Shown here piece by piece: positions 1 to 64,000 of a stretch of DNA of 64,000 nt; the first letter of the stretch is position 1; every line of letters starts with the position of its first letter. Where the stretch lies: NCBI RefSeq assembly GCF_003428625.2, contig NZ_QVQT02000006.1:248001-312000 (forward strand), read 5' to 3'. The translations under genes and the position numbers were made by a program. The notes beneath the pieces are model-generated. The model searched no databases, was not told the origin of the DNA, and saw only the letters and a list, made by a program, of their open reading frames with translations. The DNA comes from Paracidobacterium acidisoli. GTDB taxonomy: Bacteria > Acidobacteriota > Terriglobia > Terriglobales > Acidobacteriaceae.

Positions 1-123
1 TTTTCAACCGGATAGACGCGGTTTGACGAGATTCTGTCACCAGCCTGTCACTCCTTTGCGCTCTGCTTGACATCCTCCGGAAACGACGCGCACTTTCCAG
101 AACACAGGGAAAGGACGGATGTT

Positions 124-1293
124 ATGCAACCTACGAATACTCTCTCCTTCCGCCGCGTCTGGATGGCAGCAGGCCTCCAGGCCGATCACTCCCGCATGCG
201 CAGATCCGGTGTGATTTCGGGACTGCTGCTTGCGGGTCTGTTTCTTCTGACGGTGACGGCGGGCTTTGCCCAGCGTCACGACAACGATGCCGACGATGCG
301 TTTCTTCCCAGCCCGATACGCAGCGTCTCCACCGTTCCCGGCAACGGAGATGTGAATCCCTACGGAGTCGTCTTCATTCCGCGCGATTTCCAGAGCGGAT
401 CGGGCCCGCTGCGGCGAGGCGATATCCTGGTTTCGAATTTCAACAACGCAGCGAATCTGCAGGGTACCGGCACCACGATTGTGCGCATACCGCAGTCGGG
501 CGCGCAGTCTCTGTTTTTTCAGGGAACAACGCCGCTGGGACTGAGCACGGCACTGGGCGCTCTGCGGGCGGGGCTGATCGTGGTCGGCAACTTTCCCAGC
601 AAGGACGGCACCTTTGCCACGGCCACGGCGGGCTCGCTGCTGGTGATCAACAATCGCGGGCAGTGGATCCAGAGCTTCGCGGGGCCGGAGATTCAGGGTC
701 CGTGGGATATGGCGCTGGTGGATCACGGAGACCGGGCCATCGCGTTTATCGCAAACACGCTGACGGGGAGCATCGCGCGTCTCGATTTCGCGGTGCGGGC
801 GAGCGGGCTGACGCTGCTGCGCTCGAAGACGATTGCCTCGGGCTACATGCACAGAGGCGATCCGGTAACGTTCGTCGTGTCGCCGACGGGGCTGGTGTAT
901 GACGAGCACAGCGGTGTGCTCTATGTGGCGTCGACGGGCGACAACGCGGTGTTTGCGATCAATAATGCGGCGGACCGCATGACGGATGCGGGCATGGGAC
1001 GACTGGTTTACCAGGACAATACTCACCTGCACGGCGCGCTGGCGATGGCCGAGGCTCCGAACGGGCACCTGCTGGTGGCCAACAGCGACGGCATCAACAG
1101 CGATCCCAATCAGCCGAGCGAGATTGTGGAGTTCACCAAAGGCGGAACGTTCGTGAAGCAGCTCTCGGTCGATCCGGCGCAGGGAGGGGCCTTCGGGCTG
1201 GCGGTGCGCAGCACGGAGGACGTGGTGACGTTCGCCGCGGTCGATGACAACACGGCGTCTCTGCTGATCTGGCTGCTGAACAGCGAGGAGTGA
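124..1293 (+). CDS. Secreted NHL/SMP-30-like beta-propeller protein
   Basis: A 389-residue protein. The first 24 residues are followed by a second Met (base 196) that begins a good signal peptide: basic MRR, a long Leu-rich core, cleavage near GFA-QR. Start 124 is chosen because AAGGACGG lies 5 bases upstream; start 196 is the alternative and gives a classic Sec signal at the extreme N-terminus. The mature part has recurring blade-like segments (GDILVSNFNN, GVLYVASTGDNAVFAI, GHLLVANSDG) typical of six-bladed NHL/SMP-30 propellers. It is probably periplasmic or extracellular. No catalytic residues can be named and the substrate is unknown. Confidence 0.6.
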   Translation: MQPTNTLSFRRVWMAAGLQADHSRMRRSGVISGLLLAGLFLLTVTAGFAQRHDNDADDAFLPSPIRSVSTVPGNGDVNPYGVVFIPRDFQSGSGPLRRGDILVSNFNNAANLQGTGTTIVRIPQSGAQSLFFQGTTPLGLSTALGALRAGLIVVGNFPSKDGTFATATAGSLLVINNRGQWIQSFAGPEIQGPWDMALVDHGDRAIAFIANTLTGSIARLDFAVRASGLTLLRSKTIASGYMHRGDPVTFVVSPTGLVYDEHSGVLYVASTGDNAVFAINNAADRMTDAGMGRLVYQDNTHLHGALAMAEAPNGHLLVANSDGINSDPNQPSEIVEFTKGGTFVKQLSVDPAQGGAFGLAVRSTEDVVTFAAVDDNTASLLIWLLNSEE

Positions 1294-1619
1294 CGCGGTA
1301 TCGCAGAAGAGCAGGAAGCGGACCGGACGGGCAGAGGCGACGGCCTCTGTCCGCCGGGCGGCGCGAGGCGTCAGAGGCCGAGAACGCCGTGCTGTCCTCA
1401 CGGGAATGCTTCCGATCTCTGTCTCCGTATCATCGCGTCCCTCCGTGTCTTCGTGTCCGGATCTGAACGCCGGTGTCCGGTTTTTTCGCGCGAAGTGTCC
1501 GGATCGTCCTGTAAAGTCTCTTAAATTTCAGCCACCTGGCATAAAAAGATACTTCCGGCCTTTGGCCCATGATTTGCTCTTCTCCTGTCTGACTTTTCAT
1601 TTTGATGGGGAGGGCCGTC
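1294..1619. other. Intergenic region with hairpin and upstream repeats
   Basis: A 326-base gap without a credible gene. A 9-bp perfect stem (CGGCCTCTG at 1341-1349 with CAGAGGCCG at 1372-1380) follows the propeller gene; it has no T-tract, so it is only a possible termination or mRNA-stabilising hairpin. Three direct repeats follow (listed separately), then an AT-richer stretch around 1515-1560 that probably holds the promoter of the permease. No confident -35/-10 pair was identified. Confidence 0.5.
1453..1502 (+). repeat. Three direct GTGTCCGG repeats, possible operator
   Basis: GTGTCCGG occurs at 1453-1460, 1473-1480 and 1495-1502, with start-to-start spacings of 20 and 22 bases, about two helical turns. 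The first and third copies extend to GTGTCCGGATC. They lie about 120-165 bases upstream of the permease start, so they could be same-face binding sites for an activator or repressor. The function is inferred from spacing only. Confidence 0.35.
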
Positions 1620-4112
1620 ATGTCTGGAATGTTCCCCGTTTCCGCGAGAGATCTGCAGTATGCGATTCGCCAGCTGAGGAAGGCGCCGGGGTTTACTCTG
1701 GTCTGCGTCCTGACGCTGGCGCTGGGCATTGGAGCGAACACGGCCGTCTTCAGCGTGATGAATGCCGTGCTGCTGCGGTCGCTGCCTGTCTCCGATCCGG
1801 CGCACGTTGTCTACCTGCAGACCTCGAATGCGCCTCGCATGACCGGGACGATCGACTCTCATGAAACGTTCTCGTATCCGGTGTACGACGCGCTGCGCCG
1901 CCAGCACAGCGCTTTGTCCGCGGTGATCGCATTCGCACCTCTTTCCGGCAACAAGGTCGCGGTGCGTTACGGAACCGATCCCGAAGAAGCCGAAGGCGAT
2001 ATGGTGAGCGGCACGTTCTTCTCCGGGCTGGGCGTAAAGCTGACGCGCGGACGCGGTTTTACCGAACAGGACGAGGCGAACCACGCACAGGTGGCTGTAA
2101 TCAGCTACAGCTACTGGACACAGCGCTTCTCCCGGAGCCCGGACGTGCTGGGGAAAACTCTTTACGTAAACGGAGTTCCTCACACGGTTGTCGGCATTGC
2201 GTCCGAGGGCTTCGAAGGCGTGGAGCCGGGTGCTTCCACCGACTTCTGGATTCCACTGACCAGCCGCCCGGAGCTGAATGCCTGGGGCAATCCTCCGGAG
2301 AACGGCAAAACCTATCGCGACAACGATACCTGGTGGTGCCTGCGGCTGCTGGGACGGCTGGCTCCCGGCGTGAGCAGAGCGCAGGCGGTCGCCAGGCTGC
2401 AATCCACGTTTCAGACGGCTGCGTATATCGGACTGGGCAATCCGCAGGCCGGTGAGACGCGCCCCACGCTGAGCCTTGAGGACGCGAAAAACTTCCCCGG
2501 CTATGACGACATGTACGGCAAACCGCTGCGCATGCTGATGGCCATGGTGGGGCTGGTGCTGCTGATTGCGCTGAGCAATGTGGCCATGCTGCTGATGGCC
2601 CGCAACACAACGCGGCAACGGGAGTTTTCCGTGCGCCTGGCACTGGGCGCAGGCCGCGGAGAGCTCTTTCGGCAACTGCTGACGGAAAGTCTGCTGCTGG
2701 TGACGCTGGGCGGCGGGCTGGCCTGGCTCTTTGCCGCCGCGGCGACCAGAGCGCTGGCGGCATGGGCACGGATTGAGTCGAGCCTTGCGCCGGACAACAC
2801 GGTTCTCTTCTTTACGCTGAGCGTGCTGGTGCTGACGGCGCTGCTGCTCGGCCTGGCGCCATTGCGGATTGCACTGGCGGCCGGACCGGGCCTGGCGCTG
2901 AAGACCTCCGCGGTCACGGCGAATACGGACGCTTCAAAGTCGAAGACGGCCAGGCTGATCGTAACGCTGCAGATGGCCCTGTGCGTGGTGCTGCTGGTGG
3001 GCGCGGGACTTCTGATTCGCACGCTGCGGAACCTTGAACATACTCCTCTGGGCATGCGTGCTGAAGGGCTGGTGGTGTTCGGCGTGAAGCCGCAGAACGT
3101 CCACTCGGTTCCGGAGGGGATCGCGTTTTATCGCGAGCTGATGGACAAGCTGCGCGCGCTGCCCGGCGTCGCATCCGTAACCATTATGGAAGAGCGGCTT
3201 GGAGCGTGGTGGTCGGATAACAGCGCCATGATGGTGGACGGAAAGATGACCAGCATGATCGATGGCTCGCCGGGAACGGTACGCAGCAATGTGGCCGGGC
3301 CGGAGTTCTTCCGGACGCTGGGAGTGCCGGTGCTGGCCGGCCGCGACTTCAACGATTCAGACACTGCGGCATCGCCTCACGTCGGCATCATCAACGAACA
3401 GTTCGCGCAGCGCTTCTTTCCCCATCAGAATCCGCTGGGACACGTCATCGGGCCCGACAACGGCGCATACAAAATGACGATTGTCGGCGTGGTGAAGGAT
3501 CACAAATACCGCAGCATCGACGAAGAGCCGATTCCCATGGCGTGGTACATGTACGCCCAGATTCCGATCACCGGCGGAATGAACGTCGAGCTGCGCGTAC
3601 ACGGAGCCCCGCTCGCTGTTCTGCCCGCGGCTCGCAAAGCGCTGCAGGAGATCAATCCCAACCTGCCGCTGATCGATCCGATGACGCAGCTCGCGCAGTT
3701 CGAGACCACCATCTCGCAGCAGATGCTCTTCGCACGGCTCGCCGGATTCTTCGGCATCCTTGCCGTGGTGCTCGTGGCGACCGGGCTCTTCGGAGTGCTG
3801 GCCTATCGCGTCAGCAATCGCACCATCGAGATCGGCGTGCGGATGGCGGTCGGAGCACGGCGCGGACAGGTGGTCTGGATGGTGCTGCGCGAAAGTCTGA
3901 TTCTGACCGGCGCCGGCGTGGTGATCGGCATTCCCCTGGCAATGCTGCTCGGCAGAGCTCTGACCTCTGCTCTCTACGGCATCAAGCCGTATGACACAGC
4001 GAGCTATCTTCTCGCGGCGCTGGGCGTTGCTGCCGTGTCGGCGGTTGCCAGCGCGATTCCTGCGCGCAGGGCCGCGGGGATCGACCCTCTGACGGCTCTG
4101 CGCACGGAGTAG
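1620..4112 (+). CDS. ADOP-family duplicated orphan ABC permease (MacB/FtsX-like)
   Basis: An 830-residue membrane protein with two MacB periplasmic-core plus FtsX permease modules in tandem, which is the arrangement of the acidobacterial duplicated orphan permease family. The N-terminus (DLQYAIRQLRKAPGFT, then a TM segment and GIGANTAVFSV) is typical. TM clusters lie near residues 25-45, 310-420 and 700-830. The C-terminal module has the usual EIGVRMAVGARR segment between TM helices and ends IDPLTALRTE. No ATPase partner is adjacent, hence orphan. ATG 1620 is preferred over TTG 1602 and ATG 1605 because GGGGAGGG lies 5 bases upstream. The transported substrate is unknown. Confidence 0.85.
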   Translation: MSGMFPVSARDLQYAIRQLRKAPGFTLVCVLTLALGIGANTAVFSVMNAVLLRSLPVSDPAHVVYLQTSNAPRMTGTIDSHETFSYPVYDALRRQHSALSAVIAFAPLSGNKVAVRYGTDPEEAEGDMVSGTFFSGLGVKLTRGRGFTEQDEANHAQVAVISYSYWTQRFSRSPDVLGKTLYVNGVPHTVVGIASEGFEGVEPGASTDFWIPLTSRPELNAWGNPPENGKTYRDNDTWWCLRLLGRLAPGVSRAQAVARLQSTFQTAAYIGLGNPQAGETRPTLSLEDAKNFPGYDDMYGKPLRMLMAMVGLVLLIALSNVAMLLMARNTTRQREFSVRLALGAGRGELFRQLLTESLLLVTLGGGLAWLFAAAATRALAAWARIESSLAPDNTVLFFTLSVLVLTALLLGLAPLRIALAAGPGLALKTSAVTANTDASKSKTARLIVTLQMALCVVLLVGAGLLIRTLRNLEHTPLGMRAEGLVVFGVKPQNVHSVPEGIAFYRELMDKLRALPGVASVTIMEERLGAWWSDNSAMMVDGKMTSMIDGSPGTVRSNVAGPEFFRTLGVPVLAGRDFNDSDTAASPHVGIINEQFAQRFFPHQNPLGHVIGPDNGAYKMTIVGVVKDHKYRSIDEEPIPMAWYMYAQIPITGGMNVELRVHGAPLAVLPAARKALQEINPNLPLIDPMTQLAQFETTISQQMLFARLAGFFGILAVVLVATGLFGVLAYRVSNRTIEIGVRMAVGARRGQVVWMVLRESLILTGAGVVIGIPLAMLLGRALTSALYGIKPYDTASYLLAALGVAAVSAVASAIPARRAAGIDPLTALRTE

Positions 4113-4157
4113 CATCTGCCGCGAAGGTCGAGATGAAAAGGAAGACTGCTCCGGGCG

Positions 4158-4895
4158 TCAGAGACCGAGGCCGCCGTCGACGCTCATAATCTGTCCGGTG
4201 ATGAAGTGCGGTCCGGTGGCAAAGAAGAGCACGGCCTCGGCGACATCCTGCGGAGTGCCGTTGCGCTTCATCGGCGTTTTGTCGGCGAAGTGTTTGTAGT
4301 CTTCGGTGACCTCGCCGTTGACGATCATGCCGGGCGCGACGCAGTTGACGCTGATCTCGGGCGCAAAGGCGCGGGACATGGTCTGCGTGAGCATGTGCAG
4401 CGCGGCCTTCGAGGCGCAGTAGTGCGCGTGCGTGGGCCAGGGATGCAGTCCGCCGAGCGAGCCGATGTTGATGATGCGTCCGCGCACGGCTTTGAGCCAG
4501 GGGTGCGCGGCCTGGGCCACGAGAAAGGGGCCGCGGGTGTTGGTCTCAAACATGGCGTCCCATTGCTCGACGCTGATGGCATCGAGCGATGCGGTCTCGA
4601 AGCGGCCGGCGTTGTTCACCAGCAGATCGAGGCGGCCGAAATGCCCTGCTGCGGCGGCGACTGCGGAACGAATCTTTTCGGGATCGCGCACGTCGGCGTG
4701 AAAGCCCTCCGCGCTAACGCCCAGCGCGCGGATCTCTTCGACGGTTTTCCGGGCCTGCGCCTCGGATTCACGGTAGGTGATGGCGATGTCCGCGCCTTCT
4801 TCGGCAAGCGCGAGAGCGAGGCTGCGCCCGATGCGCCGGGCCGCGCCCGTCACCAGCGCTACCCTTCCCTGCAGCTTCCCCGGCGGTTTCGACAT
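4158..4895 (-). CDS. SDR-family NAD(P)-dependent oxidoreductase
   Basis: A 245-residue classical short-chain dehydrogenase/reductase. A Rossmann nucleotide-binding motif TGAARRIG (residues 16-23), NNAG (94-97), and the catalytic Ser146, Tyr159 and Lys163 (YCASK) are all present. The double Arg in TGAARRIGR resembles the TGxxxRxG motif of pteridine-reductase-like SDRs, so NADPH use and a pteridine or 3-oxoacyl substrate are both possible. The length is normal. It converges with the permease and diverges from the lipoprotein gene at 5025. The substrate cannot be assigned from sequence. Confidence 0.85.
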   Translation of the reverse strand: MSKPPGKLQGRVALVTGAARRIGRSLALALAEEGADIAITYRESEAQARKTVEEIRALGVSAEGFHADVRDPEKIRSAVAAAAGHFGRLDLLVNNAGRFETASLDAISVEQWDAMFETNTRGPFLVAQAAHPWLKAVRGRIINIGSLGGLHPWPTHAHYCASKAALHMLTQTMSRAFAPEISVNCVAPGMIVNGEVTEDYKHFADKTPMKRNGTPQDVAEAVLFFATGPHFITGQIMSVDGGLGL

Positions 4896-5024
4896 ATATA
4901 CTTAATACTGTAATCGAAAGAGATACGAGGGGATTGCAGCCCGGCAGGCAACCTTTTGCCGGAGATATGCAACCCGATTCGGCGGTATCTCATCCCATGT
5001 TTGCAGAGCTTCCGAGGCCAGATT

Positions 5025-5750
5025 ATGCGAATCCCCCGGCGTTTCCTCCCACGCAGTCTGCGCCGTTTGTGTGCGTATCTGGCGGCGGGCGCGCTGGCGA
5101 TCGCTCTGGCCGGCTGCGCAGGCTCGCACCGCATGACGGCGGCGAACCTGAAGCCCGCGGCGCTGGCGCCGGACGATGCTCCGCTGCACCCCAATCGCAA
5201 TGCTCCTTACACCATGCCCGCGTCGGCTCCGCAGCTGGTGGCGCGGCCGACGGCCGATGACGCGGCCAACGCCGCAGCATGCGGCGATGAGGTGCTGTCC
5301 GTCTCTGAGATTGCGGCGAACGTGAACGGCGCTTACCGCTCGGTGAAGCTGGCCTTCATGAATCGCGGCGCAGCGGCATGCCGGCTGGGCGGCTATCCGG
5401 AGATTGCGCTGCTGAACGAAGGCGGCGACAGGATCGGCAGCATTGCCATCGATAAGGTTTCCACCTCGGCGATGACGGCGGAGATGACGCCCGCGGACGC
5501 GATGAAGGGCATGACGAAGACCGCTGCGGTGTCCACTCCGGCGGTTGCTGCGCCGGAGGTGGTGCTGATGCCGCACTCGGTCGCGGCCTTTCAGGTGATC
5601 TGGCAGTTCGGGCCGGAGTGTCCCGCGGTCTCGCAGATTGAAGTGACCGCGCCCGGTACGACAAAGACCTTCACCATCAGCCGTCCGCTGACGGTCTGCG
5701 CGGGACGCATTCAGGTCACGGCGCTGCAGCCGGACGCGGGCGACATCTGA
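5025..5750 (+). CDS. DUF4232-type lipoprotein
   Basis: A 242-residue lipoprotein. A basic N-terminus (MRIPRRFLPRSLRR) and hydrophobic core lead to a lipobox ending LAGC with the lipidated Cys at residue 31. The mature part matches the general pattern of DUF4232 domains: a Cys-containing strand, then a segment of the form VKLAFMNRGAAACRLGGYPEIALL and a paired downstream Cys. ATG 5025 is chosen because it gives the signal peptide directly; an in-frame start at 4956 would add 23 residues that destroy it. The role is unknown; it is probably membrane-anchored on the periplasmic side. Confidence 0.65.
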   Translation: MRIPRRFLPRSLRRLCAYLAAGALAIALAGCAGSHRMTAANLKPAALAPDDAPLHPNRNAPYTMPASAPQLVARPTADDAANAAACGDEVLSVSEIAANVNGAYRSVKLAFMNRGAAACRLGGYPEIALLNEGGDRIGSIAIDKVSTSAMTAEMTPADAMKGMTKTAAVSTPAVAAPEVVLMPHSVAAFQVIWQFGPECPAVSQIEVTAPGTTKTFTISRPLTVCAGRIQVTALQPDAGDI

Positions 5751-5816
5751 AGCTCCGGCAAAGGGTCAGTCGAGAGCGTATTCAGAGACACGCAGGCTTT
5801 TTGAGAGCGGCTTTAC

Positions 5817-5836
5817 GGCACGGCTGAAGCCGTGCC
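5817..5836. repeat. GGCTGAAGCC-type palindromic element
   Basis: A perfect 8-bp inverted repeat (GGCACGGC, loop TGAA, GCCGTGCC) in the convergent gap between the lipoprotein and bicupin genes. The same 20 bases recur at 26950-26969, and shorter relatives occur at 25548, 26917, 39489 and 39520. It fits a dispersed REP-like element that may also act as a bidirectional termination hairpin. Confidence 0.6.
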
Positions 5837-5915
5837 CTTCCCAAACATTCAAATAGCCTTCTGCCCGGCAGCACCGGATCTGCCGATGACAGACCCGGCA
5901 CGCTGAGGGCTCCTG

Positions 5916-7184
5916 TTATCCCGCGATCACTTCCTGCTTCTCCGATGGAATCCTGCGGATGGCGGCTTCATCGAGGTTCAGATGAGCGGTGACCATCTGC
6001 GGCGGGAGACGGCGCAGCCAGTTGTTGAGCGAGAAGTCGGCGAAGGTATCGGCTTTGAACATCTCGAGAAAGACGAGATCGGTATCGCCGGTGTTCTCGA
6101 TGTAATGACCGGCGACGGCGGGGACGAAGCCGACATCGTTGGCGTTGAAGTCCATGGTGCGCGCGCGGCCGGGCGGCATGAAGACGGTCATGCGGCCTTT
6201 GCCGGAGAGATAAAACTGCCACTCCGACGCGTTGGGATGCCAGTGCAGCTCGCGCAGCCCGCCGGGCTTCAGCGTGACCAGGCCGGCGGCGATGCTCTTC
6301 GAGACGGGAAAATTATGCGAGTCGACGACGCGGACCTCGCCGCCTGCCGTCTTTTTGGTGGGGGCCATCGCCCCCATTTTGAAGGTGTAGGAGACGGGCG
6401 AAGCGACGGAGGCTCCTCCGGCAGCGGCGCGGGCCTGTGCAAGCGAGCCGGGCACATCGGAGGGGAAGATGTAGAGCTCGTCCTTCGGCAGCTTTGCGAT
6501 CTCGCTCTGCGGCAGGTTGAAGTTCTTCATCAGCACATCGGGCGGCGTGTGGGCGACCCATTCGGAGAGCAGGAAGGTGTTGTCCTCAGCGAATGCGCCT
6601 TCGTCGAAGACGAGCAGGAACTCGCAGCCGTCGGGGCCGAGGCCCTGGATGGAGTGCGGGAAGCCGGCGGGGAAGAACCAGAGATCGCCTTTGCTCACAT
6701 CGTCGATGAAGATGGTTCCGTCGGGACTGAGGACGGTGATGCGGGCGCTGCCGTAGAGCATGAAGGCCCACTCGTCGGCGGTGTGCCAGTGCAGCTCGCG
6801 ATAGCTGCCGGCGGTGAGGCGCATGTTTACGCCGGCGATGTCCTTTGAGAGCGGAAGCTGGCGCTGCGTGACCTCGTGCGTCCAGCCGCCCTCCTGCACG
6901 CGCTTGTGCGCGAGGTCGAAGGAGTACCAGATGGCGCCGATGTCGCCGTGGTCGGTGGGAGGCGGCATGTTCGAGGCGGGGTTCTCATCGAGCAGCGGAC
7001 GGTTTTCCTGTCCGGGATTGCTGGAGGAGTGGTCGTGCTCGGCTTTGGCGGTTCCGCTCTGCTGCGCGTGCGCGGCGAGTCCGGCAAAGGCCGCGGTTGC
7101 CACGGCGACGGAACCTGCGCCGAGAAAATTTCTTCGCGAGACGGTCTGGACCGCCAACGGCTGTTCTTCCGATTCCCTGCTCAC
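5916..7184 (-). CDS. Tat-exported bicupin, oxalate decarboxylase family
   Basis: A 422-residue two-cupin protein. A twin-arginine signal (SRRNFLG at residues 16-22, then an Ala-rich core) predicts folded export. Each cupin carries the Mn-binding pattern: cupin 1 has ELHWHTADEW then HSIQG, and cupin 2 has ELHWHPNASEW then HYIENTG. The lid segment reads AEDNT where the Bacillus OxdC lid is SENST, so the lid Glu linked to decarboxylation is kept. GTG 7184 is preferred over upstream Met codons because AGGAGA lies 9 bases before it and it places the Tat motif near the N-terminus. Predicted reaction: oxalate to formate plus CO2. Biochemical activity is inferred. Confidence 0.8.
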   Translation of the reverse strand: MSRESEEQPLAVQTVSRRNFLGAGSVAVATAAFAGLAAHAQQSGTAKAEHDHSSSNPGQENRPLLDENPASNMPPPTDHGDIGAIWYSFDLAHKRVQEGGWTHEVTQRQLPLSKDIAGVNMRLTAGSYRELHWHTADEWAFMLYGSARITVLSPDGTIFIDDVSKGDLWFFPAGFPHSIQGLGPDGCEFLLVFDEGAFAEDNTFLLSEWVAHTPPDVLMKNFNLPQSEIAKLPKDELYIFPSDVPGSLAQARAAAGGASVASPVSYTFKMGAMAPTKKTAGGEVRVVDSHNFPVSKSIAAGLVTLKPGGLRELHWHPNASEWQFYLSGKGRMTVFMPPGRARTMDFNANDVGFVPAVAGHYIENTGDTDLVFLEMFKADTFADFSLNNWLRRLPPQMVTAHLNLDEAAIRRIPSEKQEVIAG

Positions 7185-7369
7185 TCTGCCTGCTCTCCTT
7201 GTATGTGCTGACTGAAGCGATGGGCCGGCAAAAGGAGACATTTCATCCGCCTTTTTCAGCCGGCATGCGGACAGGTTCCAATCTATCATTCGGGTTTTGC
7301 CGTTGCGCAGACGGGATTCGCAGAGCGTGACGGAGTGCAGGATGTGGCCGCTCCGGCGACAATGGAGGC

Positions 7370-8704
7370 ATGCCCCGCTCGCTCACTCCCGACATCCTCG
7401 TTCTCGGAGCCGGTATCGCCGGTCTGTCCGCGGCCCGCGCGCTGGCCGAATCCGGCGCACATGTGGCGCTGCTCGAAGCCCGCGACCGCGTGGGAGGCCG
7501 CGTGCATTCGGTACGGCATCCGGCGTGCGATCTGCCCTTCGAGCTGGGCGCGGAGTTCGTTCACGGCGTGCCGCCGGAGCTGCATGCGCTGATCCACGAA
7601 GCGGGGCTGACGCTCTTTGAGCGCGAGGGCGAGCACGCATGCTTTGAAAACGGCGCGTCCGCTGACTGCGAAGACGGCCGGGGCTTTTCTCTGCTGGAGC
7701 AGATGACGGGCGAACCGGACGAGACCTTTGCGGAGTGGATCGCAGCGCAGCATGCGCCGGGCCAGGCGGCGGCGTGGCTGACGGGCTATGTGGAAGGCTT
7801 CAACGCGGCCGACGCGGGCGTAATCGGCACGGCAGCTCTGGTGAAGCAGCAGCAGGCCGAGGAGGCGATCGAGGGCGGGAGAGCCTTTCGTGTGCAGGAG
7901 GGCTATCAGCGGCTGGCGGAGTTTCTGTGTGAGCGCTTTGTTGCGGCCGGAGGCGAGCTGCATCTGCAGAATGCGGTGCAGCGGGTGGAGTGGCAGCCCG
8001 GCTCGGTGCGCGTGACGACACGGCCGTCGCCTGAGAGCGGGACGCCGGATTATTCGTGGAACCGCCATCCTGTGCATACGACAGTCTTCGAGGCGCCGCG
8101 ATGCGTGGTGGCGCTGCCGCTGGGCGTGCTGCAGTCGCATCGCGCGCTGATTGCGCCCGATCCGCCGGTGGCGGGCGCGGCCTTTCGCAGAATGGCGATG
8201 GGCACGGCGGTACGCATCTCGCTGCTGTTTCGCGAGGCCTTCTGGCGCGATCGCTTTCCGGATGTGAGCTTCTTCTTTACGCGCGACCTGACGCCGGGGG
8301 TGTGGTGGACGACCTCGCCGCGCACCGATCCGGTGCTGACGGCGTGGGTGGGAGGGCCGCGGGCGCTGGGTATTCCCGCAGAAATGGACCTCTTTCAGGA
8401 CCTCGCGCTCAATGCGCTGGCGAGGATCTTCGGACGGCATCCGGAGACGCTGCGGCCGCTGCTGGTGGCTTCGTTCGCGCACGACTGGCAGTCAGACCCG
8501 TACAGCCGGGGCGCATACAGCTATGCGCCGAAGGGAGCGCTGCACGCCTCCGATGACCTGGCGCAGCCGGTCGAAGAGACGCTGTTCTTCGCCGGCGAGC
8601 ACACCGATACGACGGGCCACTGGGGCACGGTGCACGGCGCGCTGCGGTCGGGGCTGCGCGCGGCCAGCCAGGCGCTTGCTCCGGCGGGCACTGCCAGATC
8701 ATGA
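7370..8704 (+). CDS. Flavin-containing amine oxidase family protein
   Basis: A 444-residue FAD-dependent amine oxidase. The N-terminal dinucleotide fold is clear (LGAGIAGLSAARALAESG, then LLEARDRVGGRVHS, residues about 7-45). The C-terminal FAD-contact segment is also typical (LFFAGEHTDTTGHWGTVHGA, near 410-430). GAEFVHG and the conserved RMAMGTAVRISLLF region match monoamine/polyamine oxidase-type proteins. There is no signal peptide. GGAGG at 7364-7368 is very close to ATG 7370, so initiation here is somewhat uncertain. The amine substrate is unknown. The stop overlaps an upstream possible start of the next gene by four bases. Confidence 0.85.
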   Translation: MPRSLTPDILVLGAGIAGLSAARALAESGAHVALLEARDRVGGRVHSVRHPACDLPFELGAEFVHGVPPELHALIHEAGLTLFEREGEHACFENGASADCEDGRGFSLLEQMTGEPDETFAEWIAAQHAPGQAAAWLTGYVEGFNAADAGVIGTAALVKQQQAEEAIEGGRAFRVQEGYQRLAEFLCERFVAAGGELHLQNAVQRVEWQPGSVRVTTRPSPESGTPDYSWNRHPVHTTVFEAPRCVVALPLGVLQSHRALIAPDPPVAGAAFRRMAMGTAVRISLLFREAFWRDRFPDVSFFFTRDLTPGVWWTTSPRTDPVLTAWVGGPRALGIPAEMDLFQDLALNALARIFGRHPETLRPLLVASFAHDWQSDPYSRGAYSYAPKGALHASDDLAQPVEETLFFAGEHTDTTGHWGTVHGALRSGLRAASQALAPAGTARS

Positions 8705-8769
8705 TGGTTTCCTGTACACTGCGATCCGTTAACCGAACCTGCTTTGCGAAAGGAACGTGTCCTGTAGCC

Positions 8770-9951
8770 ATGTTCAAAAGAAAACTTGCCTTCTATGTAA
8801 TCGCTTCCATTTGCGCCGCCACCGCTCCGGTGCTTTCGGCCCAGACCGCCGCGGCGACTCCGCCGATGGGGTGGAACAGCTGGAACCACTTTGCCGGAAA
8901 GGTCACGGACGCCGATGTGCGCGCGGCCGCCGACGCCATCGTCTCGAGCGGCATGCGGGATGCCGGATACATCTACGTGAACATCGACGACACCTGGCAG
9001 GGGCAGCGCGACGCCCAGGGCGTGATCCATGCCAACAGCAAGTTTCCCGATATGAAGGCGCTTGCCGATTATGTGCATGCGAAGGGGCTGAAGATCGGCA
9101 TCTACTCCTCGCCGGGGCCGAAGACCTGCGCCGGATACGAGGGCAGCTACGGACACGAGGAGCAGGACGCGAAGACCTACGCCGCGTGGGGCATGGATTA
9201 CCTGAAGTACGACCTGTGCAGCTTTCGCAAAATCATGCAGCAGGAGTCGAACGGCGATCCGCAGAAGGCCTTCGATATGGAGAAGGCTGCCTATCAGAAG
9301 ATGAACCGCGCGATCGAGGCCACCGGGCGTCCCATTGTCTACAGCCTGTGCCAGTACGGATGGAACAAGGTGTGGGAGTGGGGCACGGACGTGGGCGGCA
9401 ACCTGTGGCGCACGACGGGCGATATCTCAGACCACTACAGCCGGATGGAAGAGATCGGCTTCGCGCAGGCCGGGCTTTCGAAGTACGCGGCGCCGGGGCA
9501 CTGGAACGATCCTGACATGCTCGAAGTGGGCAACGGCGGCATGACCGCGGACGAATACCGCCAGCACATGAGCCTGTGGGCGATCCTTGCGGCTCCGCTG
9601 CTGGCCGGCAACGACCTGAGCAAAATGACGCCGGAGACGCTGAGCATTCTGCTGAACAAAGAAGTGATCGCCGTCGACCAGGATGCGATGGGCAAACAGG
9701 GCGACCGGGTTTCGGCGGTGGGTCCGAACGAGATCTGGGCGAAGCCGCTCAGCGGCGGCGCAAAGGCCGTGGCTCTGTTCAACCGCGCCGAGTCGCCGCT
9801 GCCGATGACGCTGCATCTGAGCGAGGTCGGCTTTGAGGAAAATGCGAAGCTGCGCGATCTGTGGGCGCATAAGGACGTGACGGCATCGGACGGCAGTTAC
9901 ACTGTAGTGGTGCCGCGCCACGGCGTGGTGATGCTGAAGATCACTCCGTAG
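8770..9951 (+). CDS. Secreted GH27 alpha-galactosidase
   Basis: A 394-residue glycoside hydrolase of family 27. A signal peptide (MFKRKLAFYVIASICAA, cleavage near LSAQ) precedes the catalytic barrel, which opens TPPMGWNSWNHF. The predicted nucleophile is Asp148 in YLKYDLC, and the acid/base is Asp218 in RTTGDISD by alignment to known GH27 enzymes. The usual ADD-like VNIDDTW segment and the C-terminal beta-sandwich are present. It should release terminal alpha-galactose from plant oligosaccharides or galactomannan in the periplasm. Its stop lies 3 bases before the MFS transporter start, suggesting co-translation for uptake of the product. ATG 8770 gives the signal peptide; an upstream ATG at 8701 would not. 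Confidence 0.92.
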   Translation: MFKRKLAFYVIASICAATAPVLSAQTAAATPPMGWNSWNHFAGKVTDADVRAAADAIVSSGMRDAGYIYVNIDDTWQGQRDAQGVIHANSKFPDMKALADYVHAKGLKIGIYSSPGPKTCAGYEGSYGHEEQDAKTYAAWGMDYLKYDLCSFRKIMQQESNGDPQKAFDMEKAAYQKMNRAIEATGRPIVYSLCQYGWNKVWEWGTDVGGNLWRTTGDISDHYSRMEEIGFAQAGLSKYAAPGHWNDPDMLEVGNGGMTADEYRQHMSLWAILAAPLLAGNDLSKMTPETLSILLNKEVIAVDQDAMGKQGDRVSAVGPNEIWAKPLSGGAKAVALFNRAESPLPMTLHLSEVGFEENAKLRDLWAHKDVTASDGSYTVVVPRHGVVMLKITP

Positions 9952-9954
9952 TCG

Positions 9955-11280
9955 ATGCCCCCATTCGCTGACGAACAACTCGCCGAAGCAGACGCGGCCA
10001 GCACCTATGGAGAAAATATTCTCCGCCGCGTCTTCTTCCGGCTGGTTCCCTTCCTCTTTCTTCTTTACGTCTTCGCCTATCTCGACCGTGTCAACATCGG
10101 CTACGCCGCGCTGTCGATCCGCCGCGACCTGCACTTCAGCGATACGGTGTACGGAGCGGGCGCGGGACTCTTCTTCCTTGGCTATGCGCTCTTCGAGATT
10201 CCGGCGAACCTGGTGCTGCTGCGCCTTGGGCCGCGGCGGTGGATCGCCCTGATCATGATGTTCTGGGGCGTGCTCTCGTCGTGCATGTCGCTGGTGCACA
10301 CGCCGATGGGCTTTTATCTGGTGCGGTTTTTTCTGGGCGCGGCCGAGGCGGGATTCTTTCCCGGCATCGTGCTGTACCTGACGTGGTGGTTTCCTCCGCT
10401 GCACCGCGCGCGGGCGGTGGCATGGTTCATGGCGGCCACCACGGTGGCGGGCATTGTGGGCGCTCCGTTTTCGACCGTGCTGCTGTCGCTGCACGGAGTG
10501 GCGGGGATTGCCGGATGGAAGTGGCTCTTTCTGGGCGAGGGGCTGCCTTCGATCGTCTTCGGCATTCTGGTGCTGTTCGTTCTGGTCGATCACCCGCGCG
10601 ATGCGCGCTGGCTGGCAGAAGAGGAGCGGGCGTGGCTGACGGCGGCGGTCGCTTCGCATGAGACCGGAAACGCGCATGACGGGCACCATCTGCGTCACGC
10701 CTTTTCGAGCGGGATCGTCTGGCTGCTGTCGTTCTTCTACTTCGCGATCTCGGTCGGTCTGTACGGCCTGAGCCTGTGGCTGCCGGTGATGCTGAAGCGC
10801 CTGGCGCACGTCTCCGATGAGCGGGCGATTGCGCTCAGCGCCATTCCTTACGTCTTCGCGATGGCGGCGATGCTGCTGATGGCGCGCAGCTCCGACCGCT
10901 CGGGCGAGCGGCGGCGGCATCTGGCGGCGAGCCTTGCGGTTGCGGCTGTCGGCTTTGCTCTCAGCGCGGTGCTGACCTCTCCCCTGCCGTCGGCGCTGGC
11001 GCTGATTCTGGCGGCGGCGGGCATCTGGGGCTGCTTTGGACCCTTCTGGGCGCTGCCCGCGAACAGGCTGCGGGGAACGGCGGCGGCGGGCGGCATTGCG
11101 CTGATCAATTCCATCGGCGCGCTCGGCGGCTTCTGCGGTCCGTATCTGATGGGACGGGTGAGCGACCTGACGCACAGCTTTCGCGCTGCGCTGTGGGTGA
11201 CGGCGATTCTGCTGTTTTTCTCCGCGCTGCTTGCGCTGGTGCTGCTGCGCGGCTCCGCGAAGCCTGCGCACGAGGCGTAG
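9955..11280 (+). CDS. MFS transporter, ACS (anion:cation symporter) type
   Basis: A 441-residue major facilitator protein with about twelve TM helices. The motif YLDRVNIGYAALSIRRDL after TM1 is the hallmark of the ACS/phthalate-permease subfamily, which carries hexuronates, galactonate, tartrate and similar organic anions. A central cytoplasmic loop lies near residues 215-245. The gene starts 3 bases after the alpha-galactosidase stop, so the pair is almost certainly one transcript. Family membership would favour a sugar acid such as galactonate, while context suggests a galactose-derived substrate; the actual substrate is not decidable here. Confidence 0.88.
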   Translation: MPPFADEQLAEADAASTYGENILRRVFFRLVPFLFLLYVFAYLDRVNIGYAALSIRRDLHFSDTVYGAGAGLFFLGYALFEIPANLVLLRLGPRRWIALIMMFWGVLSSCMSLVHTPMGFYLVRFFLGAAEAGFFPGIVLYLTWWFPPLHRARAVAWFMAATTVAGIVGAPFSTVLLSLHGVAGIAGWKWLFLGEGLPSIVFGILVLFVLVDHPRDARWLAEEERAWLTAAVASHETGNAHDGHHLRHAFSSGIVWLLSFFYFAISVGLYGLSLWLPVMLKRLAHVSDERAIALSAIPYVFAMAAMLLMARSSDRSGERRRHLAASLAVAAVGFALSAVLTSPLPSALALILAAAGIWGCFGPFWALPANRLRGTAAAGGIALINSIGALGGFCGPYLMGRVSDLTHSFRAALWVTAILLFFSALLALVLLRGSAKPAHEA

Positions 11281-11369
11281 AATGGAAGACAGCCGCTGCT
11301 GTCTGATACCCGGCAAACGACCGGACCATACTTCATCCCCCAGCCTTCATACGGACATCCATTATTTTT

Positions 11370-13889
11370 ATGACTTCGACCAGACTGGACTCGACCACTT
11401 CGGAACCCATGTCAGAACGATCTGCTGCTACGCCCTCCTCACGCGAACTTATTTTTGATGCCTTCCGGCGCTGGGGCCATCTGCAGGCGCAGCTCGATCC
11501 GCTGGGCCAGTACCTGCTGCCCGCACCGGTTCCTGAACTCGATCTCTCCGGCGCCGATGCCGGCGATGCCCGGCGCTGCTACTGCGGCACGATCGGCGCA
11601 GAATTCATGCACATTCCCGCCCGCGAGCGGCGCGAATGGATTCAGGAACACCTCGAATCCGAGCCGGCGAAGGTGGACTCGGCCCATATTCTGGACCTGC
11701 TGACGCGGGCCGATATTTTCGAACAGGTGATTCAGTCGCGCTATCTGGGAACGAAGCGCTTTTCGCTCGAAGGCGTGACGGTGCTGATTCCCTTTCTCGA
11801 CGAGCTGCTGAACCGCTCGGCGGAGCTGACGGCCGACCGCTGCGTGATGGGCATGAGCCATCGCGGACGTCTAAGCGTGATGGTGAACACCTTCGGCAAA
11901 TCGGCGGCGGATATCTTTTCGCGCTTTGAAGATGTGGACCCGCGCAGCATTCTGGGCGGCGGCGACGTGAAGTACCATGTCGGCGCGACGGGCGATTATC
12001 CGACGCGCAACGGCGGAAGAATCTCGCTGCACCTGGTGTCGAACCCCAGCCATCTGGAGGCGGTCGATCCGGTGGCGATGGGACGCGCGAAGGCGCGGCA
12101 GGACCGCTACGGCGCAGACGGCATGGACCGCGTGCTGCCGGTTATCATTCACGGCGACGCAGCCTTCGCCGGCCAGGGCATCTGGGCGGAGACGATGAAC
12201 CTGGGCGGCATTGACGGCTTCAGCGTGGGCGGCGGCATTCACATCATCGTGAACAATCTGATCGGCTTCACGGCAGAGCCGGACGAGTCGAACTCGTCGC
12301 GCTATTCGTCGGACCTGGCGAAGCGGCTGCCGGTGCCGATCTTCCACGTGAACGCGGAGGACCCGGCGGCGGTGGTTCGCATTGCCGCGCTGGCCGCCGA
12401 GTACCGGTACAAGTTCCACACCGATGTGGTGGTCGATCTGATCGGCTACCGCCGCCACGGCCACAGCGAAGTCGACGATCCAACGATTACGCAGCCGCTG
12501 CGCTATGCGCGCATCAAGGACCATCCGGCGCTGTATGAGATTTACGCGAAGCAGACGGGACTGGATGTGTCGGCGCGGGTGAAGGAGCTGCAGGCCGAGT
12601 TCTCCGAGGCGCAGAAGACGGCGACCACGATGCAAAAGAAGGCGCATCTGGCGCAGCTTCCCGAGTACTGGAAGGCGTATCCGGGCGGCCCGTACCGCGC
12701 GGAGTATGAAGTGGAGACGGGGCTGGACAAGGAAGCGGTCGACCGGCTGGCGCAGGGGCTTGCGTCGTTTCCCGAGGGATTCCACATTCATCCCAAGATC
12801 AAAAAGCTGCTGGAGCAGCGCGCCGAGATGGGCCACGGCAAACGTCCGTTCGACTACGGCATGGCCGAGGCGGTGGCCTTTGCGTCGCTCGTCACTGCGG
12901 GCACGCCGGTACGCCTGAGCGGGCAGGACAGCCAGCGCGGCACCTTCAACCAGCGGCACAGCGTGCTGATCGACATTGAGAATGAGCGTCCGTGGATTCC
13001 ACTGAACCATCTGAACGAGAACCAGGCGACGTTTTCGGTCTATAACTCGATACTCTCCGAAGCCGGCGTGATGGGCTTCGAATACGGGTACAGCCGCGAT
13101 TATCCCGAGACTCTGGTGCTGTGGGAGGCGCAGTTCGGCGACTTCGCCAACGGCGCGCAGATCGTGATCGATCAGTTCATCTCAGCCGGTGAAGACAAGT
13201 GGGGACTGCTGAGCGGGCTGGTGCTGCTGCTGCCGCACGGCTACGAAGGCCAGGGACCGGAGCATTCGAGCGCCCGCATCGAGCGCTACCTGCAGCTCGC
13301 GGCGCGCGACAATATTCAGATCTGCCAGCCTTCGACGGCGGCGCAGTATTTCCATCTGCTGCGGCGGCAGGCGCTGCGCCCGTGGCGGAAGCCGCTGGTG
13401 GTCTTCACGCCGAAGAGCATGCTGCGCCATCCGGACGCGGTCTCTCCGATTGCCGACTTTGCGCAGCCGCGCTTCCGCAATGTGCTGCCGGAGACAGGGA
13501 TTCAGAATGCGGAGCGGCTGCTGCTGTGCACGGGCAAGATCGGGCACGATCTGCGCGTGGAGCGGCAGAAGCGCGGCGACGGCACGACGGGCATCCTCTT
13601 CCTCGAACAGCTTTATCCGTGGCCCGAGGCGGAGCTGAAGGCCGCGATTGAGGCTCATCCGGGCGCGACGGAGCTGGTATGGGTGCAGGAAGAGCCGGAG
13701 AATATGGGCGCGCTCTCCTTCGTGATGCCACGCCTGCGCCGCCTCTTCCGCGACCGGCAGGTGCTCAGCATCAAGCGCTCGGCTGCCGCCAGCCCCGCAA
13801 CCGGCTCGGCCAAAGCGCACGAGATGGAACAGCGCACGCTGATCGAGCTGGCTCTGGGACCGGGGCTGAAGGAAAAGGCGAGTCATTGA
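11370..13889 (+). CDS. sucA: 2-oxoglutarate dehydrogenase E1 component
   Basis: An 839-residue thiamine-diphosphate-dependent E1 subunit of the 2-oxoglutarate dehydrogenase complex (TCA cycle). Visible landmarks: GMSHRGRL (near 160), the ThDP/Mg motif beginning GDAAFAGQG and reaching VNNLIGFT (near 255-300), GYRRHGHSE, and the C-terminal pyrimidine-domain signatures LSGQDSQRGTF and LLPHGYEGQGPEHSSAR. The N-terminus is shorter than the roughly 930-residue Escherichia coli enzyme, with only about 50 residues before the domain that normally follows the E2-contact peptide. ATG 11370 and ATG 11409 are both possible starts. No E2/E3 gene is adjacent. The C-terminus is complete. Confidence 0.95.
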   Translation: MTSTRLDSTTSEPMSERSAATPSSRELIFDAFRRWGHLQAQLDPLGQYLLPAPVPELDLSGADAGDARRCYCGTIGAEFMHIPARERREWIQEHLESEPAKVDSAHILDLLTRADIFEQVIQSRYLGTKRFSLEGVTVLIPFLDELLNRSAELTADRCVMGMSHRGRLSVMVNTFGKSAADIFSRFEDVDPRSILGGGDVKYHVGATGDYPTRNGGRISLHLVSNPSHLEAVDPVAMGRAKARQDRYGADGMDRVLPVIIHGDAAFAGQGIWAETMNLGGIDGFSVGGGIHIIVNNLIGFTAEPDESNSSRYSSDLAKRLPVPIFHVNAEDPAAVVRIAALAAEYRYKFHTDVVVDLIGYRRHGHSEVDDPTITQPLRYARIKDHPALYEIYAKQTGLDVSARVKELQAEFSEAQKTATTMQKKAHLAQLPEYWKAYPGGPYRAEYEVETGLDKEAVDRLAQGLASFPEGFHIHPKIKKLLEQRAEMGHGKRPFDYGMAEAVAFASLVTAGTPVRLSGQDSQRGTFNQRHSVLIDIENERPWIPLNHLNENQATFSVYNSILSEAGVMGFEYGYSRDYPETLVLWEAQFGDFANGAQIVIDQFISAGEDKWGLLSGLVLLLPHGYEGQGPEHSSARIERYLQLAARDNIQICQPSTAAQYFHLLRRQALRPWRKPLVVFTPKSMLRHPDAVSPIADFAQPRFRNVLPETGIQNAERLLLCTGKIGHDLRVERQKRGDGTTGILFLEQLYPWPEAELKAAIEAHPGATELVWVQEEPENMGALSFVMPRLRRLFRDRQVLSIKRSAAASPATGSAKAHEMEQRTLIELALGPGLKEKASH

Positions 13890-13894
13890 AGGCA

Positions 13895-13922
13895 GGGATC
13901 AGGGATTAGGGATTAGGGATTA
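13895..13922 (+). repeat. GGGATTA heptad array
   Basis: Four consecutive 7-mers, GGGATCA then three GGGATTA, begin six bases after the sucA stop codon. The four GGG tracts separated by 4-base loops could form an intramolecular G-quadruplex on the plus strand or in the sucA mRNA tail. The array resembles a telomere-type repeat in sequence only. Confidence 0.8.
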
Positions 13923-14011
13923 GCCATCAGAATTCAGGATGAGATGTGCATCTTTACAGATGACTGCTCCATGTTGATTGCCCTTTTTCCATCACCTGCA
14001 TGCAAAAGCAA

Positions 14012-14040
14012 AAAAGCGTCACCGTAATGGTGACGCTTTT
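14012..14040. terminator. Bidirectional intrinsic terminator (sucA / isomerase)
   Basis: A perfect 12-bp stem (AAAAGCGTCACC, loop GTAAT, GGTGACGCTTTT) between converging genes. Read on the minus strand it is followed by a run of six T, serving the pentose operon. Read on the plus strand it ends in TTTTGCTTTTTC, serving sucA. Confidence 0.85.
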
Positions 14041-14053
14041 GCTTTTTCCTGTA

Positions 14054-14073
14054 CCCTGCGCTCTGAGCCCTGC
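14054..14073 (-). repeat. Copy of dispersed GCAGGGCTCAGAGCGCAGGG repeat
   Basis: On the minus strand these 20 bases read GCAGGGCTCAGAGCGCAGGG, identical to 21521-21540 inside rlmN. A weaker relative containing CAGGGCTCAG lies on the minus strand near 40853-40862, upstream of the diguanylate cyclase gene. This copy lies between the terminator and the isomerase stop codon. Confidence 0.6.
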
Positions 14074-14081
14074 GTGCTGCG

Positions 14082-15491
<1,410 letters not shown>

Positions 15492-15554
15492 AAGTCCGGT
15501 TTCAGCTCCTGATCCTGTCTGTAACTTCGGTGCGCGGAGAAACGGCCTTCGCTC

Positions 15555-15767
15555 TTAACGTACGCGGGGCCAGAAACGAATGGTGTAGATCAGTCCTCCC
15601 ACGCCCATCAGAGCGCCCCACCAGATGGCGGGATGGAACTGGTTGTAGAGCACCGGCGGATGAACCAGAGGATGGGAGAGCTCCCATAATCCGGTGACGG
15701 TGATAATCGCGCCATAGATCAGGAAGAGAACGCCGGAAAAAAACCAGATCGAAATGGGTTCACGCAT
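15555..15767 (-). CDS. Small two-TM membrane protein beside SSS symporter
   Basis: A 70-residue protein with two predicted TM helices (IWFFSGVLFLIYGAIITVTG and IWWGALMGVGGLIYTI) separated by a short His/Pro-rich loop. ATG 15767 has GGCGGAG upstream; an open frame continues to 15824 but that would run into the symporter gene. It starts 16 bases after the symporter stop and precedes the isomerase by 63 bases, so it is co-transcribed. A role as accessory subunit or stabiliser of the symporter is an inference from position alone; I do not recognise a named family. Confidence 0.6.
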   Translation of the reverse strand: MREPISIWFFSGVLFLIYGAIITVTGLWELSHPLVHPPVLYNQFHPAIWWGALMGVGGLIYTIRFWPRVR

Positions 15768-15783
15768 GATTGTCTGCTCCGCC

Positions 15784-17508
15784 TTACCAGAAGATGATAT
15801 TGAGCGCGATGAAGACGACGGCAATCAGGGCCGCCCATACGATGGGCTTCTGATACCAGTGATCGTCGCGCTCCTCGGGAATTTTGGTGGCTCCGTAGAC
15901 GAGCCCCTCGAGCTCGGCCTCGGGCCGGGGTTTGGTCATCAGGCTCACGACCACGGTGACAATTACGCAGGCCAGCCAGGACCACAGAGCGCGGTACATG
16001 TCTTCAGCCAGAGCTTTCGCGTCGGGCGAGAGCGCCACATAGCGCAGCGCCGAAGGATCGTGGCGCACCCACGACCACAGCCCGATGGCCGTGCCGGTAC
16101 CGGCGAGCAGACCCCAGAAGCCGCCCGCTTTGGTGGCCCGCTTCCACAGCATGCCAAGGATCACAGTGCCGAAGAGCGGCGCGATGAAGAAGCTGAAGAG
16201 ACCCTGCACGTAGTCCATGATGCTGGCCGCGTGCTGCACCAGATAGGCCGTGCCCACGGAGATGAGCACGCCGATAAAGGTGCACCAGCGGCCCATCGAG
16301 ACATAATGCCGGTCGCTCGCCTTCTTATTCAGAAAGGCGCCGTAGATATCGTAGGTCCAGACGGTGGCGAAGGCGCTGACGTTGCCGGCCATGCCGGACA
16401 TGAAGCCGGCGATCAGCGCGGTGACGCCGAGGCCGAGCAGGCCCGGTCCGCAGTAGCGCACCAGCATCAGCGGCAGCACCTCGTTGTAGCTGTGCTGGCC
16501 GGAGGCGACGGCCTGAGCTTCGCCGACCAGATGAAAGGGCAGCGCGGAGAGAGCGATGAGGCCGGGCAGGATGACGATGAACGGCACCATCATCTTGAAG
16601 GCCGCGCCGATGATGGGAGCCATGCGCGCCGAGCGCAGGTTGTTCGCGGAGAGCACGCGCTGGACGACGAGAAAGTCGGTGGTCCAGTAGCCGAAGCTGG
16701 TCACGAGGCCGAGCCCGAAGACGAGGCCGGTCCAGTGAATGCCCATGGGGTTATCACGGAAGTGCCCGGTGGTGCTCCACAGGTGGGTGTAGTCGGTGCT
16801 GCCGAGGCGGACGGCGATCTGCGCCTTCAGGTTGCTCCAGCCGCCGACCTCGATGATGCCCATGATCGGCACGAGCAGCGCGCCGAGCCAGATGAGCAGG
16901 AACTGCAGGACCTCGTTGTAAATGGCCGAGCGCAGTCCGCCGAGGGCGACGTAGATGGCGACGGTGATCGAAGAGATCCAGATGCTGAAGTTGAGGTTCC
17001 AGCCGAGGACCACCTTCATCACGATGGCCATCGCATACATATTGATGCCGCTCATCAGCACGGTCATGAAGGCGAAGCTGATGGCCGAGATGGCGCGGGT
17101 GCCGTCGCCGAAGCGCAGGTGCAGATATCCGGGAACCGAGTTGACCTTCGAGATGTAATAGAACGGCATCATCACGATGCCGAGGAAGAGCATGGCGGGG
17201 ATGGCGCCGATCCAGTACCAGTGCGTGGCGAGAATGCCGTACTGGTAGGCCGAGCCCGCCCATCCCATCAGCTCAAGCGACCCAAGGTTTGCCGAGACGA
17301 AGCTGAGACCGGCGATCCACGCCGTCATCTCGCGTCCCGCCATGAAAAATTCCTCGCTGGTGTTCGAGGAGCCCTTCAGATAAAAGCCGATGAAGATCAC
17401 GATCGCGAAATAGACCGCGATCACGGCTATATCGACTCCGCTGAGCTTTACCAGCGACGACGACAGCATCGCGCAGAGCGCTGCCGGGTTTGTGATTGCA
17501 AAGTGCAT
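15784..17508 (-). CDS. SSS-family Na+/sugar symporter
   Basis: A 574-residue sodium:solute symporter of the SGLT-like branch with about fourteen TM helices. Recognisable parts are GVDIAVIAVYFAIVIFIG (TM1), EEFFMAGREMTAWIAGLSFVSANLG (first broken helix), VPGYLHLRFG and YWTTDFLVVQRVLSA. ATG 17508 has AGGA about 6 bases upstream. Placement between araD and the isomerase makes uptake of the pathway sugar, probably L-arabinose or a similar pentose, the natural role. The 240-base gap to araD is filled by a minisatellite, which is unusual for a gene that should share that transcript. Confidence 0.88.
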   Translation of the reverse strand: MHFAITNPAALCAMLSSSLVKLSGVDIAVIAVYFAIVIFIGFYLKGSSNTSEEFFMAGREMTAWIAGLSFVSANLGSLELMGWAGSAYQYGILATHWYWIGAIPAMLFLGIVMMPFYYISKVNSVPGYLHLRFGDGTRAISAISFAFMTVLMSGINMYAMAIVMKVVLGWNLNFSIWISSITVAIYVALGGLRSAIYNEVLQFLLIWLGALLVPIMGIIEVGGWSNLKAQIAVRLGSTDYTHLWSTTGHFRDNPMGIHWTGLVFGLGLVTSFGYWTTDFLVVQRVLSANNLRSARMAPIIGAAFKMMVPFIVILPGLIALSALPFHLVGEAQAVASGQHSYNEVLPLMLVRYCGPGLLGLGVTALIAGFMSGMAGNVSAFATVWTYDIYGAFLNKKASDRHYVSMGRWCTFIGVLISVGTAYLVQHAASIMDYVQGLFSFFIAPLFGTVILGMLWKRATKAGGFWGLLAGTGTAIGLWSWVRHDPSALRYVALSPDAKALAEDMYRALWSWLACVIVTVVVSLMTKPRPEAELEGLVYGATKIPEERDDHWYQKPIVWAALIAVVFIALNIIFW

Positions 17509-17639
17509 GCCTGGTCCTGCCTCAATCCGCCTGAAAGTCGTGCTTCAAATTCATAAACCGAAAATATGCCGATGGAGCCGGCGCGTATCGCAGAGAGATG
17601 CCTCTATCTGCCGTTCATTCTGATTTCTGCCTGTACATC

Positions 17640-17763
17640 CGTATATCTTTATCTGTCTTTACTTCGTATATCTTTATTTGTCCGTACTTCTTATATCTTT
17701 ATTTGTCCGTACTTCTTATATCTTTATTTGTCCGGACTTCGTATATCTTTACTGCCCGTACGT
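17640..17763. repeat. 25-bp minisatellite downstream of araD
   Basis: Four consecutive 25-base units (17640-17664, 17665-17689, 17690-17714, 17715-17739) with consensus halves CKTATATCTTTAT and TTGTCCGTACTT, plus a fifth diverged 24-base unit at 17740-17763 that runs into the 3' end of araD. Identity between units 2, 3 and 4 is nearly perfect. A degenerate unit may precede it at about 17615-17639. The array is AT-rich within GC-rich DNA. As 25 is not a multiple of three and no gene reads through it, it is non-coding. It has no spacers, so it is not a CRISPR. Confidence 0.9.
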
Positions 17764-18441
17764 CGCTTTTGCGCCGTGCTTGCGAAAATAATGGCGGTCC
17801 TGCAGCGCCTGCGAGATACCCGCTCCCTCAGCATTCAGAGTAACCGTATAGAAGGCCATCCGGGCCACCGCCTCGAGCACTACGGCGTGATAAGCAGCCG
17901 CGGCCGGCGTTTTGCCCCACGCGAACGGGGCGTGTCCGGCAACGAGAACGGCCGGAACGGCGTCCGGATCAAGATTCTGCTCGCGAAAGCGGCGCGCGAT
18001 GGCGACGCCGGTGTTCAGAACATAGTCGCCGCCGATCTCCTCCGCGTTCAGCTCATCGGTGACCGGAACCGGCCCATAGAAGTAGTCGGCGTGCGTGGTT
18101 CCGAAGGAAGGAATGCTGCGCCCGGCCTGAGCCCAGGCGGTGGCGAACTCGGAGTGCGTGTGGACCACGCCGCCGATGGTGGGAAACTCGCGATAGAGGA
18201 AGAGATGCGTGGCGAGATCGGAGGAGGGGCGAAGCGAGCCTTCGACGATCTTTCCGTCGAGATCGGTGAGCACCATGTCCGACGGCTTCATGGATTCATA
18301 CGGCACGCCGCTCGGCTTGATGGCCACCAGTCCCTGTTCGCGGTCGATGCCGCTTGCATTTCCAAAGGTATAAAGAACGAGCCCGCGGCGAACGATTTCG
18401 AGATTCGCTTCGAGCACCTGCTCGCGCAGAGATTCCAGCAT
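17749..18441 (-). CDS. araD: L-ribulose-5-phosphate 4-epimerase
   Basis: A 230-residue class II aldolase/AraD protein. Predicted zinc ligands Asp75 (RPSSDLATH), His94 and His96 (VVHTHSEFA) and His170 (LVAGHAPFAWG) align with those of Escherichia coli AraD. GNASGID and IKPSGVPYE form the phosphate-binding region. It converts L-ribulose 5-phosphate to D-xylulose 5-phosphate, the last step of L-arabinose degradation. It is the first gene of the minus-strand pentose operon and is divergent from the LacI-type regulator 94 bases away. The last codons (TYGQ, stop) overlap the diverged end unit of the minisatellite. Confidence 0.93.
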   Translation of the reverse strand: MLESLREQVLEANLEIVRRGLVLYTFGNASGIDREQGLVAIKPSGVPYESMKPSDMVLTDLDGKIVEGSLRPSSDLATHLFLYREFPTIGGVVHTHSEFATAWAQAGRSIPSFGTTHADYFYGPVPVTDELNAEEIGGDYVLNTGVAIARRFREQNLDPDAVPAVLVAGHAPFAWGKTPAAAAYHAVVLEAVARMAFYTVTLNAEGAGISQALQDRHYFRKHGAKATYGQ

Positions 18442-18486
18442 GCTGTGGCCTGGCCTTTCGCCGCAAATGAGGCAATTGTACTAAAT

Positions 18487-18518
18487 CGGTTTAACCGTAT
18501 TCTTTCGGGCAAACGTTT
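18487..18518. promoter_or_regulatory. Candidate LacI-family operators between araD and lacI-type gene
   Basis: Two palindromes lie in the 94-base divergent gap: CGGTT-T-AACCG at 18487-18497 and AAACGTTT at 18511-18518. The second, with a central CG flanked by AAA/TTT, resembles operators of LacI/GalR proteins. The position suggests that the adjacent regulator represses araD and itself. Binding is inferred. Confidence 0.45.
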
Positions 18519-18535
18519 ACTGGCTTTTTGAAGCT

Positions 18536-19687
18536 ATGCGTTTTACACTTGCCAAGTCAAGCCGAAAGCCCATGTCTGCCGTCAAACGTAAGCCAAGACA
18601 ACCCGTTGCAGGCCGCAAGCGCCTCGATATCCGCGATGTGGCGCATCATGCGCGCGTCTCCATTGCCACCGTTTCACGCACTATTAACCGTGTGCCGACT
18701 GTCGACCAGGAGCTGGCGAAGCGCGTCTGGAAGGCGATCGAAGAGCTGAATTATTTTCCCAACACGCAGGCGCGCGCTCTGGTCTCCGGCCGCAGCCACC
18801 TGATGGGACTGCTGATCTCGGAGATCACGAACCCGTTCTTCCCGGAGCTGATTCAGGGCTTCGAGGAGATTGCGGTGAAGAACGGCTACGAGATTCTGAT
18901 CGGCTCGACCAGCTACGACCTCGAGCGCATGGATACCTGCATCCGGCGCATGCTGGAGCGCAACGTGGACGGCGTGGCGGTGATGACCTTCGGCATCGAA
19001 GAACCGCTGCTCGAGGAGTTTGCCTCGCGCAATATTCCGATGGTCTTCGTCGATTCCGGTCCGCCGAGTCCGCTGGTGAGCGCGCTGGTGGTGAATTACC
19101 GGCACGGGATTCGCGAAGGCGTGCAGCACCTGGCGGCGCTGGGCCATCGCCATCTGGGCTTCATCAGCGGCCCGTTGCAGCAGCGGTCGTGCCAGCTGCG
19201 CAAGGCGGCCTTTCTGGACTGCTGCGCGGAGATCGGTCTGAAGCCGCTCGACGCATGGCTGGTGGAGGGCGATCACACGCTCGAGGGCGGCATGCGCGCC
19301 ATGGAGCGGCTGCTGGCCGCGAAGGAACATCCCACCGCCGTGATGTGCTCGAACGATATGACGGCCATCGGCGCGCTGCGCGTGCTGTCGCACAAGGGGA
19401 TGAACGTTCCGGAAGATCTTTCGATCATCGGCTTCGACGACATCCATCTGGCCGAGTTCGTCCATCCGCCGCTGACCACGGTGCGCATGTCGCGCACCGA
19501 CCTGGCGCGCGCCGCGTTTGAGGCGCTGCGCAGCCATATCGAAAAGCCGGACCAGCCGGCGCTGCCCAGCCGCTATCCGGTGACGACCAGGCTGACGGTG
19601 CGGCAGTCGACCAGCTATCCGCCGGGCGTTTCCATCTCGAACGGTAAACGGACGGTCACGCGAAAGCGGAAGACGGCGGCCAAATAG
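18536..19687 (+). CDS. LacI-family transcriptional regulator of the pentose operon
   Basis: A 383-residue LacI/GalR regulator. The HTH is preceded by a basic 30-residue extension; the DNA-binding headpiece runs LDIRDVAHHARVSIATVSRTIN (about 31-52) and continues through the hinge helix NTQARALVSGRS. The periplasmic-binding-protein-like effector domain starts LMGLLISEITNPFFPEL and ends in the usual IIGFDDIHLAEFVHPPLTTVRM segment. The C-terminal 25 residues are basic. ATG 18572 is an alternative start. It is divergent from araD, so control of the pentose operon with a pentose or its derivative as inducer is likely. Confidence 0.9.
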   Translation: MRFTLAKSSRKPMSAVKRKPRQPVAGRKRLDIRDVAHHARVSIATVSRTINRVPTVDQELAKRVWKAIEELNYFPNTQARALVSGRSHLMGLLISEITNPFFPELIQGFEEIAVKNGYEILIGSTSYDLERMDTCIRRMLERNVDGVAVMTFGIEEPLLEEFASRNIPMVFVDSGPPSPLVSALVVNYRHGIREGVQHLAALGHRHLGFISGPLQQRSCQLRKAAFLDCCAEIGLKPLDAWLVEGDHTLEGGMRAMERLLAAKEHPTAVMCSNDMTAIGALRVLSHKGMNVPEDLSIIGFDDIHLAEFVHPPLTTVRMSRTDLARAAFEALRSHIEKPDQPALPSRYPVTTRLTVRQSTSYPPGVSISNGKRTVTRKRKTAAK

Positions 19688-19691
19688 AGGA

Positions 19692-20981
19692 TCAGCAGAC
19701 GAGGTGGCCGCGGGTGAGCTTCAGCCCGTCGAGCCTTCCGAGCAGCGTCACCGCAACCAGGTCAGGCCGGAAGAGCGCATTGGCCATCTGCATGACCTGC
19801 TCTACGGTGACCCGCTCCACCTTGTCGAGAATCTCCTGCAGGCCGAAGAAGTAGTCGAAGTACATCTGCTGGCGGGCTAGGTTCGACATGCGCGACATGG
19901 AGCTTTCGAGCGAGAGCAGAAGATTGCCCTTGAGCTGATCCTTGGCGCGGCGCAGCTCGTCGGCGGCGAGGGGCTCGGTCTTCAGGCGGCGGAACTCGGC
20001 CATGACCAGCTCGACGACCTGCACGGCCTTGTCGGACGAGGTGCCGGCATAGACGCAGAGGGAGCCGGTGTCGCGGTAGGGATTGAGATCGCTGTAGATC
20101 GCATAGGCGAGGCCGCGCTCTTCGCGGACCGTCTGAAAGAGGCGCGAGCTCATGCCGCCGCCGAGGATGGTATTGAGCAGAAGCGTGACGTAGCGCGATT
20201 CGTCGCCGATCGGCGGCGCGGGCACGCCGAGACACAACTGCACCTGCTCGAGGCTCTTCTTGTTGCGCAGATTGATGCGCGCGGCGGTAGTGGGCGGAGG
20301 GCCGGAGTACTTCGACTCGCCGGCGGGGAGGCCTTCGAAGCGCCGCACCACATGCTCCACAAAGCTGTCGTGCTCGAGGTTACCGGCCGCGGTGAAGACC
20401 ATGTTTCCGCCGAGGAAGCGCTGCTCGTAAAAACCGATCAGGGTTTCGCGCTCGAATTTGCGGACGGTCTCGCGGGTGCCGAGGATGGGCTTGCCGAGCG
20501 GATGGTCCTTCCAGAAGTTCTGGGTGAAGATCTCGTGCACCAGATAGTCGGGATTGTCCTCGTCCATCTTGATCTCTTCGAGGATCACGCCGCGCTCGCG
20601 GGTGATCTCGTCGTCGGCGAAGACGGGATTGAGGACCAGATCGGAGAGGACGTCCAGGGCCGTCGGCACGTGCTCGTCGAGCACCTTCATGTTGAAGCAG
20701 ACGGTCTCCTTGCCGGTGAAGGCGTCGAGATTGCCGCCGATGGCGTCGACTTCGCGGGCGATGCGCTGCGCGGAGCGCGATTTGGTGCCCTTGAAGACCA
20801 TATGCTCAATGAAATGGGAGATGCCGTTCACCTCCGGCAGCTCGTGGCGCGATCCGTTGCGGACCCACACGCCCATGGCGACGGAACGCACGTGCTCCAT
20901 CTTTTCGGTCAGCAGCGTCAGGCCATTCGACAGTACGGTGCGGCGGATATTGCGATTCGGATCCATATCTTCGGTAGTCAT
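19692..20981 (-). CDS. M16 family zinc metallopeptidase (processing-protease type)
   Basis: A 430-residue pitrilysin-family (M16B) protein. The inverted zinc motif HFIEH gives His56, Glu59 and His60, with the distal Glu in the RERGVILEEIKM region. The second homologous, inactive half includes RGLAYAIYSDL. Length is right for the soluble bacterial mitochondrial-processing-peptidase-like proteins. ATG 20981 is used; an open extension to 21077 would overlap the promoter region of the divergent rlmN. Role: peptide or protein processing, probably cytoplasmic, as no signal peptide is seen. Confidence 0.9.
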   Translation of the reverse strand: MTTEDMDPNRNIRRTVLSNGLTLLTEKMEHVRSVAMGVWVRNGSRHELPEVNGISHFIEHMVFKGTKSRSAQRIAREVDAIGGNLDAFTGKETVCFNMKVLDEHVPTALDVLSDLVLNPVFADDEITRERGVILEEIKMDEDNPDYLVHEIFTQNFWKDHPLGKPILGTRETVRKFERETLIGFYEQRFLGGNMVFTAAGNLEHDSFVEHVVRRFEGLPAGESKYSGPPPTTAARINLRNKKSLEQVQLCLGVPAPPIGDESRYVTLLLNTILGGGMSSRLFQTVREERGLAYAIYSDLNPYRDTGSLCVYAGTSSDKAVQVVELVMAEFRRLKTEPLAADELRRAKDQLKGNLLLSLESSMSRMSNLARQQMYFDYFFGLQEILDKVERVTVEQVMQMANALFRPDLVAVTLLGRLDGLKLTRGHLVC

Positions 20982-21113
20982 TAGACGAACCTGACTTTCT
21001 TTCGGGGGCCTGCTGTTCAAAAAGCCGGTCCTGCGATTTTGATTCCGGGAACAATCCGGGGGCGGGGTGCACAGCAAAGGCTTCTGGGGCCGGTTGCGCT
21101 ATGCTCAATACGG

Positions 21114-22328
21114 ATGAGTCCAGGCTGGGAACAACCTTTCCTTATTTTAGACGCTCCAGCCCTGCCCGCCGATCCAGTCGCTGCAAGGCCGCTTTTCGGC
21201 CTTTCCAATCAACAACTTGAAGAAGCGATGGCGGAGTTTTCCGCACCGACGTGGCGGGCGCGCCAGCTCGGGGAGGCGCTTTACCGGCAGCGGGTGGAGA
21301 CGCTGGACGAGATTACTCCCTGGCCGAAGACGCTGCGGGAAAGGGTGCGCGCGGCCGGTTTCGAGGTGGGTCTGCCGCGGATTGCGCAGGCCTTTCAGTC
21401 GGTGGACGGGACGGAGCGGTATCTGCTCGCGGTCGCAGGCGGGCAGACGGTCGAGACGGTGTGGATGCCGGAGGGCGACGACGGCGAGGCCGGCGACGGC
21501 TCGGAGGCGGGCGACGAAGAGCAGGGCTCAGAGCGCAGGGCGCAGGGCTCAGCGGGCAAAGACCAGCCTGCGGGCAGAAAGCGCGCCACGATCTGCGTGT
21601 CGAGCCAGATCGGCTGCGCCGTCAACTGCCGGTTTTGTCTGACGGCAAAGCTCGGCATCCAGCGCAACCTGACGGCCGGCGAGATTGCCGGGCAGGTCGC
21701 GGCGGTGCTGAAGCGCCATGACGCTGAGCCGGGGCGCGACCGCATCAACCTTGTGTTTATGGGCATGGGCGAGCCCTTTCTGAACTACGACGCGTTTATG
21801 GCGGCGGCGCGGCTGCTGGTCGAAGAGGTGGGCATCGCGGAGTCGCGCATGACGGTCTCGACCTCGGGCGTTGTGCCGGGCATTCTGCGCTTTGCCGCGG
21901 AGCCGGTGCGGCCGAAGCTGGCCATCTCGCTGAATGCGTCGAACGATCAGGTGCGCGAGTCGGTCATGCCGATCACGCGCAAATGGGATATCGCGGCGGT
22001 GCTCGATGCGGTGCGGCAGCTTCCGCTGCGGCCACGAGAGCGCGTGACCTTCGAGTATGTGCTGCTGGGCGGAATCAACGACCGGATCGCGCATGCCGAT
22101 GAGGTGGTGAAGCTGCTGCGGCGGATCAACCTGCCGCTGAAGGTGAACCTGATCGTCTGGAACCCCGGTCCGGGTATTCCTTACCACATGCCCGAGGCCG
22201 CGGACGTGAGCGCCTTTCAGCAGCGGCTGATCGACAGGGGCATTCCGGCTTTTATTCGGCGCCCGCGCGGGCGGGATATCTACGCGGCCTGCGGACAACT
22301 GAAGCAGACGGCTTCGGCGACAGCGTAG
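21114..22328 (+). CDS. rlmN: 23S rRNA / tRNA adenine-C2 methyltransferase RlmN, with insertion
   Basis: A 405-residue radical-SAM methyltransferase that methylates C2 of A2503 in 23S rRNA and A37 in some tRNAs. The CX3CX2C cluster motif is CAVNCRFC; GMGEPFLNYD is the glycine-rich SAM motif; the C-terminal methyl-carrier Cys lies in YAACGQLK. ATG 21114 is selected (the open frame begins at 21039). Between the N-terminal domain and the radical-SAM domain there are about 30 extra residues (Gly/Glu/Ala/Gln-rich) that most family members lack; part of the DNA is a dispersed repeat. The core motifs are intact, so it should be functional. Confidence 0.93.
   Translation: MSPGWEQPFLILDAPALPADPVAARPLFGLSNQQLEEAMAEFSAPTWRARQLGEALYRQRVETLDEITPWPKTLRERVRAAGFEVGLPRIAQAFQSVDGTERYLLAVAGGQTVETVWMPEGDDGEAGDGSEAGDEEQGSERRAQGSAGKDQPAGRKRATICVSSQIGCAVNCRFCLTAKLGIQRNLTAGEIAGQVAAVLKRHDAEPGRDRINLVFMGMGEPFLNYDAFMAAARLLVEEVGIAESRMTVSTSGVVPGILRFAAEPVRPKLAISLNASNDQVRESVMPITRKWDIAAVLDAVRQLPLRPRERVTFEYVLLGGINDRIAHADEVVKLLRRINLPLKVNLIVWNPGPGIPYHMPEAADVSAFQQRLIDRGIPAFIRRPRGRDIYAACGQLKQTASATA
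21521..21552 (+). repeat. Dispersed repeat inserted in the rlmN reading frame
   Basis: GCAGGGCTCAGAGCGCAGGG at 21521-21540 is identical over 20 bases to the minus strand of 14054-14073. A partial second copy (GCAGGGCTCAG) follows at 21542-21552. The repeat stays in frame, encoding a hydrophilic EQGSERRAQGSA linker between folded domains. Confidence 0.7.
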
Positions 22329-22351
22329 CCCTTTCTCCTCTCTTTCCTCTT

Positions 22352-23623
22352 TCAGCGCTCGTTGAGGGTGATCTCGAGACGGGTGTCTTTGGGAAAGGTC
22401 AGCTCATGGCCTTTGGCGATCCACCGATACCAGATGGATTTCGAGAGCGCGAAAAAGGCGAAGCCGCGCGACACAGCCGGACTGGCGGCGCTCATGGCGA
22501 CGATTCTGGCGGCGAGGCCGAAGCCGTTGCTGGTGACGGCGCTGTTGCCGACGTGGCCGGCGTCGTCTCCAAAGGTGGTGGCGGCGAGCAGGCCGAGAGC
22601 GAGAGGCGCGATGAGCTGGTCGCGTCCCCCGGTGCTTTTGGCGCTGCCCTCGGCGTCGATCTGCACATGCTGGCCGGGAGCGGCTTCGGCGGCGGAGAGC
22701 TGACCGTGGATCTCCTGCGATGCGGGGCCGGCTGCTCCGGGCAGCTCCACCTTACGGAAGCTGAAGCGGAGCCTTCCGTTGCGGGCGAGCCAGCGGGCGG
22801 GGCGCGTCTGCAGCACGGTGCCGTCGAGCTTCGTGCCTTCGGGCAGGATGAGCTTCGACTTGTCCGGAGTCAGCAGAGGGCTGGTGAGCACGGCCTCGAC
22901 GGGAGCGCCCTTTTGCGTGGTCGCGGAGTCGAGACCGCTGACGAGGCGGGCCTGAATCACGCCGATGGGCGGGCGTCCCTGCAGATCGAGGACCGGCAGC
23001 GGCGCAGGTGGGTGCGGCTGAGGGAGGGAGAGCGGCGCGGTGAGATCGGCGTCGTATTCGGTGCCGGTCCAGATCATCTGCGGGTGCCAGGGAAGCTGAG
23101 AGTAGACCCAGCGGCGGGCGCGGTCTCCGAAGTTCGGCTTGCGAAGGGTGTCGAGGACTTCCCTCTTCCGCTCCTCGATCTGCGCGGTGGCCTGCCGGCG
23201 CAGAGAGGGACGTTTGCCGCCGCTGCTCATGCGGATCACGGAGCTGTCGCGCTCGACCGCCGCGGTTTTCATGGGCAGGGCTGTGCCGTCGGGAAGGGTG
23301 AGGGTGTCGAAGGCGACGCGCGGGGTGACGAGCGGGGTGAAGTCGCCGTCGAGCAGAGCGCGGGTACGCGCGCTGCCCCGCACCGGATCGCGGGCAAGGA
23401 TGGTTCCGGAGACGGGCGTGTTGACGGCGAGCACCTGATGATCGCGCAGATAAACGGGCGCGATCAGATGGCCTTCCATCCGGACGCCGGTCTTTACGCG
23501 GTAGCGGTGATCGATCTGAATCCGGAGGGGCACACCGGAGGGTATGACGGCAACCTGGGCCGCCACGGGCAGAGCGGACCATACTCCGGCCAGCAGAAGC
23601 AGCCGGGAAAAACAGCTCAGCAT
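22352..23623 (-). CDS. Secreted hypothetical protein with C-terminal hydrophobic segment
   Basis: A 423-residue protein I do not recognise. A signal peptide is evident (MLSCFSRLLLLAGVWSALPVAAQ). Two similar beta-rich segments of the form VIPSGVPLRIQIDHRYRVKTG and LILPEGTKLDGTVLQ suggest repeated barrel-like domains that handle 'upper/lower bound' type strands. Near residues 350-390 there is an Ala/Gly-rich possible membrane-associated segment, followed by a closing LTFPKDTRLEITL strand similar to the N-terminal one. It converges with rlmN and is divergent from the TPR gene. Probably an acidobacterial lineage protein; function unknown. Confidence 0.6.
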   Translation of the reverse strand: MLSCFSRLLLLAGVWSALPVAAQVAVIPSGVPLRIQIDHRYRVKTGVRMEGHLIAPVYLRDHQVLAVNTPVSGTILARDPVRGSARTRALLDGDFTPLVTPRVAFDTLTLPDGTALPMKTAAVERDSSVIRMSSGGKRPSLRRQATAQIEERKREVLDTLRKPNFGDRARRWVYSQLPWHPQMIWTGTEYDADLTAPLSLPQPHPPAPLPVLDLQGRPPIGVIQARLVSGLDSATTQKGAPVEAVLTSPLLTPDKSKLILPEGTKLDGTVLQTRPARWLARNGRLRFSFRKVELPGAAGPASQEIHGQLSAAEAAPGQHVQIDAEGSAKSTGGRDQLIAPLALGLLAATTFGDDAGHVGNSAVTSNGFGLAARIVAMSAASPAVSRGFAFFALSKSIWYRWIAKGHELTFPKDTRLEITLNER

Positions 23624-23845
23624 TCATTCTCCCTGTGGATCTCTCTCGATGAGACAGGAGCGGGCGGGAAGAGTCACCGGGATTCAGCGGCCGGCGGAGC
23701 GGCATGACCGACACTTCATTTCGACGTCACAATCCTGGGCCGAACGGCGCCCGGCAGCCCCCCTGGCGGACGATAGACAGGCACGGCCGGGAAGGTTCCC
23801 GGTGCGGAAAAAAGCTGCTATCTTCCGTCTAACTATCCAGAATCC

Positions 23846-25078
23846 ATGCGCTTACTCTCTCCACGCTCCGGACCGGCTCTTTTAGCGGCGATATTTCTGC
23901 TCTTTTTGCCGGCCTTTGCCGGACGATCCGCCAGGGCGGAGACCGTCGATACCGATCCCCTGAACCGCCAGCCGGAGGTGCAGGAGGCGTTTCGCCACTT
24001 CTACAACCTGGACTACGACGGGGCGATTGCGCGCTTCGAGCGCATCCAGCGGGAGCATCCTGACGATCCGCTGGCGACCGCGTATCTGCTCGATGCGACG
24101 CTCTTTCGCGAGCTGAACCGGCTGGACCTGCTGGACACGACGTTCTATGCCAACGATGGGTTTCTGACCGGGAAGCATACGGTGGTCGAAGACCCGAAGG
24201 TGCGCGACCGGATCAAAGCGCTGAGCGACCAGGCGGTGAACCAGGCGAACGCACAGCTGAAGACCAATCCCAATGACGTGAATGCGCTGTTTGCGCGGGG
24301 ATGGGCGCGGAGCCTCGAAGCGGCGTACATGGCGATGGTGGAGCGCGCCTTCGGCAGCGGTCTGCATCTGGCGCTGGGTGCGCGCAGCGACCACATGAAG
24401 GTGCTGCAGCTTGATCCGCGCTACGAGGACGCCAAGCTGGTGGTCGGGGTGTATCAGTACGTGGTGGGCGCGCTGCCCTTCGCCTTCAAGCTGCTGATCG
24501 GCTTTGCCGGCATTCACGGATCGAAGACGGAAGGGATGGCGCTGCTCGAGGACGCGGCGGCGCACGGCGTGATCACGCAGGTGGAGGCGAAGACCACGAT
24601 GATGCTCTTCCTGCGGCGCGAGGCGAAGTATCCGGCGGCGGTCGCGCTGGCGCATTCGCTGGCGGAGGAGTATCCGCGCGATTTTCTTTTCTGTCTGGAA
24701 GAGGCGAACCTGGAGAAGGATGCCGGCGACGGGCTGAAGGCCATCACGACGTATCGCAAGGTGATCGGCCAGGCGCAGAGGCCGGGCTATTTCGATAATG
24801 CGCACAAGGAGCTGGCGTACTTCGGGCTGGGCGACAGCCTGCGCGGCCAGAGGATGTACATGGACGCGGTCGAGGCGTATCGCAGCGCGGCGGCCGAGCC
24901 CTCGACCAGCCCGGAGCTGAAGCGCCGCTGCCTGCTGGAGGCGGGCAAGACCTACGATCTGATGATGGATCATCCCCGGGCCGTGCAGCAGTATGAGGCG
25001 GTGCTGAACGCGGGCAGCGACACGGTGCAGGGCGACCAGGCGAAGAAGTATATCCATACCGCCTATACCGGACGCTGA
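23846..25078 (+). CDS. Exported TPR-repeat protein
   Basis: A 410-residue protein with a signal peptide (Leu/Ala-rich core to AGRSARAE). Several helix-pair units typical of tetratricopeptide repeats follow: AFRHFYNLDYDGAIARFERI, then others near residues 290-400 (GDSLRGQRMYMDAVEAYRSA, YDLMMDHPRAVQQYEAVLNAG). The central part (about 95-230) is less repeat-like and matches a recurring acidobacterial arrangement. TPRs imply protein-protein scaffolding in the periplasm. No enzymatic residues were seen. It is followed by the PspC-domain gene 114 bases downstream. Confidence 0.65.
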   Translation: MRLLSPRSGPALLAAIFLLFLPAFAGRSARAETVDTDPLNRQPEVQEAFRHFYNLDYDGAIARFERIQREHPDDPLATAYLLDATLFRELNRLDLLDTTFYANDGFLTGKHTVVEDPKVRDRIKALSDQAVNQANAQLKTNPNDVNALFARGWARSLEAAYMAMVERAFGSGLHLALGARSDHMKVLQLDPRYEDAKLVVGVYQYVVGALPFAFKLLIGFAGIHGSKTEGMALLEDAAAHGVITQVEAKTTMMLFLRREAKYPAAVALAHSLAEEYPRDFLFCLEEANLEKDAGDGLKAITTYRKVIGQAQRPGYFDNAHKELAYFGLGDSLRGQRMYMDAVEAYRSAAAEPSTSPELKRRCLLEAGKTYDLMMDHPRAVQQYEAVLNAGSDTVQGDQAKKYIHTAYTGR

Positions 25079-25191
25079 CGCCGGTATGGCATGCTGAAGG
25101 GAACCCGGCGGGACGGTTCCTCGTATTTCTCTGCAGAAAGCGTTCCCGAAGCGGCATGAACGCGCAGGCGGACGCACAAGGGAGAATCACG

Positions 25192-25533
25192 ATGGCGATC
25201 TATTGCAGAAACTGCGGTAAGGCGCTGAACGACGACGCGCGCTTCTGCTCGGCCTGCGGAGCGCAGATGTACTATGCACCTCCGCCACTGTACACGGGGG
25301 CATCCAGGCTGATGCGTCCGAGGCCGGGGCGCATGATTGCCGGAGTGTGCCAGGGACTGGCCAACAGCTATGCCTGGGATGTGGTGTGGGTGCGGGTGAT
25401 TACCGTGCTGCTGGCGGTCTTCGGGGGCGGATCGGGCCTGCTGGCCTATATCATCTTCTGGGTGGTCATGCCGGAGGAGCCGATCGCGCTTCCCCCGCCG
25501 GCCGCAACTTACAATCCTCCGAGCGGCAGCTGA
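25192..25533 (+). CDS. Zinc-ribbon plus PspC domain membrane protein
   Basis: A 113-residue protein. An N-terminal zinc ribbon (CRNCG ... CSACG, residues 5-23) is followed by a Pro/Tyr-rich linker and a PspC domain (GRMIAGVCQGLANSYAWDVVWVRVITVLLAVFG), which carries the single or double TM segment. PspC domains in other bacteria act in the phage-shock envelope-stress response; whether this one does is unknown, as no pspA/pspF homologue is nearby. ATG 25192 is preceded by AAGGGAG at good spacing. Confidence 0.82.
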   Translation: MAIYCRNCGKALNDDARFCSACGAQMYYAPPPLYTGASRLMRPRPGRMIAGVCQGLANSYAWDVVWVRVITVLLAVFGGGSGLLAYIIFWVVMPEEPIALPPPAATYNPPSGS

Positions 25534-25547
25534 GGCCCCTGCGCAGC

Positions 25548-25557
25548 GGCTGAAGCC
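25548..25557. repeat. Short GGCTGAAGCC palindromic element
   Basis: GGCTGAAGCC, core of the dispersed palindrome family, sits in the 44-base gap between the PspC gene and the LysR-PfkB gene. It has a 3-bp core stem only, extendable weakly on both sides. Confidence 0.4.
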
Positions 25558-25577
25558 CGGAGCGGCGAGGACAAAGG

Positions 25578-26846
25578 TTGGAGCTGAAACAACTGGCATC
25601 ATTCACAGCCGTGGCAGAACAACGCAGTTTCCCGGGCGCTGCCCGACTGCTCCACCTGACACAACCCGTGCTGGCCCGCAGGATGCGGGAGCTGGAAGAG
25701 ACGCTCGGTGTGCGGCTGTTTGTACACGAGGGCGACTCGGTCCGGCTGACCCACGCCGGCCAGGTCTTCCTGAAAGAAGCGCAGGCGCTGCTGGCGCAGG
25801 CCGAGCGCGCCACGGCGCTGACGCGCCACGCGGCGGAAGAGCACACGGCAGAACAGAAAGACGCCCCGGCTTCGAACGGCTTCCCTGCCGCGGACGAGCC
25901 GGCGATGGTGGATCTTGTCGGCGTAGGGCTGAATGCCACGGATACGGTAATTCCGCTGCCGCATCATCCGGCTCCCGGCTCGAAGGTGGAGTATCACGCG
26001 GCCAGCGTGCATCCGGGCGGGCAGACGGCGACCACGGTGGTCGCCTGCCAGCACTGGGGCATGCGCACCCGCTATGTGGGCAAGCTGGGCGACGACAGCG
26101 CGGCGGCTCTGCATCGTGAGGCCTTTGCCCGCGCCGGCGTGGATGCGCAGCTGATTACCGTGGAGGGCGCGGCCAGTCCGCAGTCGATCATTCTGGTGGA
26201 CGGCGAGGGCGAGCGGTCGGTGCTGTGCCAGCGCGACGAGCGGCTGACGCTGCAGCCGGACGAGCTGGACCGGGCATGGATTCAGCGGGCGCGCGCGCTG
26301 CATATCGACGGATTCGACACCGCGGCGGCGGCGCTTGCGGCGGGATGGGCGCGCGAGGCGGGCATTCCGGTGATCGCCGATCTCGATGAGCTGTATCCGG
26401 GCGTGGACGAGCTGCTGACGAAGATCGACTACCTGATCGTGAGCCGCGACTTTCCCTGCCGCCTGATGCAGGAGAACGATCTGGAGACGGCTCTGCGTGG
26501 CATGCAGCGCCGCTACGGCAACACGCTGACGGCGGCGACGCTGGGACACGACGGGGTTCTGGCCTGGGACGGACGGCAGATGCACTACGTGCCCGCCTTC
26601 CATGTTCCGGTGGCGGATACGACGGGGGCGGGCGATATCTTCCATGCCGGATTTATTTACGGCCTGCTGCAGGCGTGGCCGCTCGAGCGGACGCTGGAGT
26701 TTGCCTGCGCCGCGGCGGCGCTGAACTGCATGGCGGCCGGAGCGCGGGGCGGGATTCAGACGGTTGAAGCCGTCGAAAAGCTGATGGCCTCCGGCGCACG
26801 GTATCACTCGGCCTTCTGCGTGGCGGACGAGTCCTGGACGCGGTAA
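25578..26846 (+). CDS. LysR-type HTH fused to PfkB-family sugar kinase
   Basis: A 422-residue single open frame combining two normally separate modules. Residues 1-66 are a LysR winged HTH (AEQRSFPGAARLLHLTQPVLARRMREL, then LFVHEGDSVRLTHAGQ); a coiled/hydrophilic linker spans about 70-108; residues 111-405 are a PfkB/ribokinase domain starting VDLVGVGLNATDTV and containing the kinase signature DTTGAGD (347-353, with Asp353 as catalytic base). The usual LysR effector domain is missing. TTG 25578 has AAAGG nearby. Predicted: a sugar-responsive regulator that is also, or was, a kinase. The order parallels NagC/ROK proteins (HTH plus kinase fold) but the families differ. Confidence 0.85.
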   Translation: MELKQLASFTAVAEQRSFPGAARLLHLTQPVLARRMRELEETLGVRLFVHEGDSVRLTHAGQVFLKEAQALLAQAERATALTRHAAEEHTAEQKDAPASNGFPAADEPAMVDLVGVGLNATDTVIPLPHHPAPGSKVEYHAASVHPGGQTATTVVACQHWGMRTRYVGKLGDDSAAALHREAFARAGVDAQLITVEGAASPQSIILVDGEGERSVLCQRDERLTLQPDELDRAWIQRARALHIDGFDTAAAALAAGWAREAGIPVIADLDELYPGVDELLTKIDYLIVSRDFPCRLMQENDLETALRGMQRRYGNTLTAATLGHDGVLAWDGRQMHYVPAFHVPVADTTGAGDIFHAGFIYGLLQAWPLERTLEFACAAAALNCMAAGARGGIQTVEAVEKLMASGARYHSAFCVADESWTR

Positions 26847-26916
26847 AGACACACGAATCCCGTGTCCCGAAGCGGAACATGGGGCACCCGGCACCTGACG
26901 AAATATTCTCCCTCAG

Positions 26917-26969
26917 GGGCTGAAGCCCGGCTTATTTTTCGCCAGCTCCGGCACGGCTGAAGCCGTGCC
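26917..26969. repeat. Pair of GGCTGAAGCC-type palindromic elements
   Basis: GGGCTGAAGCCC at 26917-26928 and GGCACGGCTGAAGCCGTGCC at 26950-26969. The second is identical to 5817-5836 over 20 bases, in an unrelated position 21 kb away. Confidence 0.65.
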
Positions 26970-27042
26970 CTGATACAAATCAATTTCAAACTGCCGATAT
27001 AACGCAATTTCAAACTAACCCAGTACTGATTTTCAGCCCGGT

Positions 27043-27071
27043 TTGCCTGAATGCCCGGTACTCCGTACGAT
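27043..27071 (+). promoter_or_regulatory. Predicted sigma-70 promoter of tig-clp operon
   Basis: TTGCCT at 27043-27048, a 17-base spacer, then TACGAT at 27066-27071. The predicted start of transcription near 27078 leaves a 5' leader of about 220 bases before tig. The same TTGCCT-17-TACNNT arrangement precedes aroF at 56044. Confidence 0.5.
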
Positions 27072-27299
27072 AGAAGAGGACCGTCCGGTGCGTTCCTTTG
27101 GCGCGTGCTTCGCGCGCGAACCCCGCATGTTTTCAGGGCAATGAGGCGCATGCTGGAGACTTCGGAGCGCTTCGGACGAACATATTTCACCGTCTTCACG
27201 CCGCCTGCTTCCACCAGAGTCTCGGGGCCGGGCAAGGAGTGAATTCCATCGGACAGCGCCGGCTGCACCTGACCAGGGTGGGAGCGGCGGGAAGACGGC

Positions 27300-28763
27300 A
27301 TGGGAAGGCACACAGCTTTGAGTTCACTGGAAACCAATCCTGCAGAGACCGCTGCACAGGAAACCCTCACGCCGGAGACGGACGCTGCCACCGGTACAGA
27401 ACACGCGGGGCACAGCCATGAGGGCCACGATCACGACCATCATCATCATGATCACGACCATGCGCAGCCCGCTCCCACGCTGAACCCCGAATGCACCCGC
27501 GAGGTCGAGATCGAGGTACCGGCGGACGAGGTCTCGAAGGCCTTCCGCACCGTCGTGAAGCGCTATCAGAAGCAGGCGCGCATTCCGGGCTTCCGCATCG
27601 GGAAGGTGCCGGAGTCGCTGATCCGCAAACGGTTCGCCGACGGCATCCGCCAGGAAGTGGTGGAGACCGTGGTGCCGGGGCACTTCCGCGCCGCGATCGA
27701 GCAGCAGAAGGTCACGCCGGCCTCGCAGCCGCAGGTGACGGATCTGCACCTTGAAGAGGGCGAGCCGCTGAAGTTCAAAGCGGCCTTTGAGATTCAGCCG
27801 GAGTTCTCCGTTGACGGCTACCAGGACGTGAAGGTCGAGAAGCCTTCGGCGGAGCTGTCCGAGGCGGAGTTCGAGGCGGAGCTGGAGCGCATCCGCGATG
27901 CCCGCTCGACGATGGAGCCGGTCGCCGAAGACCGCGCCCTCGCCGATGGCGACTGGGCGCAGATCGGCTTTAAGGGCGAGATCCGGACGGAGACGCCCGA
28001 AGAGCAGACGGCGGAGCAGGCCCGTCCGATCGAAAGCGACGATGCGGTGATCGAAGTGGGCGGAGCGAATACGCTTCCGGCCTTCAACGAGGGGCTGCGC
28101 GGAGCGAAGCCGGGACAGGAGCTGAAGTTCGAGGTCGCATATCCTGCCGACTTCGGCGAGAGAAACCTGGCCGGCAAAACGGTCGCCTACGACGTGGAAG
28201 TGAAGGGCATCAAAAAGAAGATTCAGCCCGAGCTGAATGACGAGTTCGCCAAAGAGCTGGGCGGCGAGTACGAGGGCATCGAGGACTTCCGGCAGAAGCT
28301 GCGGGAGCATATGGCAAACGACAAGAAGCGCCGGGTGGAAGCCGAGACCCGCGAGCGGCTGCTGGAGGCTCTGGTCGGACGCTTCCACTTCCCCGTGCCC
28401 GAGTCGCTGGTGCAGAACCAGATCGACGCGCGGCTGGACCGCGGACTGCGGGCGCTGGCATCGCAGGGCATGCGCGCCGAGGACATGCGCAAGCTGGACT
28501 TCGCGCGGCTGCGCGAGGCGCAGCGCGATTCGGCGCTCTCCGAAGTCAGAGGGCTCACGATTCTGGACCGGATTGCCGATGCGGAGAATATGCAGGTATC
28601 TGACGAGGAACTGGAGCGAGAGCTGCAGATTATCTCTCTGCAAACACGCGAACCGCTGGAAAGCCTGCGCGAGCGTTTGACCAGCGAAGGCAATCTGGCT
28701 AGAATTCGTGCACAATTACGGAGAGAGAAAACCGGTAATCTGCTGGTCGAAAGACTGGCCTGA
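27300..28763 (+). CDS. tig: Trigger factor with His-rich N-terminal extension
   Basis: A 487-residue ribosome-associated chaperone and peptidyl-prolyl isomerase. Ribosome-binding domain: the signature appears as RIPGFRIGKVP (about 96-107), a slight variant of the usual GFRxGK loop. A PPIase/FKBP-like domain (DGDWAQIGFKG) and the C-terminal helical arms follow. The first 60 residues are not part of the normal fold: residues 35-54 contain 11 His plus Asp/Glu, a likely metal-binding tract. The length exceeds the usual 430-450 accordingly. ATG 27300 is used; TTG 27318 is possible and would still include the His tract. First gene of tig-clpP-clpX. Confidence 0.95.
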   Translation: MGRHTALSSLETNPAETAAQETLTPETDAATGTEHAGHSHEGHDHDHHHHDHDHAQPAPTLNPECTREVEIEVPADEVSKAFRTVVKRYQKQARIPGFRIGKVPESLIRKRFADGIRQEVVETVVPGHFRAAIEQQKVTPASQPQVTDLHLEEGEPLKFKAAFEIQPEFSVDGYQDVKVEKPSAELSEAEFEAELERIRDARSTMEPVAEDRALADGDWAQIGFKGEIRTETPEEQTAEQARPIESDDAVIEVGGANTLPAFNEGLRGAKPGQELKFEVAYPADFGERNLAGKTVAYDVEVKGIKKKIQPELNDEFAKELGGEYEGIEDFRQKLREHMANDKKRRVEAETRERLLEALVGRFHFPVPESLVQNQIDARLDRGLRALASQGMRAEDMRKLDFARLREAQRDSALSEVRGLTILDRIADAENMQVSDEELERELQIISLQTREPLESLRERLTSEGNLARIRAQLRREKTGNLLVERLA

Positions 28764-28778
28764 GGTGGACTGTCTGAA

Positions 28779-28804
28779 CCGGCGAAGTGTGTGCGCTTCG
28801 CCGG
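28779..28804 (+). other. Stable hairpin in tig-clpP intergenic region
   Basis: A perfect 9-bp stem, CCGGCGAAG (28779-28787) with CTTCGCCGG (28796-28804), loop of 8. No T-tract follows, so it is better read as an mRNA processing or stability element that may set tig versus clpP levels than as a terminator. Confidence 0.5.
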
Positions 28805-28865
28805 AAATGTATCGATACGCAGCACCGAAGCCTGCGCGTTTCGGGGAGTGGGAATAAGGGGAAAC

Positions 28866-29456
28866 ATGGCACTGGTACCCATGGTCATCGAGCAGACGAG
28901 CCGCGGCGAGCGGGCTTACGACATTTACTCGCGTCTGCTCCGCGATAACATCATTTTCCTGGGAACGCCCATTGATGACCAGATCGCCAATCTGGTCATT
29001 GCACAGTTACTGTTTCTCTCCGGGGAAGATCCGGAGAAGGATATTCAGCTCTATATCAACTCCCCTGGCGGATCGATTACTGCCGGTCTTGCTATCTACG
29101 ATACGGTTCAGTACATCAAAAACGATGTTGTCACCTTCTGCATCGGCCAGGCGGCGAGCATGGGTGCGTTCCTGCTGATGGCGGGCACCAAAGGCAAGCG
29201 TTTCGCTCTGCCGAATTCGCGCATTCTGATCCATCAGCCGTCGATGGGCGGGCTGAGCGGCCAGGCGACGGATATCGACATTCACGCGCGCGAGATTCTG
29301 CGCATCCGCGAGATCACCAATACCCTGATGTCGAAGCATACCGGCCAGCCGCTGGAGCGCATTGAACGGGATGTGGAGCGCGACTTCATCATGAACGCGC
29401 CTCAGTCGAAAGAGTACGGCATTATTGACGAAATCATCGACCGCCCGCGCACCTGA
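28866..29456 (+). CDS. clpP: ATP-dependent Clp protease proteolytic subunit
   Basis: A 196-residue serine peptidase. Catalytic triad: Ser98 (GQAASMGA), His123 (LIHQPSMGG) and Asp near 174 (VERDFIM). The oligomer-forming head-domain helix and the hydrophobic N-terminal axial loop ([10 protein letters not shown]) are normal. It forms the degradation chamber capped by ClpX. ATG 28866 has AAGGGGAAAC directly upstream; the open frame from 28791 is disfavoured. Between tig and clpX, as in many bacteria. Confidence 0.97.
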
Positions 29457-29504
29457 AACCGGTGAGCCGGCAGCGCACGGACGTACGAAGGAGCACCACG
29501 CAGC

Positions 29505-30785
29505 ATGAAAACGCGCACGGGATCGGACGACTCTCTCCGCTGTTCCTTCTGCCATAAGTCGCAGGACGCGGTCGCCAAGCTCATTTCCTCTCCAAGCGAT
29601 TATCCGCGCGCATACATCTGCGACGAGTGCGTTGCGGTGTGCAATTCGATCCTTGAGGACGACCGCAGCGATGCGCAGCCCGGCGCGGCGCCGGCGCACC
29701 TGCCCAAGCCGCTCGAGGTGAAGGCGTTTCTGGACGAGTATGTGATCGGCCAGGAACAGACCAAGAAGAAGCTGGCGGTCGCGGTCTACAACCACTACAA
29801 GCGCATCCAGATGAACCGGACGCGCGGCAACGACGTGGAGCTGTCGAAGTCGAATATTCTGCTGGTCGGCCCGACGGGCAGCGGCAAGACGCTGATGGCG
29901 CACACCCTGGCCAAGATGCTCGACGTGCCCTTTGCGATCGTCGATGCGACCACGCTGACCGAGGCCGGCTACGTGGGCGAGGATGTCGAAAACATCATTC
30001 TGAAGCTGCTGCAGGCCGCCGACGGCGATGTGGCGCGCGCGCAGACGGGCATCATCTATATCGATGAGATCGACAAGATCGGCCGCAAGGACGAAAACCC
30101 CTCGATCACGCGCGACGTCTCGGGCGAAGGCGTGCAGCAGGCGCTGCTCAAGATTCTCGAAGGTACGGTGGCCAATGTTCCGCCGCAGGGCGGGCGCAAG
30201 CATCCGCACCAGGAGTTCACGCCGGTCGATACGACCAACATTCTGTTTATCTGCGGCGGAGCCTTTGTCGGTCTCGAGCGGGTGATCGGACGCCGCGTGG
30301 GTAAGAAGGCGCTGGGCTTCAAAGCCATCGCAGACAAGGAACAGCAGGATGCGGCGGCGGGTGTGCGGCTGCAGCGCGATGCCGAGCTGCTGCGCCAGGC
30401 GGAGCCGCAGGACCTGATCAAATTCGGCCTCATTCCTGAATTTGTCGGACGCCTCCCTGTCATCGGCATTCTCGATGAGCTGGACGAGGTGGCGCTGGTC
30501 GAGATTCTGACCAAGCCGCGTAACGCGATCCTGAAGCAGTATCAGCGGCTCTTCGAGTATGAAGGCGTCCGGCTGAACTTCGACGAAGAGGCCACGAAGG
30601 CCGTGGCGCAGGAAGCGCTGCTGCGCAAGGTGGGCGCGCGCGGTCTGCGCATGATCCTGGAAGAGCTGATGCTCGACCTGATGTATCACCTGCCGAGCAA
30701 CAAAAAGATCCGCGAGCTGGAGATCACAGCGGAGATGGTGCAGAAGCGCGATCTCTCCATCACCATGCTCGACAAGGCCGGCTGA
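29505..30785 (+). CDS. clpX: ATP-dependent Clp protease ATP-binding subunit ClpX
   Basis: A 426-residue AAA+ unfoldase. The N-terminal zinc-binding domain has C13-x2-C16 and C39-x2-C42. Walker A is GPTGSGKT (122-129); Walker B is [10 protein letters not shown]; the pore loop appears as GYVGEDVE; the RKH motif is represented by GRRVGKK-type residues near 265. It delivers unfolded substrates to ClpP. AAGGAG lies 11 bases before ATG 29505. Followed by a terminator-like hairpin, separating it from lon. Confidence 0.97.
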
Positions 30786-30788
30786 GCC

Positions 30789-30829
30789 GCGATCGCGTCC
30801 GCACTCTGCGCGGCTCCGCGATCGCTTTT
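30789..30829 (+). terminator. Possible intrinsic terminator after clpX
   Basis: GCGATCGC at 30789-30796 can pair with GCGATCGC at 30818-30825, followed by TTTT (30826-30829). The 21-base loop includes CGCGGCT, which can alternatively pair with AGCCGCG at 30785-30791. It begins four bases after the clpX stop. Confidence 0.55.
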
Positions 30830-30860
30830 CCCCTCTCGAATCCCGCATTCTTCCGCATCT

Positions 30861-30907
30861 CTGCGGCCATTTTCCGGCTCCCTTCCGGCGCCGCAGCGGC
30901 CTTTTTT
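30861..30907 (+). terminator. Second terminator-like hairpin upstream of lon
   Basis: CTGCGGC (30861-30867) pairs with GCCGCAG (30890-30896) around a 22-base loop; CGGCC and TTTTTT (to 30907) follow. The distance between stem and T-run is longer than ideal, so the call is tentative. It suggests that lon is transcribed from its own promoter between here and 31041. Confidence 0.35.
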
Positions 30908-31040
30908 GCCGCGCCGCTGACGCAGCGTTCTCCGGAAACGCGGGAGTTGTCAAGAGAGAACGTCTGTCGAAGAGATCACAATCGATTCGGAAACGGCGCG
31001 CCGTCGTGAGTCTGAATGATTTACATTTCATCTAACAGAC

Positions 31041-33485
31041 ATGCCTCCATCGGGCGAAAGGGATGACGTGACCCAATCGAAAGAGAGCCGCGACAAAAAC
31101 GATCAGCGCAAGCTGCCCATGATGCCCATACGGGATATGGTCATCTTTCCGCACATGATGACGCCGTTTGTCGTCGGGCGGGAATCGAGCGTGCGCGCGC
31201 TGGAAGAGGCGCTGAACGGCGACCGCCGGATCTTTCTCGCCACCCAGCACGATGCGCGTGTGGATGATCCGCGCCCGGACGATATCTATCCCGTCGGCAC
31301 GATCGGCAACATCGTGCAGAGCGTGAAGATGCCGGACGGCAACATCAAGGTGCTGGTGGAAGGCATGGAGCGCGGCCGCGCCGTGGAGCTGACCGATTCG
31401 GACGGCTTCTTTGTCGCAACGGTGAAGACCACGAAGGCCGTGCTGGAGATGAATCCGCAGGTCGAGCAGCTGGTGCAGCGCGTCACTTCCCTCTTTGAGC
31501 AGTATGTGAAGCTGCAGCAGTCGCTGAATGTCGAAACCGTCGTGGCCGCGATCCGCACCGACGAGCCCTCGAAGCTGGCCGACACCATTGCCGCCAATCT
31601 GCAACTGGAGATTCCGGAGAAGCAGGACCTGCTCGATGTGTTCGATCCCGTCGAGCGGCTGGCGAAGATCGCCGATGTTCTCGATGTCGAGATCGAAAAA
31701 CTCAACATGGACCGCAGCATCCAGTCGCGCGTGAAGCGGCAGATGGAGCGGGCCCAGAAAGAGTATTACCTCAACGAGAAGATCAAGGCGATTCAGAAAG
31801 AGCTGGGCCGCGGCGAGAAGAGCGAGTTCGACGATCTGAAGAAGAAGATCGAGACGGCCGGCATGCCGAAGGATGTCTTCGACAAGGCGATCCAGGAGCT
31901 GAAGAAGCTCGAGGCCATGCCGCCGATGTCGGCGGAGTCGACGGTCTCGCGCAATTATCTCGACTGGCTGCTGGCGGTGCCGTGGAAGAAGAAATCCAAG
32001 GAGACGCGCAGCATCGATCACGCCGAGAAGGTGCTCAACGCGGATCACTACGGACTGGAGAAGATCAAGGAGCGCATCCTCGAATTTCTGGCCGTGCGGC
32101 AGCTGGTGAAGAATCCGAAGGGGTCGATCCTGTGCTTTGTCGGACCTCCGGGCGTGGGCAAGACATCGCTCGGCATGTCGATCGCCAAGGCGACGGGCAG
32201 AAAATTTGTGCGCATGTCGCTGGGCGGCGTGCGTGATGAGGCGGAGATTCGCGGCCACCGCCGCACTTATATCGGCGCGCTGCCGGGGCAGATCATTCAG
32301 TCGATGAAGAAGGCAGGGACGAAGAACCCGGTCTTCATGCTGGATGAGGTCGACAAGATGGCGTCGGATTTCCGCGGCGATCCGGCCTCGGCGCTGCTCG
32401 AAGTGCTCGATCCGGAGCAGAACACCAGCTTCCAGGATCACTACCTCGACGTGGAGTATGACCTGTCACAGGTGCTGTTTGTGGCCACGGCCAACGTGCT
32501 GCACACCATTCCCGGTCCGCTGCAGGACCGCATGGAGATTCTGCGCCTGCACGGCTATACGGAGCTGGAAAAACTCGAAATTGCCAAACAGTATCTGCTG
32601 AAAAAGCAGCGCGAGGGCACCGGGCTCAGCGAAAAGAACGTCACCTTCACCGACGATGCGCTGACGGAGATTATCCGCAGCTACACGCGCGAGGCCGGCG
32701 TCCGCAATCTGGAGCGCGAGATCGGCAACGTCTGCCGCAAGGTGGCGCGGCGCGTGGTGAAGAACGGCGCGAAGCACAAAGAGAGCATTACCGGCGAGAA
32801 CATCGCTGACTTTCTCGGCGTGCCGAAGTTCCGCGACTCGGCGGTACACGAGAAGAACGAGATCGGCCTGGTAAACGGGCTGGCGTGGACCGAAGTCGGC
32901 GGAAGCATTCTGCAGACGGAAGTGCAGATTCTGGACGGCAAGGGCAAGCTGACGCTGACCGGCCAGCTGGGCGATGTGATGCAGGAGTCCGCGCAGGCCG
33001 CGCTCTCCTGGATTCGCAGCCGCGCCCACCATCTGGGTTTGCCGCGCGACTTCTACCGCAACCTCGACATTCACATTCATGTGCCCGAGGGAGCGATTCC
33101 GAAGGATGGTCCTTCGGCCGGCATTACGCTGGCGACGGCGCTGGCCAGCGCTCTGGCCAGGATTCCGGTTCGCCGTGACGTGGCGATGACGGGCGAGATC
33201 ACGCTGAGGGGCAAGGTGCTGCCTATCGGCGGGCTGAAAGAGAAATTGCTGGCGGCGCATCGCGCGGGCATCTTTGAAGCGATTCTGCCGAACGACAATC
33301 GCAAGGACATGGCCGACCTGCCGGAGAACCTGAAGAGCGCGATGAAGATGAACTTCGTCGACTCGATGGACGAGGTGCTGAAGCTGGCGCTCGAATCTCC
33401 TCTGCCGGAGCCGCGCGAGGAGACGCCCGAGGTGCTGGCCAGCCTGCCGCAGCCGGCCGCTCCGGAGCAGCGTCCGCACCAGTAG
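31041..33485 (+). CDS. lon: ATP-dependent protease Lon
   Basis: An 814-residue LonA. N-terminal LAN domain ([19 protein letters not shown]), coiled-coil arm, AAA+ module with Walker A GPPGVGKT (residues about 368-375) and Walker [10 protein letters not shown], then a protease domain with the Ser-Lys dyad in [10 protein letters not shown] and [17 protein letters not shown]. Degrades misfolded cytoplasmic proteins. GTG 31068 (VTQSKESR) has AAAGGG 5 bases upstream and could be the true start; ATG 31041 lacks a clear Shine-Dalgarno sequence. Follows tig-clpP-clpX in the conserved order. Confidence 0.97.
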
Positions 33486-33500
33486 GCATTGCTGCATCAG

Positions 33501-33540
33501 GCCTGCAGTCTCTTCTCAGAGGCTGCAGGCTTTTCTTTTT
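33501..33540 (+). terminator. Intrinsic terminator of lon
   Basis: GCCTGCAG (33501-33508) pairs with CTGCAGGC (33523-33530), immediately followed by TTTTCTTTTT. It lies 15 bases after the lon stop and also separates lon from the convergent repeat-protein gene. Confidence 0.85.
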
Positions 33541-33571
33541 CCCGAGGATACTCGAGGCTGTCCGCGGCAGA

Positions 33572-36500
33572 TCAGTGAAGCAGTCCAAAGACGGCCACGC
33601 CGGTTGGAGTGCCCACGAAGACCTTGCCGTTGGCGACGACCGGCGTGATGAACTTGGCGTCCTGGAAGCTGTCGCGGCTGCCGGCCTGCGTGCTGTTGTA
33701 AAGCTCGTGCCCCAGGCTGGCTGCATCGTAGGCATGCAGCACGGCGGCGCCGCCCGAGCTGGCTTCGACGGCCCACACGATGCCGTTCTGCGTGCCGTTG
33801 GCGCTGACGCTGGGAGTGGTTCCGGGGAAGGCGAAGGACGCGGACGACTGGCTGGACGGCGAGGTCTCGAGCTTCGCATTGGTGATGGTGAATGCGCGCA
33901 TCACGTCGCCCTTTCCGCCGTAGTAGATCGTGTTGTTGAAGTATGCGGGCATGCCCCAGACGCCGCCGCCGAGCGCTCCGGACAGGTATTGATAGATGGC
34001 GTTACTGTTCGGATTGAACTTGCCCATGTTGTCCCGGTCGACGACGTAGATGCTCGCGTCTTTGCCTGCGCCCACGGCGAGATGATGCACCGTCCCGCTC
34101 GCATCCTTCATATCGGGCAGCAGCAGCGTGCCGCCTGAGCCGAGATCCTCATCGAAGTCGGACTGATTCACGGTATTCGAGGTGTTGAAGTAGTCGGCGA
34201 CGGTGAGCTTGCCGCCCGCGGTCGAGACCTTCATGAAGGCGTTGCCGTAGTCGCCGGAGGATGGGAATCCATTCGCATTGAGCGTGGTATCGAAGCCGCC
34301 GTTGGCATCGAGGAAATAGACATTGCCGCTCGTATCGCCGGCCAGGCCCGCGCCGCTCATCCAGATGGCGCCCTCGCCTGCTCCATAGCCGCTGGTGCCG
34401 CCGCTGTTGGGCGTAAGATTCAGCACGGCGCTCTGCTGCAGCGACTGCTCGCTGTAGGCCATGAGCCAGCCGGTGTAGGGGTCCTGATCGCAGTGCGAGG
34501 TCCAACCCATGTAGAGGGTATGGTTCATGAGCAGCAGGCCGACGCGCTCGGCATACTGCCCAGGCTCGAAGATCTGCGAGCCGCCGCTCGAATAGATTCC
34601 CGTGCCGGGGTAGCTTGCCTGAATCTCAGATGGACTGCCGCTCAGGTCGGAGCCGGTGGTGAGATCGAGTGCGTGCAGACGCTGATGGTAATTGCCGCCG
34701 GCATCCTCGGACATGGCGACGACGAAGATGGCGCCATTGCTGCCGTAACTGCGATCGATAACGGGCGTGGAGGTAATGCCGATCTCGGGAGCGATCTGCG
34801 GGCAGTTGTGATCGTCGCTGGTCGACTCGCCTGCGCCGAGCATCGATTTCATCCAGAGCTGCGCGCCGGTGTCGGCGTCAAAGGCGTAGACCAGATCGCG
34901 CTCGGTGGCGACATAGAGCACGTTGTGCGTTGCGCCTCCGATCTTCATCGCGGAGAGATAGAGCGGCGCTGCGTCCACCACTCCCTGCGTGGAGTAGAAG
35001 CCCAGCTTGCCGAAGTTCGTCGAGTTCACACTGGAGAGAGTGAGCGTGGTCTCGGCGCTATTCAGGCCGTCGCGGGCATTGTCGTAGTGATAGGTCGTGA
35101 CATCCACGCTTCCGGCGGGCTGCGTTGCGGAGCTCACGGCCAGGGAAAGTGTCGCGGAGTGGCTCAGGCTCCCGGAGGTTCCGGAAAATGTAACTGTCGA
35201 TGTTGCATTTGCCGCGCTCGATGAGGCGGTAAGGGTGACGCTTTGCTTCACTCCCGGTGTGAGCGTGAGCGCTGAGGGACTGGCCGTGACGCCGCCGGGC
35301 AGGCCGCTGAGGGAAACGCTGACGGCGTTTGCGAATCCGTTGAGCGCGTTCGCGGTCACGCCGACAGTGCCGCCCGCGGCTCCTGCGGTGATGGAGAGAC
35401 TGACAGGAGAGACGGACAGCGAATAATCCGGCGCAGCGACTCCGGCTGCGGCCACCGTCAGCGTCAGCGCTGCTGTGTGCGTGAGGCCGCCGGATGTAGT
35501 GGTAATGGTGATCGTCGCCGAGCCGGCCTTTGCTGCAGAAGATGCCGTCAGCGTTACATTTTGCGCGACTCCGGGCGTAAGGGTGAAGGTAGACGGATTC
35601 GCGGTGACACCGCTCGGCAGACCGCTGAGGGAAACACTGACGGCGTTCGTGAAGCCGTTGAGCGCATTCGCGGTGATGCTGGTGCTCTTTCCGGTTGCGC
35701 CGGCGGTGAGGGAGAGGCTGGCAGGAGAGACGGACAATGAATAATCCGGCGCAGCGGCTCCTGCTGCGGCCACCGTCAGCGCCAGCGTCGCGGTGTGCGT
35801 CAGAGTACCGGATGTGGTGGTCACGGTGATGGTAGACGAGGTTGTCTTCGCATAAGAAGAAGCGTTGAATGCCACGCTTTGCGCGATACCCGGTTTCAGC
35901 GTGAATGTCGATGGATTGGCGATGACGCCTCCCGGCATGCCGCTGAGAGAGACGCTGACAGTGCCGGCAAATCCATTGAGCGCATTGGCAGCGATGCTGA
36001 CGCTTCTGCCGGTTGCTCCGGCGGTAAGGGAAAGACTCGATGGAGAGACTGATACAGAATAATCAGGCGTGGGCGACGCGGCAGCAATAGTCAACGGGAG
36101 CGTAGCCGTGTGTGTGATGCCGCTGGATGTAGTGGTCACGGTGATCGTTGCGGAGCCGGACTTCGCAGAGGACGAGGCTGTGAAGGTTACGCTCTGCGCG
36201 ATGCCGGGCGTGAGCGTGAACGTCGATGGGTTCGCAGTGACTCCGCTCGGGAGACCGCTGAGGGAAACACTGACGGCATTCGTGAATCCATTGAGCGCGT
36301 TCGCGGTGATGCTGACACTCCTGCCGGTTGCTCCTGCGGTGATGGAGAGGCTGGCAGGAGAGACGGACAATGAATAATCGGGCGCAGGAGCTGATGCGGC
36401 GATGGTGAGCGAAAGAGTGGCGGCGTGGGTGATGCTGCCGGATGTGGCGGTCACGGTGATGGTTGCCGAAGTGGCCTTCGCGTAAGAAGAGGCATTGAAT

Positions 36501-38062
36501 GACACACTTTGCGCAGCACCCGGCTTCAGCGTGAATGTCGATGGATTGGCGATGACGCCTCCCGGCATGCCGCTGAGAGAGACGCTGACAGTGCCGGCGA
36601 ATCCATTGAGCGCATTGGCAGCGATGCTGACGCTCCTGCCGGTTGCTCCGGCGGTGATGGAAAGGCTAGCAGGAGAGACCGACACAGAATAATCCGGCGT
36701 GGATGCAGCTGCCGCAATGGTGAGCGCCAGCGTGGCGGTGTGGGTGATGCTGCCGGATGTGGTGGTCACGGTGATGGTCGCGGAACCCGACTTTGCAGAG
36801 GACGAGGCCGTGAAGGTCACGCTCTGCGCGATGCCGGGCGTGAGCGTGAACGTCGATGGGCTTGCGGTGACTCCGCTCGGCAGACCGCTGAGCGAGACGC
36901 TGACGGCATTCGTGAATCCATTGAGCGCGTTTGCGGTGATGCTGATGCTCTTTCCGGTTGCGCCCGCAGTCACGGAGAGGCTGGAGGGAGACACCGATAA
37001 GGAATAATCGGGCGCAGGAGCTGATGCGGCGATGGTGAGCGAAAGAGTGGCGGCGTGGGTGAGGCTGCCGGATGTGCCGCTGAGCGTCACGATGACCGTA
37101 CCTGTTTTCGCGGCCGAGGAAGCGGTGAGCGTCACGTTCTGCGCGGCTCCGGGCTTGAGAGTGAGCGTCGATGGACTTGCGGTGACACCGCCCGGCAGGC
37201 CGCTGAAGCTGGCGGTGACGGTACCAGTGAAACCGTGCAGAGCGTTCGCGGTGACGGAGATATTTTTTCCCGCGGCTCCCTGCGTCAGCGACAGAGACAC
37301 GGGCGAGATGGTGAGCGAGAAATCGGGCGCTGGCGCGGAGGATTCGACCGTGAGAGCCAGTGAGGTGGTGGCGCCGGCGCTGCTTCCTGAGACTCCGGTA
37401 AAGGTCACGTTCGCCGGGCCGGTCGCGGCGTTCGATGCAGCCGTAAGCGTGATGACCTGCGGCGTGCCCGGCTGCAGATTGAAGGACGAGGGTGTCGCGG
37501 TCACTCCGTCGGGCAGCGCGTTGCTCAGCCCCACGCTCACGGTTCCGGTGAAGCCGTTGAGCGCATTCGCGGTGAGCGAGACGGTCTGCGAGGGGCCTCC
37601 GGCGGTGAGGCCGAGCGTGTTGGGCGAAAGGGTCAGGGAGAAACCGGGCGTGGCGGAGGCCACGGCGAGCGCGACCGTTGCCGTGCGGCTGACGGCGCCG
37701 GCGCTTCCCGTTACCGTGACCATGGTCTGCGCCGCGGGAGCATCCGCCTTTGCGGCGATGGTTACGGTCTGCGGTTGATTCGGAGACAGCGTGAGCGAGG
37801 ACGGGCTGACGGTGACGCCGCTCGGCAGATCGTTCACGGTGATGTTCACCATGCCGGTAAAGCCATTCGCAACCGTAGCCGTTACAGAAAGGCTCTGGGC
37901 CGCGCCTCCGGCGGTAACGTTCACCGTGCTGCGTGAAAGCGTGAGCTGAAAATCAGCCGTACCGGCAGAGCCGCCAGACAGTCTGCGGCTGGTGCCGCAG
38001 GCGGCAAGAGCACAGAGCAGGACACAGCAGGGCAAAGCGACAAACTTCCCTGTCAAGCGCAT
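33572..38062 (-). CDS. Giant lipoprotein: nine Ig-like repeats plus PQQ-like beta-propeller
   Basis: A 1,496-residue surface or periplasmic protein. Signal peptide with lipobox LAACG. Then nine tandem Ig-like repeats of about 105 residues (roughly residues 35-970), each with the core pattern SVTANALNGFxxxVSVSLSGLPxGV and a closing THTATLALTIA strand. The last 520 residues form a PQQ/quinoprotein-like propeller (YVATERDLVYAFDADTGAQLW; GITSTPVIDR; VYVVDRDN-type blades). ATG 38062 is used; the frame is open to 38155. Likely an adhesin or a polysaccharide- or surface-binding scaffold; no enzyme residues were identified. Repeats 4-7 reveal recent duplication (see separate entry). Confidence 0.85.
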   Translation of the reverse strand: MRLTGKFVALPCCVLLCALAACGTSRRLSGGSAGTADFQLTLSRSTVNVTAGGAAQSLSVTATVANGFTGMVNITVNDLPSGVTVSPSSLTLSPNQPQTVTIAAKADAPAAQTMVTVTGSAGAVSRTATVALAVASATPGFSLTLSPNTLGLTAGGPSQTVSLTANALNGFTGTVSVGLSNALPDGVTATPSSFNLQPGTPQVITLTAASNAATGPANVTFTGVSGSSAGATTSLALTVESSAPAPDFSLTISPVSLSLTQGAAGKNISVTANALHGFTGTVTASFSGLPGGVTASPSTLTLKPGAAQNVTLTASSAAKTGTVIVTLSGTSGSLTHAATLSLTIAASAPAPDYSLSVSPSSLSVTAGATGKSISITANALNGFTNAVSVSLSGLPSGVTASPSTFTLTPGIAQSVTFTASSSAKSGSATITVTTTSGSITHTATLALTIAAAASTPDYSVSVSPASLSITAGATGRSVSIAANALNGFAGTVSVSLSGMPGGVIANPSTFTLKPGAAQSVSFNASSYAKATSATITVTATSGSITHAATLSLTIAASAPAPDYSLSVSPASLSITAGATGRSVSITANALNGFTNAVSVSLSGLPSGVTANPSTFTLTPGIAQSVTFTASSSAKSGSATITVTTTSSGITHTATLPLTIAAASPTPDYSVSVSPSSLSLTAGATGRSVSIAANALNGFAGTVSVSLSGMPGGVIANPSTFTLKPGIAQSVAFNASSYAKTTSSTITVTTTSGTLTHTATLALTVAAAGAAAPDYSLSVSPASLSLTAGATGKSTSITANALNGFTNAVSVSLSGLPSGVTANPSTFTLTPGVAQNVTLTASSAAKAGSATITITTTSGGLTHTAALTLTVAAAGVAAPDYSLSVSPVSLSITAGAAGGTVGVTANALNGFANAVSVSLSGLPGGVTASPSALTLTPGVKQSVTLTASSSAANATSTVTFSGTSGSLSHSATLSLAVSSATQPAGSVDVTTYHYDNARDGLNSAETTLTLSSVNSTNFGKLGFYSTQGVVDAAPLYLSAMKIGGATHNVLYVATERDLVYAFDADTGAQLWMKSMLGAGESTSDDHNCPQIAPEIGITSTPVIDRSYGSNGAIFVVAMSEDAGGNYHQRLHALDLTTGSDLSGSPSEIQASYPGTGIYSSGGSQIFEPGQYAERVGLLLMNHTLYMGWTSHCDQDPYTGWLMAYSEQSLQQSAVLNLTPNSGGTSGYGAGEGAIWMSGAGLAGDTSGNVYFLDANGGFDTTLNANGFPSSGDYGNAFMKVSTAGGKLTVADYFNTSNTVNQSDFDEDLGSGGTLLLPDMKDASGTVHHLAVGAGKDASIYVVDRDNMGKFNPNSNAIYQYLSGALGGGVWGMPAYFNNTIYYGGKGDVMRAFTITNAKLETSPSSQSSASFAFPGTTPSVSANGTQNGIVWAVEASSGGAAVLHAYDAASLGHELYNSTQAGSRDSFQDAKFITPVVANGKVFVGTPTGVAVFGLLH
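35740..37005 (-). repeat. Two tandem 630-bp higher-order repeats within the Ig region
   Basis: Single Ig repeats are 315 bases long. Repeats alternate between two subtypes (GLPSGVTA...KSGSAT and GMPGGVIA...SYAK), and landmarks recur at 630-base spacing: GTGAATGTCG at 35901 and 36531, with the following roughly 150 bases almost identical. This shows duplication of a two-repeat block rather than of single units. Confidence 0.8.
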
Positions 38063-38295
38063 CGTGAAGCGCCTCCGGTAACCTGCAAGGTCAGAGTGAG
38101 TACTGCAGAGAGAAACACACGAGCCATAACCGCTGCCGGAATCGGCGCCTGTCATAACAGGCGCAGCATGACGTTCGCAGCTTTGATATCTGCGAATACG
38201 ATACAGCAGCGGTTGCTTTTATGCCGGATTACACGGCTGCTCTTTTTTGCACTAATCCCTTCGGGCCAGGCGAACGGCGGGGGCAGACCGCGGGT

Positions 38296-39450
38296 TCAGA
38301 CGGCTTTCAGCGCCTGCTCGAGATCGTCAAGAATATCGCCTGCATCCTCGATTCCCACTGAGATGCGGACCAGGCCGTCGGTGATGCCCAGGCGCGCGCG
38401 TTCCGCCGCGCCGACGGCGGCATGCGTCATGGTGGCGGGATGCGAGATGAGCGTCTCGACGCCGCCGAGCGATTCGCCCAGGGTGCAGACCCTCACGCTC
38501 TTCAACATGTTGTTGGCGTTTTCGAGAGAGCCCGTTTCGAAAGAGATCATCGAGCCGAAGCCCGTCATCTGCCGCTTCGCCAGCGCGTGCTGCGGGTGTT
38601 CGGCGAGACCGGGATAGAAGACTTTGCCGACTTTTTTGTGCCCGGAGAGATACTGCGCGACACTGCGTCCGTTCTCGTCGTGCTGCTTCATGCGCACGGC
38701 CAGGGTCTTTACGCCGCGGAGGATCATCCAGCACTCGAAGGGCGAGAGGATGCCGCCGGTGCACTTCTGCACGAAGGCGAAGGTCTCTTTGTGCTGCGGC
38801 TTTGTGCCGATGAGCACGCCGCCGAGGCCGTCGCTGTGGCCGTTGAGGAACTTGGTGGTCGAGTGCATCACCAGATCGGCGCCCATCTCGATGGGACGCT
38901 GAAAGTACGGCGACATGAAGGTGTTGTCGACGCTCAGCTCGACGCCGCGCTCGTGGCAGATATCGGCGACGGCGCGAACATCGGTGAGGGTCATGAGCGG
39001 ATTGGTCGGTGTCTCGATGTGAACGAGCTTCGTGGCCGGGCGGATGGCGCGGCGCACGGCCTCGGGATCGGAGGTGTCGACGTAACTGAACTCGATGCCG
39101 TAGCGGGTGACGATCTGATTGAAGAGGCGCGGCGTTCCGCCGTAGACGTTCTCACCGCAGATGACGTGATCGCCCGAGCGCAACATGGTGACCAGCGCGG
39201 TGATGGCGGCCATGCCACTGGCGAAGACATGCGCCGATGTGCCGCCTTCAAGCGAGGCGAGGCTGGTTTCGAGCGCGTCGCGGGTGGGGTTGGAGACGCG
39301 GGCGTATTCATAGCCCTTGTTCTTGCCGATCTCCTCCTGCGCGTAGGTGGATGAGAGATAGATGGGGACGTTGACGGCGCCGGTGAGCGGGTCGGGGGAT
39401 TGTCCGTCGTGAATGGCGCGCGTGGCGAAGCCGTGTTTTGCGTGTGTCAT
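38296..39450 (-). CDS. PLP-dependent transsulfuration enzyme (cystathionine gamma-synthase/lyase family)
   Basis: A 384-residue Cys/Met-metabolism PLP enzyme. The PLP lysine is Lys200 (HSTTKFLNGHSD); the phosphate loop FASGMAAI and Tyr/Arg of YEYARVSNPTR match the family; SLGGVETLISHPATMTHA is the C-terminal signature. It could make cystathionine from an activated homoserine and Cys, or cleave cystathionine to Cys. The downstream-oriented neighbour, a cysteine-synthase/CBS type enzyme transcribed in the same direction, favours a transsulfuration pair. ATG 39450 has GGAG 8 bases upstream. Confidence 0.9.
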   Translation of the reverse strand: MTHAKHGFATRAIHDGQSPDPLTGAVNVPIYLSSTYAQEEIGKNKGYEYARVSNPTRDALETSLASLEGGTSAHVFASGMAAITALVTMLRSGDHVICGENVYGGTPRLFNQIVTRYGIEFSYVDTSDPEAVRRAIRPATKLVHIETPTNPLMTLTDVRAVADICHERGVELSVDNTFMSPYFQRPIEMGADLVMHSTTKFLNGHSDGLGGVLIGTKPQHKETFAFVQKCTGGILSPFECWMILRGVKTLAVRMKQHDENGRSVAQYLSGHKKVGKVFYPGLAEHPQHALAKRQMTGFGSMISFETGSLENANNMLKSVRVCTLGESLGGVETLISHPATMTHAAVGAAERARLGITDGLVRISVGIEDAGDILDDLEQALKAV

Positions 39451-39488
39451 GTGCGACTCCGATCCGTTTGTTCTGTTGATAACAGCCG

Positions 39489-39539
39489 GGGCTAAAGCCC
39501 TTCCGTTCCGTTCCTGTTTCACCGGGCTAAAGCCCGGTG
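39489..39539. repeat. Two GGGCTAAAGCCC palindromic elements
   Basis: GGGCTAAAGCCC at 39489-39500 and CACCGGGCTAAAGCCCGGTG at 39520-39539 (8-bp stem, loop TAAA). They lie between the two PLP-enzyme genes and belong to the same family as the GGCTGAAGCC elements, with TAAA instead of TGAA loops. Confidence 0.65.
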
Positions 39540-39609
39540 CTTCTACCCAAAACTCCTATCAGCAATTTAGAAAGAACGATCCATGATTCGGAAAATGCAA
39601 TTTCGACGA

Positions 39610-40560
39610 TCAGTCCTGTTCGAAGATCTTTTTGGACAGATAGCGCTCGGCGGAGTCGGGCACGATGGTGGCGACGCGGCGGCCGGGGCCGAGGCGGCGC
39701 GCGACTTCCAGCGCGGCATACACCATAGCTCCGGCGCTGGACCCGGCGAGCACGCCCTCTTCGGCGGCGAGACGCCTGACCATGGCGAAGGCATCTGTAT
39801 CTGTCACGGCGACGATTTCGTCGGCGACATCGCGGTCGAAGGTCTTGGGGATGAAGGAGACGCCGATGCCTTCCACCTTGTGGTGGCCCGGTTCCCCGCC
39901 CTGCAGGATCGATCCCTGGGTCTCGACGGCGACGGCCAGGACGGCGGGGTTCTGCTCCCTGAGATAACGGGCGATGCCGGAGAAGGTGCCGCCGGTGCCG
40001 ACGCCGGCGACAAAGGCGTCGATGCGCCCTTCCATCTGCTCCCACAGCTCGCGGGCGGTCGTGTCGTGGTGAAAATGCGGGTTGGCCGGATTTTCGAACT
40101 GCATGGCCGGAAAGATATTGGGATCACCTTTGGCGAGGGCCAGGGCGGCGCGGATGGCTCCGCTCATTCCCTCGGCTTCGGGGGTGCGGTGGACTTCGGC
40201 TCCAAAGCCCCGCATGAGCATGCACTTTTCTTCGGCGAAGCCCTCGGGCACGAAGAGCACCACGCGGTAGCCGCGGTTGACGCCGACCAGCGCCAGGCCG
40301 ACCCCGGTGTTGCCCGCCGTCGCCTCGACGATGGTCGAGCCAGGATGGAGCAGCCCCCGCCCTTCGGCATCGAGGATCATACCGAGAGCGGCGCGGTCTT
40401 TCACGCTGCCGCCGGGGTTCAGAAATTCAAGCTTGGCATAGACAGCAGCCATCTGCGGGGTACAGAGACGGCTGAGGCGCAGCATGGGCGTCCGGCCAAT
40501 AAGCTCTGTGATATCTTCCGCTACCCGCAGGCCGGATTCAGAAAAAGTCCGCGTCGTCAT
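39610..40560 (-). CDS. Cysteine synthase / cystathionine beta-synthase family PLP enzyme
   Basis: A 316-residue fold-type II PLP enzyme. PLP lysine Lys54 in NPGGSVKDRAA; phosphate-binding and substrate loops TAGNTGVGLA and GVGTGGTFSGIARYL; C-terminal SSAGAM segment. O-acetylserine sulfhydrylase and cystathionine beta-synthase share these motifs; a CBS regulatory domain is absent. EATAGNTG replaces the usual EPTSGNTG, so the substrate loop differs slightly. It precedes the gamma-type enzyme by 159 bases on the same strand, allowing a Ser/homocysteine to Cys route. Start ATG 40560; a GTG one codon earlier is possible. Confidence 0.88.
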   Translation of the reverse strand: MTTRTFSESGLRVAEDITELIGRTPMLRLSRLCTPQMAAVYAKLEFLNPGGSVKDRAALGMILDAEGRGLLHPGSTIVEATAGNTGVGLALVGVNRGYRVVLFVPEGFAEEKCMLMRGFGAEVHRTPEAEGMSGAIRAALALAKGDPNIFPAMQFENPANPHFHHDTTARELWEQMEGRIDAFVAGVGTGGTFSGIARYLREQNPAVLAVAVETQGSILQGGEPGHHKVEGIGVSFIPKTFDRDVADEIVAVTDTDAFAMVRRLAAEEGVLAGSSAGAMVYAALEVARRLGPGRRVATIVPDSAERYLSKKIFEQD

Positions 40561-40563
40561 CAC

Positions 40564-40898
40564 GAAGCTCTCAGATTATCAGGATCGGAGTGCTTCCCGC
40601 TGCCCCCGGGGGCTCCGGATCGCGGCCGGACCGGTCATGAAGCGCCGGGAAGCTCTCTCCGGGGCGGCCGGAACCGGGTCCGGAATCAGATCCGGAATCA
40701 GATCCGGGGGCCTTCCGGGAGGGCGGCGCAGAGGCCTGTCCGGGGCGGGCAGACGGCGGCCAATAAAAGGCGGGCCTCCTCTGTTTTCAATGTTTTTCCG
40801 GAAAATTTGAGGGTAAACTCATCCTCAGCCCGCCGTTTTAATCTCTGTACCCCTGAGCCCTGTTCGCCGGGTCAGTACACGGTCAGTTCTCTGCCAGA
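40564..40898. other. Intergenic region with 12-bp tandem repeat
   Basis: A 335-base divergent gap, no gene seen. TCCGGAATCAGA occurs twice in tandem (40679-40690, 40691-40702) with a third TCCGG start. Near 40853-40862 lies CTGAGCCCTG, related to the dispersed 20-mer in rlmN. Promoters for cysK-type and diguanylate cyclase genes should be here but no strong match was found. Confidence 0.5.
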
Positions 40899-42590
40899 TT
40901 GTTCATACGAAGCTCCAACCCGCTGCGCCGCAGAAGCCGAGCCATCACCATTCTGGGGATGACCGCGCTGGCGGTCGTCGTGTTTCTGTCTCTGACGGGG
41001 TATGTGGTCTTCCGGAATACCGAGAATCTTCTTGCCGCCCGCGATTCGGTGCAGCACTCGCAGGAGGTTCTCTACAACCTGCAGACGATCACGCTGCAGC
41101 TGGAGCAGATCAACGAGCACGCGCATCTCTACCTGCTGACGCGCGACAGCGATCAGCTTCGCATGGCAGAGGACACGGCGGCGAGCCTCAACGGCACCCT
41201 GCTGCACCTGCAGGAGCTTGTGGACGATAACCCTTCGCAGACACGGCATGTGCACGATCTGCTTGCCACCTACAACGATCTGCAGCGCGCGGTCGCCGCC
41301 TCGGCGTCGGGCTCGGCCGGCAGGCTCGAAGAGGAGCTGGTCCTCAGCCGGCGCACGGTCTCAGTGATGCGGCAGGAGGAGAACGACCTTTTCGCGCAGC
41401 GCACCCGGAATTCGCAGAAGCGCAACATCTCGAGTATTGCGGCGCGCATTCTGATGGTCGCCGTATCGCTGATCACCGTTCTGGTGCTCTTCGGCTTTCT
41501 GCTGCGCGATGCCCTCTACCGCAAACGGTCGGAGGAGCAGATGCAGGAGACGAATGCGCGGCTGGCGCTGACGGTCGAGGCGCTGGAGCGCAAGGCGCGG
41601 GAGTCCACGCTGCTGACGGAGGCGCGTGACGAGCTGGCGCTGTGCCAGTCGTCCCTCCAGGCGCAGGAGTGCGCGGCGCGGTATCTGGAGCGCCTGCTGC
41701 CGGCCACCTCCGGAGCGGTATGCATCATCAACAACTCGCGCCAGATGGTGGAGCTGGCCGCGATATGGCAGACGCCGCAGAATCTGCTGGACGGATTTTC
41801 GCTCGACTCCTGCTGCGGGCTGCGCTCGGGGCGCGCGCGCTGGCGGAAGCCTCCGGCCTCAGAGGTGCATTGCGGACACTTTACCGGAGATAGCCCTGAG
41901 ATCTATCTCTGCCTTCCCCTGGCGGCGCACGGAGACACGCTTGGCGTGGTGTACGTCGAATGCCGGACGCCGGGCGTCGCCGCCATGGTGGAGGCGCACA
42001 TCACACCGCTGCAGGAGCTGGTGGAGCTGGCATCGATCTCCATCGCCAGCCTGAACCTTCGCAGCCGGCTGGAGAACCAGTCGATCCGCGACGGCCTGAC
42101 CGGGATGTTCAACCGCCGGTTCATGGAGATCGCGCTCGAACGCGAGCTGCGCCGCGCCGACCGTCACCAGAAGTCGACCGCGATCATGATGCTCGACGTC
42201 GACCACTTCAAGCAGTTCAACGACACCTTCGGCCATGAGGCAGGCGACATGGTGCTGCGCGAGGTGGCCGAGACGATGCACAAGTTCGTGCGCAGCGACG
42301 ATACCGTATGCCGCTACGGAGGCGAGGAGTTTGTCATCATCCTGCCGGAAGCCTCTGTCGACACGGTGCACGAGCGGGCCGAGGTGCTGCGGCGGCTGGT
42401 GGGCGATACGACGCTGCGCTACCGCGGGCAGGCGCTGCGCCAGATCACCATCTCGATCGGCATCGCGCTCTATCCCTATCACGCCGATTCGATGGAGATG
42501 CTGCTGCGCGCCGCCGACCGCGCGCTCTATGAAGCCAAGCACAAGGGACGGAACCGCGTGATTCTGGCCTCGTCGAATATCTACGCCTGA
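40899..42590 (+). CDS. Membrane-bound GAF-GGDEF diguanylate cyclase
   Basis: A 563-residue signalling protein. TM1 about 15-38, an extracytoplasmic helical sensor region (about 40-180), TM2 about 185-205, coiled coil, GAF-like domain about 245-385, GGDEF domain about 395-555. The active site is GGEEF (474-478); the inhibitory I-site RSDD lies five residues upstream, so product inhibition by c-di-GMP is expected. Makes c-di-GMP from two GTP. Start TTG 40899 is the only one in the frame before TM1; no strong Shine-Dalgarno sequence is visible. Confidence 0.88.
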   Translation: MFIRSSNPLRRRSRAITILGMTALAVVVFLSLTGYVVFRNTENLLAARDSVQHSQEVLYNLQTITLQLEQINEHAHLYLLTRDSDQLRMAEDTAASLNGTLLHLQELVDDNPSQTRHVHDLLATYNDLQRAVAASASGSAGRLEEELVLSRRTVSVMRQEENDLFAQRTRNSQKRNISSIAARILMVAVSLITVLVLFGFLLRDALYRKRSEEQMQETNARLALTVEALERKARESTLLTEARDELALCQSSLQAQECAARYLERLLPATSGAVCIINNSRQMVELAAIWQTPQNLLDGFSLDSCCGLRSGRARWRKPPASEVHCGHFTGDSPEIYLCLPLAAHGDTLGVVYVECRTPGVAAMVEAHITPLQELVELASISIASLNLRSRLENQSIRDGLTGMFNRRFMEIALERELRRADRHQKSTAIMMLDVDHFKQFNDTFGHEAGDMVLREVAETMHKFVRSDDTVCRYGGEEFVIILPEASVDTVHERAEVLRRLVGDTTLRYRGQALRQITISIGIALYPYHADSMEMLLRAADRALYEAKHKGRNRVILASSNIYA

Positions 42591-42626
42591 GCGTCCTGCT
42601 CTGCGTTTTCCGATCCGGGTTTTCAA

Positions 42627-43832
42627 TCAGGGGTGCTGGACGGGCGGCGTCTTTGCGGCGGCTCCCGCAGCGTCGGGCTTCGGGAAGTATCCGGTGCGGG
42701 TACGGATGGTCAGCTTTCCGTGATTCGCGGCCTTTGCATCGACGCGGACCACGCGGTATCCGCCGAGGCTGGGCGGTTTGGTCGAGCGGTAGCCGATGGT
42801 GTACTGGTTGCGGATGTCGCGCGCGACCTCGGCGGTGATGGAATCGACTTCAGAGAGCGAATGGGGAAAGTAGGCGATGCCTCCGGTCTCGGTCGAGAGC
42901 ATCTCGAGCGCCCGCCGGGCGCGGTGCGAGGTGCGGCCGCCGCTGTCTTCGCCGAAGAGCAGGCCGATGGAGTAGACGACCGGGCCCTGCAGATTCTGAA
43001 TACGGCGGATGGTCTGCTCGAGCGTCAGCACCGAGGCGTTGTCTTCGCCGTCGGTGATGATGAGCAGCACCTGTTTGGGGCGCTTCGCATGCTTCGCCAG
43101 CTCGTCGGCTGAGGCGATCACGGCATCGTACAGAGCGGTTCCGCCCTTGGAGTCGATGTGCGACAGCCCCTCGCGGAGCTTGTTGATGTTCGAGGTGAAA
43201 TCCTGGTCGATGAAGGCTTCGTCGGAGAAGTTGACGATGAAGGCCTCATCGTCCGGGTTAGAGGCCCGGACCAGGTCGAGAGCGGCGGTGTTGACCGCGG
43301 CGCGCTTGTCGCGCATCGAGCCCGAGTTATCGACCAGAATGCCCATCGAAACGGGAATATCCTGGTGCTGGAAGGAGAGCATCACCTGCGGGGTGTTGTC
43401 TTCCCAGACGTGGAAGTCGTCCTTCGTCAGGTCGTTGACCAGGTGGCCGTCCTTGTCGACGACGGTGCAGTTGAGCACCACCTCTTCGACGTCCCGGCGC
43501 AGGGTATAGGTGCCCTGCTGCTTCACGATCTCCTGCGGCTTCTCCGGCTGAGCGGATTCGGTATTTCCGGGGCTGATGGTCTCGTTGTCTCCACGGTCGG
43601 GGCCGAGAACCGGGTCGCGGTCGACGTTGAGCGGCTGCTGCGCCTCGGGCGCGGGTGTTTCCTTCGGCTGCGAGGGAGCCGTCTGAGTCTGTGCGCTCTG
43701 TGCGGAAGAGGCGGGCGGTGCTGCCGCAGGATGCGCAGCCCCCGGCGTCTGCGCGGCCAGGAGCGCCGGCGTGAGCATACAGACGAAGAACGAAAGGAAA
43801 ACAGGTATCCGTCGGTTACTGCAGCGGGGCAT
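42627..43832 (-). CDS. Acidobacterial VWFA-related secreted protein (2)
   Basis: A 401-residue exported protein with a signal peptide (IPVFLSFFVCMLTPALLAAQ). A Pro/Gln-rich low-complexity stretch (about 25-100) precedes a von Willebrand factor A domain with a complete MIDAS start, VDNSGSMRDKR, and later TDGEDNAS. The C-terminal tail TIGYRSTKPPSLGGYRVVRVDAK is shared with its upstream neighbour. VWA domains with MIDAS bind divalent metal and protein ligands. It overlaps the end of the other VWA gene by 17 bases, so translation is probably coupled. Function unknown. Confidence 0.85.
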   Translation of the reverse strand: MPRCSNRRIPVFLSFFVCMLTPALLAAQTPGAAHPAAAPPASSAQSAQTQTAPSQPKETPAPEAQQPLNVDRDPVLGPDRGDNETISPGNTESAQPEKPQEIVKQQGTYTLRRDVEEVVLNCTVVDKDGHLVNDLTKDDFHVWEDNTPQVMLSFQHQDIPVSMGILVDNSGSMRDKRAAVNTAALDLVRASNPDDEAFIVNFSDEAFIDQDFTSNINKLREGLSHIDSKGGTALYDAVIASADELAKHAKRPKQVLLIITDGEDNASVLTLEQTIRRIQNLQGPVVYSIGLLFGEDSGGRTSHRARRALEMLSTETGGIAYFPHSLSEVDSITAEVARDIRNQYTIGYRSTKPPSLGGYRVVRVDAKAANHGKLTIRTRTGYFPKPDAAGAAAKTPPVQHP

Positions 43833-44901
43833 AGTATCCGGCACGTGCATGAACTGTCAGCTGAGGCAGCCCTTGCGGCGGCACCAGCTTCACTTTCAAT
43901 TTACGCCACTTTCCGTCCCGTTTTGAATCGTCTGTCTTATATCCGATCACATATTCATTGCGCAGCTCGGCGCTGATGCGGGTGGCGATATCGCCCATTT
44001 CGGAGACATCGTCGACGCGAAAGAGCCGTCCGCCGGTCTCGTTGCTGATGTCGGAGAGCAGCATCGGCCCGTTGCGCTCCTCGATGGTGGCGGCGTAGGG
44101 ATCGAAGATGCCGATGGAATAGATCTGCGTGTCGGCCTCGCGCACGGCGGACCGGACCTCGCCTTCGGTGTACCGGCTGCGGTTGTCTCCGCCGTCGGAG
44201 ACGATGAGCAGGGCGCGGCGGTCGTACTTCGCCTGCTTCATTTTGTCGAGACCGAAGTAGATGGCGTCGAGCAGAGCGGTGCGGTTGCCCGGATGCACGG
44301 TCGCGAGGCGCGCCTCGATCTCGTCGACCGATGAGGTGAAGTCCTCGATCAGCTCGGGGCGGTCGTTGAATCCGATCACGAAAAACTGATCCTGGGGGTT
44401 GGCCGTCTTCAGAAACTGCAGGATCGAGTCGCGGGCCCGGACAACCTTGTTGCTCATGCTGCCGCTGAGATCGAAGATGATGCCGATGGAGACGGGCGTG
44501 TCTTCACTGGAAAAGGTCTTGATCGCTTCGCCGCGATTGTTTTCGTAGATGAAGAAGTTCTCTTTTTCGAGGCCGGTCACCAGCCGGTCCAGCGGATCGG
44601 TAACGGTGAGCGGCACCAGCACCAGGTTCGTATCCACGCGGATACGCATGCCGGTATGCAGCGATCCGGCAGCCATAACGTCTTTTGCGTCGGGAACTGC
44701 GGGGTCGGCAGGATGCGCAGGGGGCGGTGTGTTGACGTGGACCCGGTTCAGCGGATCTTCCTGCGCATGCGCCTGGAGCTGCAAAACCAGTACGGCGATG
44801 GCCAGCAGCCAGGCGACCCGGCACAGACGCGCCTGGAAGCCATGACTACGGAGCCCTGGAGGAAATCTGGAGACGAATTTGCGCCCGACCAGGGACGCCA
44901 T
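43816..44901 (-). CDS. Acidobacterial VWFA-related secreted protein (1)
   Basis: A 361-residue paralogue of the next gene. Signal peptide core LLAIAVLVLQLQAHAQ. VWA domain with MIDAS FDLSGSMSNKV and SDGGDNRSRY; common upstream strand LVPLTVTDPLDRLVTGLEKENF and common C-terminal YVIGYKTDDSKRDGKWRKLKVK. ATG 44901 is preferred because it has an SD-like GGTGAG and leads directly into a signal peptide; the open frame extends to 45120 without good features. First gene of the pair. Function unknown. Confidence 0.85.
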   Translation of the reverse strand: MASLVGRKFVSRFPPGLRSHGFQARLCRVAWLLAIAVLVLQLQAHAQEDPLNRVHVNTPPPAHPADPAVPDAKDVMAAGSLHTGMRIRVDTNLVLVPLTVTDPLDRLVTGLEKENFFIYENNRGEAIKTFSSEDTPVSIGIIFDLSGSMSNKVVRARDSILQFLKTANPQDQFFVIGFNDRPELIEDFTSSVDEIEARLATVHPGNRTALLDAIYFGLDKMKQAKYDRRALLIVSDGGDNRSRYTEGEVRSAVREADTQIYSIGIFDPYAATIEERNGPMLLSDISNETGGRLFRVDDVSEMGDIATRISAELRNEYVIGYKTDDSKRDGKWRKLKVKLVPPQGLPQLTVHARAGYYAPLQ

Positions 44902-45183
44902 GCTCTCACCGGTCCTTAACAGGAATGCTGCCACGAACGAAGGAGCTTCGGCAATATAGTTGAGCAACAGTTCTTTATTCTTTGATGCAGCACAAAGGGT
45001 TTTCACCGTCTTCGTCATAAAATGACGGACGATTTCGGCCGCGCTGCATTCCGGCAGTGGCTTTGGGGGAGCGTAACTCCATCGCTTCCCTGCGTTACAA
45101 TCGGTCAGGTATAACGGCATTTCGACTGTTCAAGAGCAAAGTGCCGGCATTTTCTCCCGGCGCGCTGGAGCCCGACTACCCGC

Positions 45184-46533
45184 ATGGCCCGCATCTACCC
45201 CTTCCGCGCACTGCGTTACAACCCTTCCATCGTTTCGCTGCAGGACGTGGTCACCCAGCCCTACGACAGGATCACTCCCGCCATGCAGCAGGCTTACTAC
45301 CAGCGCAGCCCGTACAACATGGTGCGAATCGTGCTGCGCCAGCCGGAGCTTTTCGACCGGCAGGACAGCCTCTACGCCGATGCCGCACGCGATTTCGCGG
45401 CGTGGCGGAAGAGCGGCATTCTGGCGCAGGAGAGCGCGCCCTGCATCTTCGCTTACTCGCAGCGCTTTACGGCTCCCGGCACAGAGACAGTCCTCGAGCG
45501 CCGGGGCTTCATCGCGCTCGGCGAGCTGTGCGACTACGACCGGCAGATCGTCTTTCGCCATGAGCAGACACACTCCGGCCCGAAGGCCGACCGGCTGAGT
45601 CTGCTGCGCGCCACACGGGCCAACTTCGGGCAGATCTTCATGCTGTATTCCGACCCCGGACTGACCGCCGAGCGCCTGCTCTTCAGCAGCCCGGCGATGC
45701 CTGATATGGAAGTGACGGATGAATACGGCGTGCTGCACCGCGTCTGGAAGGTCTCCGACCCGGCGACGATCAATCTGCTGACTACCGCGCTTACCGACCG
45801 GAAGCTGATCATTGCCGACGGGCACCACCGCTACGAGACGGCTCTGGCCTACGCCCGCGAACGAGCGGCGCTGCCTGTGCCGCCACCCGAGGCGGAGGGT
45901 GACGAGAGTCCGACGGAGCACGCGCCGGGACGGCTGCACGAGCCGCAGTCGCCGGAGTCGGCCGCGATGATGACCTTCATCAACATGGACTCCGACGGCC
46001 TGGTGATTCTGTCGGCCCATCGGGTGCTCTTCGGCCTCAGCGATTTTCTTCCTTCGGCGTTTCTGGAAAAGGCCGCAGCCTTCTTCGAGGTCGAGCCGAT
46101 TGCCGGCGACAACCTCGACGCGGCGATGGAGCGCCTCGGCCGACTGCGCGACCGGACCGCATTCCTCACCGTGACACGCGCCGGGCGGTTTCTGCTGACG
46201 GCGAAGCCGGAGGCGGTCGCGGCGGCGCTTGACGGCATCTCTCCAAGGCAGCGGCGTCTCGACGTGGTGCAGCTGCACGCGCTGATCTTTGAAAGGCTGC
46301 TGGGCATTACGCAGGAGAAGATTCGCGAGCAGGCGCACCTTCGTTATCTGCGCGATGCGGCGGAGGCGGCCGATCAGGTGGTGAACGGCGAGGCCGATGC
46401 GGCCTTCCTGATGAACCCGGTCACGCTCGATCAGCTTCGCGAGATTGCCTTTGCCGGCGAGGTGCTGCCGCAGAAGTCCACCGACTTTTTTCCCAAGCTG
46501 CTCAGCGGTCTGGCGGTGTATGCACTGGATTAG
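45184..46533 (+). CDS. DUF1015 family protein
   Basis: A 449-residue cytoplasmic protein of the DUF1015 family: ARIYPFRALRYNPSIVSLQDVVTQPYDRI at the start (family opening pattern), YNMVRIVLR, then LIIADGHHRYETALAYARER, a HxxR motif likely at an active or binding site, and MNPVTLDQLREIAFAGEVLPQKSTDFFPKL at the end. A role has been suggested in serine or nucleotide-type kinase chemistry for distant relatives but is not established here. Its end overlaps the amidase start by 14 bases, tying it to the cell-wall genes. Confidence 0.85.
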   Translation: MARIYPFRALRYNPSIVSLQDVVTQPYDRITPAMQQAYYQRSPYNMVRIVLRQPELFDRQDSLYADAARDFAAWRKSGILAQESAPCIFAYSQRFTAPGTETVLERRGFIALGELCDYDRQIVFRHEQTHSGPKADRLSLLRATRANFGQIFMLYSDPGLTAERLLFSSPAMPDMEVTDEYGVLHRVWKVSDPATINLLTTALTDRKLIIADGHHRYETALAYARERAALPVPPPEAEGDESPTEHAPGRLHEPQSPESAAMMTFINMDSDGLVILSAHRVLFGLSDFLPSAFLEKAAAFFEVEPIAGDNLDAAMERLGRLRDRTAFLTVTRAGRFLLTAKPEAVAAALDGISPRQRRLDVVQLHALIFERLLGITQEKIREQAHLRYLRDAAEAADQVVNGEADAAFLMNPVTLDQLREIAFAGEVLPQKSTDFFPKLLSGLAVYALD

Positions 46534-47311
46534 GTCCGCCTGCGCCGCTCTGCCGGCTCTGCTGCTGCCGTTGTCTCTCCCGGTATTGTCATTCCCGGTC
46601 TTCGCGCAGAACCAGCAGCCGCCGGTGCCTGCACAGCCGCCTGCTCCGCTCACGCTGCCTCAGCCGGCGGGTGCTCCGCCTGTGCCTGCGCAGGCAGCGC
46701 CGGCGCATGTGGAGCCGCGCTATCTGGTGGTGCTCGATGCGGCGCATGGCGGCGGCGATACCGGGGCGCGCATCTCCGATAAGGTGGTCGAGAAGGATCT
46801 GACGCTCGCGCTCTCGGTGCGGCTGCGCTCCACGCTCAATGCGCACGGCATCGGAGTGGTGACGACGCGCGAATCCGATGTGCTGATTGCACCCCCGGCG
46901 CGCGCCGGGGCTGCGAATCACGCGCAGGCCGCGGCCTGTCTGCTGATTCATGCCACGGCCACGGGAAGCGGCGTGCATCTGTTCACCTCTTCGCTGGCTC
47001 CGGCGCCGTATGCGCGCTTCGCGCCCTGGCAGACGGCGCAGGCGGCTTACGTGACGCAGAGCCTGAAGCTTTCCTCCGATATCGATTCGGCGCTGGCGCA
47101 TGCGCAGATTCCGGTCACGCTGGGACGCGCATCGGTGGCGCCCATCGACAACCTCACCTGTCCTGCGGTTGCGCTCGAAGTGGCTCCGCTGGCGGCGGGC
47201 AACACCACCAAAGCCGAGCCCATCTCCGACGCCAGCTATCAGAAGTCGGTCATCGATGCGATCACGGCCGCGCTCGAACAATGGCGCAGCGACTGGAGGC
47301 AGCAGCCCTGA
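46520..47311 (+). CDS. N-acetylmuramoyl-L-alanine amidase, divergent Amidase_3
   Basis: A 263-residue exported protein. Signal peptide (LPALLLPLSLPVLSFPVFAQ), a Pro/Ala-rich linker to about residue 65, then an Amidase_3 domain: LDAAHGGGDTGA (zinc His in AHGG), EKDLTLALSVRL (Glu ligand), GVVTTRESD, and CPAVALEVAPLA near the C-terminus. The third zinc-site segment usually read SIHANA is LIHATATGSG, a clear divergence. Cleaves the bond between MurNAc and L-Ala of peptidoglycan if active. Start ATG 46520 overlaps the upstream stop by 14 bases. Confidence 0.78.
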   Translation: MHWIRSACAALPALLLPLSLPVLSFPVFAQNQQPPVPAQPPAPLTLPQPAGAPPVPAQAAPAHVEPRYLVVLDAAHGGGDTGARISDKVVEKDLTLALSVRLRSTLNAHGIGVVTTRESDVLIAPPARAGAANHAQAAACLLIHATATGSGVHLFTSSLAPAPYARFAPWQTAQAAYVTQSLKLSSDIDSALAHAQIPVTLGRASVAPIDNLTCPAVALEVAPLAAGNTTKAEPISDASYQKSVIDAITAALEQWRSDWRQQP

Positions 47312-47940
47312 TGTCGGCTCTGGTTTCAAAGGCGCAGCGCATTCTGATCGGCCTGATGCTGCTGGCCTGCGTGGTGATGGCCGCGGTGCTGATCCGGCTG
47401 CGCGAGCGCGCGCACGACCGGCTGCAGGCGGTGGACGACACGGCTCCGGCGCTGATCGAGCCGGACGAGACACCGGCGGTGAGTGTAACGCTGCTGGTTC
47501 CCAACGATCTCGACGACTCGCTGACCGAGGTCCATCGCAGCCTGTCGCTGCCGCAGGATGAAAGCGCCCGCGCGCGGGTGCTGATCGAGCGGCTGATGGA
47601 TGCCTTCGCGGCAAAGAGCTCGACGCATCCGGTCGCCGTGACCTCGGGCGTGCAGGATGTCTTCCTGATGCCGGTTCCGCAGAGCAAAGACGCCTCGGCG
47701 CCGGCGGGAGAGCTGGCCGTCGTCAATCTCACCTCCGCCTTTGCCGAGGCGCAGCCCTCGGGCATCGAGCCGGAGACGCTGACGCTGCTCTCGATTCTTG
47801 CGACGCTGCACACCAATCTGCCATCTATTACCGAGGTCCGCTTCCTTGTCGATGGACAGCAGCGCGACACGCTGGCGGGACATGCCGACCTGACACGCAC
47901 CTATCTGGCCTCGGAGACCAGTCCGGAACCCACTCGATGA
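47311..47940 (+). CDS. GerMN (sporulation/germination-like) domain membrane protein
   Basis: A 209-residue protein with one N-terminal TM helix (ILIGLMLLACVVMAAVLI) and an extracytoplasmic GerMN domain: VSVTLLVPNDLDDSLTEVHRSL, ARVLIERLMDAF, GELAVVNLTSAFAEAQPSG, LLSILATLHTNLPSITEVRFLVDG. GerMN domains occur in spore and general cell-wall proteins, so the name does not imply sporulation. ATG shares a base with the amidase TGA, and its own stop overlaps murI (ATGA). Likely acts with the amidase at the wall. Confidence 0.82.
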   Translation: MSALVSKAQRILIGLMLLACVVMAAVLIRLRERAHDRLQAVDDTAPALIEPDETPAVSVTLLVPNDLDDSLTEVHRSLSLPQDESARARVLIERLMDAFAAKSSTHPVAVTSGVQDVFLMPVPQSKDASAPAGELAVVNLTSAFAEAQPSGIEPETLTLLSILATLHTNLPSITEVRFLVDGQQRDTLAGHADLTRTYLASETSPEPTR

Positions 47941-48812
47941 CCGCTGCAGGCTTTGATTCGACACCACACTCTGAAACGACAGAATCCGGCGCTCAGCCCT
48001 CCGCGCCTTCGATCGGAGTCTTCGACTCCGGCTTCGGCGGCCTCACGGTTCTGCGCTCGCTGCTCGAACGCATTCCCTCCGCCAGCTACACCTACCTGGG
48101 CGACACGGCACGCCTGCCGTACGGAGCCAAATCGCAGGCGACCGTGGCCCGTTACGCCGTGTCGAGCGCGAAGTTTCTGGTGGAGGAGCAGGGCGCGGAA
48201 TATCTGGTGATCGCCTGCAACACGGCCAGCGCGCTGGCGCTCGATGAGATTCGCGCCTCGGTTTCGGTGCCTGTGCTGGGCGTGGTCGAAACCGGAGCCA
48301 ACGCGGCCCAGGCGAGCTCGCGCACCGGCGACGTGCTGGTGGTGGCCACCGCCGCGACGGTCGAAAGCCATGCCTATGCCGCGGCCTGCCGCGAGCGCGG
48401 TCTGCGGGCGCTCGAAAAGGCCTGTCCGCTACTGGTCCCGCTGGTCGAGGAGGGCTGGATCGACCATCCGGTGACGCGCGAGGTACTCAGCATTTATCTG
48501 TCGGAGCTGATGCAGCAGACCCATGACGCGGGCCTGATGCCGGACACGCTGGTGCTGGGCTGCACGCACTATCCGCTGCTGCGCCCGCTGATCGAGCGCT
48601 CGGTACCGGCCTCTCTCCACGTGATCGATTCGGCGGAGGTAACGGCGGCACAGGTGGCTGAGGCTTTGTGTGCGCCGAAGGACACGGCTTCGGCGGTGAA
48701 GCCTGCCAGCCGCTTTTTCGCCACCGACTCGGTGAGCAAGTTTCGCGCACTCGGCAGCCGCTTCCTGGGGCGTCCGATTGAAGGCGTGGAGCTGGTGAAT
48801 CTGGGCGGCTGA
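47937..48812 (+). CDS. murI: Glutamate racemase
   Basis: A 291-residue cofactor-independent racemase giving D-glutamate for peptidoglycan. The two catalytic Cys lie in ACNTASA and GCTHYPLL; the substrate loop FDSGFGGLTVLRSL and YGAKS are typical. The N-terminal 25 residues are a short, Ser/Thr-rich extension before the fold. The start overlaps the GerMN stop by four bases. Last gene of the four-gene set, which converges with a membrane-protein gene. Confidence 0.94.
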   Translation: MTAAGFDSTPHSETTESGAQPSAPSIGVFDSGFGGLTVLRSLLERIPSASYTYLGDTARLPYGAKSQATVARYAVSSAKFLVEEQGAEYLVIACNTASALALDEIRASVSVPVLGVVETGANAAQASSRTGDVLVVATAATVESHAYAAACRERGLRALEKACPLLVPLVEEGWIDHPVTREVLSIYLSELMQQTHDAGLMPDTLVLGCTHYPLLRPLIERSVPASLHVIDSAEVTAAQVAEALCAPKDTASAVKPASRFFATDSVSKFRALGSRFLGRPIEGVELVNLGG

Positions 48813-48825
48813 AGCAGCGCCCGCG

Positions 48826-49185
48826 TCAGTGCGGCTGGTTGCGCCACATCAGCGGCACGTAATACGCCTCGAGATACCAGGAGAGCAGCAGAAGCACAAC
48901 CATGAGGCCGATGGCCCAGAAGAAGAGCCGCACCGGCAGCGTCTCCATCAGGTGAGGGAGATTCACCTGGTGCGCGGCCTCACCCTTCGTGTGAGGTGAG
49001 ACGGGCATGCAGAAGAGCAGGCCGCTGGCGAAACACATGCATCCGGCCAGGGCGAGCGAGCCGAGCGACTGCGTCAGCCGCTCCTGCAGGCTGGTGCCGG
49101 GGATAAAAAATGCGTTCAGCATGAGCGCATGCAGAGAGAGAAGGCTCAGCATGAAGGAAACGACTTTGCCGATCTGCAGAAGCAT
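48826..49185 (-). CDS. Small membrane protein of unknown function
   Basis: A 119-residue protein with about three TM helices: VVSFMLSLLSLHALMLNAFF, LGSLALAGCMCFASGLLFCM, and a C-terminal FFWAIGLMVVLLLLSWYLEA. A short polar loop (HTKGEAAHQ) lies between helices two and three. No motif seen. Its start lies 28 bases after the stop of xylB on the same strand, so they may be co-transcribed. Confidence 0.55.
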   Translation of the reverse strand: MLLQIGKVVSFMLSLLSLHALMLNAFFIPGTSLQERLTQSLGSLALAGCMCFASGLLFCMPVSPHTKGEAAHQVNLPHLMETLPVRLFFWAIGLMVVLLLLSWYLEAYYVPLMWRNQPH

Positions 49186-49212
49186 CTCCGCACCGCGGCC
49201 AAAGGGAGCAGG

Positions 49213-50682
49213 CTAACCCTTTATGCCCTTAAGCGCCGGATATACCTTCCGGTACGCCTCATACCCCACAGCATAGCGCTGAATCGCCGCCGGGTCAGGC
49301 ACAATCTGCTCCGCGACGGTGATTCCGGCGGCACAGGCGGCTTCAAGATCGGGCCACGCCTTTGCGCCCACGCCGGCCAGCAGCGCCGCGCCGAAGGCTC
49401 CGCCCTCTTCGGCCACCAGGACATCACAGGGGTATCCGTAAATCGCGGCCTGAATCTCACGCCACAGCCTGCCGCGCGCGCCGCCGCCGCCCAGACGCAC
49501 TCCTTTGACCGGAATGCCCAGCTCGGCGAAGAGCGTAAAGGTATCTTTCAGCGAGTAAGCGACGCCTTCGAGCACGGCGCGCACAAAATGCGCCGACGTA
49601 TGGCCGGCGGTGATGCCGACAAAGGCCGCCGTCGCCTCGGAGTCGAGGTGCGGCGTCCGCTCGCCGAGCAGATAAGGCGTCCACAGCAGACCGTCGCTGC
49701 CGGGAGCGATCTTCGCCGCGGCGGCCGTCATGTCGTCATAGGTCGAGCCGGGCATGAAAGTCTCGCGCAGCCAGCGCAGCGAAAGCCCCGCGGCCTGGGT
49801 AACGCCCATCACATGCCAGCGGCCGGGAACGGCGTGGCAGAAGGTGTGCAGACGGCCCAGGCGGTCGCGTGTGGGAGCGGCAGTGGCCGCGAAGACGACG
49901 CCCGAGGTGCCGATGGTGGCCGAAACCGAGCCCGGCTCCAGAATGCCCATGCCGACGGCGCCCGCGCCCTGGTCTCCGGCGCCCGCAACGACCGGTGTTC
50001 CGGCAGCAACGCCGGTCAGCGAGGCGGCTTCGCCGCTGATCTTTGCGCAGACTTCGGGGGACTCGAAGAGCTCGGGCAGCCAGCTTTCGGGAACGCCCGA
50101 TATCCGCGCCACCTCGGACGACCAGCGCCGGTGGGCGACGTCGAGCAGCAGCGTGCCGGAGGCCTCCTGCACGTCGATGGCATAGGTGCCGGTGAGCCGG
50201 TAGCGGACGTAGTCCTTGGGGCAGAGGATGTGCGCGATGCGGGCAAAGATCTCCGGCTCGTGCTCGCGTACCCAGAGGATTTTCGTCAGGGTGAAGTTGG
50301 GCAGGGCCGGGTTCGCGGTCAGCTCGATGAGCCGCTCGCGGCCGATCTGCGCATGCAGCCAGTCGCACTGGGGGCCGGTGCGCTGATCGCACCAGATGAG
50401 CGACGGACGCAGCACATCGCCGTTTTTGTCGAGCAGCACGGCGCCGTGCATCTGGCCGGTGAGGCCGACGGCCTCGACCTTCGCGCCGGGCACCAGCGCC
50501 AGAGCGCCGCGGATGGCCTCCTGCGCGGCGCGCCACCAGTCTTCGGGGTCCTGCTCGGCCCATCCCGGATAAGGACTGCGAAACGGCGCGTGCTCGCTCG
50601 ACGCGGACGCGACGACCTGACCGTCTGCGCTGACCAGGACGGCCCGCGTCCCGCCTGTACCGATATCCAGTCCCAGAAACAT
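49213..50682 (-). CDS. xylB: Xylulokinase
   Basis: A 489-residue FGGY-family kinase. N-terminal nucleotide/sugar elements LGLDIGTGGTRAVL and LTGQMHG; WCDQRT; C-terminal FGGY-type signatures GAGDQGAGAVGMG, GTSGVVFAA and LGGGGARGRLWREI. The GQMHG and YDVQEASGTLLLD pattern favours D-xylulose over glycerol. It phosphorylates D-xylulose to D-xylulose 5-phosphate. No isomerase is adjacent. In this genome it could also receive product flux from the araD branch, though that is inference. Confidence 0.92.
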   Translation of the reverse strand: MFLGLDIGTGGTRAVLVSADGQVVASASSEHAPFRSPYPGWAEQDPEDWWRAAQEAIRGALALVPGAKVEAVGLTGQMHGAVLLDKNGDVLRPSLIWCDQRTGPQCDWLHAQIGRERLIELTANPALPNFTLTKILWVREHEPEIFARIAHILCPKDYVRYRLTGTYAIDVQEASGTLLLDVAHRRWSSEVARISGVPESWLPELFESPEVCAKISGEAASLTGVAAGTPVVAGAGDQGAGAVGMGILEPGSVSATIGTSGVVFAATAAPTRDRLGRLHTFCHAVPGRWHVMGVTQAAGLSLRWLRETFMPGSTYDDMTAAAAKIAPGSDGLLWTPYLLGERTPHLDSEATAAFVGITAGHTSAHFVRAVLEGVAYSLKDTFTLFAELGIPVKGVRLGGGGARGRLWREIQAAIYGYPCDVLVAEEGGAFGAALLAGVGAKAWPDLEAACAAGITVAEQIVPDPAAIQRYAVGYEAYRKVYPALKGIKG

Positions 50683-50721
50683 CTCTGATTTCCCCCGTGA
50701 ATTTGCCTGAATAAAACCCCA

Positions 50722-50763
50722 GGCAAAGCCGCGGGCAAAGCCCGAAGTAAAGCCCGGAGTAAA
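50722..50763. repeat. AAAGCC-type direct repeats / GGGCAAAGCCC palindrome
   Basis: The segment contains GGGCAAAGCCC at 50733-50743 and three AAAGCC cores at roughly 13-base spacing. It resembles a degraded GGCTRAAGCC element cluster, in the gap between xylB and the NUDIX gene. Confidence 0.4.
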
Positions 50764-50882
50764 GCGATGTACCGCGAGTTCACTCTATCATCCACAACCC
50801 GCCCCGCGCGCGCACCGGCATTACTTTTGCTGCGGCGCGCCATCCTTCTCTTTTGTCCTGATTTTCTTCCTCATCTGGCACA

Positions 50883-51443
50883 ATGGGCTGCATGAGCATC
50901 CGCACCCTCAGCAGCCGCGAGATCTACCGCAATCCGTGGATGAAGCTGCGCGAAGACCAGATCGAGCGCAGCAACGGCACGCCGGGCATCTACGGTGTGG
51001 TCGAAAAGGATGTCTCGGCCATCGTCATTCCGATTGAAGGCGAGACGATCTACCTGATCGAGCAGTTCCGCTACACGATCCAGCAGCGCTGCCTCGAGCT
51101 GCCGCAGGGCGGATGGGAGACGTCAGACGTTGACCCTGAAGAGCTGGCGCGGGGCGAGCTGCGCGAGGAGACGGGCCTGGTGGCCTCGTCGATGATTCAC
51201 CTCGGCGAGACGTGGATCGCCTACGGCTTCACGAACCAGAAGCAGCACGTGTGGCTGGCCACCGGGCTGACGCATGCCGGCACCGATCCCGACCCGGAGG
51301 AGCACGACCTGGAGCTGCACACCGCGACTGTCGCGGAGTTTGAAGAGATGCTCGTCAACGGGACGATCCAGGACAACTGCACGCTGGCAGCGTGGGCCAT
51401 GTACCGGCTGTGGAAGGAGCGGCAGAAGGAATCGGGAAAATAA
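50883..51443 (+). CDS. NUDIX hydrolase, ADP-ribose pyrophosphatase-like
   Basis: A 186-residue NUDIX protein (N-terminal NWMKLREDQIE-like strand, GVVEKDVSAIVIP, IYLIEQFRY, then the NUDIX region ending ELREETGLV). The box deviates from consensus: the canonical Arg of REUXEEXGU is Gly (ARGELREETG), and the Glu eight residues earlier falls at Val/Asp in a TSDVDPEE segment. Metal binding through the EE pair should remain. Substrate probably an NDP-sugar or ADP-ribose. A start at 50892 (MSIRTLS) is equally possible. The restriction-modification island begins just downstream. Confidence 0.82.
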   Translation: MGCMSIRTLSSREIYRNPWMKLREDQIERSNGTPGIYGVVEKDVSAIVIPIEGETIYLIEQFRYTIQQRCLELPQGGWETSDVDPEELARGELREETGLVASSMIHLGETWIAYGFTNQKQHVWLATGLTHAGTDPDPEEHDLELHTATVAEFEEMLVNGTIQDNCTLAAWAMYRLWKERQKESGK

Positions 51444-51463
51444 GTCAAAATGTTCGAATGCGG

Positions 51464-52246
51464 CTACAAAAAGTCCTTCTTCGCCTTCTTTTGGTGGAGT
51501 ACTTCCGCAAGAATTCTGTTCTTCTTTCCAGCCTCAAACCATTTAAGACACACGGCAAGATTATCCGTCCAGACTTCGTCGGGGAGAACGGAAACTGGTT
51601 GAAATATCTCGATCAGTGCAGGATCAGGATCTCTTCTGGGTAATAACCAAGAAGACAGAGTATACCGAAAATTCTTCCAGTCACCCGAAGATGGGTGCAT
51701 GTTGACGGCCAGAATATCGAAATCACCGAAGCTGTAGGGTCTGGTCTTTACTGTGACAGGCTCAGTAGTCACAATCTTCGTGTCTGTTCCTGGAAGAGTT
51801 GTCGTGGTCGCTCTTTCTCCAGTGCGGGTTTTCTGAACCTCTACCACATGGAGCGAACCCACTTTGTAATGTCTGGGATAGTAGAGCTTCGGTACGCCCT
51901 TTTCCAGGCGTTGTAGCTTTATCTGAATACGCACCGATAGTGCGCCTTTCCGTAGCAGCACATCGTAAGGATGATCTCCTTCGATTTTGATGTGCTGCCA
52001 TCCCGATTCCACAATGCCTGGAATCACATCATTCACAAAAACCGCTTCCGCAATGATGCCGCGCACACCTCGCCTGGTAAGGTCGGAAGACCTGCTGATT
52101 GCGCTCAAAATAGTATCCGCGTCTATGCCCCACTCACGTTCAAGAGGATGAGGAAGAAGGTTTCTCAAATAAAGCTTCAGGGATTTGCGTTGGTCTGTGG
52201 AACACTTATCAATGAGCTTTCTGATTGTTTCGAGCGATTCGCTCAT
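51464..52246 (-). CDS. Putative type II restriction endonuclease, PD-(D/E)XK-like
   Basis: A 260-residue protein I assign by motif and context. Residues Glu67 (IIAEAV), Asp95 (HPYDVLL) and Q108-x-K110 (VRIQIK) form an E...D...QxK arrangement seen in PD-(D/E)XK nucleases with Gln at the second acidic position. The N-terminal about 60 residues are helical and charged; the C-terminal third is basic (KKNRILAEVLHQKKAKKDF). ATG 52246 is preferred (an upstream TTG is at 52285). The start lies inside the preceding HTH gene, so translation is coupled. Target site unknown; named a nuclease only by inference. Confidence 0.62.
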   Translation of the reverse strand: MSESLETIRKLIDKCSTDQRKSLKLYLRNLLPHPLEREWGIDADTILSAISRSSDLTRRGVRGIIAEAVFVNDVIPGIVESGWQHIKIEGDHPYDVLLRKGALSVRIQIKLQRLEKGVPKLYYPRHYKVGSLHVVEVQKTRTGERATTTTLPGTDTKIVTTEPVTVKTRPYSFGDFDILAVNMHPSSGDWKNFRYTLSSWLLPRRDPDPALIEIFQPVSVLPDEVWTDNLAVCLKWFEAGKKNRILAEVLHQKKAKKDFL

Positions 52247-52442
52247 TTGTGGGTCGCCCTGGCTGCTCAGGGACAAAATTCTCAATTTCGGCGCGGCTCA
52301 GCAAAACTTTGCCGCCAATCCTGAGTACCTGGAGCCGTCCTTTCTTAATAAGTCGGGAGATGGCCTGCCGCGAAACCCCGCGCATCCGCGCAGCTTCCGC
52401 TTGTGAAACCCATTCGCTTCCATTCTTAAAATTGGTTGACAA
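52209..52442 (-). CDS. Excisionase/MerR-like HTH regulator of the R-M locus
   Basis: A 77-residue DNA-binding protein. SQAEAARMRGVSRQAISRLIKKGRL then a wing (RIGGKVLLSRAEIENF) match the excisionase-type winged HTH, not the Xre-type HTH of classical R-M controller proteins. Start TTG 52442 has AGG six bases upstream; it lies within the methyltransferase promoter. The 3' end overlaps the nuclease gene by 38 bases. Probable controller of the divergent methyltransferase and of its own operon. Confidence 0.7.
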   Translation of the reverse strand: MSTNFKNGSEWVSQAEAARMRGVSRQAISRLIKKGRLQVLRIGGKVLLSRAEIENFVPEQPGRPTNERIARNNQKAH

Positions 52443-52464
52443 CGTAAACCTATTCGGCTATCTT
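52435..52464 (+). promoter_or_regulatory. Methyltransferase promoter overlapping regulator start
   Basis: TTGACA (52436-52441), 17-base spacer, TATCTT (52459-52464): close to a consensus sigma-70 promoter, with transcription expected near 52471 and ATG at 52486 after GAGG. GTTG-A-CAAC (52435-52443) is a palindrome covering the -35 and the TTG start of the HTH gene; a bound regulator there would block methyltransferase transcription. Confidence 0.7.
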
Positions 52465-52485
52465 TCTACATAGCGAGGTCGTACT

Positions 52486-53529
52486 ATGACAATAAGCATG
52501 TCGCCTAAACCTCAAGCCGTCGACAGCCAAGAGACCCTGCTATCAGCTAAAAAAAACTTCCCCGACGATCTTCCTTCGGATCATCCGGCCCATTTAGTCG
52601 GGAAGAACGCATACTTTACATCCCGACTCGGAGCCGCCTTCTGGGGCGATTCTCTTGAGATGCTCCAGACACTTCCAGCTGGGAGCGTCAACCTTGTTGT
52701 AACTTCACCGCCTTATGCACTGCACTTCAGAAAAGCATACGGCAACGAACGCAAGGATCGCTATATTGAATGGTTCCTACCCTTTGCAAAAGAGATTCAG
52801 CGCGTCCTGGCCGACGATGGAAGTTTTGTCCTGAATATTGGCGGCAGCTACAACCAGGGCATGCCCACACGTTCTATTTACCACTTTAAACTGCTCATTG
52901 CGCTGGTTGAAGAGATCGGCTTCCATCTTGCTCAGGAATGCTTCTGGTACAACCCTGCAAAGATGCCGGTTCCTGCTGAATGGGTAACAGTGCGCCGCGT
53001 CCGCGTCCGTGACTCCGTTGAATATGTTTGGTGGTTCTCAAAATCCCCCCATCCCAAAGCCTCGAATCTTAATGTTCTCAAGGAGTACAGCGAGGACATG
53101 CTTCGCTTAAATCGAAATGGTGTACGCGGAGCTGTGAGACCCTCCGGGCACGTGATTCGGAATTCATTCGACAAAATTCATGCCGGAGGCTCTATCCCAC
53201 CTAATGTCGCGGAGGCAGAGTTCGACGTCGCCGAGAACATGATGAAGATGGGAAACAATGCTGCCAATGATTTTTACACGAAGCGCTGCAAAGAAGAAGG
53301 AATCAAGATTCACCCGGCTCGCTTCCCTGCTCTCTTACCCAAATTTTTCATCAAGTTATTGACTGATGCTGGCGACTTGGTCGTTGATCCATTTGCAGGC
53401 TCGCTTACGGCAGGTGCGGTGGCCGAAAAACTGGACCGCCGTTGGATTGCCGGAGAAGCTGTGGAGGACTATCTTAAAGCCGGAATCTTCCGCTTTGAAG
53501 AGTCGATGCAACATCCCTCTCTGTTCTAA
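52486..53529 (+). CDS. PvuII-like DNA (cytosine-N4) methyltransferase
   Basis: A 347-residue beta-class amino-methyltransferase: motif IV TSPPY (73-77) comes first and the SAM motif I DPFAGS (301-306) last. SPPY rather than DPPY indicates N4-cytosine methylation. Extended similarity to M.PvuII is recognisable from memory: [43 protein letters not shown] and [14 protein letters not shown]. It protects the host from the adjacent nuclease. AT-rich relative to neighbours. The sequence specificity cannot be read from the protein. Confidence 0.9.
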
Positions 53530-54245
53530 ACCGGCGCCAGAAGCCTGAGCACCAGAAAGATTCCCACGCCGGCGAAGAAGACCAGCGCCATGCGGATGCC
53601 CGGCTCGCGGTTCACCTCGGGCAGCAGATCGGTTGCCGCCACATAGAGCGCCACGCCTGCGGCCAGCGGCAGTCCGCCATGCACCCAGGTGGGCAGCAGG
53701 CTGATCACCAGCGCTCCGGCGACGGTGGCCGCAGCCAGCACGATGGCCGATATCACGGCGGTGCGGCGCGTTCTGCCTGAGGCGACCATCACCGAAGCCG
53801 CGGTGAAGCCTTCGGGAATCTTATGCAGAAAGATGGCGATGAAGATCAGCCAGCCCAGCCAGGTCGACAGCACAAAGCCGGAGCCGATGGCCACGCCGTC
53901 GAAGACGGAGTGCACGGCGAGGCCGAAGAGCACCGAGTAGCCGGTGTGGGCGTGGGCGAACTCGTGATGGTGCGTCTCTTCGCCGAAGTGGAAGTGCGGC
54001 GTGATGGTGTGCTCGAGCAGATGGATGGAACAGTAGCCGGCGAGCACCAGCAGCGGCGTCCAGCGCGGCGAGAAGGCCATGCTTTCAGGCAGCATGTCGA
54101 GCAGCGCCACGGCCATCATGAAGCCCGCGCCCAGCGCGATGAAGTAGCGCAGGTAACGCTTCTCCCAGTTGCGGCGGACCATGAGCAGGCCGCCGAAGAT
54201 ATCGGCGGACCCTGCGATAGCCCCGAGAATGACGGTGAGAAGCAT
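53526..54245 (-). CDS. ZIP-family divalent metal transporter
   Basis: A 239-residue membrane protein with about eight TM helices. Metal-site helices are [10 protein letters not shown] (TM4) and HKIPEGF (TM5); a His-rich cytoplasmic or loop region [17 protein letters not shown] lies between TM3 and TM4. Imports Zn2+, Fe2+ or similar cations. Its start shares a base with the ychF stop (TGATG type overlap), so the two are co-translated. Its stop overlaps the methyltransferase stop by four bases on the opposite strand. Confidence 0.9.
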
Positions 54246-55330
54246 CAGCCGCTGTGCCGGATGTGCATGACGTCGCCGTCCTGCACCAGATAGTCTTTGC
54301 CTTCGAGGCGCAGAGTGCCCTGCGAGCGCGCGACGGCCTCCGATCCGGCCGCGAGCAGCGTATCCCAGTGGATGGTTTCGGCACGGATGAAGTGCTTTTC
54401 AAGGTCGGAGTGGATGGCGCCGGCTGCCTCCTGCGCGCGCGAGCTGGCGGGAACGGTCCAGGCGCGGCACTCGTCCTCGCCCACGGTAAAGAAGCTGATG
54501 AGGCCCAGCAGCTCGTAGCTTTTGCGGATGAGACGCACCAGACCGCTCTCGTTCAGTCCATAAGAAGAGAGGAACTCCGCGGCCTCGGCGTCTTCCATCT
54601 CGGCCAGCTCGGCCTCCACTTTGCCGCAGAAGGCGGTGGCTCCCGCATTGAGACGCGCCGCCGCTTCGGTGAGCTTGTACTTTGCCACCGCCGCTTCGAG
54701 GTCGTCGCCGAGCGTGGTGCTCTCGGAGATATTCAGCGCATAGAGCACGGGCTTCTGCGACAGGAACATGAAGCCGCGGATCAGCTTCTTCTCCTCGGCC
54801 GACATCTCCAGCTCGCGCAGCGGCTTTTCCGCTTCGAGCGATGCCTTGCAGCGCTTCAGCAGAGCATCTTCCTTTTCAAGGTCGGCGGTGCGCATCTTCT
54901 TCAGATCTTTTTCGAGGCGCTCGAGACGCTTCTCAACCTGGGTGAGGTCGGAGATGATCAGATCGAACTCGACATTCTTCACGTCGCGCAGCGGATCGAT
55001 CTCGCCCACATGCGGGATCGCATCGTCCTCAAAGGCGCGCAGCACGTGGATCAGCGCGTCGACGTTGCGCAGATTGGCGAGAAAGGCCGTCTCTTTGAGC
55101 GCCTCCTGCCCGATGGCGGCCACGTCGGCGTACTCGACGGTGGCGTAGAGGGTGCGCTTCGGGTCGTAGAGCGCGGCGAGTTTGTCGAGCCGCTCATCGG
55201 GAACCTTTGCCACGCCGATGTGTGCCTCGCGCGGGTTCGAGTACCCGCGATCTTCCACCTTCGCCTTCGTGAGAATGCGGAACAGAGATGTCTTGCCGAC
55301 CTGGGGCAGGCCGATGATGCCGGTTTTCAT
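54245..55330 (-). CDS. ychF: YchF/OLA1-like GTPase/ATPase with altered switch regions
   Basis: A 361-residue P-loop protein. P-loop GLPQVGKTSLF (7-17), the YchF-type NISE motif (NxxE instead of NKxD) in KPVLYALNISE, a coiled-coil insert (VEKRLERLEKDLKK), and a clear C-terminal TGS/DUF933 domain (LLGLISFFTVGEDECRAW ... LVQDGDVMHIRHSG). The usual DIAGLVKGAS...GEGLGNKF switch II is replaced by a shorter DVAAIGQEALKETAF with no DxxG glycine, and the ANFPFCTI switch I is NPREAHIG. Nucleotide hydrolysis may therefore be changed. Confidence 0.85.
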   Translation of the reverse strand: MKTGIIGLPQVGKTSLFRILTKAKVEDRGYSNPREAHIGVAKVPDERLDKLAALYDPKRTLYATVEYADVAAIGQEALKETAFLANLRNVDALIHVLRAFEDDAIPHVGEIDPLRDVKNVEFDLIISDLTQVEKRLERLEKDLKKMRTADLEKEDALLKRCKASLEAEKPLRELEMSAEEKKLIRGFMFLSQKPVLYALNISESTTLGDDLEAAVAKYKLTEAAARLNAGATAFCGKVEAELAEMEDAEAAEFLSSYGLNESGLVRLIRKSYELLGLISFFTVGEDECRAWTVPASSRAQEAAGAIHSDLEKHFIRAETIHWDTLLAAGSEAVARSQGTLRLEGKDYLVQDGDVMHIRHSG

Positions 55331-55654
55331 GCGTATCCTGTGATGAAATTTGGGCGTTACGCCAATTCACCATCATAGCAGCGGATCGCGGACCGAATGT
55401 GAATGGCGGCTGCTTCCCAGCCTGTGAATTTTCCGAACACTTCTCTTTCCGCTGCCGCCTTTGCGGTCGAACCAGGACTGCTGAACGGGCGCAGACAGGG
55501 GCATGCAGCGTTGCTGCAGCAGGAAGAGGCTCACAGGACAATCGCGATGGCTGCTGCTTCGAAAGGACACCGACGGAAGCCGGAGGCGGACAGGCGGAGC
55601 TGACGGCCACGCGCATCGACTGAAGCGAAATGAGAATGCGATGCCGTGCCGCGC

Positions 55655-55695
55655 AAAAAAAAGCAACGAGGCCGATAGCTGCAGCGGCCTCGTTG
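55655..55695 (-). terminator. Minus-strand intrinsic terminator
   Basis: CAACGAGGCC (55664-55673) pairs perfectly with GGCCTCGTTG (55686-55695). On the minus strand the stem is followed by a T-run (complement of the A8 tract at 55655-55662). It ends a transcript entering from above 55700, upstream of ychF. Confidence 0.8.
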
Positions 55696-55808
55696 TCCGA
55701 GGAGGGGTTGCTGTGTAACAAGAGAAGCCCGCCAGGGACTTCTCACTCTCATCGAAACACCGGCCTCCAGGCGAAGTTGCGGCTCATCAGAAAATTTCGA
55801 AGAGAGTT

Positions 55809-56001
55809 TCCGCCGGACATCCCACCTCTGTGTGAACCGGTGAAGCCGAGGTGGGATTTCACGCGCTGCAGAGCCAGGGCAGGATAGACAGTGTCAGGCG
55901 GACGATTCCGCTGGACGGAAGATTCCGGAACTTCCCAACCCGTTTCCCATCCATCTGCCAACCACAGAGGCTGCGACCTGTTCTCGCAGCCTTTGTTTTT
56001 T
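55809..56001 (+). ncRNA. Candidate structured non-coding RNA (unnamed)
   Basis: Nested complementarity: TCCGCCGGACA (55809-55819) pairs with TGTCAGGCGGA (55892-55902) with one mismatch in 11, enclosing a perfect 10-bp hairpin formed by ATCCCACCTC (55819-55828) and GAGGTGGGAT (55848-55857). A further TTCCG/CGGAA hairpin follows at about 55906-55920, and the unit ends in a strong intrinsic terminator (55968-56001). No match to a known RNA class was recognised. The 5' end is not defined. Confidence 0.4.
55968..56001 (+). terminator. Plus-strand intrinsic terminator upstream of aroF
   Basis: AGGCTGCGA (55968-55976) pairs with TCGCAGCCT (55984-55992), loop of 7, then TTGTTTTTT. It has no upstream protein gene on this strand, which supports a separate RNA transcript. 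Confidence 0.8.
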
Positions 56002-56043
56002 GGGGCCTGCTCTCAGGCCGCTTCCGGCAAAGAGTGCTTCGCA

Positions 56044-56072
56044 TTGCCTGGCCGCGGCTCCCTTATTACACT
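56044..56072 (+). promoter_or_regulatory. Predicted sigma-70 promoter of aroF
   Basis: TTGCCT (56044-56049), 17-base spacer, TACACT (56067-56072). The expected transcript starts near 56079, giving a leader of about 64 bases, so the terminator at 55968-56001 lies outside the aroF message. Confidence 0.5.
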
Positions 56073-56142
56073 GGGTGTTTACCGCTTTAGCCGGCGCCTG
56101 GTGACCTGCACCGGGTGAAGGCAGCGGCAAGAGGTTCCCACC

Positions 56143-57213
56143 ATGCTCGTCGTCATGAAGGCGCAGGCGACTCCGGAAGAGATTCGGGCCGTCTGCGCTC
56201 AAATTGAGCAACTCGGTTTCCGGGCGCATCCGCTGCCCGGCGCGCAGCGCACCGCCATCGGCATCACCGGCAACCAGGGCGAGATCGACCGCGGCAATCT
56301 CGAAGAGCTCTCGGGCGTGGCCGAGGTGATTCCTGTTTCGAAGCCTTACAAGCTGGTCAGCCGCGATGTGAAGGAAGAGGATACGATCATCCGCTTTGCC
56401 GGCACGGATGCGACGATCGGCGGGCACAACCTTGCGGTCATTGCCGGGCCCTGCTCGATTGAGACACGGGAGCAGGCCTTTGCCGTCGCCGAAGAGGTGG
56501 CGCGCGCAGGGGCACAGTTCTTCCGCGGCGGAGCGTACAAGCCGCGCACCTCACCCTACGCCTTTCAGGGGCTGGGCGAAGAGGCGCTGCGGATCATGTC
56601 GGAGATTCGCGAGCGCTTTGGACTTCGCATCGTAACGGAAGCCATCGATCACGAGGCGCTGGAGCTGGTCGCCGAATATGCCGATGTGATTCAGATCGGC
56701 GCGCGCAACATGCAGAACTTCTCGCTGCTGCGGGCCGCGGGGCGCAAACGCAAGCCGGTGCTGCTGAAGCGCGGCATGTCGGCCACGCTGGAAGAGTTTC
56801 TGATGGCCGCCGAATACATCATGAGCGAGGGCAACTACGAGGTCATTCTCTGCGAGCGCGGCATTCGCACCTTTACCGACCACACCCGCAACACCCTTGA
56901 CCTGAGCATTGTGCCCGCGGTGCAGCGCCTGAGCCATCTGCCCATCCTGGTCGACCCCAGCCACGGCACCGGCAAGCGCAACAAGGTGCTGCCTCTGGCT
57001 CGCGCCGCAGTCGCGGTGGGCGCCGACGGACTGATCGTCGAGGTACACAACCAGCCGGACAAGGCGCTCTCGGATGGCGCACAGTCGATCTACCCCGAAC
57101 AGTTCGCACAGCTGATGGATGAGTGCTCGCAGATTGCCGCCGTGCTGCGGCGCAGCGTGCCGCGCGGCATCCATACCACTGAAGCGGCCGGAGCCTCCGG
57201 CCCTGCTCGCTGA
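56143..57213 (+). CDS. aroF: 3-deoxy-7-phosphoheptulonate synthase (DAHP synthase)
   Basis: A 356-residue enzyme making DAHP from PEP and erythrose 4-phosphate, the first step of aromatic amino acid synthesis. An N-terminal ferredoxin-like regulatory domain ([18 protein letters not shown], about 1-70) precedes the barrel, as in the Thermotoga-type AroF with feedback control by aromatic amino acids. Active-site segments: [47 protein letters not shown], and [16 protein letters not shown] 56143 has AGAGG 9 bases upstream. Followed at once by the YVTN lipoprotein. Confidence 0.95.
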
Positions 57214-57217
57214 TCCG

Positions 57218-58450
57218 GTGCATACGCCCTCGAAGCCGGGTGCGCAGCCCGGCCGAGCGCCGTTCGTGAAGCTGCCTGCAGGAGTGCGGGCTGTCTCTGC
57301 CCTGTGCCTTCTGCTGCCGCTGCTGCTGGCCGGGTGCAGACGCCAGCATTTCCCCAAATATCCGGCCAATTTTCGCGAGTTCGCCTACATCACCAACGGC
57401 GGCAGCGATACGGTCAGCGTGCTCGATCTGGTGAATATGCGCCAGGATCGCGTGATCGCGGTCGGCTCCAGCCCAACGGGCATTACGGCCAGCCCCACGC
57501 GCAACGAGATTTATGCGGTCAACTCCGGCAGCGGCACCGTCAGTGTCATCGATGCGGAGAACAACCGCCTCGCGGCGACGATTCCGGTGCATCGCCAGCC
57601 GTATTTCATCGATGTGGATGCAAAGGGCGAGCGCGGCTACGTGGCCAATGCGGGATCGAACAATGTCTCCGTGATCGATCTGGCGGCGCGGCGCGTCATC
57701 GCCACGATCGGCGTGGGCGAGGCTCCGGGGCTGGCCCGCATCTCACCGGACGGCGACAGCCTGGTGGTCACCAATCGCGCCAGCGGCAGCGTCTCCATCG
57801 TCGATCCGCATGCGTTCCGGGTGCGCAGCGTCTTCACCGGCTGCCCGCAGGCCACCGACGCCGTGATTCTGCCCGACTCGTCGAAGACCTTCGTCGCCTG
57901 CTCGGGCGGGCATCAGGTGATGGTCATCGGCCTGGCCCGGCCGGCGAGTCCCTACGAGAGCGAGCACCGGGATCGTCTGCTGGATTTTCTTGATGTGGGG
58001 CAGACGCCGGTGCATCTGGCGCTCAAGCCCGACGGCGGCGAGATCTTCGTCTCGAATTTCGGCAGCGACACCATCTCCGAGATTGCCACGGGAGCGAACG
58101 AGGTGGGCGGAGCGTATAACGTGGCCACGCGCCCCTCCGGCGGCGTGGTGAGCGCAGACAATTCGACGCTCTGGATCAGCAATTTCAGCGCCAACACGGT
58201 CGGCGCCTACTCGATCGACGACGGCCAGCTGGTGAACACCATCAATGTCGGCGATGGTCCGGATCATCTGGCGCTGGCCAGCAACGGCTTCGTGCTGCTC
58301 GCCGTCGATACCCGCTCGGGCGACGTCTCGGTGATCCGCACCATCAGCTACGCGCCCGATGGAACCATTCATCAGGGCTCGCTCTTTACCATGCTGCCGG
58401 TGGGACGGCATCCGAACGACATCGCGGTGAAGGCATTTCGCGTGCAGTAA
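57218..58450 (+). CDS. YVTN-type beta-propeller lipoprotein
   Basis: A 410-residue protein with lipobox LLAGC (Cys40 from GTG 57218). Seven or so YVTN-like blades follow, for example GGSDTVSVLDLVNMRQDRVIAVG, GSGTVSVIDAENNRLAATIPV and GSNNVSVIDLAARRVIATIGVG. GTG 57266 (MKLPAG) is an alternative start. It follows aroF by four bases, but functional linkage is unclear. Possibly a surface-exposed binding protein. Confidence 0.8.
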   Translation: MHTPSKPGAQPGRAPFVKLPAGVRAVSALCLLLPLLLAGCRRQHFPKYPANFREFAYITNGGSDTVSVLDLVNMRQDRVIAVGSSPTGITASPTRNEIYAVNSGSGTVSVIDAENNRLAATIPVHRQPYFIDVDAKGERGYVANAGSNNVSVIDLAARRVIATIGVGEAPGLARISPDGDSLVVTNRASGSVSIVDPHAFRVRSVFTGCPQATDAVILPDSSKTFVACSGGHQVMVIGLARPASPYESEHRDRLLDFLDVGQTPVHLALKPDGGEIFVSNFGSDTISEIATGANEVGGAYNVATRPSGGVVSADNSTLWISNFSANTVGAYSIDDGQLVNTINVGDGPDHLALASNGFVLLAVDTRSGDVSVIRTISYAPDGTIHQGSLFTMLPVGRHPNDIAVKAFRVQ

Positions 58451-58486
58451 AGCGAGCCGGCGGACCGATGCGGCCGGAAGAGAGAT

Positions 58487-58921
58487 TCAGGCCCGGCTCA
58501 GAGGATTGGTCCAGCGCAGTCCGGGAAATCGCGCAAAATCGCGGTCTGTGGTGTACAAAGTGCCGCCGTACTCCACGGCGAGGGCCGCAAGCTGCGCATC
58601 GGTGATGAGGGCGCCGTGCGCCTGCCCTTCCGTGACAGCAAGACGCAGCAAACTCCAGTGACTGTCTCCGGCTGCGAGCACACGGACGTTCGGCTGCTGA
58701 AGCCATTCGTCCACGATGGCAATGGCCTCCTCCGGCGTCCACCGGTTTCCCGGCAGCCGGGTATTGGTCACAATGCGCAGAAAGGCGCCGATGGTCTGCC
58801 ACGGCAGACCGACAGGGTCTTCACCGGAGAAGGTTTTTTCCAGCCATGCGCGCGCGGCGGCATGATGCGGCGAGGCTGCGTCGTAGGCATACAGCAGCAG
58901 ATTGGCGTCGAGGACGATCAC
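58487..58921 (-). CDS. vapC: PIN-domain toxin VapC
   Basis: A 144-residue PIN ribonuclease toxin. Acidic metal-site residues appear in order: Asp5 (VIVLDANLLLYAYD), a central Glu region (WTPEEAIAIVDEW), GALITDAQLAALAVE and TTDRDFARFPGL. GTG 58921 is used because it opens exactly at the PIN strand; the frame upstream continues but lies inside the antitoxin gene. Follows vapB by 16 bases. RNA target unknown. Confidence 0.88.
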   Translation of the reverse strand: MIVLDANLLLYAYDAASPHHAAARAWLEKTFSGEDPVGLPWQTIGAFLRIVTNTRLPGNRWTPEEAIAIVDEWLQQPNVRVLAAGDSHWSLLRLAVTEGQAHGALITDAQLAALAVEYGGTLYTTDRDFARFPGLRWTNPLSRA

Positions 58922-58937
58922 GGTTCGGCTGCTCTCT

Positions 58938-59216
58938 TTACCTGATCCGTATGCTGCGTCCGGATTTTTGTCCGGGCTCTTTGCCGAGGCTCTCTGTCTT
59001 CTCCAGCAGCTCTCCGACATTGTCGTAGCTGAGCCCCGCCGGCAGACCGAGGGCACGAGGCCGCACCACGAACGGCTTTCCCGAGGGCTGCTTCGCCGCC
59101 ACCAGGCCCAGACGAAGAAAGTGATTCACCGCGCCCTTCAGAGTCAGACCGGACTTCCGGATCTCCCGATGGAGCAGAGCGGCCACGTCATCATCGATGG
59201 ATAAAGTCGTACGCAC
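58938..59216 (-). CDS. vapB: VapB-type ribbon-helix-helix antitoxin
   Basis: A 92-residue protein. N-terminal RHH: a beta strand (MRTTLSIDDDVAALL) and two helices (HREIRKSGLTLKGAVNHFL), with a C-terminal arm likely to wrap the toxin (PFVVRPRALGLPAGLSYDN). GTG 59216 begins precisely at the strand. Located directly upstream of vapC, the normal order; it should repress the operon with VapC. Confidence 0.8.
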   Translation of the reverse strand: MRTTLSIDDDVAALLHREIRKSGLTLKGAVNHFLRLGLVAAKQPSGKPFVVRPRALGLPAGLSYDNVGELLEKTESLGKEPGQKSGRSIRIR

Positions 59217-59260
59217 ATCATGATGCTGCGCTACGAAACATCGTGATGTCAAGCGCTGGT

Positions 59261-61429
59261 CTACCGCTGCCGCGCCAGCACCAGGGTGATATCGTCGGGC
59301 TGCTCCTGGTCGCCGATCCAGCTGCGCAGCGACTGCATCACCTGCTCGGAGATGGTCTCGAGCGGCATGTGCCGGTGCTGGCGGATGACCTCCATCAGCC
59401 GCTCCTCGCCGAACTCGCCGAAGTCGTTCTCCGGCTCGGTCACGCCGTCGCTGTAGGCCACCAGAATGTCGCCGGTGGCGAGCTGCACGGTTCCCTGCTC
59501 GTAGCTCACGTTGTCAATCAGCCCCACCACGGTGCCGCCGCTGTCGAGGCGCGTCACGCTGTCGTCGGCGCGCAGCAGAAGGGGCGGAAGCTGGCCGCCG
59601 GTCGAGTAGATCAGCCGCCGCCGCAGTCCGTCGTAGTGCCCCAGAAAGAGCGTGGCGTACTTTTCCGGCTGGGTGCTGCGGTAGAGATGCCGGTTGAGCA
59701 GGCCGAGAATCTTTGCCGGCTCCTCGAAGAACTCGCCGCATTCGAGCTCTTCCTCGCCCTGCTGCTGCTGCGATGGAATGGCCATGGCTGCGGTGCCGTC
59801 GAGAATCAGCTCTTCGCCGGCGAAGCGGTAGGCGCGCACCGCCGAGTGCAGCGTGGCCATCAGCAGCGCCGCCGAGATGCCCTTGCCGCTGATGTCGCCG
59901 AGGGCGAGGCCCAGCCCGCTTTCGCCGAAGAGCAGGAAGTCGTAGTAATCACCGCTGACGGTGCGCGCCGGGACACAGATGCCGTGCAGCTCGAGCATGG
60001 GCAGGGCAATGTGGCCGCGGGGAAAGAGATTCGCCTGCACCTCCTGCGCGATGGCGAGCTCATTCTGCATGCGCTCCTTCTCGCGCTGCTCCTCGAGAAG
60101 CCGTTCGAGGGAGATGGCCATGCTGTTGAACGACTGGCTGAGCGCGGCCAGCTGGTCGTTGCGCTTGACCTGAATGCGGTAGCCGAAATCGCCGCTGTCG
60201 ATCGAGAGCGTGCCGTGATACAGGTCGTGAATGGAGCGGGTGATGGTGCGGTTCAGCCGCATCGCGGCCAGAAAGGCCAGCAGCTCCAGCAGGCCGAAGA
60301 CGACGGCGATGGCGATCAGCGCCTCGCGCACGAAGACCGCGACGCGCAGCGAGGTGTTGAAGAGCCGCAGATACAGCAGAGAGGGGCGCGAGCTGACGTG
60401 GGTATAGGTCTGGTGCTGCTTGCCCGTCACCCAGTCCTCGGTCATCAGCGGAGCGTAAAACGTAACCGGAATGTCGTAAAAATGCTCCCGGGGCGGAAGC
60501 GTGCCGCCGACGATGGCCGTTCTTCTGACCGCCGACTCCAGCTCGCGGCCGTTGACGGTCACGCCGTTTTCACCCTTGCCGACGGGGTTCATCTCCAGGC
60601 GGATTTTGCCGTTGCGGCGCGGCTCCGGCTGGTCTTCCTCATCGAAATCCACACCGGGGATGATGGCGACCTGGCCCAGCCCCTGCGCGATGCGGCTGAC
60701 ATTCTCCTTCGCCAGCGGAAGGCTGCTGATGACCGTGGTGGTGTGGCCGTTGACGGTCTGCGAGTTCACCGCGCGCAGATAGAGCCGGCCATTGTCGAGC
60801 ACCACATTGCGAAAGCCGCTGCTGACCCAGTCCGGCACCGCGCGCATGTCGTGCGCGTTCACCGCGGCCGGATCGAGGGTGACGGGCTGACCGTCCTGAA
60901 AGGCGGCGATCTCAAAGCCCGGATTTTCATCGACGGCCTGGGCCGCCTCGGGCAGCGTGACGGCGTGCAGGTGCGGCTCGGCGGCGAAGACATGCGCCAG
61001 ATGCAGCACATAGTCGTGGTTGTCGGAGCTGAGGTGCGCCAGCTCGTCGTTCACCTCGGCGGTCGCGGCAAAGATGGCGAACTGGCCGGAGAAGATGTAG
61101 AGCGAGATCAGCGCCATGGTCACAAACAGCACCACCGGCGTCAACCCCATCAGCACATAGGTCACGATCAGGCGGTTGCGCACCTTCCACAGGAGACGCC
61201 CGAAGACGAACCGCCATATCAGCGGCACGCAGAAGACGATCAGAAGGACCAGGGCGACGATGCTGAGGCCGCGAAAGGTCTCGCCGGCCACGCCGGGGAT
61301 CATCGCGAGCAGACGCAGAGCGATATAAGAGAGGAGCAGCCAGAAGGCCGAGCGGTGAATCATGCCCCGCGGAGGCTCGCGCCGCACTACCCGAAAGACC
61401 CTGACTTCGAAATCCCTGACCCATCCCAT
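59261..61429 (-). CDS. Membrane sensor with HAMP and SpoIIE/PP2C phosphatase domain
   Basis: A 722-residue protein. Hydrophobic segments near 25-115 and about 355-380 flank an extracytoplasmic sensor (about 115-350), followed by HAMP (about 380-435), a coiled coil (LEEQREKERMQNELAIAQEVQANLFPR), and a PP2C-like SpoIIE domain (SGDYYDFLLFGESGLGLALGDISGKG; ATLFLGHYDGLRRRLIYSTGGQLPP; ILVAYSDGVTEPEN). It should dephosphorylate a Ser/Thr-phosphorylated partner, typically an anti-sigma-factor antagonist. Follows the BrkB-like gene by 63 bases on the same strand. Confidence 0.87.
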   Translation of the reverse strand: MGWVRDFEVRVFRVVRREPPRGMIHRSAFWLLLSYIALRLLAMIPGVAGETFRGLSIVALVLLIVFCVPLIWRFVFGRLLWKVRNRLIVTYVLMGLTPVVLFVTMALISLYIFSGQFAIFAATAEVNDELAHLSSDNHDYVLHLAHVFAAEPHLHAVTLPEAAQAVDENPGFEIAAFQDGQPVTLDPAAVNAHDMRAVPDWVSSGFRNVVLDNGRLYLRAVNSQTVNGHTTTVISSLPLAKENVSRIAQGLGQVAIIPGVDFDEEDQPEPRRNGKIRLEMNPVGKGENGVTVNGRELESAVRRTAIVGGTLPPREHFYDIPVTFYAPLMTEDWVTGKQHQTYTHVSSRPSLLYLRLFNTSLRVAVFVREALIAIAVVFGLLELLAFLAAMRLNRTITRSIHDLYHGTLSIDSGDFGYRIQVKRNDQLAALSQSFNSMAISLERLLEEQREKERMQNELAIAQEVQANLFPRGHIALPMLELHGICVPARTVSGDYYDFLLFGESGLGLALGDISGKGISAALLMATLHSAVRAYRFAGEELILDGTAAMAIPSQQQQGEEELECGEFFEEPAKILGLLNRHLYRSTQPEKYATLFLGHYDGLRRRLIYSTGGQLPPLLLRADDSVTRLDSGGTVVGLIDNVSYEQGTVQLATGDILVAYSDGVTEPENDFGEFGEERLMEVIRQHRHMPLETISEQVMQSLRSWIGDQEQPDDITLVLARQR

Positions 61430-61492
61430 CTTTTGGATGAGTTTACGCGATTCTGCCGGGCCACCGAAAACGGCGCGGCGGCGTACCCGGGG

Positions 61493-62428
61493 TTATTCCT
61501 TCTTTGCCTCCGGCTTTTCCGCCGCCGTCTCGATATCCGCCTGGTGCGCCAGGCGCAGCGTATACCGTGTGGCGGAGTAGTGCGCTCCGGCCAGCATCAG
61601 CAGCCCGGTCAGGAAGGCCCAGATCATCAGCCCGACCGAGACGGCGAAGGGGCCGTAGACCGAGCGCAGATCGAGCCACGGCAGCACGGCGACGTAGACG
61701 ATTTTGGCGATCTCCCACAGCAGACCGACGGTGATGGCGGCGGGCACAACGGCGCGCACCGGCAGACGGCGGTTGGGCAGTATCCAGTAAATGACGAAGA
61801 AGAGCGAAACGCTCAGAAAGGCCGCGGAGATGCGCAGAAATACATGCTCGAAGAAGCCGAAGACCATATTCTGCGTGTGTCCGAAGAAGAGGATGGAGAG
61901 CACACGCGTCTGCGCGGCGGTAAGCGCGATCGAAAACAGCGCCAGAATGCCGACGGCCAGCGCCAGACCGAGCGAGATGAGCTGGTTCATCAGGTAGGAG
62001 CGGTGCCGGTCCACACCCCAGACGCGGTTGAGCGCGACCTCCAAAGGAAGAAAGACGCCCGACGACGAGATGAGCAGCATGACCACCGAGGTGACTTCGA
62101 CCCCGCCCCTGGGATGGACCAGCAGGCTCATGTTGCGGACGACGAAATCCTGATTCGAGGGCAGAAAATAGCGCAGCATGTCGCCGATCACGTCGGTCAT
62201 GGCGGTGGAGTGAAAGATGCGCTGCGCCACCGTGAACATCATCACGATGAAGGGAAAGAGGGAGAGGATGGCGTTTGCCGCCACGCTGAAGGCGTAGGTG
62301 TGCACCTCGCTCTGGCTGAGATACCGGGCAAGCGAGACCACCAGCGGCCACTCGCCGGCCGGGAGCGCCGGGGGCCGGGGATGAAGCAGGACGGGCCCCT
62401 TTTTCGGGGCGGGCTCTGCGATGGACAT
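61493..62428 (-). CDS. YihY/BrkB-family inner-membrane protein
   Basis: A 311-residue membrane protein with about six TM helices. YAFSVAANAILSLFPFIVMM, SSSGVFLPLEVALNRVWGV and the C-terminal YGPFAVSVGLMIWAFLTGLLMLAGAHYSA are typical YihY/BrkB segments (once mis-named ribonuclease BN). Function not established for the family. N-terminal 35 residues are Pro-rich and cytoplasmic; C-terminal tail is Glu/Lys-rich. Confidence 0.85.
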   Translation of the reverse strand: MSIAEPAPKKGPVLLHPRPPALPAGEWPLVVSLARYLSQSEVHTYAFSVAANAILSLFPFIVMMFTVAQRIFHSTAMTDVIGDMLRYFLPSNQDFVVRNMSLLVHPRGGVEVTSVVMLLISSSGVFLPLEVALNRVWGVDRHRSYLMNQLISLGLALAVGILALFSIALTAAQTRVLSILFFGHTQNMVFGFFEHVFLRISAAFLSVSLFFVIYWILPNRRLPVRAVVPAAITVGLLWEIAKIVYVAVLPWLDLRSVYGPFAVSVGLMIWAFLTGLLMLAGAHYSATRYTLRLAHQADIETAAEKPEAKKE

Positions 62429-62879
62429 GAAAACGGGGACTCCAGCTCTTATGCTACGGCATCCGGCCAGGGCGCCGGATGTTGCCCTCTGCGGCTTGCC
62501 CGGGGGGAGGCGCTAAATGAAACGGGAATTTCAGATATGCCCGTTGCGGCGAATTCATGAATTCCATGGAATTCCATGCAAACTCTGAACTCTCAGGGAC
62601 ACTGTACTTCGGTAACTAACAGGAAAATTTGCCTTTGTCCGCTATTTTTTACTTGCTTTGACTAAATTTTCCGGGCATAACTTGAGCACTGCTGTGTACC
62701 AAAAGGACACAGCAAAGATGTGGAAGGCCGTTTTTGATGTTTTGGTTTTTTGTCTTCAGAGGTGACCTGGGTTCACATGAGCTGCCAAAGCGGCCGCGGC
62801 GCGGCTGGCGAGGCGGCTTTTGGTGTCTTCAGGGTGCTTTTGAAGGCCAACCGGGGTTGTCTGAACAAAGGAGTCTGCC
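62429..62879. other. Upstream region of the cold-shock gene
   Basis: A 451-base gap, AT-rich around 62580-62760. Nested palindromes GAATTCATGAATTC (62551-62564) and GAATTCCATGGAATTC (62559-62574) share a half. A possible promoter is TTGCTT (62653-62658), 17 bases, CATAAC (62676-62681), giving a leader near 190 bases, as is common for cold-shock mRNAs. No other gene is seen. Confidence 0.5.
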
Positions 62880-63086
62880 GTGAAGGAACGTGGCGTTGTG
62901 AAGTGGTTCAATGGAGCCAAGGGTTATGGGTTTATCCAGCGTTCGACCGGGGAGGATGTTTTCGTACACTTCTCCGCGATCCAGGACGCCGGATACAAGA
63001 CACTGAACGAGGGTGAATCAGTCGAATTTGAGTGCCAGCAGGGCCCCAAGGGCCTGAACGCGGCCAATGTAGAGCGCAGCGCCTGA
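62880..63086 (+). CDS. Cold-shock protein (CspA family)
   Basis: A 68-residue single-stranded nucleic-acid-binding OB-fold protein. RNP1-type KGYGFIQ and RNP2-type VFVHFSAI are intact; [11 protein letters not shown] opens the fold. GTG 62880 has AAAGGAG at 62867-62873. RNA chaperone that melts mRNA structures. Long leader suggests post-transcriptional control by temperature. Followed by a bidirectional terminator. Confidence 0.95.
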
Positions 63087-63111
63087 TCCCTGCAGGAACA
63101 TCGCTTCTGAG

Positions 63112-63145
63112 CGGCCTCCCCTGAGCGGGAGGCCGTCTCTCTCTG
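63112..63145. terminator. Intrinsic terminator between csp and queG
   Basis: CGGCCTCCC (63112-63120), loop CTGAGC, GGGAGGCCG (63127-63135), then TCTCTCTCT. The stem is perfect. The T-rich side serves csp; the other direction faces queG. Confidence 0.75.
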
Positions 63146-63156
63146 CGCCGCATTCG

Positions 63157-64000
63157 TCAGGAACCGGCTTCGGTCGTATCGAGTGTGTGGATGGCCCAGC
63201 GGGCCGCATCGGCCAGAACCGGGTCGCCGTCCTCAAGCCAGCCGCGCAGCACCGGAAGATACTGCCTGCTTCCGCTGTTCCCCATCGCGATCGCGATATT
63301 GCGCCGGAAGCCGGCGAATTTTGCGCGCTTGACCGGTGAGCCGTAAAACCAGCGGCCGAAGCCGGCCTCATCCATCTCTGCCAGCCAGTCGAGGGCGGGA
63401 TTCACCAGCGCCTCGCGCGGGGTGAACTCCGGATCGGCGCTCACCGGAGCCCGGCGGTTCCAGGGACAGACATCCTGACAGATATCGCAGCCGAAGACCT
63501 GCCGCCCGATGCCGGAGCGCAGCTCTTCGGGAATCTCTCCGCGCTTTTCGATGGTCAGATAGGCGATGCAGCGGCTGGCGTCCATCTGGCGCGGCGCAGT
63601 CAGGGCCTGGGTGGGACAGGCGTCGATGCAGCGCGTGCAGCTTCCGCAGCGATCCGCGGCCGGGATCGACAGATGCTGCTGCGGCACGTCGAGCGAGGTG
63701 AGGATGACGCCGAGGAAGAGCCACGAGCCCAGCTTTTCGTGCAGCGTGCAGGTATTCTTTCCGGTCCAGCCGATGCCGGCGTAGCGGGCGTAGACGCGCT
63801 CGACGAGCGGCCCGGTGTCGATATAACAGCGCGACTCGAAGGGTCCGGCCTCGCGCTCGAGCAGAGTGCGCAGCGCTTCCAGACGCTTCAGCAGAACCTT
63901 GTGATAGTCAGCGGGCCTGCCGTCCGACCCGGTCTGCGCGTAGCGGGCGATCCAGCCCGCTCCCGGCGGCGGATTGTCGATCGAATGCGGCTGCCCGGAG
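63157..64000 (-). CDS. queG: Epoxyqueuosine reductase, 5' end cut by window
   Basis: The C-terminal 281 codons of QueG; the frame is open to the right end of the window. Visible are SIDNPPPGAGWIARYAQ, AGIGWTGKNTCTLHEK, GSWLFLGVILTSLD, two 4Fe-4S sites (CGSCTRCIDACP and CDICQDVCPWN), and a C-terminal HEAT-like extension. It reduces epoxyqueuosine to queuosine in tRNA wobble positions, using cobalamin and two Fe-S clusters. A full protein is about 380 residues, so roughly 100 residues are missing here. No defect is seen. Confidence 0.93.
   Translation of the reverse strand, partial: SGQPHSIDNPPPGAGWIARYAQTGSDGRPADYHKVLLKRLEALRTLLEREAGPFESRCYIDTGPLVERVYARYAGIGWTGKNTCTLHEKLGSWLFLGVILTSLDVPQQHLSIPAADRCGSCTRCIDACPTQALTAPRQMDASRCIAYLTIEKRGEIPEELRSGIGRQVFGCDICQDVCPWNRRAPVSADPEFTPREALVNPALDWLAEMDEAGFGRWFYGSPVKRAKFAGFRRNIAIAMGNSGSRQYLPVLRGWLEDGDPVLADAARWAIHTLDTTEAGS

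Follow-up and report, generated by a model that had tools for sequence, protein, structure and literature searches.

A Candidate Small RNA Gene Conserved in Acidobacteriaceae, Encoded on the Strand Opposite to aroF

Organization of the Locus

The locus considered here lies in a window of 64,000 nucleotides (the whole stretch of DNA analyzed) from Paracidobacterium acidisoli, and its features are collected in Table 1. Two genes, aroF and a beta-propeller gene whose product is presumably a lipoprotein, as judged from its LLLAGC-like signal, occupy the plus strand, and ychF the minus strand. In its longest frame, the beta-propeller gene shares 57119-57213 with the end of aroF, and its true start is uncertain and probably lies further downstream. 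In a first-pass annotation, the hairpins that precede aroF on the plus strand were proposed to form a novel, independent structured RNA. The analysis reported here indicates that a novel RNA upstream of aroF, without an Rfam family, very probably exists, but on the opposite strand and outside the interval first assigned to it.

Table 1. Genes, putative RNA features and promoter at the aroF locus (positions in the window).
Feature	Position	Strand	Evidence or remark
ychF, about 325 nt downstream of the RNA, same strand	54245..55330	-	PF06071 1.7e-34
Putative small RNA gene, about 95 nt	55655..55750	-	conserved in relatives; fold z -2.8 for 55655-55751
Terminator U-tract, 8 U	55655..55662	-	letters
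Intrinsic terminator stem CAACGAGGCC..GGCCUCGUUG	55664..55695	-	compensatory changes
Linker CCCCUCCUCGGA, leading into stem base CAACG	55691..55707	-	fixed portion CUCGGACAACG
5' hairpin GAGAAGUCCCUGGCGGGCUUCUC	55722..55744	-	sequence varies between genera
Putative ECF-sigma-type promoter: GCAACTT (-35, 55774-55780), 15-nt spacer, GTT (-10, 55756-55758)	55756..55780	-	
Plus-strand element: two hairpins and a terminator-like site	55809..56001	+	not conserved as a unit
aroF, DAHP synthase, divergent neighbor	56143..57213	+	PF00793 1.6e-83, PF18152 1.1e-19
Beta-propeller (YncE/YVTN-like) gene	57119..58450	+	PF21783 8.2e-14, PF10282 2.7e-12

The Plus-Strand Hairpins Upstream of aroF

Most of what was first described on the plus strand can be read in the letters, namely an outer pairing of TCCGCCGGACA (55809-55819) with TGTCAGGCGGA (55892-55902), in which 10 of 11 positions pair, and a perfect 10-bp stem of ATCCCACCTC with GAGGTGGGAT (55819-55828 with 55848-55857), but the outer pairing, in the form first described, is absent from the predicted fold of the element. 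A terminator scan likewise recovered the terminator, a hairpin of 13 pairs (55964-55996) with T-rich sequence behind it, and just mechanical ORFs of 75-85 aa, none a convincing protein gene, are found on this strand at the element. Over 2 kb the scan gave three such terminator sites, where shuffled sequences average 1.7 (sd 1.3), while the perfect 10-bp stems with a short loop number five in the window and zero to four in five shuffles, the stem of the plus-strand element and the minus-strand terminator at 55664 being among the five. The element is predicted to fold only modestly better than its shuffles (-76.1 against -68.1 kcal/mol, sd 5.0; z -1.6; 14 of 200 shuffles as good). The separate promoter that had been assigned to aroF did not emerge from a scan for sites of the sigma-70 type, which returned none in 55000-57000.

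With 55640-56142 as the query, matches at E<=0.001 were obtained in three of 60 other genomes. Two of the matches (G017 and G033) correspond to the minus-strand RNA described below, and the third (G016, E 3.4e-4) is a 30-nt stretch inside the plus-strand element (55914-55943, 27 of 30 identical), located at a locus (L003) that lacks aroF. The complete element had no match in 60 other genomes (sequence search, E<=0.001), and a plus-strand terminator between the conserved RNA and aroF is present in one (L160) of 15 other aroF-bearing loci. With its modest folding energy, no conservation as a unit, and 14 of those 15 loci devoid of the terminator, the element was rejected as a conserved RNA; its hairpins look like a feature of a single genome and, no sigma-70-like promoter having been found, little besides them favors an RNA gene. 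It may still be thought of as a lineage-specific small RNA, or as an aroF leader with an attenuator, either of which would be compatible with a minus-strand RNA: it ends in the 13-pair terminator, 143 nt before aroF, and L160 has a terminator similarly placed. Set against the fold, promoter and conservation results just given, including the recurrence of a single 30-nt piece at an unrelated locus, such a role is considered unlikely. The 30-nt piece that recurs in G016 contains an inverted repeat (GGAAGATTCCGGAACTTCC).

The Minus-Strand RNA and Its Structure

The minus strand of 55650-55820, adjoining the plus-strand element, has a fold z of -3.5. When the minus-strand piece was searched against 200 genomes of the family, the best non-self matches (G152, G017, G070, G172, and G111) all had aroF beside the RNA. 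The rows gathered by sequence search and aligned (19, of which 15 distinct) display one architecture: behind a promoter-like GNAACTT-N15-GTY come a 5' hairpin that varies, a linker rich in pyrimidines that leads into CUCGGACAACG (present in all 19), a terminator stem, and a U-tract. With its start estimated from the promoter position and its end from the U-tract, a conserved and independent RNA gene is very likely to occupy about 55655-55750.

Compensatory base changes, by which the structured RNA first proposed was to be recognized, do occur in relatives, but in the terminator stem of the minus-strand RNA. In the seed alignment of 18 sequences, which was not fitted to the model, the 11-pair stem is paired in 98.0% of cells and six of its 11 pairs have two-sided changes, with slid partners pairing in at most 56.1% of cells. 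In the alignment of 62 sequences (55 distinct), which was fitted to the model and therefore leans toward pairing, 98.7% of cells are paired, two-sided changes affect seven of 11 pairs and 59 cells (shuffles, 14.1), pairing of slid partners does not exceed 54.4%, and the covariation score of the 55 distinct sequences is 0.333, against 0.187 shuffled and 0.03-0.13 for the slid versions. Folded singly, 13 sequences, the window included, gave z values from -2.6 to -8.0. In the 5' part, at least six pairs are predicted in 56 of 56 folds, a count made without a shuffle control, and covariation of the 5' hairpin across genera was not demonstrated, although a few pairs show two-sided changes within two groups. 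Either group has four such pairs when its entire fold is counted, of which few belong to the 5' hairpin, and the covariation terms are +0.41 (slightly unfavorable) in one group and -1.77 in the other.

In 49 of 56 predicted ensembles half or more of the linker is unpaired (median 0.63), and in the other seven (L152, L160, L169, L179, L189, L190, and L193) less than half. Its letters are constant toward the terminator: CUCGG is invariant in 53 of the 55 distinct rows aligned by the model, the other two being gapped, and the stem base has the letters C, A, C, and G in all 55. Ahead of this fixed part the linker varies, with CUCCUCGG at 28 of 57 sites, CCUCCUCGG at 17, and other forms such as CCUUCUCGG or CCUACUCGG; the CCUCCUC in it resembles an anti-Shine-Dalgarno sequence. 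Agreement at some of these letters comes partly from selection, since the exact letters CTCGGACAACG served to pick the 18 seed sequences, and the pattern behind the 57 sites requires [CT]TCGGNCAACG; the rows free of letter-based selection are those gathered by sequence search and those aligned by the model. The pattern is present in 56 of 61 sources, and the five that deviate (L183, L185, L186, L187, and L188, with an extra A in L185 and L186) were omitted from the context, fold, and promoter counts and kept in alignment A3.

Neighboring Genes

At 51 of 56 loci the beta-propeller gene and the RNA are divergently oriented, and aroF adjoins the RNA, likewise divergently, in 16 loci including the window. 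Among the 36 loci that have the beta-propeller gene and no aroF, 32 have the start of that gene no more than about 230 nt from the RNA core. Downstream, a convergent cytochrome-c assembly gene (PF01578) lies within 700 nt in 36 of 56 loci, and other genes are found elsewhere. This context, with a downstream gene that is often convergent, points to an independent gene rather than to a leader. A cis-acting leader has nonetheless to be weighed, i.e., an attenuator whose terminator would control the downstream gene and in which CCUCG-GACAA-CGAGG would be the alternative antiterminator hairpin, because ychF follows on the same strand in the window and CUCG and CGAG, as read from the sequence, can pair around GACAA in competition with the terminator. 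However, besides being convergent in the 36 loci mentioned, the downstream gene varies between genera, and where the terminator reads CGAAG the alternative pairing is down to three pairs with no matching change in the linker. The constant same-strand downstream gene that marks a cis-acting attenuator or riboswitch was not found, so that a leader of the downstream gene was rejected and attenuation appears very improbable.

The best-conserved part of the element includes the terminator stem and, together with the frequent convergence of the downstream gene, this might suggest a mere terminator, possibly serving both strands, without any RNA function. Against it, the linker is fixed although it lies outside the terminator stem, the U-tract is found on one strand, the conserved promoter ends 45-66 nt ahead of the core in the loci that have it and, with the upstream neighbor divergent in 51 of 56 loci, no other transcript evidently ends here; it is very improbable that the element is a terminator and nothing else. 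An independent RNA gene is the reading followed below.

As for aroF, its start was compared with the RNA in 17 rows from 16 loci, window included, and the duplex energies were no better than those obtained with stretches drawn at random from these loci (a fraction of 0.23-1.0 of the controls did equally well), on which ground aroF was rejected as a base-pairing target; it is a neighbor of the RNA and not a supported target. In genus g34 (L196, L199, L200, L202, L203, and L206) about 390 nt separate the RNA from aroF; these spacers resemble one another in part (pieces about 68-88% alike) and may harbor a further element, whereas the corresponding stretch of the window does not match them.

Distribution Among Genomes

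A covariance model (R1), for which 17 genomes supplied 18 sequences, finds the RNA in 62 of 398 Acidobacteriaceae genomes at E<=4e-7 (at least 37.4 bits), 45 of them outside the 17 source genomes, and in 77 of 398 at E<=0.01. By a hand count, the 62 positive genomes span 11 of the 79 genera searched. In the own genome, R1 has one good match; of its four other matches, one is that hairpin read on the reverse strand (E 0.0034) and three have E>=0.41. In an order-level search, 51 of 200 genomes matched at E<=0.001, 50 of which belong to the same family, and in a phylum-level search 15 of 297 matched, 14 of them in the family; the matches outside it, G049 (25.8 bits) and G491 (26.7 bits), are regarded as chance. 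An iterated model (R2), trained on the 62 sequences found by R1, matches 80 of 398 genomes at E<=0.001 and 65 genomes at 40 bits or more; as both sets consist largely of its own training members, the distribution rests on R1. Weak model matches are numerous, and several fall on the two strands of a single palindrome; they were disregarded as probably representing other terminators. Among 80 named aroF loci, several of which have little upstream sequence, the RNA is present at four. From these searches, the minus-strand RNA is a family-level RNA of patchy presence.

Promoter and Candidate Sigma Factors

An AAC core in the -35 element together with a GTC-like -10 element is typical of promoters read by ECF sigma factors. 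At the distance expected for an ECF-dependent small RNA, the strict pattern G[AC]AAC[CT]T-N14-16-GTY is found in 49 of 55 distinct upstream sequences, and in 52 of 55 when the -35 is relaxed. The background, strict and relaxed, is 0.05 and 0.35 in shuffled upstreams and 0.38 and 0.79 at random places in the same loci, a comparison which, as the pattern was read off the same sequences, gauges strength and is not blind. The window promoter corresponds to the own-genome match G000:C12:303756-303780:-. It is quite likely that an ECF sigma factor drives the minus-strand RNA.

Genome-wide enrichment of the promoter motif was seen in none of five genomes, in each of which the motif is rarer than its backward reading (24 against 50 in the own genome, 23/40 in G017, 36/71 in G142, 35/49 in G294, and 50/64 in G359). 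In the own genome, 30 loci of 32 ECF matches were scanned over the 300-800 nt before region 4, and a strict site occurs in one (L223), with 0.4 expected by chance. The L223 site, GCAACCT-N15-GTT, lies about 154 nt before the aligned start of the ECF gene, and this single site is near chance for 30 loci; the gene is a candidate regulator of the minus-strand RNA.

Of the 144 promoter sites in the four other genomes, 111 were examined (those omitted being 28 of G142, three of G359, and, in both G294 and G359, the site of the RNA itself), and four gene pairs are shared, all between G294 and G359, which belong to one genus (g35). In both genomes compared, genes for an ECF sigma factor (PF04542, PF08281), a DUF6249 protein, a TonB-like protein, and a DUF5666 protein share the promoter type of the RNA, which suggests an envelope-related regulon. 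The ECF sigma gene and the divergent DUF6249 gene (L306 in G359, L307 in G294) each have GAAACTT-N15-GTC close upstream, and the same promoter is found at the TonB-like gene (L298, L356) and at the DUF5666 gene (L328, L378). Across genera, the g35-type ECF gene does not track the RNA, being present in eight of 25 carriers and in five of 21 non-carriers, so that this gene is not supported as a general regulator, nor is one common ECF sigma factor.

A side observation concerns another site of the own genome (L247, G000:C1:44570-44594, minus strand), where a promoter-like GCAACTT-N15-GTC precedes a hairpin and a terminator between apparently convergent genes; this may be a second small RNA, or no more than a terminator region.

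Proposed Mode of Action

The RNA has its own intrinsic terminator with a U-tract and the genome carries an Hfq gene (E 2.9e-28), as looked for in small RNAs of the Hfq type. Taken together, promoter, terminator, and linker make it probable that the locus holds an independent RNA gene of about 95 nt with an ECF-type promoter, acting in trans as an Hfq-type RNA and blocking ribosome-binding sites. An ECF sigma factor would switch the RNA on under cell-envelope or other stress, Hfq would hold it at the U-tail, and the linker (CCUCCUCGGA in the window, UCCUACUCGGA or CCUUCUCGGA in relatives) would pair with purine-rich ribosome-binding sites and thereby block translation of the target mRNAs. Action by base pairing at ribosome-binding sites, taken as a claim of its own, is somewhat more likely than not.

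The same fixed letters may be read in another way, with CUCGGA, placed between two hairpins, as a protein-binding site, so that the RNA would, for example, titrate a CsrA-like regulator through the fixed GGA instead of base pairing. Titrating RNAs as a rule carry many GGA motifs. Here a single conserved GGA is found per RNA, and a protein-binding role in place of base pairing is judged quite unlikely. Returning to base pairing, a broader and tentative proposal, possible rather than probable, is that the RNA is the core of an ECF-sigma-controlled small-RNA response of Acidobacteriaceae, in which a fast-changing 5' hairpin is combined with a fixed CUCGGACAACG that overlaps seed and terminator stem, and many mRNAs would be hit at once under envelope stress.

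If this were true, an ECF-driven small-RNA response would exist in a phylum for which hardly any small RNAs have been annotated; the table of a 2022 review gives only four distinct ones for Acidobacteria (PMC9029176). A conserved, promoter-bearing RNA, together with a model able to detect it in dozens of genomes, offers a concrete entry to post-transcriptional control in a common soil group, and the ECF-type promoter makes the link to stress directly testable in cultured strains.

Comparison With Known RNAs

The first-pass annotation had not recognized 6S, SRP, RNase P, tmRNA, or a known riboswitch. In a search of Rfam 15, no match over the gathering cut-off (these classes included) was found in the whole window. 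In 55320-56160, at E<=10, just CRISPR-DR29 appeared, at 56121-56142 (E 5.2; 15.1 bits against a cut-off of 39), and the matches of two homologues were all far below the cut-offs, the best having an E of 0.3. Known Rfam families were thus rejected as the identity of the RNA. Acido-1 (RF01686) and Acido-Lenti-1 (RF01687) are, like the minus-strand RNA, RNA candidates of Acidobacteria, and the region matches neither model. No report of the minus-strand RNA was found among the open-access papers searched (PMC2864571, PMC3927594, PMC10746234, PMC10253847, and PMC3174227 included), which did not extend to a 2017 survey of 224 candidate RNAs. The RNA is very probably a novel, independent structured RNA without an Rfam family, most likely of the trans-encoded kind.

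Two groups of known small RNAs come closest in kind. MicA and RybB, the sigmaE-dependent RNAs of enterobacteria, are similarly short and terminator-bearing, occur in Hfq-containing bacteria, and have a promoter of the ECF type. The minus-strand RNA differs from them in belonging to another phylum and in having no Rfam match, and a corresponding regulator and outer-membrane targets are hypothetical here; it would presumably work like the sigmaE-dependent class (PMC1804206) and like the anti-Shine-Dalgarno RNAs of alphaproteobacteria. With alpha-r14, cuckoo, and CcsR of alphaproteobacteria it has in common an unpaired CCUCCUC-type anti-Shine-Dalgarno stretch beside hairpins with variable stems, as well as the occurrence of tandem copies. 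By contrast, the motif of these alphaproteobacterial RNAs is CCUCCUCCC, while here the fixed part is CUCGGACAACG and CUCCUCGG is limited to the 28 sites mentioned above; in place of CCUCCUCCC the window has CCCCUCCUCGG, and most g35 members have UCCUACUCGG or CCUUCUCGG. Furthermore, one motif is present per RNA against three in alpha-r14, and the promoter is of the ECF type instead of the sigma-70 or RpoH type of alpha-r14, cuckoo, and CcsR. Since the fixed motif differs and the host belongs to another phylum, the RNA was placed neither among the sigmaE-dependent RNAs nor among the anti-Shine-Dalgarno RNAs. At one locus (L189, G142:C1:800833-801018), two copies of the RNA are arranged in tandem, the second of them without an ECF-type promoter.
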